Below are positions 1 through 57,296 of a stretch of 57,296 bases of DNA, piece after piece (within the stretch, counting starts at the first letter, position 1; each line of letters opens with the position of its first letter). Made by a program: the position numbers and the translations under genes. The stretch comes from an uncultured Myxococcales bacterium (GTDB lineage: Bacteria; Myxococcota_A; UBA9042): NCBI GenBank assembly GCA_903842345.1, contig CAIMLR010000024.1, positions 1 to 57,296 on the forward strand. The letters are read 5' to 3'. Below the pieces are notes generated by a model, which ran no database searches, had not been told where the DNA came from, and worked only from the letters and a program-made list of their open reading frames with translations.

Positions 1-3262
<3,262 letters not shown>

Positions 3263-3302
3263 GCGAAACCTCAATTGCGCAGCTGCGCGCGCGGTAGTCC
3301 GC

Positions 3303-3333
3303 ATTGTAGCGAATCTTTTGCGGTTGCATACAA
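3303..3333 (-). promoter_or_regulatory. Possible sigma-70 promoter for the leftmost lipoprotein
   Basis: On the minus strand a good -10 (TACAAT) lies 41 bases before the ATG at 3262. The best -35 is TTGTAT with a long 19-base spacer, so the -35 is doubtful. The 107-base gap to the upstream paralogue makes an independent promoter plausible, although read-through from that gene is equally possible. Confidence 0.4.
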
Positions 3334-3369
3334 AGCTGTGACAGAACTTTTTAGGCGGGCGAGATGGGG

Positions 3370-7446
<4,077 letters not shown>

Positions 7447-7471
7447 GAAATCTCCAGAATACGGCGGCAAT

Positions 7472-10400
7472 CTACTGCGCCACGAGGGTCACGTCATCGA
7501 TGTCCATGCCATAACCCACCGAACTGGAGTCGCTGCCAACCAGCCATCGGAACGCAAAACCAGTGACCTTCTGTCCAACCGGCACCGTGTACGAGAAGTA
7601 CTTCCACGTCAGTCCCGTCGGCGACCCCGACCATGCCTTGTGGCCATTGATCGTGATGGACGCCACACAGCCGGTCGCGTCCAGGGTGTAGTTGTACGCT
7701 ACGCTCGTCGTGACATCAGCCCAAGTCTGGCCGCCGTTGGTTGAGACTTGCAGTACAGCGCCATCGTATCCGGACTCGAAGTCATAGCGGCCCCAGAACC
7801 CGAGCGTCAAGACTTTGGAGGAACCGGCACAACTGGAGAGGTCGATCGTCGGCGATTGCAAGGCGGCGCTCTCGCAGCTGACGTAATAGTCCGAAAGTCC
7901 GGTCGACCAGCAGCCGTTGTTGTTGCCGTGGCACGTATCGCCCAGACCCATCGGTCCTTGCGCCCAGGTGTCGCCAGCTGAACTGACGGTCGTCGCATGG
8001 GTGAAGCCCTGCGGACCTGAATCAAAATTCCACGTCTGGTTGATCGTGCAGCAGTTCTCATTGATCTGCCCATTGCAGTTGTCGTCAATGCTGTTGCTGC
8101 ACACTTCCGTCGCGCCCGGATGCACGCTCGCGTTGCTGTCGTTGCAATCGCCGCCCTGGGTCGCCGTGTTGCCGCCGCCGGCCGCGCACTGCAGGACGCC
8201 AGCGCCCGTGCCGTAGCCGTCGCCGTCGCTGTCCGGGAAATACGTGGTCTTGGTGAAGCCCTCGTCGGTCGTGCCGTTGCAGTTGTTGTCCAGGCCGTCG
8301 CACAGCTCCGGGCTGCCCGGGTAGACGAGCGGCTTGGTGTCGTCGCAGTCGCCGCCGACGACCGCCGTGGCGCTACCCAGCGGGCCGCACTGCAGTTGGC
8401 CGCTGCCGATGCCGTACGCGTCCTTGTCGGCGTCGACAAAGTACAACGCCGTAGCCAAGTTTTCGTCCGTCTGGCCGTTGCAGTTGTTGTCCACGCCGTC
8501 GCAGACGTCCGCCGCGCCCGGGTGGATGGCGTACTTGGTGTCATCGCAGTCGGAGTTGTCCGTCACGGTGAACTGGCCCTGCGCGCTGCACAGCGCCTGG
8601 CCAACGCCCGCGCCAAACGTGTCGCCGTCCAGATCCTTGAAGAAGGTCTGGATGCCGGTGCCTTCGTCGGTCAAGCCGTTGCAGTTGTCGTCCACGTAGT
8701 TGCAGACCTCCGTGGCGCCCGGGTTGACGGCGAACTTGCTGTCGTCGCAATCGCCCGACGCGCTACTGGAGTACGATGCATCCGCCGCGCACTGGATGTG
8801 GCTGACGCTGCCGCCCCAGCCGTCGCCGTCCAGGTCCTGGAAAAACGGCTTGAGCAAGCCCTCGTCGGTCTGGCCGTTGCAGTTGTCGTCCACCTGGTTG
8901 CAGATCTCGGTCTTGCCGGGATTGATGGTGGCGTTGCCGTCGTTGCAGTCGCCCGGCAACACGGCTTTGAACAGCGTGTCCGCGACGCACGCGCACTGGT
9001 TCAGGCTGGTCACGCCGTAGCCGTCGCTGTCGCCATCGGCGTAGTAGACCGTGCAGCCCTGGGTGTTCTTGGGATCCTTGATGCCGTCGCAGTTGTCGTC
9101 TTTGCCGTTGCAGATTTCCGTCGCGCCGGGGTTGATGGCCGCGTCGTTGTCATTGCAGTCGCTGGAATTCTTGGCGTAGCCGGTCGTGCCCGCGCACAAG
9201 CACTTGGACGCCAGCTGAATGGTGCCGTAGCCGTCGCCATCCTTGTCGACGTACCAAAACTCGCAGCCGTTGGTGTTGGCCGGATCCGTCACGCCGTCGC
9301 AGTCGTTGTCCAAGCCGTCGCAGATCTCGTCGGCGCTGGGATGAATCGCGCTGTCCCCGTCCGCGCAATCGCCGCCGACGTTGGCCGTGTACAAACCCGC
9401 CTTGGCGCAGAGGCATTCGGACGCGCTGTCCAGGCCGTAGCCATCCTTGTCGGCGTCGTAGAAGTACGTGGAGCAGCCCGTTGCGCCGTTTTCGTCGGTC
9501 GTGCCCGAGCAGTTGTTGTCAATGCCGTCGCAGATTTCCGTGGCGCCCGGATGGATGGCCGGATTGTCGTCCGCGCAATCGCCGAGCTTGGAGGCCTTGA
9601 AAGTCGCGTTGGCTTTGCACAAGCAGGCAAACTGCGCCGTGTCGCCGTAGCCGTCGCCGTCGCCATCGACGAAGAACACTTGGCAGCCGTCGGCATCGGC
9701 TTCATCGGTCAAGCCGTCGCAGTCGTTGTCAATGCCGTCGCACGCTTCCGTCGCGCCCGGGTGCGCCGTCGCGGCGGCGTCGTTGCAGTCCGTCGAATCG
9801 GTCACGGCGTACGCAAGGTTCGCGGCGCAGACGCAGCCCTTCTTCTTGGAGTCGCCAAAGCCGTCCAGATCCTGATCGGCAAACAGCGTCGTGCAGCCCT
9901 GCGCGTTCTCCTCGTCCGTGCCCGCGGCGCAGTTGTTGTCGATGCCGTCGCAGATTTCCACTGCGTTGGGGTGAATCGCGCTCGCGTCGTCGTTGCAGTC
10001 GCCGCCGTTCAGCGCCGACTGGGTGCCGCTCGGTCCGCACAGGCACGTCGGCGTCGCCACGCCGTAGCCGTCCGCGTCCAGGTCGACGTAGTAGTCGTTG
10101 CAGCCCTTGGCGCCCGGCTCGTCCTGCACGCCGTTGCAGTTGTCGTCCTTGCCGTTGCTGCACACTTCCGCGGCGTTCGGGTGGACGCTCGGGGTGGCGT
10201 CGTCGCAGTCGCCGGGCGTGACGGCCGTGTACAGCCCGGTGGCCGCGCACTGGCAGTTGGGATCGCCCACGCCGTAGCCGTCGCCGTCGTTGTCCTCGTA
10301 GAACGGCACGCATGCGGTCACGTTGCTGCCGGCGTCGGTCACGCCGTCGCAGTCGTCGTCCACGCCGTTGCCGCAGATTTCCGGCTGTCCGGGGTGAATG

Positions 10401-11638
10401 GCCGCCGAGGCGTCATTGCAATCTTTCTTGCCGTTGACGCACACAGCGGGGCTGCCGATGACGACCATGTTGGCGTCGCACCAACCGTCGCCGTCGTCGT
10501 CGCAGCCGTTGTCGGTGATGCCGTCGCAGTCATCGTCCACGCCGTTGCACAATTCCTTGGCGCCCGCGTTGATGGCCTTGTTGCTGTCGTCGCAATCCGT
10601 CGCGGTGACCGCCGAATAAAGCGACGTGCCGATGCACAGGCATTTGCCGGCGCTGCCAACCGCGCCCGTGCCGTCGCTGTCGCTGTCGATAAAATACGTG
10701 ACGCAACCCTGCCCGCCTTCCTCGTCGACCGTGCCGTCGCAGTTGTCGTCGATGCCATTGCCGCATTTTTCCGGCGCGGGCGTGCTGGCGCTGCACGCGC
10801 TGAGGCCGCCCGCGAGGCACTTGCGCGTGCCGGCGCAAACGCCCACTTCATTGCTCACCGCGCACGCCGTGTCCGCGCCCGCGCTGATGGCCGCGGGGCT
10901 GCACGTGCACAGCTTGTCGGTCTTGACGCATTGCTTGGCCTTGCTGCTCTTGCCCTGGGCGTCGGCGCAGTCGTAGCCGTTGGGGCAATCCGCGCTGGCG
11001 GTGCAGGTCGCGCCGCAAAACGCGCCCGCGTCGCCATAGGCCAGGCACAGGGATCCCGCGCCAAACTGGCTGCATTCCGTGTCCGCATTGCACGGTTGGC
11101 ACAGCGCGTTGACCTTGGGGAGGCAGGCAAACTGTTGGTCGCCGCTGCCGGTGCCATAGGCGGAGCACGAGTAGCCGGTTGGGCAGCAGTCCGTGCACGC
11201 GACGGTGCAGAGCTTGCCCTCGGGGCCGTCCACGCAGAGATCGCTTTGGCAGTCCGTGTTGGTCTTGCAGGTCGCGCCCGGCTCGCCAGTCTTGGGATTG
11301 CTGGCGAATTCGCACGTCTTGACGGGGACATCGGCCGCATCGGCGTCGCCATCGGTCGCGGTGTCGCCATCGCCGATCGGCGCGGCGTCGCTCTGGGCGT
11401 CCAAGGCATCGGCCGCATCGCTCAGGTCCGAATCCCCGCTCAGCTCAGCACCGGCGCCATCGCCCAAGCCGCCGTCTTTGGCCGCGTCGCTGAGCGTGCC
11501 GTCCTTGCTGAAGCTGATGTCCAGGTCTGTCTGGCCGCCGGCGTCCGTCGTCTTGGTGCCGCCGCACCCCGCCGCGAGCAGCAGGGCCGTCATCACCGGC
11601 AAGCGCCAACCGTTCACGGCAAATTTCGACAGTTTCAC
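7472..11638 (-). CDS. Giant MopE-repeat lipoprotein (1388 aa), first of the tandem set
   Basis: The start is taken as GTG at 11638 because AGGAGG lies 4 bases upstream and the translation then begins with a clean lipoprotein signal (MKLSKF..., LLLAAGC, Cys25, then Gly-Gly). An ATG 51 bases upstream would add an unlikely leader. After an Asp/Ala/Ser linker and the cysteine-rich head shared with its two neighbours come 14 MopE-type repeats. The C-terminal domain of about 190 residues (TWNFDSGPQGFTH... to DIDDVTLVAQ) has the look of a MAM/concanavalin-like lectin fold and differs from the C-terminal domain of the downstream paralogue. The shared repeat scaffold with a swapped C-terminal domain suggests a common stalk carrying different binding heads. 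The gene is first in a probable operon and has its own promoter. Confidence 0.92.
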   Translation of the reverse strand: MKLSKFAVNGWRLPVMTALLLAAGCGGTKTTDAGGQTDLDISFSKDGTLSDAAKDGGLGDGAGAELSGDSDLSDAADALDAQSDAAPIGDGDTATDGDADAADVPVKTCEFASNPKTGEPGATCKTNTDCQSDLCVDGPEGKLCTVACTDCCPTGYSCSAYGTGSGDQQFACLPKVNALCQPCNADTECSQFGAGSLCLAYGDAGAFCGATCTASADCPNGYDCADAQGKSSKAKQCVKTDKLCTCSPAAISAGADTACAVSNEVGVCAGTRKCLAGGLSACSASTPAPEKCGNGIDDNCDGTVDEEGGQGCVTYFIDSDSDGTGAVGSAGKCLCIGTSLYSAVTATDCDDSNKAINAGAKELCNGVDDDCDGITDNGCDDDGDGWCDANMVVIGSPAVCVNGKKDCNDASAAIHPGQPEICGNGVDDDCDGVTDAGSNVTACVPFYEDNDGDGYGVGDPNCQCAATGLYTAVTPGDCDDATPSVHPNAAEVCSNGKDDNCNGVQDEPGAKGCNDYYVDLDADGYGVATPTCLCGPSGTQSALNGGDCNDDASAIHPNAVEICDGIDNNCAAGTDEENAQGCTTLFADQDLDGFGDSKKKGCVCAANLAYAVTDSTDCNDAAATAHPGATEACDGIDNDCDGLTDEADADGCQVFFVDGDGDGYGDTAQFACLCKANATFKASKLGDCADDNPAIHPGATEICDGIDNNCSGTTDENGATGCSTYFYDADKDGYGLDSASECLCAKAGLYTANVGGDCADGDSAIHPSADEICDGLDNDCDGVTDPANTNGCEFWYVDKDGDGYGTIQLASKCLCAGTTGYAKNSSDCNDNDAAINPGATEICNGKDDNCDGIKDPKNTQGCTVYYADGDSDGYGVTSLNQCACVADTLFKAVLPGDCNDGNATINPGKTEICNQVDDNCNGQTDEGLLKPFFQDLDGDGWGGSVSHIQCAADASYSSSASGDCDDSKFAVNPGATEVCNYVDDNCNGLTDEGTGIQTFFKDLDGDTFGAGVGQALCSAQGQFTVTDNSDCDDTKYAIHPGAADVCDGVDNNCNGQTDENLATALYFVDADKDAYGIGSGQLQCGPLGSATAVVGGDCDDTKPLVYPGSPELCDGLDNNCNGTTDEGFTKTTYFPDSDGDGYGTGAGVLQCAAGGGNTATQGGDCNDSNASVHPGATEVCSNSIDDNCNGQINENCCTINQTWNFDSGPQGFTHATTVSSAGDTWAQGPMGLGDTCHGNNNGCWSTGLSDYYVSCESAALQSPTIDLSSCAGSSKVLTLGFWGRYDFESGYDGAVLQVSTNGGQTWADVTTSVAYNYTLDATGCVASITINGHKAWSGSPTGLTWKYFSYTVPVGQKVTGFAFRWLVGSDSSSVGYGMDIDDVTLVAQ

Positions 11639-11698
11639 ATCGCCTCCTGTGGCAAACCGGCAAGAAGCGTCAGTCAGAAGACCTCGCATTCCCTTTGG

Positions 11699-11726
11699 AC
11701 GATACCAGATTCGTTGGCCATGTCAC
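11699..11726 (-). promoter_or_regulatory. Sigma-70 promoter for the tandem giant lipoproteins
   Basis: On the minus strand GTGACA (-35) and TATCGT (-10) are separated by 16 bases, and the -10 carries an upstream TG (extended -10). The predicted start is near 11692, giving a leader of about 54 bases that contains the AGGAGG site of the GTG start at 11638. Confidence 0.6.
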
Positions 11727-11732
11727 AGGAAT

Positions 11733-11760
11733 TTGACGCTGCGATGACGCAACGCGTCAA
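11733..11760 (-). other. Inverted repeat between apt and the giant lipoprotein operon
   Basis: TTGACGC and GCGTCAA flank an inner TGCG/CGCA pair, giving an 11-bp stem with a two-base bulge and a TCAT loop. It lies 10 bases after the apt stop and just upstream of the -35 of the lipoprotein promoter. It could end apt transcription, although no long T-run follows, or serve as an operator. Confidence 0.45.
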
Positions 11761-11769
11761 GGCGCGCGA

Positions 11770-12291
11770 CTACCAGCGAAGGAGCGAGATCATCGGCGCG
11801 TCGTCGATGCGCTTGGCGCCGCCCAAGAACGCGATTTCACCGAGGAAACCGTAGCCAGCGACCGTGCCGCCGCACTTCAGGACCAAGTCAGCTGCGGCGC
11901 GCGCCGTGCCGCCCGTCGCCAACACGTCGTCGATAATCAGGACGCGGTCACCGGGGCGAATGGCATCGGCGTGGATTTCAATGGTGTCCGTGCCGTATTC
12001 CAGCGCGTACTCCTGACGGATGACCCGGGCCGGCAATTTGCCCGGCTTGCGCACGAGGATCACGCCGCGCGCGGTCGCATACGCCATCGGCGACGCAAAC
12101 AGAAAGCCGCGGGACTCCACGCCGAGAATGACGTCGGGCTTCATGCCCGCGGTCGCGTCGATCAGGTCATCAATCGCCGCACGCAGGGCCGGTCCGTTCG
12201 CCAGCAGCGGCGTGATGTCCTTGAACAGGATACCGGGCTTGGGAAAGTCAGGAACGTTGCGGATCAAGTGAAGGTGTTCGTCCAGGCGCAT
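11770..12291 (-). CDS. apt: Adenine phosphoribosyltransferase
   Basis: The 173-residue protein has the usual length and sequence of bacterial APRT. It converts adenine and PRPP to AMP and pyrophosphate in the cytoplasm (purine salvage). The amino end VPDFPKPGILFKDITPLL is diagnostic. The PRPP-binding motif VLIIDDVLATGGTA lies near residues 116-129, and the central GVESRGFLF segment is typical. The gene lies 75 bases downstream of surE on the same strand, so two nucleotide-metabolism genes are probably cotranscribed. It is followed by an inverted repeat before the lipoprotein operon. Confidence 0.97.
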   Translation of the reverse strand: MRLDEHLHLIRNVPDFPKPGILFKDITPLLANGPALRAAIDDLIDATAGMKPDVILGVESRGFLFASPMAYATARGVILVRKPGKLPARVIRQEYALEYGTDTIEIHADAIRPGDRVLIIDDVLATGGTARAAADLVLKCGGTVAGYGFLGEIAFLGGAKRIDDAPMISLLRW

Positions 12292-12366
12292 CGGGGCTCA
12301 CTTTGGCTAAGGGTGAATGGGCTACGGAGAGAAAGAGGCAAGAGGTCCAGGTTGAGCGGTCGGCTG

Positions 12367-13200
12367 TCAGTTCTGGGACACCGGGTCGGGCTTGCGGCGC
12401 ACGCGGTCGCGCGCGGGGGAGGACGGCGGGGCCGACGCTTGCGGCGCTGCGACGCCCAAGTGTCCTGCCAGATCGCCCAAACGGCCATGCCGCGTCAAGT
12501 CGTCGCCCAGCGGCGTGACGGAAACCCACTGATCCCGAATGGCATTGCAGTCGCTGCCGGGAACATCCGGCATCGTGACTTCAGCGCCGCCGATCCAGTA
12601 GTAGAGTCGGCCGCGCGGGTCGTTGCGCGCGTGCACTTCATTGGAATAGTAGCGGTGGCCAATCGCCGTCACGACCGTGCCCAGGTACGGCCCTTCCGTC
12701 ACCGGCGGCAGGTTGACGTTGAGCGCGCCGCCCACCTGCTGCGCCGCGGCGATCAACGGCCGCAGGATGTCGGCCAGCAGCGGCTCAAGCAGCGCCAACT
12801 CGGCTTCGCGACTGGAGCAATGCGAAACCGCCAGCGCCGGCACGCCCCAGTGCGCCCCTTCCAGCGCGCCCGCCACCGTGCCGGAATAGAGCACGTCGTG
12901 GCCCAGATTGGGCCCCGGATTGACGCCGGAAAGCACCAGATCAACCTGCAATTTCATCTGATTGAGCGCCAGATACACGCAGTCCGTCGGCGTGCCGTCA
13001 CACGCCCACCAGTTGGCCTTGACCTCGCGCAGGCGCAGGGGCCGAAACAGCGTGATCGCATGGGAAACGCCGGAGCGCTCCGTGTCCGGCGCGACGACAA
13101 AGACTTCCCCGCCCTCGCCCGCCAGCTCCAGCGCGACGCGTGCCAAAAGCTCAATCCCCGGCCCGTGAATACCGTCGTCGTTCGTGATCAGGATGCGCAT
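12367..13200 (-). CDS. surE: 5'/3'-nucleotidase SurE
   Basis: The ATG at 13200 gives the canonical SurE start MRILITNDDGI; the frame is open further upstream but without family similarity. The product is 277 residues. The metal-binding Asp pair is at residues 8-9, and the SGVNPGPNLGHDVLYSGTV signature is intact. SurE dephosphorylates nucleoside 5'- and 3'-monophosphates in a metal-dependent manner and is linked to stationary-phase survival in several bacteria. The C-terminal tail (APPSSPARDRVRRKPDP) is low-complexity and not part of the fold. It is probably in one unit with apt. The Shine-Dalgarno is weak (GGTGA). Confidence 0.96.
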   Translation of the reverse strand: MRILITNDDGIHGPGIELLARVALELAGEGGEVFVVAPDTERSGVSHAITLFRPLRLREVKANWWACDGTPTDCVYLALNQMKLQVDLVLSGVNPGPNLGHDVLYSGTVAGALEGAHWGVPALAVSHCSSREAELALLEPLLADILRPLIAAAQQVGGALNVNLPPVTEGPYLGTVVTAIGHRYYSNEVHARNDPRGRLYYWIGGAEVTMPDVPGSDCNAIRDQWVSVTPLGDDLTRHGRLGDLAGHLGVAAPQASAPPSSPARDRVRRKPDPVSQN

Positions 13201-13280
13201 GAAGTCGTCACCGCGGGCGCTGTGCCCGCCCCGTTGGTAGTGGAATCGGATCGCCGTGGCAAGGCGAAACAGCCATTTTT

Positions 13281-13308
13281 TTGCCAAGTCCGCAACTAGG
13301 GGTAGCGT
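13281..13308 (+). promoter_or_regulatory. Possible sigma-70 promoter for the Ser/Thr kinase
   Basis: TTGCCA and TAGCGT are separated by 16 bases on the plus strand, 43 bases before the kinase ATG. The -35 is good and the -10 weak. Confidence 0.4.
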
Positions 13309-13323
13309 CAGCGTGGCCAAAGA

Positions 13324-13340
13324 CCGGCATCCCATGCCGG
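13324..13340 (+). other. Perfect hairpin in the kinase leader
   Basis: CCGGCAT and ATGCCGG flank a CCC loop (7-3-7, no mismatch). The right arm ends 10 bases before the ATG at 13351 and covers the region where the ribosome would bind. It may limit translation initiation, or be a dyad operator at the DNA level. Confidence 0.5.
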
Positions 13341-13350
13341 GCCGGACCCG

Positions 13351-14955
13351 ATGAAGACAGCGCAGCTACAATCGGATCTCCTCTTCTGCCGGCATTGCCG
13401 GCGGCACTTTCGCGGCAAAAAGCGCGTATGTCCGACCGATGGCGAGGCGCTTGAGCTCGTGACCGCGTTCCTCGGCCGCGCAGGCGACGTCCTGGATCAG
13501 CGGTACATGCTGCTGGAGACGATCGGCGTCGGCGGCATGGGCACGGTCTACCGCGCCCGCGATGAGCTGACCGATCGCGAGGTCGCCCTCAAGCTGCTGC
13601 GCAATGAATACGCGTCCAATGCCACGAGCGCCCAGCGGTTCCTGCAGGAAGCGCGGCTGCTGCGGCTTGTGCAACATCCCAACGTGACGGGTCTGCACCG
13701 GTTTGGCCGGACGGCGGAAGGGCTGCTGCTGATTGACATGGAGCTCGTGGAAGGCGAGTCCGTGCGCGATCGCATCCTGCACCACGGCGGCAAGGGCCTG
13801 GACGTTCCGACGGCGCTGGGCATCCTGGAGACGCTGTTGTCCGCGCTGGCGGCGTGCCATCAAGCGGGCGTCGTGCACTGCGACATCAAGCCGGAGAACC
13901 TGCTGATGCCGCGCAATGGCACGATGGCGCAGGTGAAGCTGCTGGATTTTGGCATCGCGCAGGCGCCTGGGCCGGTGGTGCAGAACGAAGACATCGGCGT
14001 GGTGGGCACGCCCGCGTACATGACGCCTGAGCAGGTGCGCGCCCGCAGCGTGGATGCGCGGACGGACCTGTACCTCGCCGCGTGCGTGGCCTACGAGCTG
14101 CTGACCGGTGATCCGCCGTTCCTCGGCGCGACGCCGCTCGATTTGTGCCACCAGCAGCTGCTGACGCAGCCGCCGCCCTTGTCGTCGCGCATGGATGTTT
14201 CCCTGCTGCCCCCGGGTTTTGAGGATTGGCTGAAGCCCCTGCTTGCCAAGGATCCGGAGATGCGGCCGTCGTCGACGCGCGGCGTGCGGGACGCGCTGCG
14301 GCGGATGCGCCAGGACGCGCGTCTCTCGCTGAACCAGGAACACACGACGCTCCGGCCGCCTTCCGTGCTGTCCCTGCGTCGCCCGGAAGGGACGCCGGAG
14401 GCGCCGCCGATGCCCGTCGAAACAACGACGAAGTCCAAGGGCGGCGGCGTGGAGCAAGTGCGCGCGCTCATCGAGATTCGCCAGATGGCCGACAGCGGCG
14501 TGAGGTACGGCCCGGAAGCCATCGAACAGATCGCGCGGCACGTGCTGGCCGGGACGCTGGCGGACTTGCGCGACAACGGCGCGGACGTCGCTGGACCGCG
14601 CAACCAGCGCATTGAAGTGCGGATGCGGTGCAACGGCGACGAACGCGGCGTTATCAGCCACCTGCTGGATTGCGTCGCGGAGATGCAGGCGCAGCTCGCG
14701 CGCATCCCGGAGCCCAGGCTGGACATTCGCGCTGCGGTCGTCGGCGATTTGCCGGCCTCGCCGGATCACCCAAGCGCGCCGATGGGTCTTGACCCGCTGC
14801 AGTTGCTGACGGTGAGTCCGGTGACGCAAATCCGCGTCGACGAGCACATCGCCCGCTGGGCTGGCCGCCGCGCGCTTGTGAAGCTGGCCAGCGTGCCGAG
14901 CCTCGGTCGTCCGCGGGCGACCGACATCTACGCCACAAGCCTCCTGCCGGTCTGA
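13351..14955 (+). CDS. Hanks-type Ser/Thr protein kinase with N-terminal zinc-ribbon-like motif, non-RD
   Basis: The protein has 534 residues. Residues 13-30 hold a small Cys cluster (FCRHC... RVCPTDGE), common in front of myxobacterial kinases. The kinase domain spans about 52-315: glycine loop GVGGMGTVY (59-67), catalytic Lys81 in VALKLL, catalytic loop VVHCDIKPEN (Asp178, Lys180, Asn183), DFG at 199-201, and TPAYMTPEQ as P+1/APE-like segment. The arginine of the usual HRD is replaced by Cys177, making this a non-RD kinase whose activation may not depend on activation-loop phosphorylation. About 200 C-terminal residues have no recognised domain and no clear membrane segment, so the kinase is probably cytoplasmic. 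The substrate is unknown. The MMPL exporter 150 bases downstream could be a functional partner, but that rests on position alone. Confidence 0.95.
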   Translation: MKTAQLQSDLLFCRHCRRHFRGKKRVCPTDGEALELVTAFLGRAGDVLDQRYMLLETIGVGGMGTVYRARDELTDREVALKLLRNEYASNATSAQRFLQEARLLRLVQHPNVTGLHRFGRTAEGLLLIDMELVEGESVRDRILHHGGKGLDVPTALGILETLLSALAACHQAGVVHCDIKPENLLMPRNGTMAQVKLLDFGIAQAPGPVVQNEDIGVVGTPAYMTPEQVRARSVDARTDLYLAACVAYELLTGDPPFLGATPLDLCHQQLLTQPPPLSSRMDVSLLPPGFEDWLKPLLAKDPEMRPSSTRGVRDALRRMRQDARLSLNQEHTTLRPPSVLSLRRPEGTPEAPPMPVETTTKSKGGGVEQVRALIEIRQMADSGVRYGPEAIEQIARHVLAGTLADLRDNGADVAGPRNQRIEVRMRCNGDERGVISHLLDCVAEMQAQLARIPEPRLDIRAAVVGDLPASPDHPSAPMGLDPLQLLTVSPVTQIRVDEHIARWAGRRALVKLASVPSLGRPRATDIYATSLLPV

Positions 14956-15105
14956 CCGCCGCAAGTCCTCTCCCCGTCGGGCATCAGCGCCAATTGACGC
15001 CAGCCCACGAACCTGCGACACCCCTTTCGCTGCCGATCGAATCGACCGTTCGGCCTGCGCGTTGCACGATCCACACGGCCGTCCCGGCCTCAGGCGCACC
15101 ACCGC

Positions 15106-17604
15106 ATGTCGCACGACCCATCCCGCCAGCAGCCCCTCTCCGATCGCGTCGCCCGCGTCTATGCCGGTTGGACCGGCAAACGGCCGTTCCTGACGCTCGC
15201 GATTTGGATCGCCGTCATTGCCGCGTGTGGCTGGTATGGCTCGGGCATTGAGATCCGCTCGCAGATGGAGGACCTGTTCCCGGACAACACGCCGGCGGTC
15301 CTCAACGCCCGCGAGGCGCGCAAGGTCCTCAAGTCGCCGTCGCAGATGCTCATCGTGTTTGGCAGCACGCAGCGCGCCGCCAACCGCAAGCTGGCAAACG
15401 ATTTCTGCAATGAAGTCAGCCAATGGCCAGAAGTGGCGACGGTTGAGTGCCGCCGCGACATCGAGTTTTTCCGCAAGAATGCCGCGCTGTTCCTGAGCGA
15501 GAAGGAGCTGCTGGACATCGAGCAGGACGTCCGCAAGCTGATCAAGGACGCGACCGAGAAGGACATGGCCGGCGATGAGCTGACGGCCGGGCTGGATGAG
15601 CCGGCGACGCCGACGGTCGCGGTTGCCGGTGCGCAGCCGCCGCCGGGCACGGCCAAGAAGAAGACGCGTGTGCCAACCGAGGATGATCTGAAGTCGCGGC
15701 TGGGCGGCGGCGACGTGCGCGAGTGGGTGGAATCGCCCAACGGCGACGCGCTCGGCATCAAGATCTTCCCGACTTTTCCGCCGCAGGATCTGGAGCGCGC
15801 CGGCAAGTTCCTCGACAAGGTCAACGCGACGTTCAAGCGCCTGAATGAACAGAAGTATGCGCCGGACATGGTGCACAGCATCACCGGCGACTACGCGGAG
15901 CTGCGTGAGGAAATCAGCCAGATCCAGAGCAATCTTGTGTACACGTCGCTGATCGCCCTGTTTGTGATCGCGCTGATTCAAATCAGCCACTTCCGGCGGT
16001 TTCGCTCGCTCATCCTGATGTCCGTGCCCCTGCTCGCGGGCACAGCGCTGACGCTCGCGTTCGCGCGCGGTGCGGTCGGCTACATGAACATGGTGACGGC
16101 GTTCATCTTCTCGATGCTGTTCGGAATGGGCAATGATTTCAACGTCTACACGCTCAGCCGGTACCTGGAAGAGCGCGCCGCGGGACGGGAACCGCAGGAG
16201 GCGGTGGAGCGGACGATGGCCGGGCTGTGGGGCGCGCTGGGCCAAGCGGCTGCGACGACGTCCGTGGCGTTCTTTGCGCTCGTCGTCCTTGAATTCCGCG
16301 GCTTCTCGCAATTCGGCCTCATCGCCGGCGTCGGCGTCGCGCTGTCACTTTTCGCCACGCTCGGCCTCTTTCCGCCGCTCATCATGGCGATGCACCGGAT
16401 TTGGCCGGACCCCGCGCCCAAAGCGGAGCACGTGGAAGGCGCCAAGTGGCTTGGTTGGTTTGCCCAACCGCGCGTCGCGCGCATCACGCTTGTGGGATTG
16501 GGCATCGCGACCGCGTTCTCGCTGTACAACGCCAGCGGCTTTGAGTTTGAAACGGACCTGCGCAAGCTGCGCACGGTCAACTCCACGCCCGCGCACGTCA
16601 AAGCGGCGCCGGACGTCGAGGCCAACTCGCGGTACCACCATTACGCCGACCAGAGCTCGGACACGCCGATCCTCGTCGTGACGGATTCCATGGCGGACGC
16701 GCGCGTGGTGCACGACCAGCTGCAGGCGCTGCAGGGCAAGGCCTCGCGGCTGAACAAGTTCCTGTCGATCCACACGTTCGTGCCGGACAATCAGGCGGAG
16801 AAACAGCCGACAATCGTCCGCATTCGCACGTTGATCGAGGCGAAGCTGGAGCTGCTGCACGGCGACGACAAGGTGGAAGCCGAGCGGGCGCTGAAGTGGC
16901 TCAAGGCGGAGCCGTACACACCGGAGCAATTGCCTGATTTCGTGCGCAAACGCTTCCTCGACCAGCACGAACAGCTCGGGCGCTTCATCCTGATTTGGGC
17001 CAACGGCAACCTCGCGGAGGCCAAGTCAGTGCAGGAAGTCATCGACCAAATCGGCACGTTCAAGGTTGGCAAGCGCGAGTACCACGGCACGGCGTCCTTC
17101 TTCATCCTCGCGGAAGCGGACCACATCGTGCGCAAGGAAGGGCCGTGGGCGGTGATTCTCGCGACAATCGCGACGTTCGCCGTCGTGCTCTGGTATTTCC
17201 GCTCGTGGTGGCTGCTGACCTACTCGTTCATCGCGCTGACCGCTTCGTTCATCATCTTCCTCGGTCTGGCGCGCGGTCTGGGCCTGGAGCTGAACCTGTT
17301 CTCCGTGACGACGCTGCCGGGCATCGTCGGCATCGGCATCGACGGCGTGACGCACATCCTGCATCGCTGGGACGAGGAGGGTGAGAACGCCAACGTCCAG
17401 AAAATCCTGCAGCAAATCGGCGGTGCGGCCTGGGTGGCGTTGCTGACGACGATGGTCGGCTTTGCCGCGCTGTTGTTCCAGCCCAACCGCGGGCTGCAGA
17501 CGATGGCGTGGATGGCAACCGTCGGCCTGCTTGTGTCCTGTCTGGTGTCCAACGTGCTGACCGGCGCCATGCTGACGGTGTTCCCGCCCAAGCGCCGCAA
17601 GTAG
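15106..17604 (+). CDS. RND superfamily transporter of the MMPL/hopanoid-exporter type
   Basis: The 832-residue protein has the duplicated RND layout. A first membrane helix lies at about 28-46, followed by a large periplasmic loop with a predicted coiled stretch around 130-180. A helix cluster spans about 276-430, with the RND-typical GMGNDFNVY segment at its centre. A second half starts with a helix at about 462, followed by a loop and then a final cluster at about 679-825 with PGIVGIGIDGVTHI. This matches MMPL/HpnN-like exporters, which move lipids or hydrophobic compounds out of the inner membrane using the proton gradient. No periplasmic adaptor or outer-membrane channel gene is adjacent. 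The ATG at 15106 lacks a clear Shine-Dalgarno. The gene ends 9 bases before a convergent gene. Confidence 0.93.
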   Translation: MSHDPSRQQPLSDRVARVYAGWTGKRPFLTLAIWIAVIAACGWYGSGIEIRSQMEDLFPDNTPAVLNAREARKVLKSPSQMLIVFGSTQRAANRKLANDFCNEVSQWPEVATVECRRDIEFFRKNAALFLSEKELLDIEQDVRKLIKDATEKDMAGDELTAGLDEPATPTVAVAGAQPPPGTAKKKTRVPTEDDLKSRLGGGDVREWVESPNGDALGIKIFPTFPPQDLERAGKFLDKVNATFKRLNEQKYAPDMVHSITGDYAELREEISQIQSNLVYTSLIALFVIALIQISHFRRFRSLILMSVPLLAGTALTLAFARGAVGYMNMVTAFIFSMLFGMGNDFNVYTLSRYLEERAAGREPQEAVERTMAGLWGALGQAAATTSVAFFALVVLEFRGFSQFGLIAGVGVALSLFATLGLFPPLIMAMHRIWPDPAPKAEHVEGAKWLGWFAQPRVARITLVGLGIATAFSLYNASGFEFETDLRKLRTVNSTPAHVKAAPDVEANSRYHHYADQSSDTPILVVTDSMADARVVHDQLQALQGKASRLNKFLSIHTFVPDNQAEKQPTIVRIRTLIEAKLELLHGDDKVEAERALKWLKAEPYTPEQLPDFVRKRFLDQHEQLGRFILIWANGNLAEAKSVQEVIDQIGTFKVGKREYHGTASFFILAEADHIVRKEGPWAVILATIATFAVVLWYFRSWWLLTYSFIALTASFIIFLGLARGLGLELNLFSVTTLPGIVGIGIDGVTHILHRWDEEGENANVQKILQQIGGAAWVALLTTMVGFAALLFQPNRGLQTMAWMATVGLLVSCLVSNVLTGAMLTVFPPKRRK

Positions 17605-17613
17605 CGCCGTCCG

Positions 17614-19245
17614 TCACCGCCGAGGCGCGAGACCCGCGGCGGCATCGGCTTCAATGACATACAGCGTCAGCCAGGTCGGGCGCGGCAGGCCCGCGGGCGT
17701 GTGCGCCTCCCACGCGTGCATCCACGTCCCCAGCAGCGGCCCCACGTGCGCCCAAGCGGGACTCGCACGCAGCGGCATCTCCGACCACGCCAGCCGCAGG
17801 TGCGTCCCTACCGGCGGCGCCGGTTCGGCAAACGCGTCCGGCGTGAGCAGCAGCCACTGCGTCCAGTCCGCCGGCAGCGGATCGCGCCCTTCCACGCGCA
17901 GCTCAAATGGCCGCTGCTGCAGGAACGGCGTGTCGATAAACGGCTGCGGGCCGCGAATCAGCACGTGCTGAACGGTCGTCGCTTGGTCCATGTGCCGAAA
18001 GAACGCGTGATGCGGCCGCCAGCCCAGCGGATAGACCGCGAACAACGCCATCAGCAGAAAATTCCAGACGAGAAGCGGCCGCAGCCACCGCGGCCAGGTC
18101 GCGAGGGCGGCCAGCGGCAGGGCCTCGGCGAAGATCCAGGGCAGGAAAAACGCCAGCGGAAACAGGAAGCGCTCCTCCTTGTGGCCGACGAGGCTGTGCA
18201 GGACGACAAACGCCAGCGTTCCCCACGTCAGCGCGCTGCGCGGCCGCAGCCACCACACGCGCGCGAGCAGGACCATGCACAGCGCGACGATGGGGCCAAA
18301 CAGGTTGGCCGGCAGCAGCCAGAGGTAGGCGGGCAGCGGCTCGACGCCGAAGGTGCTCGCCACGCCCAGCACGATGTTCTGCCGCACGTAATTCAACGGC
18401 GGAAAGCACCAGACGCCGTAGCCCACGCGGTCCGCGAGCGCGCCAATCGCCAAAGCCACGACGCCGCCCGCGAGAAAACCCAGAACCGCGCGCACGGACG
18501 GGCGGCGATGCCACAGCCACCACAGCGTGGTGCCGAGGAAGAGAAACGCCATCTGGAACCGGCATTCAAAGGCCAGACCCGCCAGCAGACCGGCAAGCAG
18601 CGTCCAACGGAGCCGCCGGTGGCGCGGATGCGGATCGGCCAGACCCAACGCCAGCAGGGAAAGCAGGGTCAGCGACGCCGCCGCAGTTTCCGACGACGTG
18701 CGCGCCAGCAGGTAGGGAAGAAAGCCGATGGCGAGGCTCGCCTGAACAAGACGCAGGCGGCCCTGCGGCGAGGTCTGGAGGGCCACCAAGCGGGCCAGCA
18801 GCGCGATGTACGCGAGCCAGGCAAAGAGCGCGGTCACAACGCGCAGGGCGGTCAGGAGCGCGAAAGCGTCGCGCACACCAAACGCCGCCAGCCCCCGCAT
18901 CAGCCCGGCGTACGCCAGGGGCTGCAACCACGGCCGCATCTGCGCGGCGAACTCCCACGGCAGCGCATCCGCGGGGGTCCAACCGAGGAGATGCGACGCG
19001 AACTCGACCACCTGGAAATGCTCGTCCGGATGGAAGAAGGTCTCGCTCCGCCACGCCGTGACGAGCACAACGAGGAGATGGAGCAGCACCAGCACCCGCA
19101 GGCGCCGTTCGCGCCAAATCGGCAGGTCAGACAGCGCGAAGCGACCGTTGATGTGGGAAGGAGCGTCAGTCACGTCTGCAGCCTGGTCCACGCGCGCGTG
19201 TGTGTGGAAGGGGTCACGGCAGGCATCTGCGACCGGAGTCGACAC
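17614..19245 (-). CDS. GT22-type (ALG9/PIG-B-like) membrane mannosyltransferase
   Basis: The 543-residue protein has many hydrophobic helices. Two hallmark segments identify the family: HPDEHFQVVEFA near the first lumenal/periplasmic loop (compare HPDEYWQ in eukaryotic PIG-B/ALG12) and GHKEERFLFP further on (compare HKEWRF). The acidic pair after HP is the expected catalytic region. Family members use polyprenyl-phosphate sugars and add mannose to lipid-linked glycans on the outer face of the membrane. In bacteria the acceptor is usually unknown. A guanylyltransferase able to make GDP-mannose is encoded at 32766-33704, although not adjacent. The start is the only in-frame ATG before the first helix, and the 50-residue hydrophilic leader is somewhat long. 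Confidence 0.88.
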   Translation of the reverse strand: MSTPVADACRDPFHTHARVDQAADVTDAPSHINGRFALSDLPIWRERRLRVLVLLHLLVVLVTAWRSETFFHPDEHFQVVEFASHLLGWTPADALPWEFAAQMRPWLQPLAYAGLMRGLAAFGVRDAFALLTALRVVTALFAWLAYIALLARLVALQTSPQGRLRLVQASLAIGFLPYLLARTSSETAAASLTLLSLLALGLADPHPRHRRLRWTLLAGLLAGLAFECRFQMAFLFLGTTLWWLWHRRPSVRAVLGFLAGGVVALAIGALADRVGYGVWCFPPLNYVRQNIVLGVASTFGVEPLPAYLWLLPANLFGPIVALCMVLLARVWWLRPRSALTWGTLAFVVLHSLVGHKEERFLFPLAFFLPWIFAEALPLAALATWPRWLRPLLVWNFLLMALFAVYPLGWRPHHAFFRHMDQATTVQHVLIRGPQPFIDTPFLQQRPFELRVEGRDPLPADWTQWLLLTPDAFAEPAPPVGTHLRLAWSEMPLRASPAWAHVGPLLGTWMHAWEAHTPAGLPRPTWLTLYVIEADAAAGLAPRR

Positions 19246-19315
19246 GCGGCAGTGTCGAACGCAGGGGGCGGCGTGTCAAATCGCGGGATGGTGTGACGGG
19301 GACGCCCGGACGTCG

Positions 19316-19480
19316 CCTGCGCAGCGCGAAACGCGGGCGCCGCGGCCTCCCGCTCACCGCCACTCGGCGTTCCCTGCGCAGCGCGAAGTGCGGGCGCCGC
19401 GACCACTCGCCAACCGCCGCCTCGGGGTTCCCTGCATGGCGCGAAACGCCGCCGCTGCGGCAGCTCCGCGCCCCAGCGGT
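19316..19480. repeat. Three tandem copies of an approximately 57-bp repeat
   Basis: Copies begin with CCTGC at 19316, 19373 and 19431, and share CCTGC-(gcag/atgg)-CGCGAA plus a GGGCGCCGCG core; the third is more diverged. The array lies in the non-coding stretch between the GT22 gene and the tRNA unit (19246-19702), where no convincing gene is seen. A further perfect 8-bp hairpin (AAACCCGC/GCGGGTTT) lies at 19572-19590. Confidence 0.6.
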
Positions 19481-19633
19481 CGCACCCACGGTCCGGCCGC
19501 TTCGCATCGCCAAGCCCCCCGGATCCAACCCGCGACCGGCAAGCGCACCGGCGGCGAATACTTGGAGCCGCAAACCCGCGGAGCGGGTTTAGGTGCGCGC
19601 GCCAGCCACCGCGGCGGCCAGCGGCCGCTCGCG

Positions 19634-19677
19634 CAAAAACAACACAGCCGCGGGTTCCCGAAGGATCCACGCGGCTG
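19634..19677 (-). terminator. Rho-independent terminator of the tRNA unit
   Basis: On the minus strand, 26 bases past the tRNA-Asp, CAGCCGCG pairs with CGCGGCTG around a partly paired inner stem capped by TTCG, followed by TGTTGTTTTTG. The stable tetraloop and T-run make a convincing terminator. Confidence 0.8.
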
Positions 19678-19702
19678 CTGCGTCTCACTGAACTTGCTTA
19701 TC

Positions 19703-19779
19703 TGGCGGAGCGGACGGGACTTGAACCCGCGACCTCTGGCTTGACAGGCCAGCGTTCTAACCAACTGAACTACCACTCC
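19703..19779 (-). tRNA. tRNA-Asp (GTC)
   Basis: A 77-nt cloverleaf can be folded by eye: acceptor GGAGTGG/CCGCTCC with one G-T pair, anticodon stem CTGGC/GCCAG around CTGTCAA (anticodon GTC), and T-arm CGGGTTCAAGTCCCG. The 3' CCA is encoded. It lies 36 bases after tRNA-Val in the same unit. Confidence 0.97.
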
Positions 19780-19815
19780 ATCTCTAGACACTTTCACACG
19801 TCACAGTTCCTGCGG

Positions 19816-19887
19816 TGGGCGAAGCAGGGATTGAACCTGCGACCAACGGCGTGTAAAGCCGCCGCTCTACCCCTGAGCTATCCGCCC
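19816..19887 (-). tRNA. tRNA-Val (TAC)
   Basis: A 72-nt cloverleaf: acceptor GGGCGGA/TTCGCCC, anticodon stem GCGGC/GCCGT around TTTACAC (anticodon TAC), and T-arm GCAGGTTCAATCCCTGC. Unlike the neighbouring tRNA-Asp, the 3' CCA is not encoded (discriminator A is followed by CCG), so a CCA-adding enzyme is required. Confidence 0.96.
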
Positions 19888-19991
19888 AAGAACCGCGCAT
19901 TTTTGCCCTGAAGGGCGGATGCGACGTTTGCGGTAAACCGTGACTACAAACGTCCGCGCGGGTCGTTTGGCTGCTCTCGCAGCGGGGGCGC

Positions 19992-20020
19992 ATCGTAAGC
20001 CCGTTTGGCCACCGTGTCAA
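19992..20020 (-). promoter_or_regulatory. Sigma-70 promoter of the tRNA-Val/tRNA-Asp unit
   Basis: A perfect -35 TTGACA and a -10 TACGAT are separated by exactly 17 bases on the minus strand. The predicted start leaves a 5' leader of about 100 bases that must be removed from the tRNA-Val precursor. Confidence 0.8.
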
Positions 20021-20080
20021 GCGCGCTGTGCGATCTTTCCGTGCACAGGGCGCGGACGATTCGCACGACGCGCCTGAGGC

Positions 20081-20127
20081 AAAAACACCAACGGCGGTCA
20101 CCCAGTTTCCCGAGTGACCGCCGTTGG
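20081..20127 (-). terminator. Rho-independent terminator of the small Cys-rich lipoprotein gene
   Basis: A perfect 14-bp stem (CCAACGGCGGTCAC with GTGACCGCCGTTGG) around a 12-base loop is followed on the minus strand by TGTTTTTG. It begins 31 bases past the stop of the gene at 20158-21309 and insulates it from the tRNA promoter. Confidence 0.9.
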
Positions 20128-20157
20128 AGCGTTGCTAGCTAAGCGCTAGAGGGTGCC

Positions 20158-21309
20158 TTACGGCGCCTTCGGAGCGGTGAAGCCGGTCACGATGCCACCG
20201 AGCGTGTCGATGTCGAGGGCCAGGGACTTGGCGTCCTTGATGCCATCGCCGTCGCTGTCGACGTCGCTCTTGATGAGCGTCGGGAGCAGCTTCTTGACGG
20301 CATCCTTGCCACCGAACTGCGCGAGCATGTCGGCCGGGAGGCCGTCGATCGCGTTGTTCAGGTCGGTTTCCGTGATGTAACCGCAGAGGCGGCCACCGGT
20401 CGTGCTGACCCAGCTGTTGGCGTCGGCGGTCGTGCCCGAGAAGTCAACGGCCGAGATGGTCAGCGCGAGGCTGATGGACGAGATGTTCAGGTTCAGGAAG
20501 AACTTGTCCGACTTCGCTTCCAGCTGGCCAGCCTTGATCGTGGCCGCGTTGAACGCGACGAGCGACTTGCCCGTGGCGGGGTCATAGGATTCTTTCTTCA
20601 CGGTGTACTTGCCACCGGCGGTCGTCGCGTCATGCGCCGTGTCGGTCGGGTCCACATCGCCAATCAGCACGTTGAACGTGAACGCGGTGCCGTCGGTCTT
20701 GTAGGTCTTCGGCTCGAACATCAGAACGACCGAGCCTTTCTTGACCGCGTCCTGGAGGTTCGTGCCGATGAGGCTCGAAGCGCCAGCAAGCGCGTTGTCC
20801 GGCGTACCGTCGCCGTTCATGTCGCACGCCTTGGTCTTGTCGGTGATGGCGAGCTTGATGACCTTCTGGATCTTGCCGTCATCGCCAACGCCCCACTTGG
20901 TCGGGAGGGCCGCGGTGTCCTTGCACGCACCCGGCACAGCGCCGGTCTCGTCGCAGTACTGAGTCGCGGTGCACGCGCCGAGGCACGGGACGTAGCACTT
21001 GTTGGTGCCCTTCGCGTCGCACTTCTCGCCAGTCTTGCACGCGCCGCCACACGGCAGGGCAACGCACTTGTCGGTGGCCTTGTCGCAGGTCTCGCCGGTC
21101 TTGCAGGCGCCGCCGCAAGCAACTTTGGCAACGTCCGGACCGGTGTCCGTCGTCGTGGTGGCATCGCCAGCGATCGTCGTGTCGTCGGTGCCGCTGGTGG
21201 TGTCGGTGGTGTTGTCGGTGGTGGCAGCAGCCGTCGTGCCGCAAGCCGCCAAGCCGAAGGTGGCGAACGCGGCAATGGCCACGAGGGCCGGGTTCATAAA
21301 GCGATTCAT
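20158..21309 (-). CDS. Cys-rich lipoprotein with C-terminal DxDxDG motif (383 aa)
   Basis: The ATG at 21309 is preceded by GGGGAG seven bases upstream. The signal peptide ends FGLAAC, with lipidated Cys23 followed by Gly, then a Thr/Asp-rich linker. Three short cysteine modules follow (two ACGGACKTGE-type, one CLGACTATQYC). The rest is a beta-rich region of about 250 residues without a recognised domain (TDKTKACDMNGDGTPDNA..., LNLNISSISLALTISAVDFSG). A calcium-loop-like DVDSDGDGIKD lies near the C-terminus, and a DMNGDGTPD copy earlier. The gene is a self-contained unit with its own promoter, 5' hairpin and strong terminator, which suggests high or tightly set expression. The function is not recognised; an outer-surface protein is inferred. 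Confidence 0.9.
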   Translation of the reverse strand: MNRFMNPALVAIAAFATFGLAACGTTAAATTDNTTDTTSGTDDTTIAGDATTTTDTGPDVAKVACGGACKTGETCDKATDKCVALPCGGACKTGEKCDAKGTNKCYVPCLGACTATQYCDETGAVPGACKDTAALPTKWGVGDDGKIQKVIKLAITDKTKACDMNGDGTPDNALAGASSLIGTNLQDAVKKGSVVLMFEPKTYKTDGTAFTFNVLIGDVDPTDTAHDATTAGGKYTVKKESYDPATGKSLVAFNAATIKAGQLEAKSDKFFLNLNISSISLALTISAVDFSGTTADANSWVSTTGGRLCGYITETDLNNAIDGLPADMLAQFGGKDAVKKLLPTLIKSDVDSDGDGIKDAKSLALDIDTLGGIVTGFTAPKAP

Positions 21310-21459
21310 ATAAGGACTCCCCATAGTCGTGGCCGGGTTTGGCCTATTCATCCCCGCGCTGTTCCTGGCCGACTTGGCTTCAGTTCCGCGCGGTTTGATC
21401 GCCATCGTTCTTGGCGGGATCACACACACACTTGATGCGCGGATCCACACCCGCGCAAG

Positions 21460-21487
21460 TTGGCGAAAGGTCTAAGCCTCTCGCCAA
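21460..21487 (-). other. Hairpin at the extreme 5' end of the lipoprotein mRNA
   Basis: TTGGCGA and TCGCCAA, plus an inner AGG/CCT and a G-T pair, form an 11-bp stem with a six-base loop. It starts within one or two bases of the transcription start predicted from the promoter at 21495-21523. Hairpins in this position commonly protect mRNA from 5'-end-dependent decay. No T-run follows, so a terminator is unlikely. Confidence 0.6.
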
Positions 21488-21494
21488 GCCCAAT

Positions 21495-21523
21495 ACAGTA
21501 CCGATCGCGCCAGCCGGTGTCAA
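21495..21523 (-). promoter_or_regulatory. Sigma-70 promoter of the Cys-rich lipoprotein gene
   Basis: A perfect TTGACA and TACTGT are separated by 17 bases on the minus strand, starting only 4 bases beyond the moeA stop codon. The leader to the ATG at 21309 is about 180 bases, unusually long. Confidence 0.7.
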
Positions 21524-21526
21524 TAA

Positions 21527-22771
21527 TTACGGTCGTGGCGAGGCGAACAGCATCACGGGGGTCCCCGCGGGCACCGGCGGCGCGTGGGCAGGGCGATAGG
21601 CGAGCCATTCCGCGGCGGAAAACCGCGTCAGGTCAGCGGAACTGCCCAACATTCGGACGTTGGCGCGGGTCTCGCCGTCCTGTTGCAGGAGCACCGCGGG
21701 CAGGATCTCAGCGCGCGGTCCCGTCCCCGGCAAGGGCGTGGCACTGGGCACGATGAGGCGCTGCCAATCGGCGGGCGCGCCCTGCAGCGCAAGCAGCGCC
21801 GGCAGCACGAACAACGCACAGCAAACGTAGGAGGAGACTGGATTGCCGGGCAGGCCGAACGCGTACTGGATGCGCCCTTCGTGCCGGCGCGTGGCAAAAA
21901 GCAGTGGCTTGCCCGGCTTGATCGCGATCTTGTGAAAATGCAAAGTTGCGCCAAGTTCCTGGAGGACCGGCGGCACCAGATCGTAGTCGCCGGCGGAAAC
22001 GCCGCCGGAAGTCACCAGGACGTCCGCGTCCTGCCAGGCACGGGCGATCGCCGCGGTCAACGCCGCGCGGTCATCCGCGGCGACCGCGTGCTGGCGCACG
22101 GACGCGCCAGCGGTCAACATCAACCCGGTCAACGCGTGGCGGTTGGCGTCGCGGACCTGCCCAAGGCGCGGCGTCGTGGCCACGGGCACAATCTCATTGC
22201 CCGTTGGCAGCATCGCCACGCGCGGCCGCTGGGCCACGTGCACGCGGGCGTGGCCGTACGTCGCCAGGACGCCCACGCGCGCGCCGGAGAGCCGCAAGCC
22301 CGGCGCCAGCACCGCGTCGCCCTCTCGCACTTCGCAGCCCTTGCGGCTGATGTTCTGCTCCACGCGCGCCGGATCCAGCAGCCGGTAAACGTCGCCCTCC
22401 AGGCGCTCAATACGCTCCACGGGCACGACCGCGTCGGCACCCGCTGGCACAACCCCGCCGGTCATCACCCGCACGCATTCGCCGGCTTGCACCTGGCCGA
22501 CAAACGGCGATCCCGCCGCACTTTCACCGACTTGCTGAAGGAGCGCGCCCGCCGCCCCATCTGCCGATCGCAGCGCAATGCCGTCCATGGCCGACCGGTC
22601 AAACGCGGGCACGTCGGCATCCGCGCGGATCGCCTCCGCCAGCACGCGCTGGTGCGCGTCCTCCAGCGCGACGATCTCCGCCGGCAGCGGCGCGATGGCC
22701 GCCAGCACCCGCGCGAGCGCGTCCTCGATCGCCAGAAGTGCGGTGGACGGCGTGTCGGTCGGAGAAAGCAT
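21527..22771 (-). CDS. moeA: Molybdopterin molybdenumtransferase MoeA
   Basis: The 414-residue product has typical MoeA length and layout. The segment VPAFDRSAMDGIAL near residues 54-67 and the central TSGGVSAGDYD with PTGNEIVP upstream are family signatures. MoeA inserts molybdate into adenylylated molybdopterin in the last step of molybdenum cofactor synthesis. No other Moco gene is adjacent, so its partners (MogA, MoaA-E) must lie elsewhere. It follows the asparagine synthetase gene by 60 bases on the same strand and may be cotranscribed. No strong Shine-Dalgarno is seen. Confidence 0.96.
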   Translation of the reverse strand: MLSPTDTPSTALLAIEDALARVLAAIAPLPAEIVALEDAHQRVLAEAIRADADVPAFDRSAMDGIALRSADGAAGALLQQVGESAAGSPFVGQVQAGECVRVMTGGVVPAGADAVVPVERIERLEGDVYRLLDPARVEQNISRKGCEVREGDAVLAPGLRLSGARVGVLATYGHARVHVAQRPRVAMLPTGNEIVPVATTPRLGQVRDANRHALTGLMLTAGASVRQHAVAADDRAALTAAIARAWQDADVLVTSGGVSAGDYDLVPPVLQELGATLHFHKIAIKPGKPLLFATRRHEGRIQYAFGLPGNPVSSYVCCALFVLPALLALQGAPADWQRLIVPSATPLPGTGPRAEILPAVLLQQDGETRANVRMLGSSADLTRFSAAEWLAYRPAHAPPVPAGTPVMLFASPRP

Positions 22772-22831
22772 GGTGTGGACTCGCGGCCGCAGCCGATGCG
22801 CTGGGGAATGCAGGGCAAGGCGCCCGTGGGT

Positions 22832-24754
22832 TCAGAACGGCGACGGCACGGGCGAGTCCAGATGGTCGCGCGCCCAGCGTTCCAGCAGGAACAGGGAACG
22901 CAGCCGCGGAGACGGCTCGGAGATCCGCTCGTCCAGCAGGCGGTCGCGGGCGATGATGACTTCTGGCACGTTGTACCAGCCGCGCGCCTTGAGCCGCTCC
23001 TCGGAGAGCGTATCGAGCACGACGGAGCGCAGCGGGCCGTGCAGCCAGCGGCCGTTGGGCACCGGAAAGCCCATCTTCTCGCGGCGCTGCCACACCACTT
23101 CCGGCACCAGGCCGGGCAGGATGCTGCGCAGCAGGAACTTGTTCATGCCGTCGCGCCGCAGCAGCCGAGCCGGCGCCGCCCGGGCCAGCGCCACAACCGC
23201 GGGATCGAGAAACGGCAAGCGCGCTTCCAGCGAAAACGCTGAGGAATTGGCGTCCTCGATGCGCAAGTACAGGGGCAGCGGGTTGCGACGCATCTGATCG
23301 TCCAGCGCCGAGGCGAGCGTCTCGCTGGACGGCTGATGCTCCGCGCGCGGTGGACCGAGAGGGCCATCGCTGGGCACCTTGAGGTTGCCAGAATGCCGGC
23401 CCTGCCGCGTGGCCTTGTGCTGGCGCCACCACGCCTCAACGTCAGGAAACAGCGTTCGCGCCGCCGCCGATCCCGCCGAGCGGCTCAACAACGCGGCGCC
23501 GCCCAGCGACGAGCCGGCCTCCAGCTTGGCCTGACGCAGCGCTTCCCGGAGGCCATCCTGGTGGATGACGGACCGCAGGAATGGCCCAACCGTCGAGCTG
23601 TAGCCGGCGAGCAGCTCGTCCGCGCCCTGCCCGTTCAGCAGCACCTTGACGTTGGCCTGCGCCGCAAGCTCCATCACCAGATAGCCGGCAAACGGGGAGA
23701 GCGAGTGGACGGGTTCGTCGTGGGTCAGAAAGAACTTGGCGGCTTTCTCCGAGAGCTGGGAATCGGCGGCAACCGTGATGTGCCATTCAGCGCCGGTCTG
23801 CTCCAGCACCGGGCGGATGTAGCGGGATTCGTCAAACTCCGGCAGCAGCGCCGTGAAGGCATGGCGACACGTCGTCACGCGCTCCGCATTCAGAAAGCGC
23901 GCCGCCGCGCAGGCGATCGTCGTGGAATCCAGACCGCCGGACAGGCAAGTGCCGACGTCCACGTCTGCCCGCAGCCGCAACCGCACCGCATTGAGCAACG
24001 CATCGCTGAATGCCGCGCGGAAATCGGCTTCCCCGCGCTCATTGTCGCGGAACGGCGGCAGGTCGACGCTCTGCGTGCCGTCCGCCATCTTCTGATTGAG
24101 AATCTTCGCGCCGTTCCGCCACGCGTGCAGGTACCCCGGCAGCAGGCGCTCGTAGCCCGCGAACATCGTGTGTTCGTCCGTGTCCAGCAAGCCCGAGTCC
24201 AGGTAGCGCCGCGCGGACAGCGGCTCAACGCCTTGATGCTGACAGCCAAGCGCGCGCAGACCTTTGATTTCGCTGGCGAAACCAATCCAGTCCCCCTGGT
24301 CGGACAGGAAGAGCGGCTTGATGCCCCACGGATCCCGGCATGCATACAGGGTGCGCGTCGGCGCGTGCCACGCCAGCACCGCCCACATGCCGTTGAAGCG
24401 CTCAAACGCCCGCGTGCCCCAGTGTGCGAGCGCTTCCACAAGCACTTCCGTGTCGCAGTGCGAGCGAAAGACCACACCAACTTTCTCGAGCTCGCGCTGC
24501 AGTTCAATGAAATTGTAGATTTCACCGTTGAAGACGAGCGTCCACTCGCCGTTGTGCGAAGCCATCGGCTGGTGGCCAGCGACGGTCAGGTCGAGGATCG
24601 ATAGGCGACGGAAGCCGAGACCGATCGCGCCGTCAAACCAGAAGCCCTCGTCGTCCGGACCGCGGTGGGCAATGGCATCCGCCGCGCGTTGCAGCGCACC
24701 GCGAAATCGCGTTGCTGAGCCTCGACGATCGAGAACACCTACCAAACCACACAT
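22832..24754 (-). CDS. asnB: Asparagine synthase (glutamine-hydrolysing) family protein
   Basis: The start is the ATG at 24754, which places the catalytic Cys at position 2 (MCGLVGVLD); the longer open frame upstream is only the shadow of the divergent gene. Of 640 residues, the first ~200 form the class II glutamine amidotransferase domain (HRGPDDEGF, FNGEIYNF, CDTEVLVEA). The synthetase domain follows, with the ATP loop SGGLDSTTIA and LLNGQGADELLAGY. The reaction is aspartate plus glutamine plus ATP to asparagine. Members beside glycosyltransferases, as here with the divergent GT4 gene, sometimes amidate other acids such as surface-glycan or peptide intermediates, so the substrate is not certain. 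Confidence 0.93.
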   Translation of the reverse strand: MCGLVGVLDRRGSATRFRGALQRAADAIAHRGPDDEGFWFDGAIGLGFRRLSILDLTVAGHQPMASHNGEWTLVFNGEIYNFIELQRELEKVGVVFRSHCDTEVLVEALAHWGTRAFERFNGMWAVLAWHAPTRTLYACRDPWGIKPLFLSDQGDWIGFASEIKGLRALGCQHQGVEPLSARRYLDSGLLDTDEHTMFAGYERLLPGYLHAWRNGAKILNQKMADGTQSVDLPPFRDNERGEADFRAAFSDALLNAVRLRLRADVDVGTCLSGGLDSTTIACAAARFLNAERVTTCRHAFTALLPEFDESRYIRPVLEQTGAEWHITVAADSQLSEKAAKFFLTHDEPVHSLSPFAGYLVMELAAQANVKVLLNGQGADELLAGYSSTVGPFLRSVIHQDGLREALRQAKLEAGSSLGGAALLSRSAGSAAARTLFPDVEAWWRQHKATRQGRHSGNLKVPSDGPLGPPRAEHQPSSETLASALDDQMRRNPLPLYLRIEDANSSAFSLEARLPFLDPAVVALARAAPARLLRRDGMNKFLLRSILPGLVPEVVWQRREKMGFPVPNGRWLHGPLRSVVLDTLSEERLKARGWYNVPEVIIARDRLLDERISEPSPRLRSLFLLERWARDHLDSPVPSPF

Positions 24755-24798
24755 GGCGAGAAACTCCGCATCGCCTGGGCTGCGACGGTCTGCAAACG

Positions 24799-24826
24799 AG
24801 GCTATGGTAGCCGCGCCCGCTGTCAA
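24799..24826 (-). promoter_or_regulatory. Possible promoter of the asparagine synthetase gene
   Basis: A perfect TTGACA lies on the minus strand in the 144-base divergent gap. The best -10 at 16 bases is TAGCCT, which is weak. Confidence 0.4.
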
Positions 24827-24898
24827 GCGAAAGGGCGCCCGCGCGAGGGTTGAGCATGCAACGGGCCTGTAGCACACTGGAAGACCTTGGGAGATCCG

Positions 24899-26044
24899 AT
24901 GCCAATGTCCACCGCCCGCCACGAACCGCTCCGCATTGCGATGATCGCCTTTCCGGACAACCACCACACGCGGCGCTGGTCGCGGGCGTTGATTGCGGAG
25001 GGAATGGACGTTCACGTGGTAGGCGTCGCCGCGGACGAGTCGCAGGCAACGATGCCGCCCAAGCACCTGAAGAACCCGCACGAGCTCTCGATTCCGGTGC
25101 TGACCGCAGCGACGCGCTGGTACGACGCGATCGCTGAAATCAAGCCGGACGTCGTCTACATGCAGTGGCTTTTCGCCCGACCGGCGATGCTGCTTGCGCT
25201 GGATCCGGCATGGCCGCTTGTCACGACGGTCATGGGCAGCGACGTGCGCCAGGACCCGACGCTGCCGGAGTCCGTGCTGGAACGCACATGCCGCACGGCG
25301 CTGCTGCTGCGGTCGCGCACGATCACGGCCGTCGCGCAACCTCTGGCTGACGTGGTCGCCGGCTATCACCACGACCTGCGGGACCACATCGAGATCGTGC
25401 CTTTTGGCGTGGATACGGTGACTTTCCGGCCGCGCACGGTGCCGCGCAAGCGCAAGGCGGGCGACACGCTGTCCGTGGGCCACTTCAAGTCGGACGACGC
25501 CGTGTACGGGCGGCTCGATTTGCTGCGGGCGCTGACCATCCTCCTGTCCGCGGGGCAGAAGCTGGCGATCCATCTGGCGGGTCGGCGGGACAATGACGGC
25601 GGGGAAGTCACCGCGTATCTGGCGGCACATCCGGACCTTGCCGCGTGCGTCGTGGATCACGGCCTGCTGAATGTCGATGCCATCGCCGGAGTCTACCGGC
25701 AGATCGACGTGTACGTCATGAACAGCGTGCAGGAATCTTTTGGCGTCGCCGCGGCGGAAGCGATGGCGTCCTGCGTGCCGGTCGTCGCCTCGGACGTGGG
25801 CGGTGTGCGCGCGTTGGTGCGCAGCGGCGACACGGGGCTGCTGGTCAAACCGGGGGATCCGCAAGCGTTGGCCGCCGCGCTGGCGGAATTCGCCCAGTAC
25901 CCGGATCTGGCGACGTCCTGCGGTCTGCGCGGCCGGGCGCGCGTGCAGAGCCGCTTTGAGTGGCAAGGCAGCGTGGCGCGCATGGCCGAACTGCTGCGGG
26001 CGGCGGCGGCAGGTCACAACAAGGTCGCGCATCTGGCCGCTTGA
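24899..26044 (+). CDS. GT4-family glycosyltransferase
   Basis: The ATG at 24899 has GGGAG five bases upstream; a TTG four codons earlier is less likely. The 381-residue protein has a GT-B fold. The N-terminal half begins RIAMIAFPDNHHTRRW and contains VMGSDVR. The C-terminal nucleotide-sugar domain carries the GT4 signature ESFGVAAAEAMASCVPVVASDVGG, with the acidic Glu for the donor, then GLLVKPGDPQALA. The donor and acceptor cannot be read from sequence; surface polysaccharide or glycolipid synthesis is likely. It is divergent from the asparagine synthetase gene, 144 bases away. Confidence 0.94.
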   Translation: MPMSTARHEPLRIAMIAFPDNHHTRRWSRALIAEGMDVHVVGVAADESQATMPPKHLKNPHELSIPVLTAATRWYDAIAEIKPDVVYMQWLFARPAMLLALDPAWPLVTTVMGSDVRQDPTLPESVLERTCRTALLLRSRTITAVAQPLADVVAGYHHDLRDHIEIVPFGVDTVTFRPRTVPRKRKAGDTLSVGHFKSDDAVYGRLDLLRALTILLSAGQKLAIHLAGRRDNDGGEVTAYLAAHPDLAACVVDHGLLNVDAIAGVYRQIDVYVMNSVQESFGVAAAEAMASCVPVVASDVGGVRALVRSGDTGLLVKPGDPQALAAALAEFAQYPDLATSCGLRGRARVQSRFEWQGSVARMAELLRAAAAGHNKVAHLAA

Positions 26045-26086
26045 CCCCAGGGCCGCGGACCTCGCGTGGTTGTCGCGGCGGATTTC

Positions 26087-26101
26087 TGGCAAGCTAGCTG
26101 C
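26087..26101 (+). promoter_or_regulatory. Candidate sigma-54 (-24/-12) promoter for the CTDC-repeat lipoprotein
   Basis: TGGCAAG-CTAG-CTGC keeps the invariant GG and GC at the correct 10-base spacing and differs from the consensus TGGCACG-N4-TTGC at two positions. The predicted start near 26113 leaves a short leader with AGGGAG before the ATG at 26136. A sigma-54 activator gene lies immediately beyond this lipoprotein gene. Confidence 0.4.
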
Positions 26102-26135
26102 GGGGTGTGTGGGCAGCGCGCACAGGGAGCGATCA

Positions 26136-29100
26136 ATGAAGACGATGCAAGCCGCCAAGCGGCAATTCCAGCACCGCTGGGTCGTGGCCGTGGCGGCGCT
26201 CGTCGCGTGCTCCAATCCGGCGACGGGCGGCAATGGTTCCGGGACCGACCTGGACGCGCTTGATCCCGGTGATGCCATCGTGTTCAAGGACGAAAAGAAG
26301 GTCGACGTTCCGGCCGACAAGGACGACGCGCTGGATGTTGCGACCGACGCGCAGGCGGACGGCGGCGGCGATGCGCCAAGTGACGCCGCCAACGACGCCG
26401 TGGCTGACGGCGACGCGACGAACGCGTTTGGCAAGCTGTGCGCGCCGTGCCAGGACAACGCCGCCTGCCAAACCAGCAGCGGCAGCGGCAATCTGTGCAT
26501 TGCGGACGGCGCCAACGGCAGCTTTTGCGGCGCCGGTTGCAGCCTGACGGACGCCAAGACTTGCCCCGCCGGCTTCCTCTGTCAGGACGCCAAAGACCCC
26601 GGCAGCGGCCAGAACGTCCCGCAATGCCGACCGACCAGCGGCGCGTGCCTGTGCACCGCGGAAGCCATCGCCCAGGGCGCGAAGATCGCGTGCGCCACGA
26701 CCAACGCATTGGGCACCTGCCCCGGCCAGCGCGCGTGCACCAGCGACGGCCTCGCGCTTTGCGACGCGCTGACGCCCGCGGCGGAGACGTGCAACGGCGT
26801 CGATGACGACTGCAATGGCAAGACCGATGATCTGGCTGGCACCACGCCGTGCACCAGGAGCAACGCCAACGGCACGTGCAACGGCCAGGTCCTGAGCTGT
26901 GAGAACGGCGTCCCGCTGTGCGACGCCGCGACGCCCGCGGCTGAAGTGTGCAACGGCCTGGACGACAACTGCGATGGCAACGTCGACGAGGGCATGTGCG
27001 ACGACGGCAACCCGTGTACGACCGGCATCTGCGGCTCGGACGGCTCCTGCGGCCAGATTCCCGACAGCGGCGCGGTCTGCGACGACGGCAGCGCGTGCAC
27101 GAACAGCGACTTGTGCGTCAACGGCAAGTGCCAAGGCCAAGCGACGAAGTGCGATGACGGCAACCCGTGCACCATCGACGGCTGCACCCTCGCCGGCGGC
27201 TGCACGCACACGAACGCGGAGCAGGCGTGCGCGGACGACGGCAATTCGTGCACGATCGACGCATGCATCGGCGGGGCGTGCGCGCATCCACTCCTGGGCG
27301 ACGGCGCAACGTGCAAGGACGACGGCAATCCGTGCACGCTGGACGGCTGCATCGCCGGCACGTGCCTGCACACCGACGACCCGTTTGACCCGCCGTGCAG
27401 CGACGACAGCAACCTCTGCACGCAGGACGTCTGCAAGGCCAGCGCCTGCGCGCACCTGCCCGTGCCCAGCGACGTGACGTGCGCGACCGACAACAACGTC
27501 TGCACCAACGACCTGTGCAAGGACGGCGCGTGCCAACACCCCGCCACAGTGACGGAAACGACGTGCGCCGACGACGGCGTCGCTTGCACCAACGACCTGT
27601 GCGCCGGCGGCAAGTGCACGCACCCGAACGTGTTGCCCGGCGTCCCATGCGCCGACGACGGCAAACCGTGCACGGACGACGTGTGCCAGACCGGCAGCTG
27701 CATGCACCCGGCCAAGGCAATCGGCGCCACGTGCGCGGACGACGGCCTGCCGTGCACCAGCGACACGTGCCAGAACGGCGTGTGCGTGCACCTCGCGACG
27801 CTCACCGGCCAGAGCTGTCCCGATGATGGCGACCCGTGCACGGTGGACACCTGCACCAAGCAGGGCGGCTGCGGCCACGCGATTGACCCGGGCAAGTGCG
27901 AAATCGCCGGCGTCTGCTACGCCGCGGGGCAAGGCAGCCCGGGCGATCCGTGCTTGCAGTGCATCCCCAGCAGCAACCAGACGGGATTCAGCCCGGCGCC
28001 AGGCTTGCCCTGCGAGGACGGCAACCTCTGCACCATCAACGAGAAGTGCGCCGGCGGCACGTGCCAGGGCGGCGTCGCCAAGGACTGCTCCGCGCTGACC
28101 AACGCGTGCGGCGTCGCGGCGTGCGACAAGAGCAACGGCGCGTGCGTCGTCACGCCCAAGCTCGCGCCCTGTGACGACGGCGACGTCTGCACGGCGTCCG
28201 ACCACTGCGAGGCCGGCAAATGCACCGGCACCGCCAAAGATTGCAGCCCGTTTGACACGCAATGCACCACGGGCACCTGCTCGGGTGGCACCTGCAGCGG
28301 CGTGCCCAAGGTGGGGCCGTGCGACGACGGCGATCCGTGCACGACCGAGGACGCGTGCAACGGCAGCAAATGCGTGGGCGCAGCCATCGACTGCAGCGGC
28401 CTCAACAGCGTCTGCGGCACCGGATCGTGCCAGGCCGGCTTCTGCGTTGCGACGCCCAAGCTGGGCAGCAACGCGTGTGACGACAGCAACGGCTGCACGT
28501 TCAACGACAAGTGCACCGCCGGCCTCTGCGTAGGCACCGCGGTCAACTGCTCCAACCTGGACGGCCCCTGCGCGCAGGGCGTCTGCGATCCGGCGACGAC
28601 GGGTTGCGTGCTCAAGTACTTTGCCAAGACCACCACGTGCACCGACGGCGACGGCTGCACCCTCAACGACCACTGCGACGGCGCGGGCAAATGCACGGGC
28701 GCGGCGATGACCTGCCCACCCGCAGGCGACGTGTGCAGCGTCAGCTACTGCGCCGGCGGCAAATGCCAGGTCTCCGCGGCAGGCGACGGAAACGCGTGCA
28801 ACGACAACTCGTCGTGCACCAAGAACGACGTGTGCAGCGGCGGCTCGTGCAAAGGCCAGCCGATCTACGACCAGTACGAAAACAACAACGGCGCGGACGG
28901 CACCAACCTCGGCGGCAAGAGCGACTGCGACGGATCCAGCAGCTTGAGCGCGACGATCAGCCCGGCGCAGGACATTGATTTTTACCACTACGCGGCGTCG
29001 GACCAGTTGTTCTGCTCGATCTATCCGGACGTCAGCCTGACCGGCCTCGCGGCGGACTACGACCTCTGCGTGTGGTTCCGCTGCAACACGGGCGTGAGCG

Positions 29101-29336
29101 ACAGCGGCTCCGTCGGGTGCGACGCCGGCTACAAGACGTCCGGCGGGCCGAACGGCGAATGGGGCTGCTGCTCCAACAACGGCGGAACCGCCAACGAGCA
29201 CGTCCGCCACAATGACACCTGCTCGCTCGGCGGCCTCGGCGACGACGGCGGCACCGTCACCATCCAGGTGTTCCCCAAGGACAACGCCGCGGCCAGCATG
29301 TGCGGCGGGTACACGTTGAGCTGGAAGGCGAACTAG
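26136..29336 (+). CDS. Large Cys-rich CTDC-repeat lipoprotein with C-terminal PPC-like domain (1066 aa)
   Basis: The ATG at 26136 follows AGGGAG. The signal ends AALVAC, with lipidated Cys25 followed by Ser, then an Asp/Ala-rich linker. A cysteine-rich head precedes two MopE-type repeats (CNGVDDDCNGKTDD and CNGLDDNCDGNVDEG). About 20 CDDGNPCT-x-D-x-C-x-x-G-x-C-type units follow to about residue 910, the CTDC repeat first noted in Dictyostelium and common in large myxobacterial secreted proteins. The last ~160 residues (NNNGADGTNLGG..., DIDFYHYAASDQLFCSI) resemble a bacterial pre-peptidase C-terminal domain. Mixing of MopE and CTDC units ties it to the giant lipoproteins at the left end and the one at 49587. 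A sigma-54-like site lies just upstream. Ligand and function are unknown. Confidence 0.9.
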   Translation: MKTMQAAKRQFQHRWVVAVAALVACSNPATGGNGSGTDLDALDPGDAIVFKDEKKVDVPADKDDALDVATDAQADGGGDAPSDAANDAVADGDATNAFGKLCAPCQDNAACQTSSGSGNLCIADGANGSFCGAGCSLTDAKTCPAGFLCQDAKDPGSGQNVPQCRPTSGACLCTAEAIAQGAKIACATTNALGTCPGQRACTSDGLALCDALTPAAETCNGVDDDCNGKTDDLAGTTPCTRSNANGTCNGQVLSCENGVPLCDAATPAAEVCNGLDDNCDGNVDEGMCDDGNPCTTGICGSDGSCGQIPDSGAVCDDGSACTNSDLCVNGKCQGQATKCDDGNPCTIDGCTLAGGCTHTNAEQACADDGNSCTIDACIGGACAHPLLGDGATCKDDGNPCTLDGCIAGTCLHTDDPFDPPCSDDSNLCTQDVCKASACAHLPVPSDVTCATDNNVCTNDLCKDGACQHPATVTETTCADDGVACTNDLCAGGKCTHPNVLPGVPCADDGKPCTDDVCQTGSCMHPAKAIGATCADDGLPCTSDTCQNGVCVHLATLTGQSCPDDGDPCTVDTCTKQGGCGHAIDPGKCEIAGVCYAAGQGSPGDPCLQCIPSSNQTGFSPAPGLPCEDGNLCTINEKCAGGTCQGGVAKDCSALTNACGVAACDKSNGACVVTPKLAPCDDGDVCTASDHCEAGKCTGTAKDCSPFDTQCTTGTCSGGTCSGVPKVGPCDDGDPCTTEDACNGSKCVGAAIDCSGLNSVCGTGSCQAGFCVATPKLGSNACDDSNGCTFNDKCTAGLCVGTAVNCSNLDGPCAQGVCDPATTGCVLKYFAKTTTCTDGDGCTLNDHCDGAGKCTGAAMTCPPAGDVCSVSYCAGGKCQVSAAGDGNACNDNSSCTKNDVCSGGSCKGQPIYDQYENNNGADGTNLGGKSDCDGSSSLSATISPAQDIDFYHYAASDQLFCSIYPDVSLTGLAADYDLCVWFRCNTGVSDSGSVGCDAGYKTSGGPNGEWGCCSNNGGTANEHVRHNDTCSLGGLGDDGGTVTIQVFPKDNAAASMCGGYTLSWKAN

Positions 29337-29398
29337 GCACGCTGGCCCGAGTCCGATACCCAAGTGCGTCGGTCAGGCCTGCTGCATTTCCGGGGTCC

Positions 29399-30769
29399 CT
29401 AGCCCTGGGCGACCGGCGTCGTCATCCGCTCCAGCCGATAGCGAATCTGGTCGCGCGAGAGCCCCAGCAACTGTGCGGCGCGCGTCTGGTTGCCTGACGT
29501 CCGGGCCAGCGCCTGGCGCACGAGCTCATCTTGCAGCGCGTCGAGATCGATGCCGTCTTCTGGCAGCACGATCGTCTGGGCGTGCACGTGCGTGGTCCGC
29601 GTCGACGCCAGCAAGAAATCGTCCAAGGACAACTCCTCGGACTCCGCCAGCAGCACCGCGCGCTCAACGGCGTTGCGCAGTTCGCGGACGTTGCCCGGCC
29701 ACGGCTGCTGCGCCAGGACGTGCATCGCCGTCGGGCTGACCGCGCGCACGGGCTTTTTGAGCTCCTGCGAAAAACGCCGCAGGAAGAAATCAATCAGCGC
29801 CTGCACGTCACCCGGACGGTCGCGCAGCGGCGGCAGTTCCACGGGCAGCACGCGCAGGCGGTAGAACAAGTCCTCGCGGAAACGGCCAGCGGTCACTTCA
29901 GCATGCAGATCGCGATTGGTCGCCGCGATGACCCGCACGTCGATGGACACGTCCTGCGCGCCGCCCACCCGCTTGAAGGTCTTCTCCTCCAGAAAGCGCA
30001 GCACTTTGGACTGCAGCCCCAGCGACATCTCGCCGATTTCATCGAGAAAGACCGTCCCGCCTGCCGCCAGCTCCAGGAGCCCCTTCTTCTGCGCCCGCGC
30101 ATCCGTGAACGCGCCCTTCTCGTGGCCAAACAGCTCGCTTTCCAGCAGCGTCTCCTGCAGGGCGGAGCACGTGATGTTCATGAACGGCTTGTTGGCCCGC
30201 GCGCTGCCGTAGTGGATGACCTTGGCGGCGAGGTCCTTGCCCGTGCCGCTCTCGCCGGTCAGCAGGACCGTCGAACCCGCCGTGCGCGCGATCTTTCCCA
30301 GCAATTGCCGCACGTTCTGGATCGCGTGCGACTGCCCGACAATGGTCTCAGGCCCCCACGGCGAACTCACCACCTCGCGCAGCACCTGCACTTCCCGGCG
30401 CAAATGCATCGTTTCCAGCGCCTGATGGATCTTCACCGCCAGCTCGTCCAGGTTCACCGGCTTGGTCAGGTAGTGCCACGCGCCGGCCTTCATCGCCTCA
30501 ACCGCGGCCTCGACGCTGTTGGTACCCGTCAACATGATGACGATGACATCGGGCGCGGCGAGTCGAATCGCCGGCAAGGCGTCCAGACCGTTGCCGTCAG
30601 GCAAGCCATTGTCCAGCAGCATGAGGTCGACCCCCTGCTGCAACAGCGCCATCGCGTCCGCAAGCGTGCCCGCCTCGACGACTTCGAAGCCCTCTTGCCG
30701 CAAACGCTCGCGAATTGACCATCGAATCAACCGCTCGTCATCGACCACCAGAATCTTTGAAGCTTCCAT
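29399..30769 (-). CDS. NtrC-family sigma-54-dependent response regulator
   Basis: The ATG at 30769 has AGGAAG seven bases upstream; an earlier in-frame ATG lacks this. The 456-residue product has three parts. The receiver (1-120) has Asp10/Asp11, phosphoacceptor Asp53 and Lys103. The AAA+ domain (~143-375) has Walker A GESGTGKD (172-179), Walker B FLDEIG and sensor/arginine segments FREDLFYRLRVLPV. A Fis-type helix-turn-helix closes the protein (NQTRAAQLLGLSRDQIRYRL). The sigma-54-contacting loop reads GAFTDA rather than GAFTGA; this variant is known among natural activators, so the protein is presumed active. It lies 38 bases after the single-domain receiver gene and opposes the histidine kinase gene. 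Local sigma-54-type promoters at 34071 and 26087 are candidate targets. Confidence 0.95.
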   Translation of the reverse strand: MEASKILVVDDERLIRWSIRERLRQEGFEVVEAGTLADAMALLQQGVDLMLLDNGLPDGNGLDALPAIRLAAPDVIVIMLTGTNSVEAAVEAMKAGAWHYLTKPVNLDELAVKIHQALETMHLRREVQVLREVVSSPWGPETIVGQSHAIQNVRQLLGKIARTAGSTVLLTGESGTGKDLAAKVIHYGSARANKPFMNITCSALQETLLESELFGHEKGAFTDARAQKKGLLELAAGGTVFLDEIGEMSLGLQSKVLRFLEEKTFKRVGGAQDVSIDVRVIAATNRDLHAEVTAGRFREDLFYRLRVLPVELPPLRDRPGDVQALIDFFLRRFSQELKKPVRAVSPTAMHVLAQQPWPGNVRELRNAVERAVLLAESEELSLDDFLLASTRTTHVHAQTIVLPEDGIDLDALQDELVRQALARTSGNQTRAAQLLGLSRDQIRYRLERMTTPVAQG

Positions 30770-30807
30770 GGCGATACTTCCTGTTTGCATCTTCCCCAAG
30801 CCCTAAT

Positions 30808-31215
30808 CTAGGACGCAGCCGCGCGCTGCGTCAGGCGGACCACGTGATCCAGATCAAATGGTTTATGGACCAGGGCATAGGCGCCCGCCGACGTCACCTC
30901 CGCTTCCGTCATTTCCGTCCCGTGCGCCGTCATCACGATCACGCGCGTCCTGGGCCGCACTGCGTGAAACTCGGCGAGGAGGTCGATGCCATTGCCATCA
31001 GGCAGGCGCAGGTCCAGCAGCACAAGGTCGGTCGGGCGCAGGAACGCATCGCGCGCCGTGGCCAAATCCGCCGCTTCCACGACCATGAATCCCACGGAAG
31101 ACAGCCGCGCGCGCAGGGCCCAGCGGATGAGGAACTCGTCATCCACGATCAAGACCGAATGAGACAGCGGCGCGTGCGCAAACAACGGCAGGGCGTGGGG
31201 GGATGACGGGCTCAT
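30808..31215 (-). CDS. Single-domain response regulator (CheY-like receiver)
   Basis: The 135-residue protein is a receiver with no output domain: acidic pair Asp25/Asp26, phosphoacceptor Asp68, Thr96 and Lys118 are all present. Its VLIVDDEFLIRW segment is very like ILVVDDERLIRW of the downstream NtrC-type protein, suggesting the two receivers arose by duplication. It is first in a unit with that activator and diverges from the PAS histidine kinase. It could act as a phosphate sink or relay between kinase and activator. An ATG at 31215 is the only reasonable start, although the GGAGG lies 13 bases upstream, further than usual. Confidence 0.93.
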   Translation of the reverse strand: MSPSSPHALPLFAHAPLSHSVLIVDDEFLIRWALRARLSSVGFMVVEAADLATARDAFLRPTDLVLLDLRLPDGNGIDLLAEFHAVRPRTRVIVMTAHGTEMTEAEVTSAGAYALVHKPFDLDHVVRLTQRAAAS

Positions 31216-31238
31216 GACAGGGACATGCCTCCGATTCC

Positions 31239-31247
31239 ATTATAGCA
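31239..31247 (-). promoter_or_regulatory. Extended -10 promoter (TGCTATAAT) of the receiver/NtrC unit
   Basis: A perfect TATAAT with the TGn extension lies 24 bases before the receiver ATG on the minus strand. No acceptable -35 is present at 16-18 bases. Instead, an inverted repeat occupies that position, as in activator-dependent promoters. Confidence 0.65.
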
Positions 31248-31249
31248 CG

Positions 31250-31274
31250 TGACACCCGCAAGCGGCAGGTGTCA
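31250..31274. promoter_or_regulatory. Operator-like inverted repeat in the kinase/regulator divergent gap
   Basis: TGACACC-N11-GGTGTCA is a perfect 7-bp dyad, with an inner CGC/GCG pairing. It covers about -43 to -18 of the minus-strand promoter and lies 47 bases before the histidine kinase ATG. It is well placed to be bound by a regulator controlling both directions, possibly a product of this module. Confidence 0.55.
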
Positions 31275-31320
31275 AATAGTCCACGCTCATGCAGTCCTTC
31301 CACGACTGCGGCACAACGGC

Positions 31321-32760
31321 ATGACCGACCCCGTTCCGCTGACGGAAAGACTGCAAAAGCTCGGCTTGCCGTTCACGGTGCTCAGCGCCGTCTTCGTTGC
31401 CGACACACTGCACGCGACGCTGTTGACGCCCGCCCTGCTCTACCCAATTGCCGTCCTCGTGACCGTCGACATCGACGATCCGGCCGTGCCGCGGCTGATC
31501 GCAGCGGTCGGCTCGGCGCTCACGGTCATCGGGCGCTTCGTGCCGCGGCCGGAGGCGCTGCCCACCATCGATCTGGCCAACCGGGTGATGAGCGTGGTTG
31601 CGTTGTGGGCGACCGCCGCGCTCGTCCTCCACATGAGCCGATTCCAGCGCAAGCTGCGCAAGGGCGAGGCGATCGCTGAACAGGCGCAGGTGCTGCGTGT
31701 CCAGACTCAGCAGCGGCTGGAACTGTCCTTGCACGAACTGCATGACATGAAGTTTGCCCTGGATCAGTCGTGCATCGTGTCGATCACCGATGTGACCGGC
31801 GCGATCACGTACGTCAATGAACGGTTCTGCGACGTCAGCGGCTACGCGCGCGACGAGTTGCTCGGCCAGAACCACCGGATGATCAACTCCGGGTTGCACA
31901 CCCCGGACTTCTTCGCGACGCTTTGGAACGTCGTCAGCCACGGCGGAATCTGGCGCGGCGAAGTACGCAACCGCAGCAAGTACAACACGTTCTGGTGGGC
32001 AGACACGACCATCGTGCCGGTCCTGGAGGCAGACGGCACACCCAAGCAGTACGTCGCCATTCGCAGCAACATCACCGCGCGCAAAGACGTGGAGGAACGG
32101 CTGCGCGACCAAGCGTCGCTGGCGAAACTGGGGGCGATGGCGTCGGTCATCGCGCATGAGGTCCGCAACCCGCTCGCCGGCGTGTCGGGCGCGATGCAGG
32201 TCCTGCGCAGCCGGATGGCGGCGGAATCGGAAGAGTGGATGATCATCGGCGACGTGCTGGAGCGGGTCGACCAGTTGAACGCCTCGCTGAGCGACCTGCT
32301 GATCTACGCGCGGCCGCAGCCCCTGCACAAGGCGCCGACCAACTTGCGGCAGTTGCTGGACGACGTCGTCGATGCCAGCGCTGCCGATCCGCGGTTCGCT
32401 GGCGTCGCAATCACCGCGGAAGGCAGCAACTCGATGTGCACGGTTGACGCCAACCTGGTGCGCGGCGCGGTGTTCAATCTGGCCTTGAACGCCGCCCAAG
32501 CGCTCAAGGGCCGCGGCCGCATCCGCCTGATCAAGGAATGCAACGGCCACAACTGCACGATCCGCGTGCAGGACGATGGCCCCGGCATCGACAAAGCGGT
32601 GCTCGAGCGCATGTTCGAGCCCTTCTTCACAACCAAGTCGCGCGGCACGGGCCTCGGATTGTCGATCGTGAAACGCGTCGTCGAACAACATGGCGGCGAG
32701 ATCCGGGTCGAATGCCCAGCGACCGGCGGGACAGTCGTCCACCTTGTTTTTCCACTCTAG
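31321..32760 (+). CDS. Membrane PAS sensor histidine kinase
   Basis: The ATG at 31321 is the likely start; a GTG at 31249 is also in frame, and neither has a strong Shine-Dalgarno. The 479-residue protein has about three hydrophobic N-terminal segments (~17-50, 57-73, 88-105), then a coiled linker. A PAS domain spans about 145-255 (FALDQSCIVSITDVTG, YVNERFCDVSGYARDELLG). The dimerisation/phosphoacceptor box is IAHEVRNPLAG with His279. The HATPase domain has the N-box NLALNAAQAL, DDGPGI and GTGLGLSIV. It should phosphorylate the divergently encoded receiver and/or the NtrC-type activator (inference from adjacency). The input signal is unknown. The gene ends 5 bases before a convergent gene. 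Confidence 0.94.
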   Translation: MTDPVPLTERLQKLGLPFTVLSAVFVADTLHATLLTPALLYPIAVLVTVDIDDPAVPRLIAAVGSALTVIGRFVPRPEALPTIDLANRVMSVVALWATAALVLHMSRFQRKLRKGEAIAEQAQVLRVQTQQRLELSLHELHDMKFALDQSCIVSITDVTGAITYVNERFCDVSGYARDELLGQNHRMINSGLHTPDFFATLWNVVSHGGIWRGEVRNRSKYNTFWWADTTIVPVLEADGTPKQYVAIRSNITARKDVEERLRDQASLAKLGAMASVIAHEVRNPLAGVSGAMQVLRSRMAAESEEWMIIGDVLERVDQLNASLSDLLIYARPQPLHKAPTNLRQLLDDVVDASAADPRFAGVAITAEGSNSMCTVDANLVRGAVFNLALNAAQALKGRGRIRLIKECNGHNCTIRVQDDGPGIDKAVLERMFEPFFTTKSRGTGLGLSIVKRVVEQHGGEIRVECPATGGTVVHLVFPL

Positions 32761-32765
32761 TGGGT

Positions 32766-33704
32766 TCACAGGGAATGCGCCGGTCGTGCCTGCTGGACTG
32801 GCGGCGTGTACGGCAGCGTCACCAACGTGCTGTGCCGGTGCGCGTCGAGGAAACGGTCAAGCCGCTCCGGCGTGCCCAAATCCGTCCAGCCACACGGCTC
32901 GGTCGGGGACACCCACAGCCACTCCGGCAACTGTTCCAGCACGTCGCGCGAGAAATCAACGCTCGGAATGTGGTCATAAAACGCCGTCAGGTAGTCCAGC
33001 TCAAAACCGCGGGCGTTGTGCAATTGCGCCACCGCCAGGGCGAACAACAGCGGCTGTGCGCGGGCGACGAGCGCCAATAACGCGTCGAGGCGCGCGGTCA
33101 GGATGAAGCTCGACCACAACGCGCCGGCGTCGCGCAGCTGTTCCGCCACCTCCGCCGACGGCTTCTCGACGAAGCGCTCCACGCGATACAGGCTGCCATC
33201 GTGGTGCAGCGCCGCGCCCGGGACAATCCAGCCGTAGCTGTCATCGGCGCCATCGGGCTCCATGCCCAGAATGACGACGCGGCCCTGACGGGCTTCCTCC
33301 AGGCAGCGGCGCAGGCGATAGCGAAAAGCCGCCTCGTCGAGGATGCCGTGATCCGCGGGCACCAGCACGACCAGCGCGTCCGGATCGATCCGGCGAATGT
33401 GCATCAGTGCCAGCAGCGCGCCCATCGCCGTGCCGCGATCCGCCGGTTGCACAAGCACGTTCTCGTCCGGCACGTCGTGGCGCTGCGTGCGCCAATGCTC
33501 CTCGTGCTGCGCCGCCACGACCAGGACGGTGCGCTCCGGGGCGACCATCGGCTCCAGACGGTCCAAGGTCGACTCCAGCAGCGAGCGCTCGCCCCACAGC
33601 GTGCAGTACTGCTTGGGCACGATCACCCCGTCGCCGCGCCGCGTCCGCATGGCCAGCCGCGAGCCGACGCCGCCCGCGAGAACGACCGCCCATACATCGT
33701 GCAT
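32766..33704 (-). CDS. Mannose-1-phosphate guanylyltransferase-type nucleotidyltransferase
   Basis: The ATG at 33704, with AGGAAAG upstream, gives MHDVWAVVLAGGVGSRL, the nucleotide-binding signature of sugar-phosphate nucleotidyltransferases. PKQYCTLWGERSLLESTLDR and VLVPADHGI fit mannose-1-phosphate guanylyltransferases. The length of 312 residues means the C-terminal isomerase domain of long ManC proteins is absent. The product would be GDP-mannose, the precursor for dolichyl-like or polyprenyl mannose donors used by GT22 enzymes such as the one at 17614-19245. The long frame upstream of the chosen ATG has no similarity and belongs to the antisense of the giant Ig-repeat gene. Confidence 0.87.
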   Translation of the reverse strand: MHDVWAVVLAGGVGSRLAMRTRRGDGVIVPKQYCTLWGERSLLESTLDRLEPMVAPERTVLVVAAQHEEHWRTQRHDVPDENVLVQPADRGTAMGALLALMHIRRIDPDALVVLVPADHGILDEAAFRYRLRRCLEEARQGRVVILGMEPDGADDSYGWIVPGAALHHDGSLYRVERFVEKPSAEVAEQLRDAGALWSSFILTARLDALLALVARAQPLLFALAVAQLHNARGFELDYLTAFYDHIPSVDFSRDVLEQLPEWLWVSPTEPCGWTDLGTPERLDRFLDAHRHSTLVTLPYTPPVQQARPAHSL

Positions 33705-33874
33705 CTTTCCTGCCTGACTTCGCGATTTGAACATCTGTCCCCCATGTGGTGTGCCTCGGGCCTTGAATCCGGGCATCGGAGGTGTATCCACGTTTCGTGC
33801 CAAGTCGCGGACTTTTTGGATCTGCTGATTTTGCTGACGGTTTGGATTGGGCCCGGTCAGGGCACCTGTCTGAC

Positions 33875-33981
33875 GTGGGGAATTTTCCCCACCCGCCTTG
33901 GCAGAATCCGCGAAACCGCGAGAGGGCGGGCACTTCGCCGCAAGTGTGGGTTTTCCACCGTCGGATCGGGGCAGAATCCGC
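33875..33981. promoter_or_regulatory. Twin upstream activator-like repeats
   Basis: Two copies of a palindrome-plus-box module are spaced about 70 bp apart. The first is GTGGGGAA-TT-TTCCCCAC (33875-33892) followed by GGCAGAATCCGC (33900-33911). The second is the looser GTGGGTTTTCCAC (33946-33958) followed by the identical GGCAGAATCCGC (33970-33981). They lie about 115-220 bases upstream of the predicted sigma-54 start, where enhancer-binding proteins usually bind. The 489-base gap 33705-34193 contains no convincing gene. Confidence 0.6.
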
Positions 33982-34070
33982 ATCGGCCCGCCGCCCTGAC
34001 CGGGTCCGCGCCGCATGAAATCGACGATTATCTTTGTATTGGCTCGGTTTTTTCCGCCAGATCGACGACT

Positions 34071-34086
34071 CGGCACGCGCCTTGCA
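34071..34086 (+). promoter_or_regulatory. Near-consensus sigma-54 promoter for the giant Ig-repeat lipoprotein
   Basis: CGGCACG-CGCC-TTGCA matches the -24/-12 consensus TGGCACG-N4-TTGCW at every position but the first. The predicted start near 34097 gives a leader of about 97 bases before the GGAGG and ATG at 34194. Confidence 0.7.
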
Positions 34087-34134
34087 ATGAGGGCCGCCAG
34101 CATCGCGATCCGCGACGCTTGGCTGTGGCATTGC

Positions 34135-34178
34135 CGCCTTCCCCGTTTGGAAGGCGTCGATGTTGTTGTCCTTTTTTT
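34135..34178 (+). other. Leader hairpin followed by a T-run
   Basis: CGCCTTCC and GGAAGGCG pair around CCGTTT; seven Ts follow about 15 bases later, then the GGAGG ribosome site. It may be a weak attenuator or a leader stabiliser; the gap before the T-run argues against a standard terminator. Confidence 0.35.
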
Positions 34179-34193
34179 GCCCGGAGGCTTGTC

Positions 34194-37100
34194 ATGTATC
34201 GTTCCTGGAAGCAACTCCTGCGTCGGTTGACAATGGCGCTGACGTTGCTTGTGCCGTTGGCACTGCAATCCTGCGGTACCAGTGGCACGAGTACTACTAC
34301 AGATGTCGTGGCGATCCGGCTCTCTCCGGACCACGCGACGCTGCATCCTGGGGACAAACAGACGTTTGCCATCCAGCAGGTCTGGGCCGATGGCTCGGAG
34401 ACCGCTGGAGTGGTGACCGATGCAACCTGGGCTTCCAGTGACACTTCCATCGCGACCGTTGACGCCAAGGGCGTCGCGGCGATGCTGAAGGTCGGCACCG
34501 CAACCATCACCGCGAACCTCGCCGGCAAGATCGCCACCGCGGCGCTGCAGGTTCAGGACAAGCAGATTCTGGCCTTGCACGTCACGCCGACGCTCGCCAC
34601 TCTGGCGGTTGGCGGCCATCAAGCGTTGGTGGCTACCGCCGTTTATGAAGATGGCTCGACAGGTGACGTGACCAACCAGTGCCTGTGGACGAGCAGCGAC
34701 AGCACCATCGTCTCCATCGATCAGACCGGCAACACGACCGCCATCAAGGGCGGCCAAGTGACGATGACGGCCAAGTACGGCACCGTGAGCGACGTTGCGG
34801 CGGTGACCGTCACGCAAAAGAGCATGGTCGCGCTCGTGCTGGAACCGGCGCATCAGGATGTGACGGTCGGCGGCCAAGTGCAGATCAACGCCTATGCCAT
34901 CTACGATTTTGGTCCGCGCGTCGACGTGACGACGCAGGCAACCTGGAAGTCCTACCAGACGGATATCGCGACGGTGAACGCGTCGGGCAAAGTCACCGGC
35001 GTGAAGGAAGGCACTGTCAACATCGGCGCGCAGCTGGCCGGTATTGAGGCGACGTGCACGGTGGACGTGCGCGCCAAGAAGCTGATCGCGCTTCAGGTGA
35101 CACCCGCGCTCGCAACGGTGGCAATCGGCGGAACCCAAGCCTACCTCGCGACTGGCAACTACGATGACGGCTCGACAGCGGATGTGACGGCCCAGACACA
35201 ATGGTCGTCGTCAGACGCGAGCGCCGTCTCGGTGGATGCCACCGGCCAAGCCAAGGGCTTGGTCGGCGGCAAGGCGGCGGTCATTCAGGCGACGTTTGGC
35301 GGCAAGACCGGCGCGGGCTCAATGGTCGTTTCGTCGGCAACCGTGGCGTCGATCGCGCTGACGCCGGTTGAAGCCAAGCTGGCCAAGGGCCAGGCCAAGA
35401 ACTTCCAGGCAGTCGCAACGATGACGGACGGCGCGCTGCTCGACATCACCTATCAGGCGATTTGGACCTCGACCAATCCGTCCGTTGCGACGGTGAACGC
35501 GCAAGGCCGCGTCATCGGCGTCTCCAAGGGCGATTGCTCGATTCGTGCGACGATGAACGGCGTGATCGGCAGCGCCGGCGTGGCCGTCACCAACGCGACG
35601 GTCACGGACGTGATCGTGACCCCGTCCATCGCGACCTCGTTCGTCGGTGGCCCGGTCATCGCCTTCAAGGCGAAGGCAGACTTTACCGACGCGACGTACG
35701 GCGACGTGACAACGCAGGCCACGTGGCTGTCTTCAGACCCGAAAGTCATGACGATCGACGCGCAGGGCAAGGGCGTCACGCTCGCGCAGGGCGTCGTGCA
35801 GATCAGCGCCAAGTACCAGGGCGTCACGTCCAACTATGCGCTCCTCGCCGTCGGTCCCGCCGTCGTCTCGACGCTGGAGATCGTCCCGCCGTCCGCGACG
35901 CTCGCCAAGGGCACCTACCAGGCATTCAAGGCGCTCGCCACGCTGAGCGATGGCACGACGAGCGACCTGAGTTCGTCCGTGTCGTGGCAATGCACGGATC
36001 TGACGATCGCGACCGTGAGCGGCAACGGCATCGTGACGGCGCTGAAGGCGGGCAATGCGACGCTCATCGCGACGTTCCAGGGCAAGACGGCGCAGTCGGC
36101 GCTGACGATCTCGCCGGCGACGCTGCAAAGCCTTGCGATTACGCCCACGTCAGGCGCGCCCCTGCAGGTGAGCGGCACGCGCCAGTTCATGGCCAAGGGC
36201 ACCTACACGGACAACTCCGTGCAGGACCTGACGGCTCAGGTGAACTGGTCGTCCAGCGATCCCACCAAGCTGGCGATTTCCAACGCCGCGGACAACCACG
36301 GCCTGGCAACGGCGCTGACTGCGGGCAACGTGACCGTCACCGCGTCGATTGGCACGATCGCCGCGCCGGCCGTTCCCGTCATCGTTCAGGCCAAGTCGCT
36401 GGTGGCCATTCAGGTCACGCCGGCGCTCGCCACGGTCGCGATCAACGGCACGCAAGCCTTCATCGCGATGGCCAATTTTGACGACGGCTCGAACCTCGAC
36501 GTCACGCAGCTCGCGACCTGGTCGTCGGCGGACAACGCCGCGGTGACGGTTGACGTGCACGGTATCGCCAAGGGTCTGGTCGGCGGCAAAGCCGTGCTCA
36601 TCCAGGCGATCTACCAGAACAAGCAGGGCTCCGCTTCACTCGTCGTTTCGGCTGCGACCGTCGCGTCCGTGGCGCTGAACCCGGCGCAGGTTTCGCTGGC
36701 CAAGGGTCAAGGCCAAGTCTTCCAAGCGACCGCGACGATGACGGATGGCACGCTCCTCGACGTCAGCTCGCAGGCCACGTGGGCCACGAGCGATCCGGCG
36801 ATCCTGACCGTCGACAAGCTGGGCCACGTGCTCGGCGCGGGCGTGGGCAAGGCGGATCTGACCGCGGTGTTTGGCGGCCAGACCGGCACGGCACCCGTCA
36901 CCGTGACTGACGCGATTTGCACCGGCGTGCAGGTGACGCCGGGCGCGTCCACGACGTTTGTCGGCGGTCCGGTCGTTGCCTACACGGCCACGGCCAGCTT
37001 CAGCGACTTGACGTCCGCTGACGTGACGACGCAGGCCACGTGGGCGAGTTCTGACCCGACGATCGCGACCATCAACGGCCAGGGTCAGGCGACCGCGCTC

Positions 37101-40100
37101 ACGACCGGGTCGGTGCAGATTACCGCGACCTATCAGGGGCTGACTTCGGCCGCGGCAATGATGGCGGTCGGTCCGGCTGCTGTGGTTGCGCTGGAAGTGC
37201 TGCCGCCGTCCGCGACGATCGCCAAGGGCACCAATCAGGCGTTCCAGGCGCTGGCGACCCTCAGCGATGGCAACAAGGTCGACCTCAGCTCGTCGGTGAG
37301 CTGGCAGTCGTCCAACCTCGCGCTGGCGACGATTTCGTCCGCCGGTATCGCCTCGGGCCTGCTGCCCGGCGCTGTGACGCTGACGGCGACGTTCCAGGGC
37401 AAGTATGCCACGTCGACCCTCACGGTCTCGCCCGCGACCCTGACGAGCCTCGACATCGTGCCGTCGCTCGCCTCGCCGCTGCCGCTCAACGCCACGCGCC
37501 CGTACAAGGCGATTGGCACGTACAGCGACAAGACGACGCAGGACGTGACCGAGCAGGTGATTTGGCAGACCAGCAACGCCACACAGTTGGCGGTCTCCAA
37601 CGCCAGCGGCAGCCGCGGCCTCGTCACGGCGTTGGCAGAAGGCACGCCAACGCTCTGGTGCTCCGCGGGCAACATCGTCGCCCCGCAGGTCCAGATCACC
37701 ATCAACAGCGGCATTCTGCTGTCGTCGATCACGCTTTGGCCGTCCAGCTCGACGCTCGTCGCCGGGCAGGCGCAGAAGTTCGTGGCAACCGGCCACTACA
37801 GCGACGGCAGCGCGTTTGACGTCACCACCAGCGCCATCTGGGACGTGGTCGACGGCAACGGCGCCAACATCGCCGGCTTCGCGAGCGTCTCCAACGGCCT
37901 CGTTGCGGCCCTGCAGTCCACGGCCAACGTGCCGGGCGGCCAGGTCCGCATCAAGGCGCACATCGGCAGCGTCTCGACGTTCGCCCCGCTCGTCATCAAA
38001 GCCAGCGTCATCACCGGCATGACCGTGACCTGCGAAGCGCCGCTCAGCTGCTTGCCCAGTGGCATCGGCTACCAGGTCGGTTGCGTCGCGATGGCCAATT
38101 TTGACGACAACACCACCGGCGACGTCACGACGACGGCGACGTGGTCCTCCACCGCTTCTGGCATCGCGACGACGCCTGTCGTTATCGATGGCCGCGCCTG
38201 GACCACGATCGTCGGCAACGGCGCCGCGACCCTGACCGCGGCTCAAGGCGGCAAGACCTCGGCGACTTCTGCGGCTTCCACGGTCAACGGTGCGGCACTC
38301 AACCTGAACACCATCACGGTGAGCCCGCCTGCCACGACGCGCGCCAAGGGCTTCACCCAGCAGTACCAGGCGTCCGGCTTGTTCTCCGGTGGCACGTGCA
38401 GCGCCGTCACCCGCGACGTCACGCGGCTCGTCACATGGTCCAGCAGCATCCCGGCGGTCGCGCCCATCAGCAACGCGCCCGGCAGCAAGGGCCTCGCCAC
38501 GGCTTCGACGCCGGGCACCACGACAATCGCCGCGATGTTGGGCCTCGTGTCCGGCTCGGCGCAGCTCGTGGTCTCGACGGCGTGCCTGCAGCAGGTCCGC
38601 ATTGAGCAGGTCAACCCGCTGTGGCCGTCGCAGATTCAGGTGCCGCTGTCCGTCGTCGGCTACTACAGCGACGCGCCGACGACGCCTGTTCCGGTCCTGC
38701 CCGGCACGCTGGGTGCCTGGTCGTCCAGCAACGTCAATCCGAGTACGTGGATGCTCACGATCGGCACGACTTCCCCGGGTGCCCTGACCTTCTCCGTGCT
38801 GACGGGCGCCTGCAGCCAGGCGGTCTCGGACACCACGACGGTCTCCCTCGACGGCACCGCGTTGCCGACCGCGCTTTCCGTCATGCCCAACAACGCGCAG
38901 ATCACCAAGGGCGCCTATCAGGACTACACCGCGACCGCGACGTATGAACTGTATGGCGCTTTCAACGTGACGGCGTACACCGGCTGGAGCGTCGCGCCGC
39001 AGCTTGGCCTGAGTTGGGGTCCGCAGGCGGCGGGCACCTTGGAGCGTTTCCAGCATCAGGGCACCACGTCCGGCACGACGGAAATCGCCGCGGCGTACAA
39101 GAATCGCACCGCGACGGCTGGCTTGCTGATCAGCGGTTCGACGGTGACCAAGGTGGAGATCATCGAGACCCAGCCGACGCTGCCGCAGCTGGGCGCGCCG
39201 GTTGGCTTGAACCTCCGCTTCCGCGCGCGGGTGACCTGGTCGGACGGGACGTACGCGGACAATCCGTCGGGCTTGGCGTTCTTCAGTTCCGATCCCGCCA
39301 AGCTGGCGTTTCAGTCCGGCAACCTCGCGACGACGCTTGCGCCGTCCGCCGGCCTCGACCCGACAGTGACCGCGACGTACGGCGACAAGTCCAGTGTGCC
39401 GCTCGCCGTCAAGATCTCGACGGCCACGCTCATCGACTTGCAGTTCAGCAGCCCGAGTGGCGGTTCCATGCCGCGCAACGCGGTCATGCCGCTGACCATC
39501 ACCGGCCTCTACAGCGACGGCTCGAGCTTTGACGTCTCCGCCCTGGTTTCGGCCGGCAGCGGCAACGCCACGGTCGTGCAGGTGGCGATTTCGGCGTCGG
39601 GCTGCCTGCTCACGTCGTATTCGACCACCACGTCGCAGCCCGTGAAGGTCAGCTTCATGAAGGACAGTGTGACCCGGCACTTCTACATCAACGTCACGGG
39701 CGCGTGCCTCGCGGCGCTCAACCTGACGCCTGCGGTCGGTTCCATGGCGATTGGTCAGCAAGTGGACTTCATCGCCAAGGCAACGGACACCGGCGGCAGC
39801 GACCTGAACGTCTCGCACTTGGCCGGCGTCGCGTGGTCGGGGAGCAACGCAACCCTGTTGAACCTCGGCAACGTGGCCGGTCCGGCGCGGCGCTATCGCG
39901 CGTTGGCCAAGGGCACGAGCCCGCTGACCGTGACGTTCACCAGCCAGGACGTGTGCGCGGGTGGCGACGTCACCAACCACACGCTGACGACCACCGCCTC
40001 GGTTGACGTGACGGACGCCACGGTGGTGTCCGTGCAGATCCAGCCGCAGCCGACCTTTGGGCAGACTGCGCGCCGCGTGCCGCTGGGTCAGGCCGTGAAG

Positions 40101-42329
40101 TTCCGGGCGATGGCGACGCTGACCGACGGTCAAGTTGTCGACGTGTCGAGCGGTTCAGGCACGACGTGGAGCACCCAGAAGCCGGCGTTCGCCACGGTGA
40201 GCGGCAATGGCCTCCTGTATGCGCAAAGCGCGGGCCTCACCATCCTCACCGCGACGACCGCCAACGGCAAGACCACGGATCTGCTTGTGGAAGTGCAGAA
40301 TTGCGGCGCGCCCGGCGTGACGCTGGCGACGGCGGGCACGGGCAAGCTGCCCATCGGCACTTCTCGCCTGTACACGGCGACGGCGCTCTATGGTTCGCCG
40401 GCGGGTTGCACGGCCAGCGGGTCGGAGCGCACGTTTGACGTGACCGGTTCCGCGCAATTCGCCTCGACGGATTCGACGATCGTGTCGATTTCCAACGGCG
40501 GCGATTCGGCGGGCAAGGCGCTCGCGCTGGCGGCGGGCACCGTGCAGATTTCCGCGTACTACCTCGGCGTCCTGTCGAACTCCCTGAGTTTGCAGGCCGT
40601 GGCAGTGACGCTCGAACACCTGTACATCAATGCGCCGTCTGGCACGTTCAAGAATGGCACGTTCGACATCACGGTTTCGGCGCAGTACACCGATGGCGCC
40701 TCTGGCCACTGGTTCATGGCGCCGCCTGCGGTGGTGTGGAACATCTTTGACCCGACCGTGATCTCCATTGCCAACGGTACGCTGACCGGCCTCAAGCAGG
40801 GCGCGACGCAGTACTTCGCGCAGATGGGGCCGATTGTGTCCAACACCCTGGGCGTGAACATCTCCAGCGGTTGCGTCAAGGCCGTGCAGCTCAACGTCCC
40901 GGCAAGCGCCGTCACGTGGCCGACCGGCGTGCCGTTCGTGATGAATGCGACCTGCACCACGTCTGACGACAGCGTCATGGCGTGTCACCCGGATTACACG
41001 TCCGATGATCCCGACCACGTCATCGACGAGCATCCGAACTTCCTCACCCTTGGCTTTGGTCACGTTGCCTATGGCGCCACGCCTGGCAAGACTGCGACGC
41101 TGCGCGCCACGATTCCGCCGTCACATGGCGGTTGCATTGGCGCACCGGTGCAGAGTTCGTCCGTGGTGACAGTGGGTTCCGCCGTTCTCGCGTCCCTGGA
41201 TCTGGCACCGAACGCGATCTCGATCGCGCGCGGTTTGGACGCCAGTTTCGCCACGACGGGCAACTTCGCAGCGGGCACGGGCGCGGGCGCGTACGACGTG
41301 ACAAGCCTCGCGGCGTACGTTTCCAACAACCCGAGCATCGGTTGGGCCTTGAATGACGGTCACGGCACCGTGCGCGCTGGCGGCACCGACGGCACGGCGC
41401 TCATCTCCGTCGCCTACATGGGCGTCACCAGCAAGTTCGCGTCGTTGACCGTGAGCGGCAAGATCCCGGACGCGATCTACGTCCTGGCCGAGCCGAATCT
41501 CATCGGCGGCAGCGCTGCCAACGCGACCTACCCGATCGGCGGTTACCGGCTGCAGTTGTCAGCCGTTGCCCACTACTCGGACAACTCGTGGGGCGACGTC
41601 AGTCCGTCCGTCACCTGGTCCCTCAAGTCACCCGCGCTCGCGGATGCGGCGATCGACCACAACGGCATGTACGCGACGAGCAGCGTGGCGGGCGATCAGA
41701 TCGTCGTCGCGACGCTGGATACCTTGACGCGGGAGTTCACGGTTCACAACGTGACGGGCACGCTGGTGAATCTGACGGTGACCAATTCCTCCGGCGGCGC
41801 GCCGGCAACGACGGTGCCCAAGGGTTTGACGGAGCAATACATGGCGACGTTCAAGCTCTCGGGTAGCACGGTCGCCGGTCCGTACTGGGGTGGCAGCAAC
41901 TTTGTCTGGTCCACCGGTGACAGTGCGCTGGCTTCGGTCGCGATCAGTGGCACCTACCACGACGTCGCGACGTTCCATGCGCTTGACCTTGGCACGACGA
42001 GCCTCTCGGCCAAGGTTGGCGTGAGCACGAGCGGCCCGCTGGCCATCAAGATTACCGACACCGTTCCGGTCGGCTTGACGTGTCAGCCGGATTCCACCGC
42101 GGTCACAGCCGGCAGTCGGATTCAATTCCGGGCCATCGCCACCATGGCGGATGCCAGCACCAACGACGTCAGCGCGTCGGTGGACTGGAATCACCCGGTG
42201 ACGGCGATCCTGTCTATTGACCCGGTTGGCTTGGCAACCGCCTTGATGGCAGGCGATGTCGCGATGAAGCCGCAATTGGGCGGCATCGTCTCGTCCAACG
42301 CCTGTGCGGTGACGGTGACCGTGCCGTAG
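34194..42329 (+). CDS. Giant Ig-like (Big_2) repeat lipoprotein, 2711 aa
   Basis: The ATG at 34194 follows GGAGG with six-base spacing. The signal ends PLALQSC, with lipidated Cys27 followed by Gly, then a short Ser/Thr linker. The rest is about 29 tandem Ig-like units of roughly 90 residues, each beginning with a V-x-V-x-P-x-x-A-T-x-x-x-G strand and containing W-x-S-S-D-x-x-V/I-A-T-V, typical of bacterial Big_2/invasin-like domains. Units 4-8 and 9-13 form a duplicated five-domain block; later units are more divergent and gain scattered cysteines. There is no recognisable catalytic or C-terminal anchoring domain, so the protein is probably a long surface stalk tethered by its N-terminal lipid. 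Transcription from the sigma-54 promoter at 34071 and an efficient terminator at 42352 define it as a single-gene unit. Confidence 0.93.
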   Translation: MYRSWKQLLRRLTMALTLLVPLALQSCGTSGTSTTTDVVAIRLSPDHATLHPGDKQTFAIQQVWADGSETAGVVTDATWASSDTSIATVDAKGVAAMLKVGTATITANLAGKIATAALQVQDKQILALHVTPTLATLAVGGHQALVATAVYEDGSTGDVTNQCLWTSSDSTIVSIDQTGNTTAIKGGQVTMTAKYGTVSDVAAVTVTQKSMVALVLEPAHQDVTVGGQVQINAYAIYDFGPRVDVTTQATWKSYQTDIATVNASGKVTGVKEGTVNIGAQLAGIEATCTVDVRAKKLIALQVTPALATVAIGGTQAYLATGNYDDGSTADVTAQTQWSSSDASAVSVDATGQAKGLVGGKAAVIQATFGGKTGAGSMVVSSATVASIALTPVEAKLAKGQAKNFQAVATMTDGALLDITYQAIWTSTNPSVATVNAQGRVIGVSKGDCSIRATMNGVIGSAGVAVTNATVTDVIVTPSIATSFVGGPVIAFKAKADFTDATYGDVTTQATWLSSDPKVMTIDAQGKGVTLAQGVVQISAKYQGVTSNYALLAVGPAVVSTLEIVPPSATLAKGTYQAFKALATLSDGTTSDLSSSVSWQCTDLTIATVSGNGIVTALKAGNATLIATFQGKTAQSALTISPATLQSLAITPTSGAPLQVSGTRQFMAKGTYTDNSVQDLTAQVNWSSSDPTKLAISNAADNHGLATALTAGNVTVTASIGTIAAPAVPVIVQAKSLVAIQVTPALATVAINGTQAFIAMANFDDGSNLDVTQLATWSSADNAAVTVDVHGIAKGLVGGKAVLIQAIYQNKQGSASLVVSAATVASVALNPAQVSLAKGQGQVFQATATMTDGTLLDVSSQATWATSDPAILTVDKLGHVLGAGVGKADLTAVFGGQTGTAPVTVTDAICTGVQVTPGASTTFVGGPVVAYTATASFSDLTSADVTTQATWASSDPTIATINGQGQATALTTGSVQITATYQGLTSAAAMMAVGPAAVVALEVLPPSATIAKGTNQAFQALATLSDGNKVDLSSSVSWQSSNLALATISSAGIASGLLPGAVTLTATFQGKYATSTLTVSPATLTSLDIVPSLASPLPLNATRPYKAIGTYSDKTTQDVTEQVIWQTSNATQLAVSNASGSRGLVTALAEGTPTLWCSAGNIVAPQVQITINSGILLSSITLWPSSSTLVAGQAQKFVATGHYSDGSAFDVTTSAIWDVVDGNGANIAGFASVSNGLVAALQSTANVPGGQVRIKAHIGSVSTFAPLVIKASVITGMTVTCEAPLSCLPSGIGYQVGCVAMANFDDNTTGDVTTTATWSSTASGIATTPVVIDGRAWTTIVGNGAATLTAAQGGKTSATSAASTVNGAALNLNTITVSPPATTRAKGFTQQYQASGLFSGGTCSAVTRDVTRLVTWSSSIPAVAPISNAPGSKGLATASTPGTTTIAAMLGLVSGSAQLVVSTACLQQVRIEQVNPLWPSQIQVPLSVVGYYSDAPTTPVPVLPGTLGAWSSSNVNPSTWMLTIGTTSPGALTFSVLTGACSQAVSDTTTVSLDGTALPTALSVMPNNAQITKGAYQDYTATATYELYGAFNVTAYTGWSVAPQLGLSWGPQAAGTLERFQHQGTTSGTTEIAAAYKNRTATAGLLISGSTVTKVEIIETQPTLPQLGAPVGLNLRFRARVTWSDGTYADNPSGLAFFSSDPAKLAFQSGNLATTLAPSAGLDPTVTATYGDKSSVPLAVKISTATLIDLQFSSPSGGSMPRNAVMPLTITGLYSDGSSFDVSALVSAGSGNATVVQVAISASGCLLTSYSTTTSQPVKVSFMKDSVTRHFYINVTGACLAALNLTPAVGSMAIGQQVDFIAKATDTGGSDLNVSHLAGVAWSGSNATLLNLGNVAGPARRYRALAKGTSPLTVTFTSQDVCAGGDVTNHTLTTTASVDVTDATVVSVQIQPQPTFGQTARRVPLGQAVKFRAMATLTDGQVVDVSSGSGTTWSTQKPAFATVSGNGLLYAQSAGLTILTATTANGKTTDLLVEVQNCGAPGVTLATAGTGKLPIGTSRLYTATALYGSPAGCTASGSERTFDVTGSAQFASTDSTIVSISNGGDSAGKALALAAGTVQISAYYLGVLSNSLSLQAVAVTLEHLYINAPSGTFKNGTFDITVSAQYTDGASGHWFMAPPAVVWNIFDPTVISIANGTLTGLKQGATQYFAQMGPIVSNTLGVNISSGCVKAVQLNVPASAVTWPTGVPFVMNATCTTSDDSVMACHPDYTSDDPDHVIDEHPNFLTLGFGHVAYGATPGKTATLRATIPPSHGGCIGAPVQSSSVVTVGSAVLASLDLAPNAISIARGLDASFATTGNFAAGTGAGAYDVTSLAAYVSNNPSIGWALNDGHGTVRAGGTDGTALISVAYMGVTSKFASLTVSGKIPDAIYVLAEPNLIGGSAANATYPIGGYRLQLSAVAHYSDNSWGDVSPSVTWSLKSPALADAAIDHNGMYATSSVAGDQIVVATLDTLTREFTVHNVTGTLVNLTVTNSSGGAPATTVPKGLTEQYMATFKLSGSTVAGPYWGGSNFVWSTGDSALASVAISGTYHDVATFHALDLGTTSLSAKVGVSTSGPLAIKITDTVPVGLTCQPDSTAVTAGSRIQFRAIATMADASTNDVSASVDWNHPVTAILSIDPVGLATALMAGDVAMKPQLGGIVSSNACAVTVTVP
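35082..37713 (+). repeat. Duplicated block of five Ig-like domains within the giant lipoprotein
   Basis: Block A (35082-36398, residues 297-735) and block B (36399-37713) have the same order of five distinctive domains. The openings correspond one to one: ALATVAIGG/ALATVAING, KLAKGQA/SLAKGQG, TSFVGGPV/TTFVGGPV, PPSATLAKGT/PPSATIAKGT, and a fifth with a shared SLAITP/SLDIVP start and IAAP/IVAP end. The unit is 1317 versus about 1315 bp. Confidence 0.85.
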
Positions 42330-42351
42330 CGCCGTTGTCTGTGCTCCGGGA

Positions 42352-42393
42352 AGCCCCGGTGGTCCTCGCGACCGCCGGGGCTTTCTGGCTTTT
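42352..42393 (+). terminator. Rho-independent terminator of the giant Ig-repeat gene
   Basis: AGCCCCGGTGGTC pairs with GACCGCCGGGGCT (13 bp, one G-T) around CTCGC, followed by TTCTGGCTTTT, 22 bases past the stop codon. It may also serve the convergent gene ending at 42399. Confidence 0.85.
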
Positions 42394-42398
42394 GGCGG

Positions 42399-44195
42399 CT
42401 AAAGCGGCGCCAGGACCCGCGCGTCCAGCCGACCGAGGAGGATGTTCGCGCTCGTCAGCGCATCGCGCGCCTCGTGACCGCGACCCAGCGCCAGCAACCG
42501 CGCCGCCACCCGTTGCAACGCCCGGAGCGCCGCCAGCATCGCCGTCCGATCGGTCAGGATGCTGCTCTCATGGCGGTTGCGAAACGGCAGCATGTAGCGC
42601 AAGTGGACGCCGTCCTGCAGCGCCAACTCGGCGAACGCCTCAATCTCGTGGAAGTTCTGCTTCAGGATCACCATGCTGTAAGTCAGCTCGCCGCGCATGC
42701 CCGCCTTTTGCCGCGCCAGCAGGTCGTCCAGGTGCGCGCGCACGCGCTCGTACGGCAGGCCGCGATTGACCAGCAGGTACGACTCCGGCGTCGCCGCGTT
42801 GAGGCTCAGCGTGATGTTGCCAAATGGCACGCGTGCGAGCTTGTCCAGCAGCTTGGGCGCCAGGTACGAGCCATTCGTGACCAGGTTGACCTGCAGTTGC
42901 GAGAGATTCTTCGCGTCGAGCGTCGTCAGAAAATCGCGAAACGTCGGCGATGCCAGCGGCTCGCCGCCATTGGCGTCCAGCACTTGCACGCCGGGCAGGA
43001 GCGTCTGGAGGTCCGCGTAGAACGCTTCAGGCAACTGGTCCTCCAGCTTGCCCTCCTCCCCGCATGGACACATCAGGCAGTCATAGTTGCAGAACGACGT
43101 CGTCGCCAGACACACCGTCAACGGCGCGCCGCGCACTTCCAGCCGGCCCGCCAGCATGTCCTCAATCGCGGCAATCTGGCTGTCCAGCGCCACGCGCGGG
43201 CCTCCCCGCAGGCGCACGTCCGCGGCGCGCTGGCTCTGCCCCACAAGCACCGGACAGGTCGCGCGGCACGTCGACGGCGTCTCCGGTCCCGGCTGCATCG
43301 CCCGGCGAAAAGCCTGCATCGCCGGCCCATTCCACAGCGCAGTCGCCAACGGTGGCACCGCGGCAAACCGCTCCGCCTGATACTCGATACAGCACGGGCC
43401 AATGCCGCCACCCTGGCTCACCTCCAGCCGCGTCCACGGCAACGTGCAGGGCCAATCCGGCAGATGCGCGACGTCAAGCAGTTGCCCCAACCGCAGCGAC
43501 TTGCCCGGCTGATCGCGCAGGTGTTGGCGCGCGCGCTCCTGCCACGGCAGGCTGGAATCCGTGTGCGGCAAAGCCAGCTCTGGCACCGCCACCATCGGCA
43601 CTTCCAGCGCGCCGTCGGTCGGCACTTCCAGAGGCGTCACGACGCGGCCAAGCTGCGGTTCCAGCGTCACCCGCAGCACGCCCTGGGTGCGCAACTGCTC
43701 GGCGGCAATCTCAGCCTGCGGCTCCGCGCCCATAGGCACCGCCAGCGTCACGTGCTGGACGACTTCCGGGTCAATCGCCGCCAGCAGCACCGGGTCAACC
43801 GCCGCATCCGCCCGCACCCGCAGGCGCCACTGCAGCGGCGCGACAACCTGCTCGGCCAACCGACGCCGCCACACTTCCGGGGTCTGCCGCGGCTGCAACG
43901 GCATTTGCGCCAGCCGGGAACGCAGCGCTTCGCCCAGCGGCGCGAGCAGCGTGTAGTCCAGCTGCGTCTCGTCGTAGGTGATCGCCAGCCCCGGCAGGTC
44001 AAAAGGCCCACGCCGCACGCCGGGGCCCAGGCGCACGACGCGAAACTGCACGGCGTGACCGCCATCGTCGCAGAATTGCATGCGGATTTGCGCCTGATCC
44101 TGAGCGACTTGCAGCAGCAGCCACGGCCCAAAACGCTCGGCCGCATGCGGAAACAGCACGGGCAGCGCAGGCGCGGACGGGTCGGGTTGCAGCAT
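42399..44195 (-). CDS. Radical SAM protein with an upstream SPASM-like module
   Basis: The start is taken as the ATG at 44195 (AGG upstream); a GTG two codons earlier is possible. The positions below count from that GTG, which gives 600 residues (598 from the ATG). The radical SAM core has its cluster motif at CNYDCLMC (Cys371, Cys375, Cys378) and a following GGEPL. Before the core, residues 250-318 read PWPCT-like: CTLPWTRLEV, GPCC, ALWNGPAMQAFR, and CRATCP. That pattern (C-x2-PW, PCC, WN, C-x3-C) is the usual signature of a C-terminal SPASM auxiliary-cluster domain (Cys252, 270, 271, 312, 316). The first ~240 residues are unrecognised. SPASM enzymes typically modify peptides or proteins, but no small precursor gene is evident nearby. 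A Fur-like palindrome lies in the divergent gap to the secreted protein at 44326. Confidence 0.9.
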   Translation of the reverse strand: MLQPDPSAPALPVLFPHAAERFGPWLLLQVAQDQAQIRMQFCDDGGHAVQFRVVRLGPGVRRGPFDLPGLAITYDETQLDYTLLAPLGEALRSRLAQMPLQPRQTPEVWRRRLAEQVVAPLQWRLRVRADAAVDPVLLAAIDPEVVQHVTLAVPMGAEPQAEIAAEQLRTQGVLRVTLEPQLGRVVTPLEVPTDGALEVPMVAVPELALPHTDSSLPWQERARQHLRDQPGKSLRLGQLLDVAHLPDWPCTLPWTRLEVSQGGGIGPCCIEYQAERFAAVPPLATALWNGPAMQAFRRAMQPGPETPSTCRATCPVLVGQSQRAADVRLRGGPRVALDSQIAAIEDMLAGRLEVRGAPLTVCLATTSFCNYDCLMCPCGEEGKLEDQLPEAFYADLQTLLPGVQVLDANGGEPLASPTFRDFLTTLDAKNLSQLQVNLVTNGSYLAPKLLDKLARVPFGNITLSLNAATPESYLLVNRGLPYERVRAHLDDLLARQKAGMRGELTYSMVILKQNFHEIEAFAELALQDGVHLRYMLPFRNRHESSILTDRTAMLAALRALQRVAARLLALGRGHEARDALTSANILLGRLDARVLAPL

Positions 44196-44271
44196 GGCCA
44201 CCTGGCGCGGGCACGGGCCCGAACACGGAGTCTACCAGCGCGCCAGAACCGTCGCCACCGGCAAACGGCGC

Positions 44272-44301
44272 TTGACATTGAAAGTGACTTTCAGTTTCAA
44301 T
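44272..44301 (+). promoter_or_regulatory. Fur-like 7-1-7 palindrome overlapping a TTGACA element
   Basis: TGAAAGT-G-ACTTTCA (44279-44293) is a perfect 7-1-7 dyad, the architecture of Fur-family boxes (TGATAAT-N-ATTATCA; 5 of 7 bases match in each half). A perfect TTGACA lies at 44272-44277, with TTTCAA or TTCAAT as a poor -10 at 17-18 bases, so a bound repressor would block this promoter. The site lies between divergent genes. Confidence 0.5.
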
Positions 44302-44325
44302 AAGCCACGCGGCCACGCCGCTTGA

Positions 44326-45141
44326 ATGGACAAAATCATGGCACAGCATCGCTTCTGGCTCCTCCCCGCCGCCCTCCTCACGTGCTTCGTCGCCGCGCCC
44401 GCCTTCGCGATCGACCGCTTTGAAATCCAGGTCTATGACGACGACGTCGGCGCGCCGGGGCAATTCGGCCTTGAAGTCCACGGCAACTACACGATCGCCG
44501 GCCACCGCAGCGGCGACTATCCCGGCGCAGTGCCCGCCCATCAAGCGGGCCGCCTCACGCTGGAACCGGCGATTGGCGTCACCGACTGGCTGGAATTCGG
44601 CGCCTACCTGCAGTTCCTCGCGCAACCCGACGTGGGCGTGCGCTGGGGCGGCGCCAAGGTGCGCGCCAAGTTCGTCGTACCGGAGCGGATGCACCTGCCC
44701 GTGCACCTCGGCATCAACGTCGAAGTCGGCCGCGTGCCCGCCGAGATCGAGCAGAATGGGTGGGCCAACGAGTTTCGGCCCATCGTCGCCTGGACAAATG
44801 GCGTCTGGACCGCCGCGCTCAATCCCATCATCGGCTACGCGCTGACTGGCCCTGAGCGCTTCAAGCCGGAGTTTGAACCGTGCGGCAAGGTCTCGTGGAA
44901 CACGCAGCATGGCTTTGCGGTCGGCGTCGAATACTACGCCGGCCTGGGCTTGATGTCCGAGGGCTTCGCGCCTCTGGGCCAGCAGGAGCACCTCGCGTTT
45001 GCAGTGTTTGATCTGGCGGCGCCAAAGGGCGCGGAGGAAAACAAGAAGGCTTGGGAGCTGAACGCCGCGATCGGTCATGGCTTGACCAGCGGCACGGCGC
45101 AGGAGTGGGTGGTCAAGACCATCGTCGGCAAACCGTTCTGA
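44326..45141 (+). CDS. Secreted beta-rich (probable outer-membrane barrel) protein, 271 aa
   Basis: An N-terminal signal peptide (RFWLLPAALLTCFVAAPAFA) is followed by AIDRFEIQVYDDDVGAPGQF with probable cleavage after AFA. The mature part alternates short amphipathic strands and turns (FGLEVHGNYTIAG, LEFGAYLQFLAQPDVGVRWGGAKVRAKFVV, FAVGVEYYAGLGLM). It ends in Phe, as many outer-membrane barrels do. No family was recognised with confidence. ATG at 44326 is used; the ATG four codons on is a plausible alternative, and neither has a strong ribosome site. Its Fur-like upstream site suggests metal-responsive expression. The aminotransferase gene follows after 100 bases. Confidence 0.82.
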   Translation: MDKIMAQHRFWLLPAALLTCFVAAPAFAIDRFEIQVYDDDVGAPGQFGLEVHGNYTIAGHRSGDYPGAVPAHQAGRLTLEPAIGVTDWLEFGAYLQFLAQPDVGVRWGGAKVRAKFVVPERMHLPVHLGINVEVGRVPAEIEQNGWANEFRPIVAWTNGVWTAALNPIIGYALTGPERFKPEFEPCGKVSWNTQHGFAVGVEYYAGLGLMSEGFAPLGQQEHLAFAVFDLAAPKGAEENKKAWELNAAIGHGLTSGTAQEWVVKTIVGKPF

Positions 45142-45241
45142 CCGCTGCCCCTCGCAACGTCTGGCACCTTCTGGCAAGCTCCCGGGCGCTCTGGCCCCTG
45201 CCCGCCAGTGCGCGCGGCTTCCACTCCGCCAGGACGCTCCC

Positions 45242-46378
45242 ATGTCGCACCAGTTCCCTTCCGTTGATCCCGATGGCCTGCTTGAATACTCGGTCGTCTT
45301 TACCGACCGCGCGCTCAACCACATGTCCAAGACCTTCCAGCGGATCATGCGCGACATCTCGGCGACGCTGAAGACTGCCTACGCCGCTGACGCCGTCGTC
45401 GTGGTGCCGGGCGGCGGGAGCTATGGCATGGAGGCGGTGGCGCGCCAATTGGCCACGGGGCAGAAGTGCCTGATCCTGCGCAATGGCTGGTTCAGTTATC
45501 GATGGACGCAAATCCTCGACGTGGGCGGCATCGCGCCGCCAGCGCGCGTGCTCAAGGCGCAAACCACCGCGGGAGAACACCAGTCCGCGTTTGCGCCCGC
45601 GCCGATCGCTGAAGTGATCGCGGCGATTCGCGCGGACCGGCCCGCGCTGGTGTTCGCGCCGCATGTGGAAACCGCGTCGGGTCTGATTTTGCCGGACGAT
45701 TATCTGCGCGCCGTGGCCGATGCAATTCACGAGGTCGGCGGCTTGTTCGTACTCGATTGCGTGGCGTCGGGCGCCGCCTGGGTGAACATGGAAGTCAGCG
45801 GCGTCGACGTGCTCCTCAGCGCGCCGCAAAAAAGCTGGAGCGCGTCGCCCTGCGCGGCGCTTGTGATGTTGAGCGCGCTGGGCAAAGCCCGCGTGGAAGC
45901 CACGACGAGCAGCAGTTTCGCGTTGGATCTGAAGAAATGGCTGCAAATCATGCAAGCGTACGAAAATGGCGGGCACGCCTACCACGCAACGATGCCCACG
46001 GACGCGCTGGCGGGTTTCCACGCGGCGATGCTGGCGACGCAAGCCGCGGGGTTTGCCGAACTGCGCGCGCGGCAATTTGAGCTGGGACGGCGCGTGCGCG
46101 CGCTGCTGGCCGCGCACGGCTTCAAGAGCGTGGCCGCGCCGGGATTTGCCGCGCCCGGCGTCGTGGTCTGCTACACCGACGATGACGGCATCCACAACGG
46201 CAGCAAATTCGCGGCGCAAGGCCTACAGACCGCAGCGGGCGTGCCCTTGATGTGCGACGAACCGGCGGGCTACAAGACGTTCCGGCTCGGACTGTTTGGC
46301 TTGGACAAATTGGCCGATGTCGACGGGACGGTTGCCCGGCTGGAGCATGCGCTGCTGGCGATCGCCGCGGCGAAGTAG
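45242..46378 (+). CDS. Class V PLP-dependent aminotransferase
   Basis: The 378-residue protein, starting with the ATG after AGGA, has the fold signatures of class V aminotransferases. PGGGSYGMEAVARQL (residues ~56-70) binds the cofactor phosphate, Asp172 sits in FVLDCVASGA, and Lys197 in LLSAPQKSWS is the Schiff-base lysine. Relatives include alanine/serine-glyoxylate, 2-aminoethylphosphonate and phosphoserine-type enzymes; the exact substrate cannot be assigned. The sequence around the helix usually reading DAVSSLGG is unusual here (DCVASGAAWV). It may be cotranscribed with the upstream secreted-protein gene. Confidence 0.9.
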   Translation: MSHQFPSVDPDGLLEYSVVFTDRALNHMSKTFQRIMRDISATLKTAYAADAVVVVPGGGSYGMEAVARQLATGQKCLILRNGWFSYRWTQILDVGGIAPPARVLKAQTTAGEHQSAFAPAPIAEVIAAIRADRPALVFAPHVETASGLILPDDYLRAVADAIHEVGGLFVLDCVASGAAWVNMEVSGVDVLLSAPQKSWSASPCAALVMLSALGKARVEATTSSSFALDLKKWLQIMQAYENGGHAYHATMPTDALAGFHAAMLATQAAGFAELRARQFELGRRVRALLAAHGFKSVAAPGFAAPGVVVCYTDDDGIHNGSKFAAQGLQTAAGVPLMCDEPAGYKTFRLGLFGLDKLADVDGTVARLEHALLAIAAAK

Positions 46379-46526
46379 CGAGCGCCCTTTGGCACCTCTC
46401 ACACGATCAGGGATTCCCGCGGGCCGGCGCGCACAGTCGCACACTGGACGCGAAGCCATGCCAGCAACCTACAAGCATCTTCGCAAGCGATCGCGAGCAA
46501 ATGGACGACGCCCCGTGCGCGCGGGG

Positions 46527-46937
46527 CTAGCCAATCGCCCGCATCCGGTTGTTCTTCGCGTGATGCGAGACTTCCGCCAGCCCGAGCGCCTCAAGCAGCG
46601 GCGGCATGTACACGCCAAAACGGCCGCGCAGCCCCTTTTTCAGCCCGTACCAACCGCCCAGCGGATTGCCCGGTGACCGCCCCCATGCCTCCACGCTGCC
46701 GTCGGGCGCAGGCTTCTGTTCATCCGCACCGCCCAGCGGCAGCCAATCGCCGTGGGCCTTGAGCATCGCGTGCAAGTCGGCAATCGCCCGCGCGTCGTAT
46801 TTCAGTTGCGTGCTGCCGACCTGACAGACAATCACCGCTGGCGTCACGCCATCGTCGCGCCACATCGTGTAGGCGGAGGTGCCGGGCGGCGTCGTCAACT
46901 GCCACGGATCGTCTTTGGTGCCCATTCCCACTGCCAT
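46527..46937 (-). CDS. Small conserved protein of unknown function (136 aa)
   Basis: AAGGA lies six bases before the ATG at 46937. The protein is soluble, with no signal or membrane segment. Its segments GTKDDPWQLTTPPGTSAYTM, LHAMLKAHGDWLPLGGADEQ, VEAWGRS and GGWYGLKKGLRGRFGVYMPPLLEALGLAE look like a compact, well-conserved bacterial family, but I cannot attach a function. It stands alone between two unrelated units. A GCCCCG/CGGGGC hairpin overlaps the end of its stop codon but lacks a T-run. Confidence 0.85.
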   Translation of the reverse strand: MAVGMGTKDDPWQLTTPPGTSAYTMWRDDGVTPAVIVCQVGSTQLKYDARAIADLHAMLKAHGDWLPLGGADEQKPAPDGSVEAWGRSPGNPLGGWYGLKKGLRGRFGVYMPPLLEALGLAEVSHHAKNNRMRAIG

Positions 46938-47048
46938 GTCGTTTCCTTCTGCGCGAAAACCGCGTCGGGGCCGGTACAGGCGCGCCCCGACGCAACAATC
47001 TCACCGCGAATTGATGGCTGTCAACCTGCATACGCGACGGCTGGCGCG

Positions 47049-48845
47049 CTACAGCGAATTGGCGGCGACAAAGGTGTAGCCTGCCGCCTTGACGCCCGTG
47101 ACGATCGCCTTCAACTGGGACACCGGGTTGTACGTGTGGAAGTAAAAACTCGCCACGCCGTCGCGGATGACCAGGTTGTTTTGCGCCGTCGCGATGATGT
47201 TCGCAGCCAGGCGCGGCGGGTTGTTGTTCGACGCATCCGGCTCGTAGGACCCGAGGTTCTCCGGCAGGATCTTCCAGCCATAGATGTCCGTCACCGTGTA
47301 CGGGTAGAAGACGCCGACCATGTTCTTGAGGTTGGACGCGGTGAATCCGAGGTCGCCGCTGAAGTAGAGACCACGGTGATACGCGGTCGCGAATTTGGTC
47401 TTGATCGCGCGGGAATCCGTCGGCGAGCCGGCGTAGTGCGGGTATTCAAAGACCGTCGGCTGCGGCAGCCCCGCCGCCGTAATCGCCGCCTGACCGGAGG
47501 TGATGCGCGCCAACGCCCAAGTCGAACTGTCGTTCGGCACGGCCCCATCGTAGATCACGTTGTTGGTCGCGGCGTCCACGTGCGCGAGGAAGAACTCAAA
47601 GTCATCGGCGGTCACACCGGAGTAAGGATTTTTCTGCGCACCGTACTGATGCGTGTACCCGTGCATGATCAGCGTGCCCCCTTTGGTCAACGCGTACTTG
47701 ACGGCGCTGAGCATGCTCGGGCTGTTGGTCCACTTGATCGTCTCCGCTTTGCCGTTGTTGTAGTAGCCCTTCGGGTCGGTGTAGAGCGGGATCAGCGCGA
47801 TGCTGAACGGCACGGAAGCGCTGGCGAGGTAGTCTACGGACGCGCGAAAGGCGACGGGGTCATCGGCCGGGCTGATGTCCTCCAGGCGCACGAGGGCGCG
47901 GTGCCGCGCGGGCGTCGTCGGCGCGAGCGCATCGAACAGCAAGTCGCAGTAGATGAGGTAGCGATCGTCTGAGCTGATGTACGAGAACGGGTTCTCCGCG
48001 ATGTAGGTCAAGTTGAGCGAGCGCACCGCCCACGGGAACGTCGTGCCGTTGGCGCGCACGGCCGTCGCCAAAGTCGTGACCTTGCTCGCGGTGAACGGGT
48101 TCAACTGCAGGATGCCGCTGCCGTTTGTCGCGTCGCGGGTCAGCGTGTGGCCCTTGTACGTCACCTTGGCGACCGACGTCGTGTCAAACGCCCACGGGTT
48201 GTAGCCGTAATTGGTCACGAACGTGCTGGAGCGGTTGGCCAACTGCCAGATGTTGTCGGCGATCCACACAACGGGGACGGTGCCCGCGAGGGTGTCGTCG
48301 AGAAACGCGACGGGGAGCGGCTCGTCGTAGGTCGAGCCGACGTAGATGACCGCCTTGAAGTTGGCCATCTCGCCCGCCTTGTAGGTCAAGACCGGCTTGA
48401 CCGTGGTCGGGCCAAAGTGGCTGGCGAGGTTGACGGCGGCGATGCCATACAACTCGCCCAGCCAGCCCCACGTGCTTGTGGAGTCATAGAGGACCAGCGC
48501 GCCGGCCGGGACCGTGAGATATTGCGTCTTGAGCGCTGTCTCCGCCGGGCGATTGTCCTCACCGCGCTGTTGCGGCACGGGCACCAACTCGCCGGGGGTC
48601 ACGATGCGGCCGCCGAAATCGGCCGGGAACCGGTTGATGCTCGCCCGAGCGGAGTCGCCCAGGAAGGTCACGGCAATGGGCTCCGCCTTCGCGGCACCCT
48701 CCCCGGTTCCTTGCTGCACCGCTTCCTGCAAGCCGACCTGCTCACTGGCCGGCGCCGTCCGCGCAGTGGGAGACTCTGAAGTCACACACCCCGCCACGGC
48801 GACGCCAAGTGCCACGCAACACACCACCAGGAATTGCTTTCTCAT
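47049..48845 (-). CDS. DUF2334-type polysaccharide-deacetylase-like lipoprotein (598 aa)
   Basis: GAGGGCGAG precedes the ATG at 48845. The signal peptide ends VAVAGC, with lipidated Cys20 followed by Val. Residues from about 320 hold the DUF2334 pattern: LVRLEDISPADD (acidic metal pair), IALIPLYTDPKG, and the histidines of GTLIMHGYTHQYG, followed by FEYPHYAGSP. DUF2334 proteins share the NodB-like barrel of polysaccharide deacetylases, so hydrolysis of N-acetyl groups on an envelope or exopolysaccharide is plausible. The N-terminal 300 residues resemble a flavodoxin-like/glutamine-amidotransferase-like carbohydrate module but were not assigned. The protein should be anchored facing the periplasm or outside. 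Confidence 0.88.
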   Translation of the reverse strand: MRKQFLVVCCVALGVAVAGCVTSESPTARTAPASEQVGLQEAVQQGTGEGAAKAEPIAVTFLGDSARASINRFPADFGGRIVTPGELVPVPQQRGEDNRPAETALKTQYLTVPAGALVLYDSTSTWGWLGELYGIAAVNLASHFGPTTVKPVLTYKAGEMANFKAVIYVGSTYDEPLPVAFLDDTLAGTVPVVWIADNIWQLANRSSTFVTNYGYNPWAFDTTSVAKVTYKGHTLTRDATNGSGILQLNPFTASKVTTLATAVRANGTTFPWAVRSLNLTYIAENPFSYISSDDRYLIYCDLLFDALAPTTPARHRALVRLEDISPADDPVAFRASVDYLASASVPFSIALIPLYTDPKGYYNNGKAETIKWTNSPSMLSAVKYALTKGGTLIMHGYTHQYGAQKNPYSGVTADDFEFFLAHVDAATNNVIYDGAVPNDSSTWALARITSGQAAITAAGLPQPTVFEYPHYAGSPTDSRAIKTKFATAYHRGLYFSGDLGFTASNLKNMVGVFYPYTVTDIYGWKILPENLGSYEPDASNNNPPRLAANIIATAQNNLVIRDGVASFYFHTYNPVSQLKAIVTGVKAAGYTFVAANSL

Positions 48846-49206
48846 CTCGCCCTCTGATGCGACCCGGGAGTCGCCGGTGGCGATCAGCCGCCGCCGCTAG
48901 CGAACGAACGGTGTTGAGCGGCGTCCCGACGCGAGGACGCTCAACCACGCTGCACACCATTCCGAACAGGACACCCAACGAGTTGGAGCCGCACAGGCTC
49001 TCCGGTCTGCAAGGTAAGAGGGCCGTCCGCGGCTGCAACGCGTTTCTGCGGGTACACCGATCAACGACGGACCTGGGCTTTGGGCCGCGGCGTGATGCCT
49101 GCATTTTTGCAGCTCTTAGTTGCGGTGATTGGTATTTTCGCGGCCACGCGGACGGGCTACTGTGCAGCCTGTCGGAATCATCCGGCTTCGCCTCAGGGAG
49201 CTCCCC
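48846..49206. other. Non-coding stretch with a compound inverted repeat
   Basis: No credible gene is seen. GTTGAGCG (48913-48920) and CGCTCAAC (48938-48945) enclose an inner GCGTC/GACGC pair, a bipartite hairpin about 70 bases upstream of the DUF2334 gene. It could be in that gene's leader or be an operator. Confidence 0.5.
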
Positions 49207-49437
49207 ATGACCCCGCGCTTCGATCTGTTCACCCTCGTCCACAAAGGCCAGCGCCGCGTGCTGTTTGAAATCACCTCCGCTGCCGGGCAATTGAGCGCCC
49301 ACGATGGCGCGGGGCGTCAGGGCCTGGCGGACCAGATTCGCGCGTTCTTTGCCACGATGATTGAGCACGCGGAGCACGAGGACACGTACCTGCTGCCCCT
49401 GGTGGTCCAGGCCGCGCCGGAGCTCGCGGCGCGCCGC
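49207..49437 (+). pseudogene. 5' remnant of a hemerythrin-like gene
   Basis: The ATG at 49207 has GGGAG six bases upstream. Its first ~76 codons read as a hemerythrin-like HHE protein: MTPRFDLFTLVHKGQRR with an iron-ligand-type His, then MIEHAEHEDTYLLPLV with the second-helix ligands. The similarity stops at APELAARR, before the third and fourth helices that carry the remaining ligands. Beyond that the frame runs through antisense LysR sequence and into the end of the next gene. The gene is therefore truncated at a junction near 49420-49437. Confidence 0.7.
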
Positions 49438-49494
49438 GGCCAGCGACCCCTCACGTTGCACGGCCAGAAGATAGCGAAGGTCGTTCCAGTTCAT
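49420..49494 (-). pseudogene. 5' remnant of a LysR-family regulator gene
   Basis: On the minus strand the ATG at 49494 opens MNWNDLRYLLAVQREGSLAA followed by ARREL, the first helix and start of the helix-turn-helix of a LysR-type regulator. After ARREL the expected recognition helix is missing and the frame becomes unrelated. The break coincides with the end of the convergent hemerythrin remnant. Confidence 0.7.
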
Positions 49495-49586
49495 GCCGCG
49501 ACTCTGGCATGCCAAGCGGGCGGAAGGAAGTCCGATGCAAAAGTCCCTCGCCACCCGCGCCGCCGCGCCTTACCGGGCAGCCGGCA

Positions 49587-52127
49587 TCACGGCGCGTTCC
49601 ACTGCAACGTCGCCAGACCGCTGGCGATGGCCGCGTCGATCGCCACGCCATCTGGCGCGGTGATCCCCACAACCGGAATCGCGATCGGCGGGGTGCCGGC
49701 GATGCTCGCTGACAGCGTGGCGACCCCGGCGTTGTTGTAGATCACCACGGCGACGGCGCCCGCGTTCTGCGCATTGCTCGCCTTGCTGTAGAATGAGCAG
49801 GTGCCGCGGCGGATCAGCGCAATCTTGCCGGCGAAAGCATCGGGCGCGAATGCGTTGCAGCCGTCATTTGTCGTGGTCACCGTACCGGAACGGTCGATGG
49901 TCGCGCTTCCGGAAGTCGGTACGGTTGGGGACGGCTGCGCCGTGTTGTAATAATACGTCGCACTCTGGCCATTGACGCTGACGGTGAATGTCGGCAGGGC
50001 ACAGGTGCCCGCCTTGCATAGGCCGTTGTTGCCGCACAGGCTACCGTCGGACCTGGTCGGCGACGTGCAGAGGGCGGTCGCAGGGTCACAAGTGCCTGCG
50101 GTGTGGCACGTGTCCGCCGGAGTGCACACCACCGGATTGGCGCCTTGGCAGACGCCGGCTTGGCAGGTGTCCGTCTGCGAGCAGGCGTTGCCGTCGTTGC
50201 ACAACGTGTTGTCCTGGACGGCGGGCGTGCTGCACGTGCCGCTGACCGGGTCACAGCTGCCGATCGCGTGGCAATCATCGAGCGCGGCACAGACAATCGG
50301 GGCGGCGCCGACGCAGACACCCGCTTGGCACGCATCCACCGTTGAACAGGCGTTGCCATCGTCGCACGGTGTGCCGTCGGCAGCGAGCGGGACGGTACAG
50401 ACGCCCTGCTCAGGCACGCAGACGCCGGCGACGTGACACAGGTCCTGCGCAACGCAGACGACCGGATTGGCGCCAACGCACACGCCCGCCTGACAGGTAT
50501 CAGCGAGCGTGCAGAGATTGCCGTCGTCGCACTGGGTCGTGTCGGCTGCGACGGGGTTGCTGCAGAAGCCGGTCTGCGGAGCACACACGCCGGCGACGTG
50601 ACACGCGTCGAGAGCGACACAGTTCACGGGCTTCGCGCCGGCGCAGACGCCCGACTGGCACGTGTCCGACTGGGTGCACAAGTTGCCGTCGTCGCAGCCC
50701 GTACCGTTGTCCGCGGCGGGCTTGCTGCACACGCCCGTGGCGGGGTCGCAGGTGCCCGGAACGTGGCAGGGGTCGGCGCCAACGCACACCACCGGCTTGC
50801 TGCCGGTGCAAACGCCAGCTTGGCATGCATCGGCTTGGGTGCACGCGTTGTCGTCATCGCACGGCGTGCCATCGACCGCGAGAGGCGCGCTGCAGGCCCC
50901 CGTGCTCGGGTCGCAGGTGCCGGCGAGGTGACAACCGTCCATGGCGGCGCACTTCACGGGATCGCCGCCCGTGCAGACGCCGGCCTGGCAGGTGTCCATC
51001 TGCGAACAGGCGCTCCCATCGTTGCACGCTTCGCCATCTGGCCGCGGTGCCGTGCCGCACGTGCCCTCGGGGCTGCAGATGGCGACGAGGCAAGCGTTCT
51101 TCACTGTGCCGCAGTCGCTCGCGGCGGTGCAAGCCACGCACGCCGCTTTGCCGTCACACTTGACGCCGTCGCCGCACGGCGTGTCGATTTTAGTCGGCAC
51201 ATGCGCGTTCACGCCCGTCACGCAGGTGTCTTCCGTGCACGGGTTCTGATCGTCGCTCGAGTCGCCGTCGTCGAACGTCTCCGTGATGCTGCCGGCAGCG
51301 CCACAGACGGCGCGCTTGCAGTCGCCTTTGTTTTGCGCGGCGAGCGGCTTGCCCGGGGACGCGTAGCTGAAGGTGCACACGCCGAGGAAGCAGGCCGGCG
51401 CGGCACAATCCGTCGTCTCACCCGCGCACTGGCTGTCCTGCGTGCACGCGACGCACGCGCCCGCACCGTTGCAGAACTGCGCGCCGGTCGGGCCGCAGGC
51501 GGCGCCCATCATCACGGACGGATGGAGCGGCGTGTCGCCATCGCAGATGTCCGCCGTGCAGTCCTTGTCGTCAAACGGCAGATCCGTCGTGTCGGGCTTG
51601 TCGGTCAGGACGCCGCCCACGCACACGCGCTTCTTGCAGTCACCGGCCTGGAGGTCCGGTGCCACGAGACCGTCAGCGACCGGGGCGTACCCGCAGGTGC
51701 CCTGCGGCGTGCAGACCGCCTCCACACAGATTTCAGTCGCAGTCGGGCAGGCCGCAACGTCGCAAGCATCGGCCGTCGCATCCGCCTGCAAGTCCGCGGC
51801 GTCGCCATCCTCGCTTTGCGGCGCGTCGGCAGTGGCGTCGACAGCGTCGTCGAGCGGCGATGCATCGACAAGCACATCGACAACGTCACCTTGCGGCACG
51901 TCGCTCGTCGGCCCGCTGTCGAGGGCGTCGGCGAAGGTCGTATCGTCCTTCGGTGCGGCGTCGGTCGATTTCACAGCGTCGGCGCCATCCGTCGTCGCGA
52001 CGGTGTCGGATCCTGACGCATCGGTCGCGCCGGCCGTGTCCGCGGGCGTCTCGTCGGCGGCAGGGGCAGCGGGCGCACAGGCCGCCAAGGCGAGAAACGC
52101 GAGCAGGAGGGGCAATCGATGATTCAC
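49587..52127 (-). CDS. CTDC-repeat lipoprotein with C-terminal PA domain (846 aa)
   Basis: The start is GTG at 52127, which begins directly at the signal peptide (NHRLPLLLAFLALAAC, lipidated Cys17, then Ala). The open frame extends upstream without similarity. A long Asp/Ala/Thr/Ser linker (~110 residues) follows. Cysteine-rich modules occupy about 120-420, then about seven CNDG/CDDGNACTxxDxCQAGVC-x-G units, each paired with a CHVAGTCDPATG half. The final ~120 residues are a protease-associated (PA) domain: FAGKIALIRRGTCSFYSKASNAQNAGAVAVVIYNN is characteristic. PA domains normally accompany peptidases, but no catalytic domain is present, so a binding role is likely. It has its own sigma-70-like promoter. 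Confidence 0.9.
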   Translation of the reverse strand: MNHRLPLLLAFLALAACAPAAPAADETPADTAGATDASGSDTVATTDGADAVKSTDAAPKDDTTFADALDSGPTSDVPQGDVVDVLVDASPLDDAVDATADAPQSEDGDAADLQADATADACDVAACPTATEICVEAVCTPQGTCGYAPVADGLVAPDLQAGDCKKRVCVGGVLTDKPDTTDLPFDDKDCTADICDGDTPLHPSVMMGAACGPTGAQFCNGAGACVACTQDSQCAGETTDCAAPACFLGVCTFSYASPGKPLAAQNKGDCKRAVCGAAGSITETFDDGDSSDDQNPCTEDTCVTGVNAHVPTKIDTPCGDGVKCDGKAACVACTAASDCGTVKNACLVAICSPEGTCGTAPRPDGEACNDGSACSQMDTCQAGVCTGGDPVKCAAMDGCHLAGTCDPSTGACSAPLAVDGTPCDDDNACTQADACQAGVCTGSKPVVCVGADPCHVPGTCDPATGVCSKPAADNGTGCDDGNLCTQSDTCQSGVCAGAKPVNCVALDACHVAGVCAPQTGFCSNPVAADTTQCDDGNLCTLADTCQAGVCVGANPVVCVAQDLCHVAGVCVPEQGVCTVPLAADGTPCDDGNACSTVDACQAGVCVGAAPIVCAALDDCHAIGSCDPVSGTCSTPAVQDNTLCNDGNACSQTDTCQAGVCQGANPVVCTPADTCHTAGTCDPATALCTSPTRSDGSLCGNNGLCKAGTCALPTFTVSVNGQSATYYYNTAQPSPTVPTSGSATIDRSGTVTTTNDGCNAFAPDAFAGKIALIRRGTCSFYSKASNAQNAGAVAVVIYNNAGVATLSASIAGTPPIAIPVVGITAPDGVAIDAAIASGLATLQWNAP

Positions 52128-52228
52128 GGCAGATCTCGTCGGTCGAAGTTGCCGACTCAACTCGCATACCGAGCCCAAGCGCTGCGCAACGATTTGAAGG
52201 AGGAAGTGCGAAAGCACACGTTGGCGAC

Positions 52229-52256
52229 AGCGTAGCGGAACCCGCAGGCGCGTCAA
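52229..52256 (-). promoter_or_regulatory. Probable sigma-70 promoter of the PA-domain lipoprotein
   Basis: TTGACG and TACGCT are separated by 16 bases on the minus strand. The predicted start near 52222 gives a leader of about 95 bases to the GTG at 52127. Confidence 0.5.
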
Positions 52257-52696
52257 TCGCCGCGATTCGGCACGAACGCCGGCGATCAGCCCAATCCGAC
52301 TGCGACGCCCCCGCCCTGGGCCGCGCAAAACCGCCATCCACGACGCGATACGCGCCAAAATGCGCTTTCCGCGCCACATCGGCTTTTCACTTTTGCGCTG
52401 CGGCCGCCGCCGGCGCGTATCCAAAACCCGATGGACGCCAGGGGCACGCCGCCGCACGACAACGAAGATCTGCTGCGCGCGGATTCGAGCTTGCCGGCGC
52501 GCATCGAAAACCCGCTGCGGTGCGAACCTGATGCCCGGGGCAAAAGCGAATCCTGGATGCGCCCAAAGAAGGCCTGTTGGGTCGGCATCCAGAACCTGGG
52601 GCGGCCTGAAAGCAACCTCCGGGAGCATCGGCGCAAAACTTCCTTGCCGCGCCCGCGGCTGCATCGCTCCCAGTATTCGCGCGCAGTGGGCTTGCC
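52257..52696. repeat. Gene-free stretch with short imperfect direct repeats
   Basis: No gene is recognised. On the minus strand GGGTTTTCGATGCGCGCC (from 52515 down) and GGGTTTTGGATACGCGCC (from 52431 down) match with two differences, 84 bp apart. Related GGATTCGC, GGTTCTGGATGCCG and CATTTTGGCGCGTATCGCG fragments lie around them. It adjoins the point where the HsdR remnant stops and may be debris of a mobile or repeated element. Confidence 0.4.
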
Positions 52697-53284
52697 CCCC
52701 GATTTCTCCAGCGCCGTGATGGCCTCGATCTGGTTGGGCCGCAGCGTGCCACCCTCCAGATTGGGCATCGTGCCGATGCGCCCGCGCAGCGTCGACGGCT
52801 TGCCCGCGCCCGCCGACGTGTACACGCCCGCGCCGTCCAAGTGCATCGCCTTGACCCAGCCGTCCAGCGTGTCGGCCTCCAGCCACTCGGCCAGCGTCGC
52901 AGGCTGGTGGATGGCAAATATGTCGCGCGTGCGCGGCTTGGGGTCCAGCAGGTTGACGAAGCGCGTCTTGGCGCCGGTCGAGAGGTACAGGAACGGCAGC
53001 GGCTTCTGCGGCGCTGGCAGGCCATGCGGCAGCCCGTGGGCGTACTTGCCAGCCTGCGGCTCGACACCGGTCAGCGTGAAGCCGACAGGCTTGGCCTCCA
53101 GTGCGCCGACGGCCTTCCGGTCGACGAAGAGCAGGTAGTCCGCAAAGCCGGTCGTCAGCGGGAACTCACGGATGGCGACGCCTTGGGCGGCGTGCAGGTG
53201 CGCGTGGCGTAGTCCTGGACCTGCCAGCCGGCAGCCGTGAGCACGGCGGCGATGTGGACGCGGGCGGCGGCTTCGGTTTTGCGG
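52697..53284 (-). pseudogene. hsdR: Frameshifted, truncated type I restriction HsdR remnant
   Basis: Two minus-strand frames together reproduce the start of HsdR. One gives KTEAAARVHIAAVLTAAGWQ and ends near 53205. The other continues with GVAIREFPLTTGFADYLLF, VDRKAVGALEAKP (nuclease E-x-K), AKYAHGLPHGLPAPQKPLPF, ARTRDIFAIHQPATLAEWL-like text and LRPNQIEAITALEKS. The switch lies near 53200-53215, a frameshift, and a two-residue gap is seen in TTGFADY. Similarity ends near 52700, before the helicase motifs, so no DNA translocase remains. No hsdM or hsdS is present in the window. Confidence 0.8.
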
Positions 53285-53436
53285 CGGTGGCGGGCATGGA
53301 TTCTGCAACCTGATGGAAACGGCCGAAGCAGTCTGCAACAAGTGGAGTCGCATGGGCAGGACGCACGGCACGCTTGAATAGCCCCGCTTGGTTGCGCGTT
53401 GAACCGCGACTGAGACCGCAAAGCGACGAGGACACA

Positions 53437-54660
53437 ATGACCAAGATTTACCGTGGCGGACGACTGACTGTCATGGAGCGCGTCGGACCGAACGGGCGAC
53501 GCGAAGTGCGCGTGACCAAACTAGACCCGAACCAGCTGTGGCACGACCCGCTGGAGGTGGGCGAGGACGTGCGCGTGCGCGACCTGCTAGCGATCTTCGA
53601 GCAGGCGCCGGACTTCTGGTACACCGTGTTTCCGGGTCCCAACGTCAAGGCGATGGCGCAGGAGGGCTTGACCAATCGCCACCGCCGCTTGCCGCGCCGC
53701 ACGGACCGACAGGCGCTGACGTTTTCGTGGGATCCCGTGACGATTGCGCGCGACGGTCTGCCGGTCCCGGGCTGCCCGCCGTGGTCGATGGACATCGACA
53801 TCACCGGTCTGGACGGCGCGCGCCACGCGGGCATCGACTTCATGCCGCCGTCCCATGTGGCGCCCCTGAAAGTGCGGATCGAGACCGAACTGTGCTACGT
53901 GCGCGAAATGCGCCGTCCGGGAAGCCTGTCGCATGACGCGCGCACGGCGTACTCGCACGATGTGTCGCCGTCGTTGGGGCACGTGCTCAACGCGCTGCTT
54001 CAGGAATTGGGCTGGTGGGGACCACCTGACGCGCTGGAGGAGAGGCAGACCGCGCGGGTCGAGAAGATCAAGCGCCGCGATGCGGGCGAGGTCGAGGTGA
54101 CCTACAGCTTGTCCGAGATGACTGCGCTGCGCCATGACCCAGTGGGCGCGAAGGAGTTCGGTATCCGCGAGAAGATCGAGGCCAACTGCCGCGCCGAGGC
54201 GGCTGCGGAGCGTGGCGTGGCGACGACGCCAGAGGACATCGCGCGCAAAGTGGAAGTCGCGCAGTGGGTGCTCCGGACGACGATGCAGAACGCCTCCAGC
54301 GAACGCGATGGCTCAGTCTGGAGCCTGAACTTGGAGTTCGAATTGTGGCAGGACGTCTTGGAGGGCGGCGAATGGGTCCGAGGGCGGCCTCACACGGAGT
54401 GGTCCGGACGGGCGTCCAAACTGCGCGAGCTGGCGCTGCAAGTGAACGGCTGGTTCACGCACGACGAGGAGCGCGGGCCGCAGTTCGTGTCGCTGAAAGA
54501 GTGGGAGCGCGTGTATGCGGAGACGTGGCTGCCGCAGCACCCGACGCGTACGTTCGAGGAACGCTGGCAGGAAGCCGTCGAAGCAGAACGTCTGCGGCTT
54601 GTGGCGGCGCGTGAGGTGGCGCGGAAGATGGCGCGCGGGCGGGTGATTGGGGCGCAGTAG
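53437..54660 (+). CDS. Unrecognised 407-aa protein beside the HsdR remnant
   Basis: The ATG at 53437 follows GAGGACACA; an ATG 63 bases earlier is in frame but less likely. The protein is hydrophilic, with no signal peptide or membrane helix, and rich in Trp, Arg and Glu. Segments such as QLWHDPLEVGEDVRVRDLLA, FWYTVFPGPNVKAMAQ, MDIDITGLDG and LGWWGPPDALEERQ are well-formed coding sequence, but I recognise no domain. The last ~70 residues (WERVYAETWL, FEERWQEAVEAERLRLVAAREVARKMARG) are predicted helical. Its neighbours are a dead type I restriction gene and a convergent 5'-nucleotidase, which hints at a decayed accessory or defence locus, but that is speculation. Confidence 0.75.
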   Translation: MTKIYRGGRLTVMERVGPNGRREVRVTKLDPNQLWHDPLEVGEDVRVRDLLAIFEQAPDFWYTVFPGPNVKAMAQEGLTNRHRRLPRRTDRQALTFSWDPVTIARDGLPVPGCPPWSMDIDITGLDGARHAGIDFMPPSHVAPLKVRIETELCYVREMRRPGSLSHDARTAYSHDVSPSLGHVLNALLQELGWWGPPDALEERQTARVEKIKRRDAGEVEVTYSLSEMTALRHDPVGAKEFGIREKIEANCRAEAAAERGVATTPEDIARKVEVAQWVLRTTMQNASSERDGSVWSLNLEFELWQDVLEGGEWVRGRPHTEWSGRASKLRELALQVNGWFTHDEERGPQFVSLKEWERVYAETWLPQHPTRTFEERWQEAVEAERLRLVAAREVARKMARGRVIGAQ

Positions 54661-54684
54661 TGGGCCGGCTGGCGGCGTCAGCGG

Positions 54685-55689
54685 CTACACAGCGTCAGGC
54701 GGACGGACGTCTTCCGCTGGCGACGCAGCTGTCGACTTGGCTTGCAGCCCGACCAGCATCGAATCCGACCGATACGGCACCTTTCCGCTGGGCACGACCT
54801 CGGCCGAATCGCGCAGATGCACGTCCTGATCGTCGAAGAAGATGTGCGGGTTGATGGCTTCCAGCACCGGCGCCTTCGGCAAGCCGCCGAGAAAGTACGC
54901 CTCGTCGACGTACACGCCCCACGACCGTAGCGTCTTGATGACCCGCAGGTCCGAAGGCGCGTTGCGCGCGGTCACGATGGAGATACGCACCGGCGAATAC
55001 TCGATCCGCATGGGCAGGCGCTCCTGCATGCTGGACAGCTTGCGCAACAGCGCCGCGTATGGCCCAGGACCGAGCGGATCGTTCTCGTGCGCCGTCTCGT
55101 TGGCGTGGAAGGCCTCAAGGTCCTGCGTCTTGTAGATCAGCTCGCTCTCGTCGTCGAAGATGACCGCGTCGCCGTCAAAGGCAATGCGCACACGGCCGTC
55201 CGCCGCCGGCTTTGCCTGCTTGCCAGTCAACGTGGCTGCCGCGCAGGCGCGCTCGTCGATCGCGGATTGGGCATCCTTCGCGCTGGTCGTCAGAAACAGA
55301 TCGACCGAGAATGCCTTCAGCAATGGCGCGACGGGCTCACCGCCCGTGAACACCGACCGCGTGATCGGCAAGTGACGGCTGCGGATCGTGTTCAGCAGCC
55401 GCAGCCCGGTCTCAGGACTGTTGCGCGACATCACGACCACTTCCACGATGGGCGGCTCGCCAGCCAGCGTGTGCTCGTTCAGACGGAGAAGCGCCTCGAC
55501 GACGGGCATCCCCGGCCCCGGCTCCAGCGGCAGATGCTCGGCGGCACGCATCTGCTTGCGGTATGCGGCAATGGCGGCGTTCTTGTCCTGGGCTTCTGCA
55601 TCGCGGAAGGCCTGATCCTCGGCGCTGAGGTTGAACAGCGCCGTGGACGAGATGCCGACTACGAGCGTTTTGGTGAGGTCGAGTGGCAC
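54685..55689 (-). CDS. Cytosolic 5'-nucleotidase of the NT5C1 type
   Basis: The start is GTG at 55689, with GGAG seven bases upstream; it gives PLDLTKTLVVGISSTALFNL, the family's opening. The 334-residue product carries the segments VEVVVMSRNSPETGLRLLNT, FTGGEPVAPLLKAFSVDLFL, RIAFDGDAVIFDDESE and ARNAPSDLRVIKTLRSWGV, with YFLGGLPKAPVLEAINPHIFFDDQ near the end. These match the 5-nucleotidase family that includes mammalian NT5C1A/B, AMP-preferring HAD-type enzymes. The paired Asp residues of FDGDAV and FFDDQ are likely metal/phosphate ligands. With surE and apt elsewhere in the window it is a third nucleotide-salvage gene. It converges on the unrecognised gene, 24 bases apart. Confidence 0.92.
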   Translation of the reverse strand: MPLDLTKTLVVGISSTALFNLSAEDQAFRDAEAQDKNAAIAAYRKQMRAAEHLPLEPGPGMPVVEALLRLNEHTLAGEPPIVEVVVMSRNSPETGLRLLNTIRSRHLPITRSVFTGGEPVAPLLKAFSVDLFLTTSAKDAQSAIDERACAAATLTGKQAKPAADGRVRIAFDGDAVIFDDESELIYKTQDLEAFHANETAHENDPLGPGPYAALLRKLSSMQERLPMRIEYSPVRISIVTARNAPSDLRVIKTLRSWGVYVDEAYFLGGLPKAPVLEAINPHIFFDDQDVHLRDSAEVVPSGKVPYRSDSMLVGLQAKSTAASPAEDVRPPDAV

Positions 55690-55890
55690 GTTACGGCTCC
55701 GGGCGGTGGGGTGGTCGCGTGACGATACAGCACCGAGGCGAATTCGCACAGCTGGCGGGTTGCTCTCGCAGCAAGACACGTCGCCCGACAGCAAGCCACA
55801 CGCACGTGCCAGCCCGCGGCGAGTCAGGGCCCAAGCAGCCGGCCAACTGGGCGCCGGCGTGGCGCGAGGGGGTCACGACTACATCGACCG

Positions 55891-57296
55891 TTAGAGCGAG
55901 TCGACCGCATACACCATGAAGAGTGCCCCCTCCGCAGGACTGCCCACCATGGCCGGCAAACCCAGCGCACTTTCGGACGTGAAATAGGTGGTTGCTTGCC
56001 AGTTACCATACCCGGAGTCAGCAAAACCTTCAATGGGAGGCTCCAGCCCAGGCAATCTACTATAAAGCGAGCCCAAATAACTCACCCCCATCGACTCTGA
56101 CTCGTTGGTGCTCTCATGGGAAGAGCCAATTGAGTAAGCATTGCCAAATGCAAGCCGGTGCGCGGCAACGGTGGGGCTGAAGGTCTCGACAATCTGCTGC
56201 TCGGCCGCGAATGGGATCCCCGCCTCCGAGTCAGCATGGTTGAGCGGGTTTGGGAAGCCGCCCGTTTCCGCGAATGCGGTCGACGTAGTAACGGACGAGA
56301 GAGGCGACCAATTTGGGAGGATGTACAGCGGCGCATTCTGAAGGTGCGGCACATATCCGTAGTCGCCACCACCGAGGTAGTGGCGGTCACCATCAGCGTA
56401 GACCAGAATACAACTACCTAGCAATGGCGCCGCGAATTGCGACAACGAGCAGGCCACCGCCGGAGCGGCCAGCGAATGGAGTCCGAGCGGGATTGCTGCG
56501 CCCCAGGTTGCCCCGGAGTCGTTCGACAGGAATACGTTGATCTCCCCGGACTGTGAAAGCGCAGTCAGCACAAATTGGTGCCCCACTTCATCATACGCAA
56601 GTGCCGGAGGCTCCAGAGTGCAGAAGTCGATGGTTGTCTCACGGTCAGCGTCAATTGTGCGGAACCCGTCGCGAGAGCCCTTGACGATAATGCCACCTGC
56701 GCACGAAGTGCTCGTGTCACGCCGCTTTGCGGTCCACGCTGCCACCCATCCGGCCCCTTGTGTCGAACTTGCCGCGACCGCCGGGGCGCGAAAGGACTCA
56801 CAATTTGACGTGTCATGCGCAAGAGATGCACACGCATCTAAGGCCGAGCCGCTGCCATACCCGCTAGCGAGATCTGAGAATGAATGCGTGAGAAAGCCAA
56901 TTTGGTCCTGATATCCACTTCCCGCTGCTGCGAATACTACAGCAAGCGCGCCTGCCGACGCTCCCGTTCCTGGGTCGGTGACCCGACCAATCGCTGCTGC
57001 GGGCGGCTGTCCCGCCAATCCGGTTGCCATGACAGTCGCAGTTCCCCATGTCCCAGTTGCATCGTTGAATCGCCGAATCTTGACGTCACGACCAGCCGCC
57101 ACACCATACTTAGTTCGGATCGCCTCAACGTCGTGGCCAGTCAATGAACGCCTGCCTAGCAGGCTGTTGAAAATCTCCGCCAACAAGATCGACTCCAATC
57201 CCCAGATCGCATAGAATCTCAGCAGGTTGCCTGAGGTTCCACCATGCGCGGTCACGTTCCATCCCAGCCCTCCATGCTCGCCCTGATTTCGCCGGA
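55891..57296 (-). CDS. Sialidase/Asp-box-type beta-propeller protein, N-terminus off the right edge
   Basis: The frame is open to the last base (GEHGGLGW just before 57255), so the amino end is missing; a GTG at 57255 is probably internal. About 468 residues are visible. They are rich in short Gly/Ser/Ala strands with SNDSGATWG, a match to the sialidase/BNR Asp-box S-x-D-x-G-x-T-W, in the middle. Phrases such as APAVAASSTQGAGWVAAWTA and PPALAYDEVGHQFVLT recur like propeller blades. Only one clear Asp box is seen, and no catalytic Arg triad can be placed, so enzymatic activity is uncertain. Its base composition is visibly less GC-rich than the rest of the window, which may reflect horizontal acquisition. 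Confidence 0.75.
   Translation of the reverse strand, partial: RRNQGEHGGLGWNVTAHGGTSGNLLRFYAIWGLESILLAEIFNSLLGRRSLTGHDVEAIRTKYGVAAGRDVKIRRFNDATGTWGTATVMATGLAGQPPAAAIGRVTDPGTGASAGALAVVFAAAGSGYQDQIGFLTHSFSDLASGYGSGSALDACASLAHDTSNCESFRAPAVAASSTQGAGWVAAWTAKRRDTSTSCAGGIIVKGSRDGFRTIDADRETTIDFCTLEPPALAYDEVGHQFVLTALSQSGEINVFLSNDSGATWGAAIPLGLHSLAAPAVACSLSQFAAPLLGSCILVYADGDRHYLGGGDYGYVPHLQNAPLYILPNWSPLSSVTTSTAFAETGGFPNPLNHADSEAGIPFAAEQQIVETFSPTVAAHRLAFGNAYSIGSSHESTNESESMGVSYLGSLYSRLPGLEPPIEGFADSGYGNWQATTYFTSESALGLPAMVGSPAEGALFMVYAVDSL

Follow-up and report, generated by a model that had tools for sequence, protein, structure and literature searches.

Several described systems bear on the locus analyzed here, which lies in a window of 57,296 nucleotides (the whole stretch of DNA that was analyzed) from an uncultured Myxococcales bacterium. 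DctD and the other NtrC-type group I activators resemble its candidate activator in their receiver-AAA+-Fis architecture and in acting from two or more upstream sites. The Rhizobium DctD site TGTGCGgaaatCCGCACA has a TGCGG half-site in common with the palindrome found here (PMC11077940), although the half-sites of the latter stand 2 bp further apart and the targets differ. In the PrsK/PrsR system, RpoN-dependent PEP-CTERM surface protein genes are likewise under two-component sigma-54 control (PMC9850573), whereas the target in our case is a Big_2 lipoprotein, and both regulators score below the family cut-offs, with 396 bits against 502.6 for the activator as PrsR (TIGR02915) and 78.2 bits against 300 for the kinase as PrsK (TIGR02916). 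Membership of the activator in AtoC was also rejected (NF008469; 432 bits, cut-off 714). The sigma-54 regulons of Desulfovibrio, mapped by binding and comparative genomics, share palindromic sites upstream of sigma-54 promoters and targets at the cell exterior, but the activators, motifs and targets described here are different (PMC3333781, PMC4641369). More broadly, control of the bacterial exterior by sigma-54 is a known theme (PMC3162934), to which the present targets in activated sugars, PEP and lipoproteins correspond; the likeness is to the general theme only, and an Hsp20/RpoH-like arm falls outside it. No described Myxococcota regulon of such make-up was found in the literature searched.

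The locus comprises the following genes and elements, in the order of their coordinates.

29399-30799, minus strand: NtrC-type activator (receiver, AAA+ domain with GAFTDA, Fis-type HTH), candidate reader of sites I-IV
30808-31215, minus strand: receiver-only response regulator
31249-32760, plus strand: PAS histidine kinase, whose start may be 31321
32766-33704, minus strand: sugar nucleotidyltransferase, mannose-1-phosphate guanylyltransferase-like, divergent from the giant gene
33785-33803, minus strand: conserved element TTGGCACGAAACGTGGATA upstream of the nucleotidyltransferase gene, 15 of 19 positions invariant
33875-33892, no strand: candidate activator site I, palindrome GTGGGGAATTTTCCCCAC, 18 bp with a central mismatch, the strongest upstream site
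33897-33912, no strand: candidate activator site II, degenerate; it contains the first GGCAGAATCCGC copy and lies 21 bp from site I, and its AATCC core does not vary among four species
33945-33960, no strand: candidate activator site III, a weak palindrome (TGTGGGTTTTCCACCG) with counterparts at the matching position in the other species
33967-33982, no strand: candidate activator site IV, CGGGGCAGAATCCGCA; it contains the second GGCAGAATCCGC copy and lies 22 bp from site III
34048-34053, plus strand: T-tract with a TTTT core that does not vary among four species, about 20 bp before the -24 element
34071-34086, plus strand: sigma-54 -24/-12 element CGGCACGCGCCTTGCA
34194-42329, plus strand: giant gene for a predicted lipoprotein of 2711 aa, which has 10 Big_2 matches (Pfam)

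We consider it probable that the giant gene is transcribed from a sigma-54 promoter by the NtrC-type activator encoded at 29399-30799, acting on two tandem site pairs, and that the gene belongs to a regulon. We infer binding, phosphorelay, signal and expression to be arranged as follows. A signal would be sensed by the kinase (31249-32760), which would phosphorylate the activator either directly or via the receiver-only protein. The activator would then assemble on the two tandem pairs (consensus TGSGGAANNTTCCSCA, the members of a pair being 21-22 bp apart), which lie about 90-195 bp before the -24 element, and its AAA+ ATPase ring would open the sigma-54 complex, with transcription predicted to start near 34097. 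The giant lipoprotein would thus be made as one regulon member alongside ppsA, a second sugar nucleotidyltransferase, Hsp20, a cutinase-like lipoprotein and others.

The promoter element (CGGCACG-CGCC-TTGCA), read directly from the sequence, differs from TGGCACGNNNNTTGCA at a single position, the first T, just as the preliminary description had claimed. The GG at -24 and the GC at -12 stand ten bases apart, as a sigma-54 element requires, and 107 bp, close to the 110 bases first estimated, separate the element from the ATG at 34194, which is preceded by CGGAGG. Sites I-IV lie at about -195, -174, -126 and -104 relative to the -24 element. Their positions match in all four species compared (the window's genome and the congeners G001, G003 and G004), and their strength differs among these species. 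The exact 12-mer GGCAGAATCCGC occurs twice, at 33900-33911 and 33970-33981, and each copy is the weaker partner of a palindrome 21-22 bp away. Two modules of palindrome and 12-mer, 70 bp apart, had been proposed; both 12-mer copies are indeed exact and spaced by 70 bp, but the second palindrome is weak. When scored with a matrix built only from other promoters and compared with 500 shuffles, site I reached 27.4 bits against a shuffle maximum of 19.0, whereas site IV (11.4 bits) stayed under the 13.3 bits that mark the 99% point of the shuffles. Sites II and III were weak (1.3 bits for site III). Site I is therefore the one site supported by its score alone, and the case for sites II-IV comes from position and conservation. 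As an independent regulon motif, GGCAGAATCCGC was rejected, its four other copies in the genome not being at sigma-54 promoters.

The activator, the receiver and the kinase are all encoded nearby, within the 5 kb originally described, with two corrections to that reading: the kinase gene is on the plus strand, and the nucleotidyltransferase gene separates it from the giant-gene promoter. The order of activator, receiver, kinase, nucleotidyltransferase and giant gene recurs in G001, G003 and G004, with the activator of G003 split between two contig ends. The activator has the NtrC-family architecture of a receiver, a sigma-54 interaction AAA+ domain and a Fis-type HTH, and it retains Walker A, the receiver aspartate and the Thr of GAFT; the receiver aspartates and the kinase H-box are likewise present. 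Where GAFTGA is expected in the contact loop, the ten orthologues all carry GAFTDA and two fragments carry GSFTDA, and GAFTDA is among the variants thought to keep activity (PMC4641369). These orthologues, at 58-82% identity, come from ten genomes, and the fragments from two more. An rpoN gene was found in 5/5 congeners.

Palindrome counts are higher in genomes with the activator than in those without it (Mann-Whitney P 0.0026, ignoring the kinship of the genomes), and in the congener G002 the activator, the giant gene and ppsA are all missing, as is any palindrome excess. Next to the activator/kinase genes of G009, G015 and G017 are palindromes in tandem and perfect sigma-54 elements that lead into an RpoH-like gene. 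The association has exceptions, since no genome-wide palindrome excess was present in G009, G011, G013, G014 or G017 despite an activator or a fragment of one, and G008 has a small excess without an activator. The recurrence of the palindrome before sigma-54 promoters, the joint absences in G002 and the palindromes beside orthologous regulators make the protein encoded at 29399-30799 the likely reader of sites I-IV. The earlier inference that the nearby regulators act at this promoter thus gains support from synteny, from the co-occurrence of sites and activator and from those same palindromes.

The alternative that survives best, though we regard it as unlikely, is that the promoter depends on sigma-54 but its sites are read by another activator, such as EBP-B, while the neighboring activator controls something else. 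The genome holds 44 matches to the activator, and in G010 (L180, position 6889) and G020 (L178, position 8433) palindromes occur about 100 bp past the gene for EBP-B, another NtrC-type activator; no clear sigma-54 element was found at these EBP-B-adjacent palindromes. G002, however, has EBP-B and yet no palindrome excess, the recognition helix of EBP-B differs, and in several genera the palindromes adjoin the orthologous activator/kinase genes. Because of its presence in G002 and its different recognition helix, EBP-B was rejected as the reader in the window's genus, where such a role is unlikely.

Reading by the neighboring activator, our preferred account, also agrees with the wider distribution of the palindrome. 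The motif was initially derived from the giant-gene promoter and was afterwards found at unrelated genes, generalizing to the consensus TGSGGAANNTTCCSCA. Allowing up to two mismatches, TGGGGAANTTTCCCCA is enriched in the window's genome (7+5 against 2+0 in the control), and paired sites are commonly 20-23 bp apart, for example before the Hsp20, second nucleotidyltransferase and RpoH-like genes. Among the palindromes counted in four congeners, 15/37 have a sigma-54 element within 40-230 bp, and 13/35 still do when the giant gene is excluded, against 1.15% of random positions; these tallies include one site twice and take the Hsp20 pair as two. The genome-wide statistics come from pattern searches and individual sequence stretches, and all of the genomes compared are fragmented assemblies. 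Matches of the form TGGGGAATATTGCGCA in several genomes, which are probably 16S rRNA, were set aside. A sigma-54 promoter with a site precedes ppsA in all four activator-bearing congeners, and a palindrome with a sigma-54 promoter precedes the second sugar nucleotidyltransferase and cutinase-like lipoprotein genes in several species, as well as the genes for Hsp20, RcpC/CpaB and a cytochrome. The circuit had been described as dedicated to the giant gene; that term is not supported, because at least six other gene families have the same sites before their sigma-54 promoters and the giant gene thus probably belongs to a regulon.

It is very improbable, in our judgment, that the sites serve a regulator outside the sigma-54 system, such as a repressor, with the promoter activated from elsewhere: 22 of the 37 palindromes have no nearby sigma-54 element, but the linkage of palindromes to sigma-54 elements at enhancer distance is strong and the tandem spacing corresponds to two helical turns. 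That the -24/-12 match is fortuitous and the giant gene is served by some other promoter is scarcely credible, for although sites with up to two mismatches occur at close to background frequency across the genome (338+318, compared with 300+307 in the reversed control), which makes the element weak evidence by itself, its 12 consensus positions are all invariant across the four congeneric genomes, where 22% of the surrounding intergenic columns are, a perfect sigma-54 element precedes the giant homologue of G011, and no sigma-70-type site was found in the promoter region. The preliminary description had proposed a search for the same module upstream of orthologues, and this promoter alignment, in which the module is kept, confirms the original observation as real and conserved at the level of sequence.

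The giant protein is exactly 2711 aa long in all four species, aligns without gaps and is 75-78% identical to the window's protein in the others. It had been called an Ig stalk. Its 10 Big_2 stretches and its lipoprotein-like N-terminus (LVPLALQSC) agree with a surface protein of that kind, but the stalk itself is only conjectural, and a predicted structure for the C-terminal 622 aa (pLDDT 30.5) was not used. The homologue in G011 is 51% identical and divergent from a second activator copy, and for the homologue in G013 no sigma-54 element was found in the short upstream stretch that remains on the contig.

Judged from annotation, PEP synthase, the sugar nucleotidyltransferases and the lipoproteins fit the cell-exterior theme of sigma-54, and the Hsp20 and RpoH-like genes suggest a stress arm. 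We tentatively propose, at somewhat less than even odds, an undescribed myxobacterial sigma-54 regulon with one AtoC/NtrC-like reader, which would join envelope building (the giant Ig lipoprotein, sugar nucleotides and PEP synthase) to a stress arm (Hsp20 and, in other genera, the RpoH-like sigma factor), would let sigma-54 feed a heat-shock-type sigma factor, and would keep the activator/kinase core constant while its targets are rewired from one genus to another. The results as a whole lead from an isolated promoter match to a regulon that can be tested, with a defined binding motif and a candidate activator, in an uncultured family of myxobacteria. They also predict the genes that are expressed along with the giant adhesin-like lipoprotein.

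Four other genomes (L154, L163/L167, L168 and L170), including G011, have an RpoH-like gene next to the activator/kinase genes, and in three of them it is accompanied by tandem palindromes and a perfect sigma-54 element. A cascade from sigma-54 to a heat-shock-type sigma factor is possible in other genera.

Upstream of the nucleotidyltransferase gene, the conserved element TTGGCACGAAACGTGGATA belongs to a pattern, TTGGCACGAAWCGTGRAT, that has a -24-like element and the inverted repeat CACGAWWCGTG and has no C at -12. Five copies precede nucleotidyltransferase genes, one of them at a different locus, before a relocated nucleotidyltransferase gene in G001 (C33, L079). This element is possibly an unusual divergent sigma-54 promoter that shares the activator sites.

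A DUF2334 gene elsewhere in the window (47049-48731, minus strand) has a paralogue of 63% identity in G000 (C34, about 27510; L122, L252), with a tandem pair of the same palindromes upstream and without a clear sigma-54 element. Other sigma-54 promoters of the window's genome (L015, L018, L022, L057; L016; L025, L029) carry different repeated upstream motifs, namely GTGAGAC repeats, TGCCGAA-N2-TTCGGCA and TGTAGGAAA-like sequences, which suggests several more activator-specific regulons in this genome. Finally, the contig ends C49 and C50 (L067, L069) carry two near-identical sigma-54 promoters, each leading into the same ORF start (MNTRRNHIQLLPTYV), which represent either a duplicated gene or an assembly repeat.
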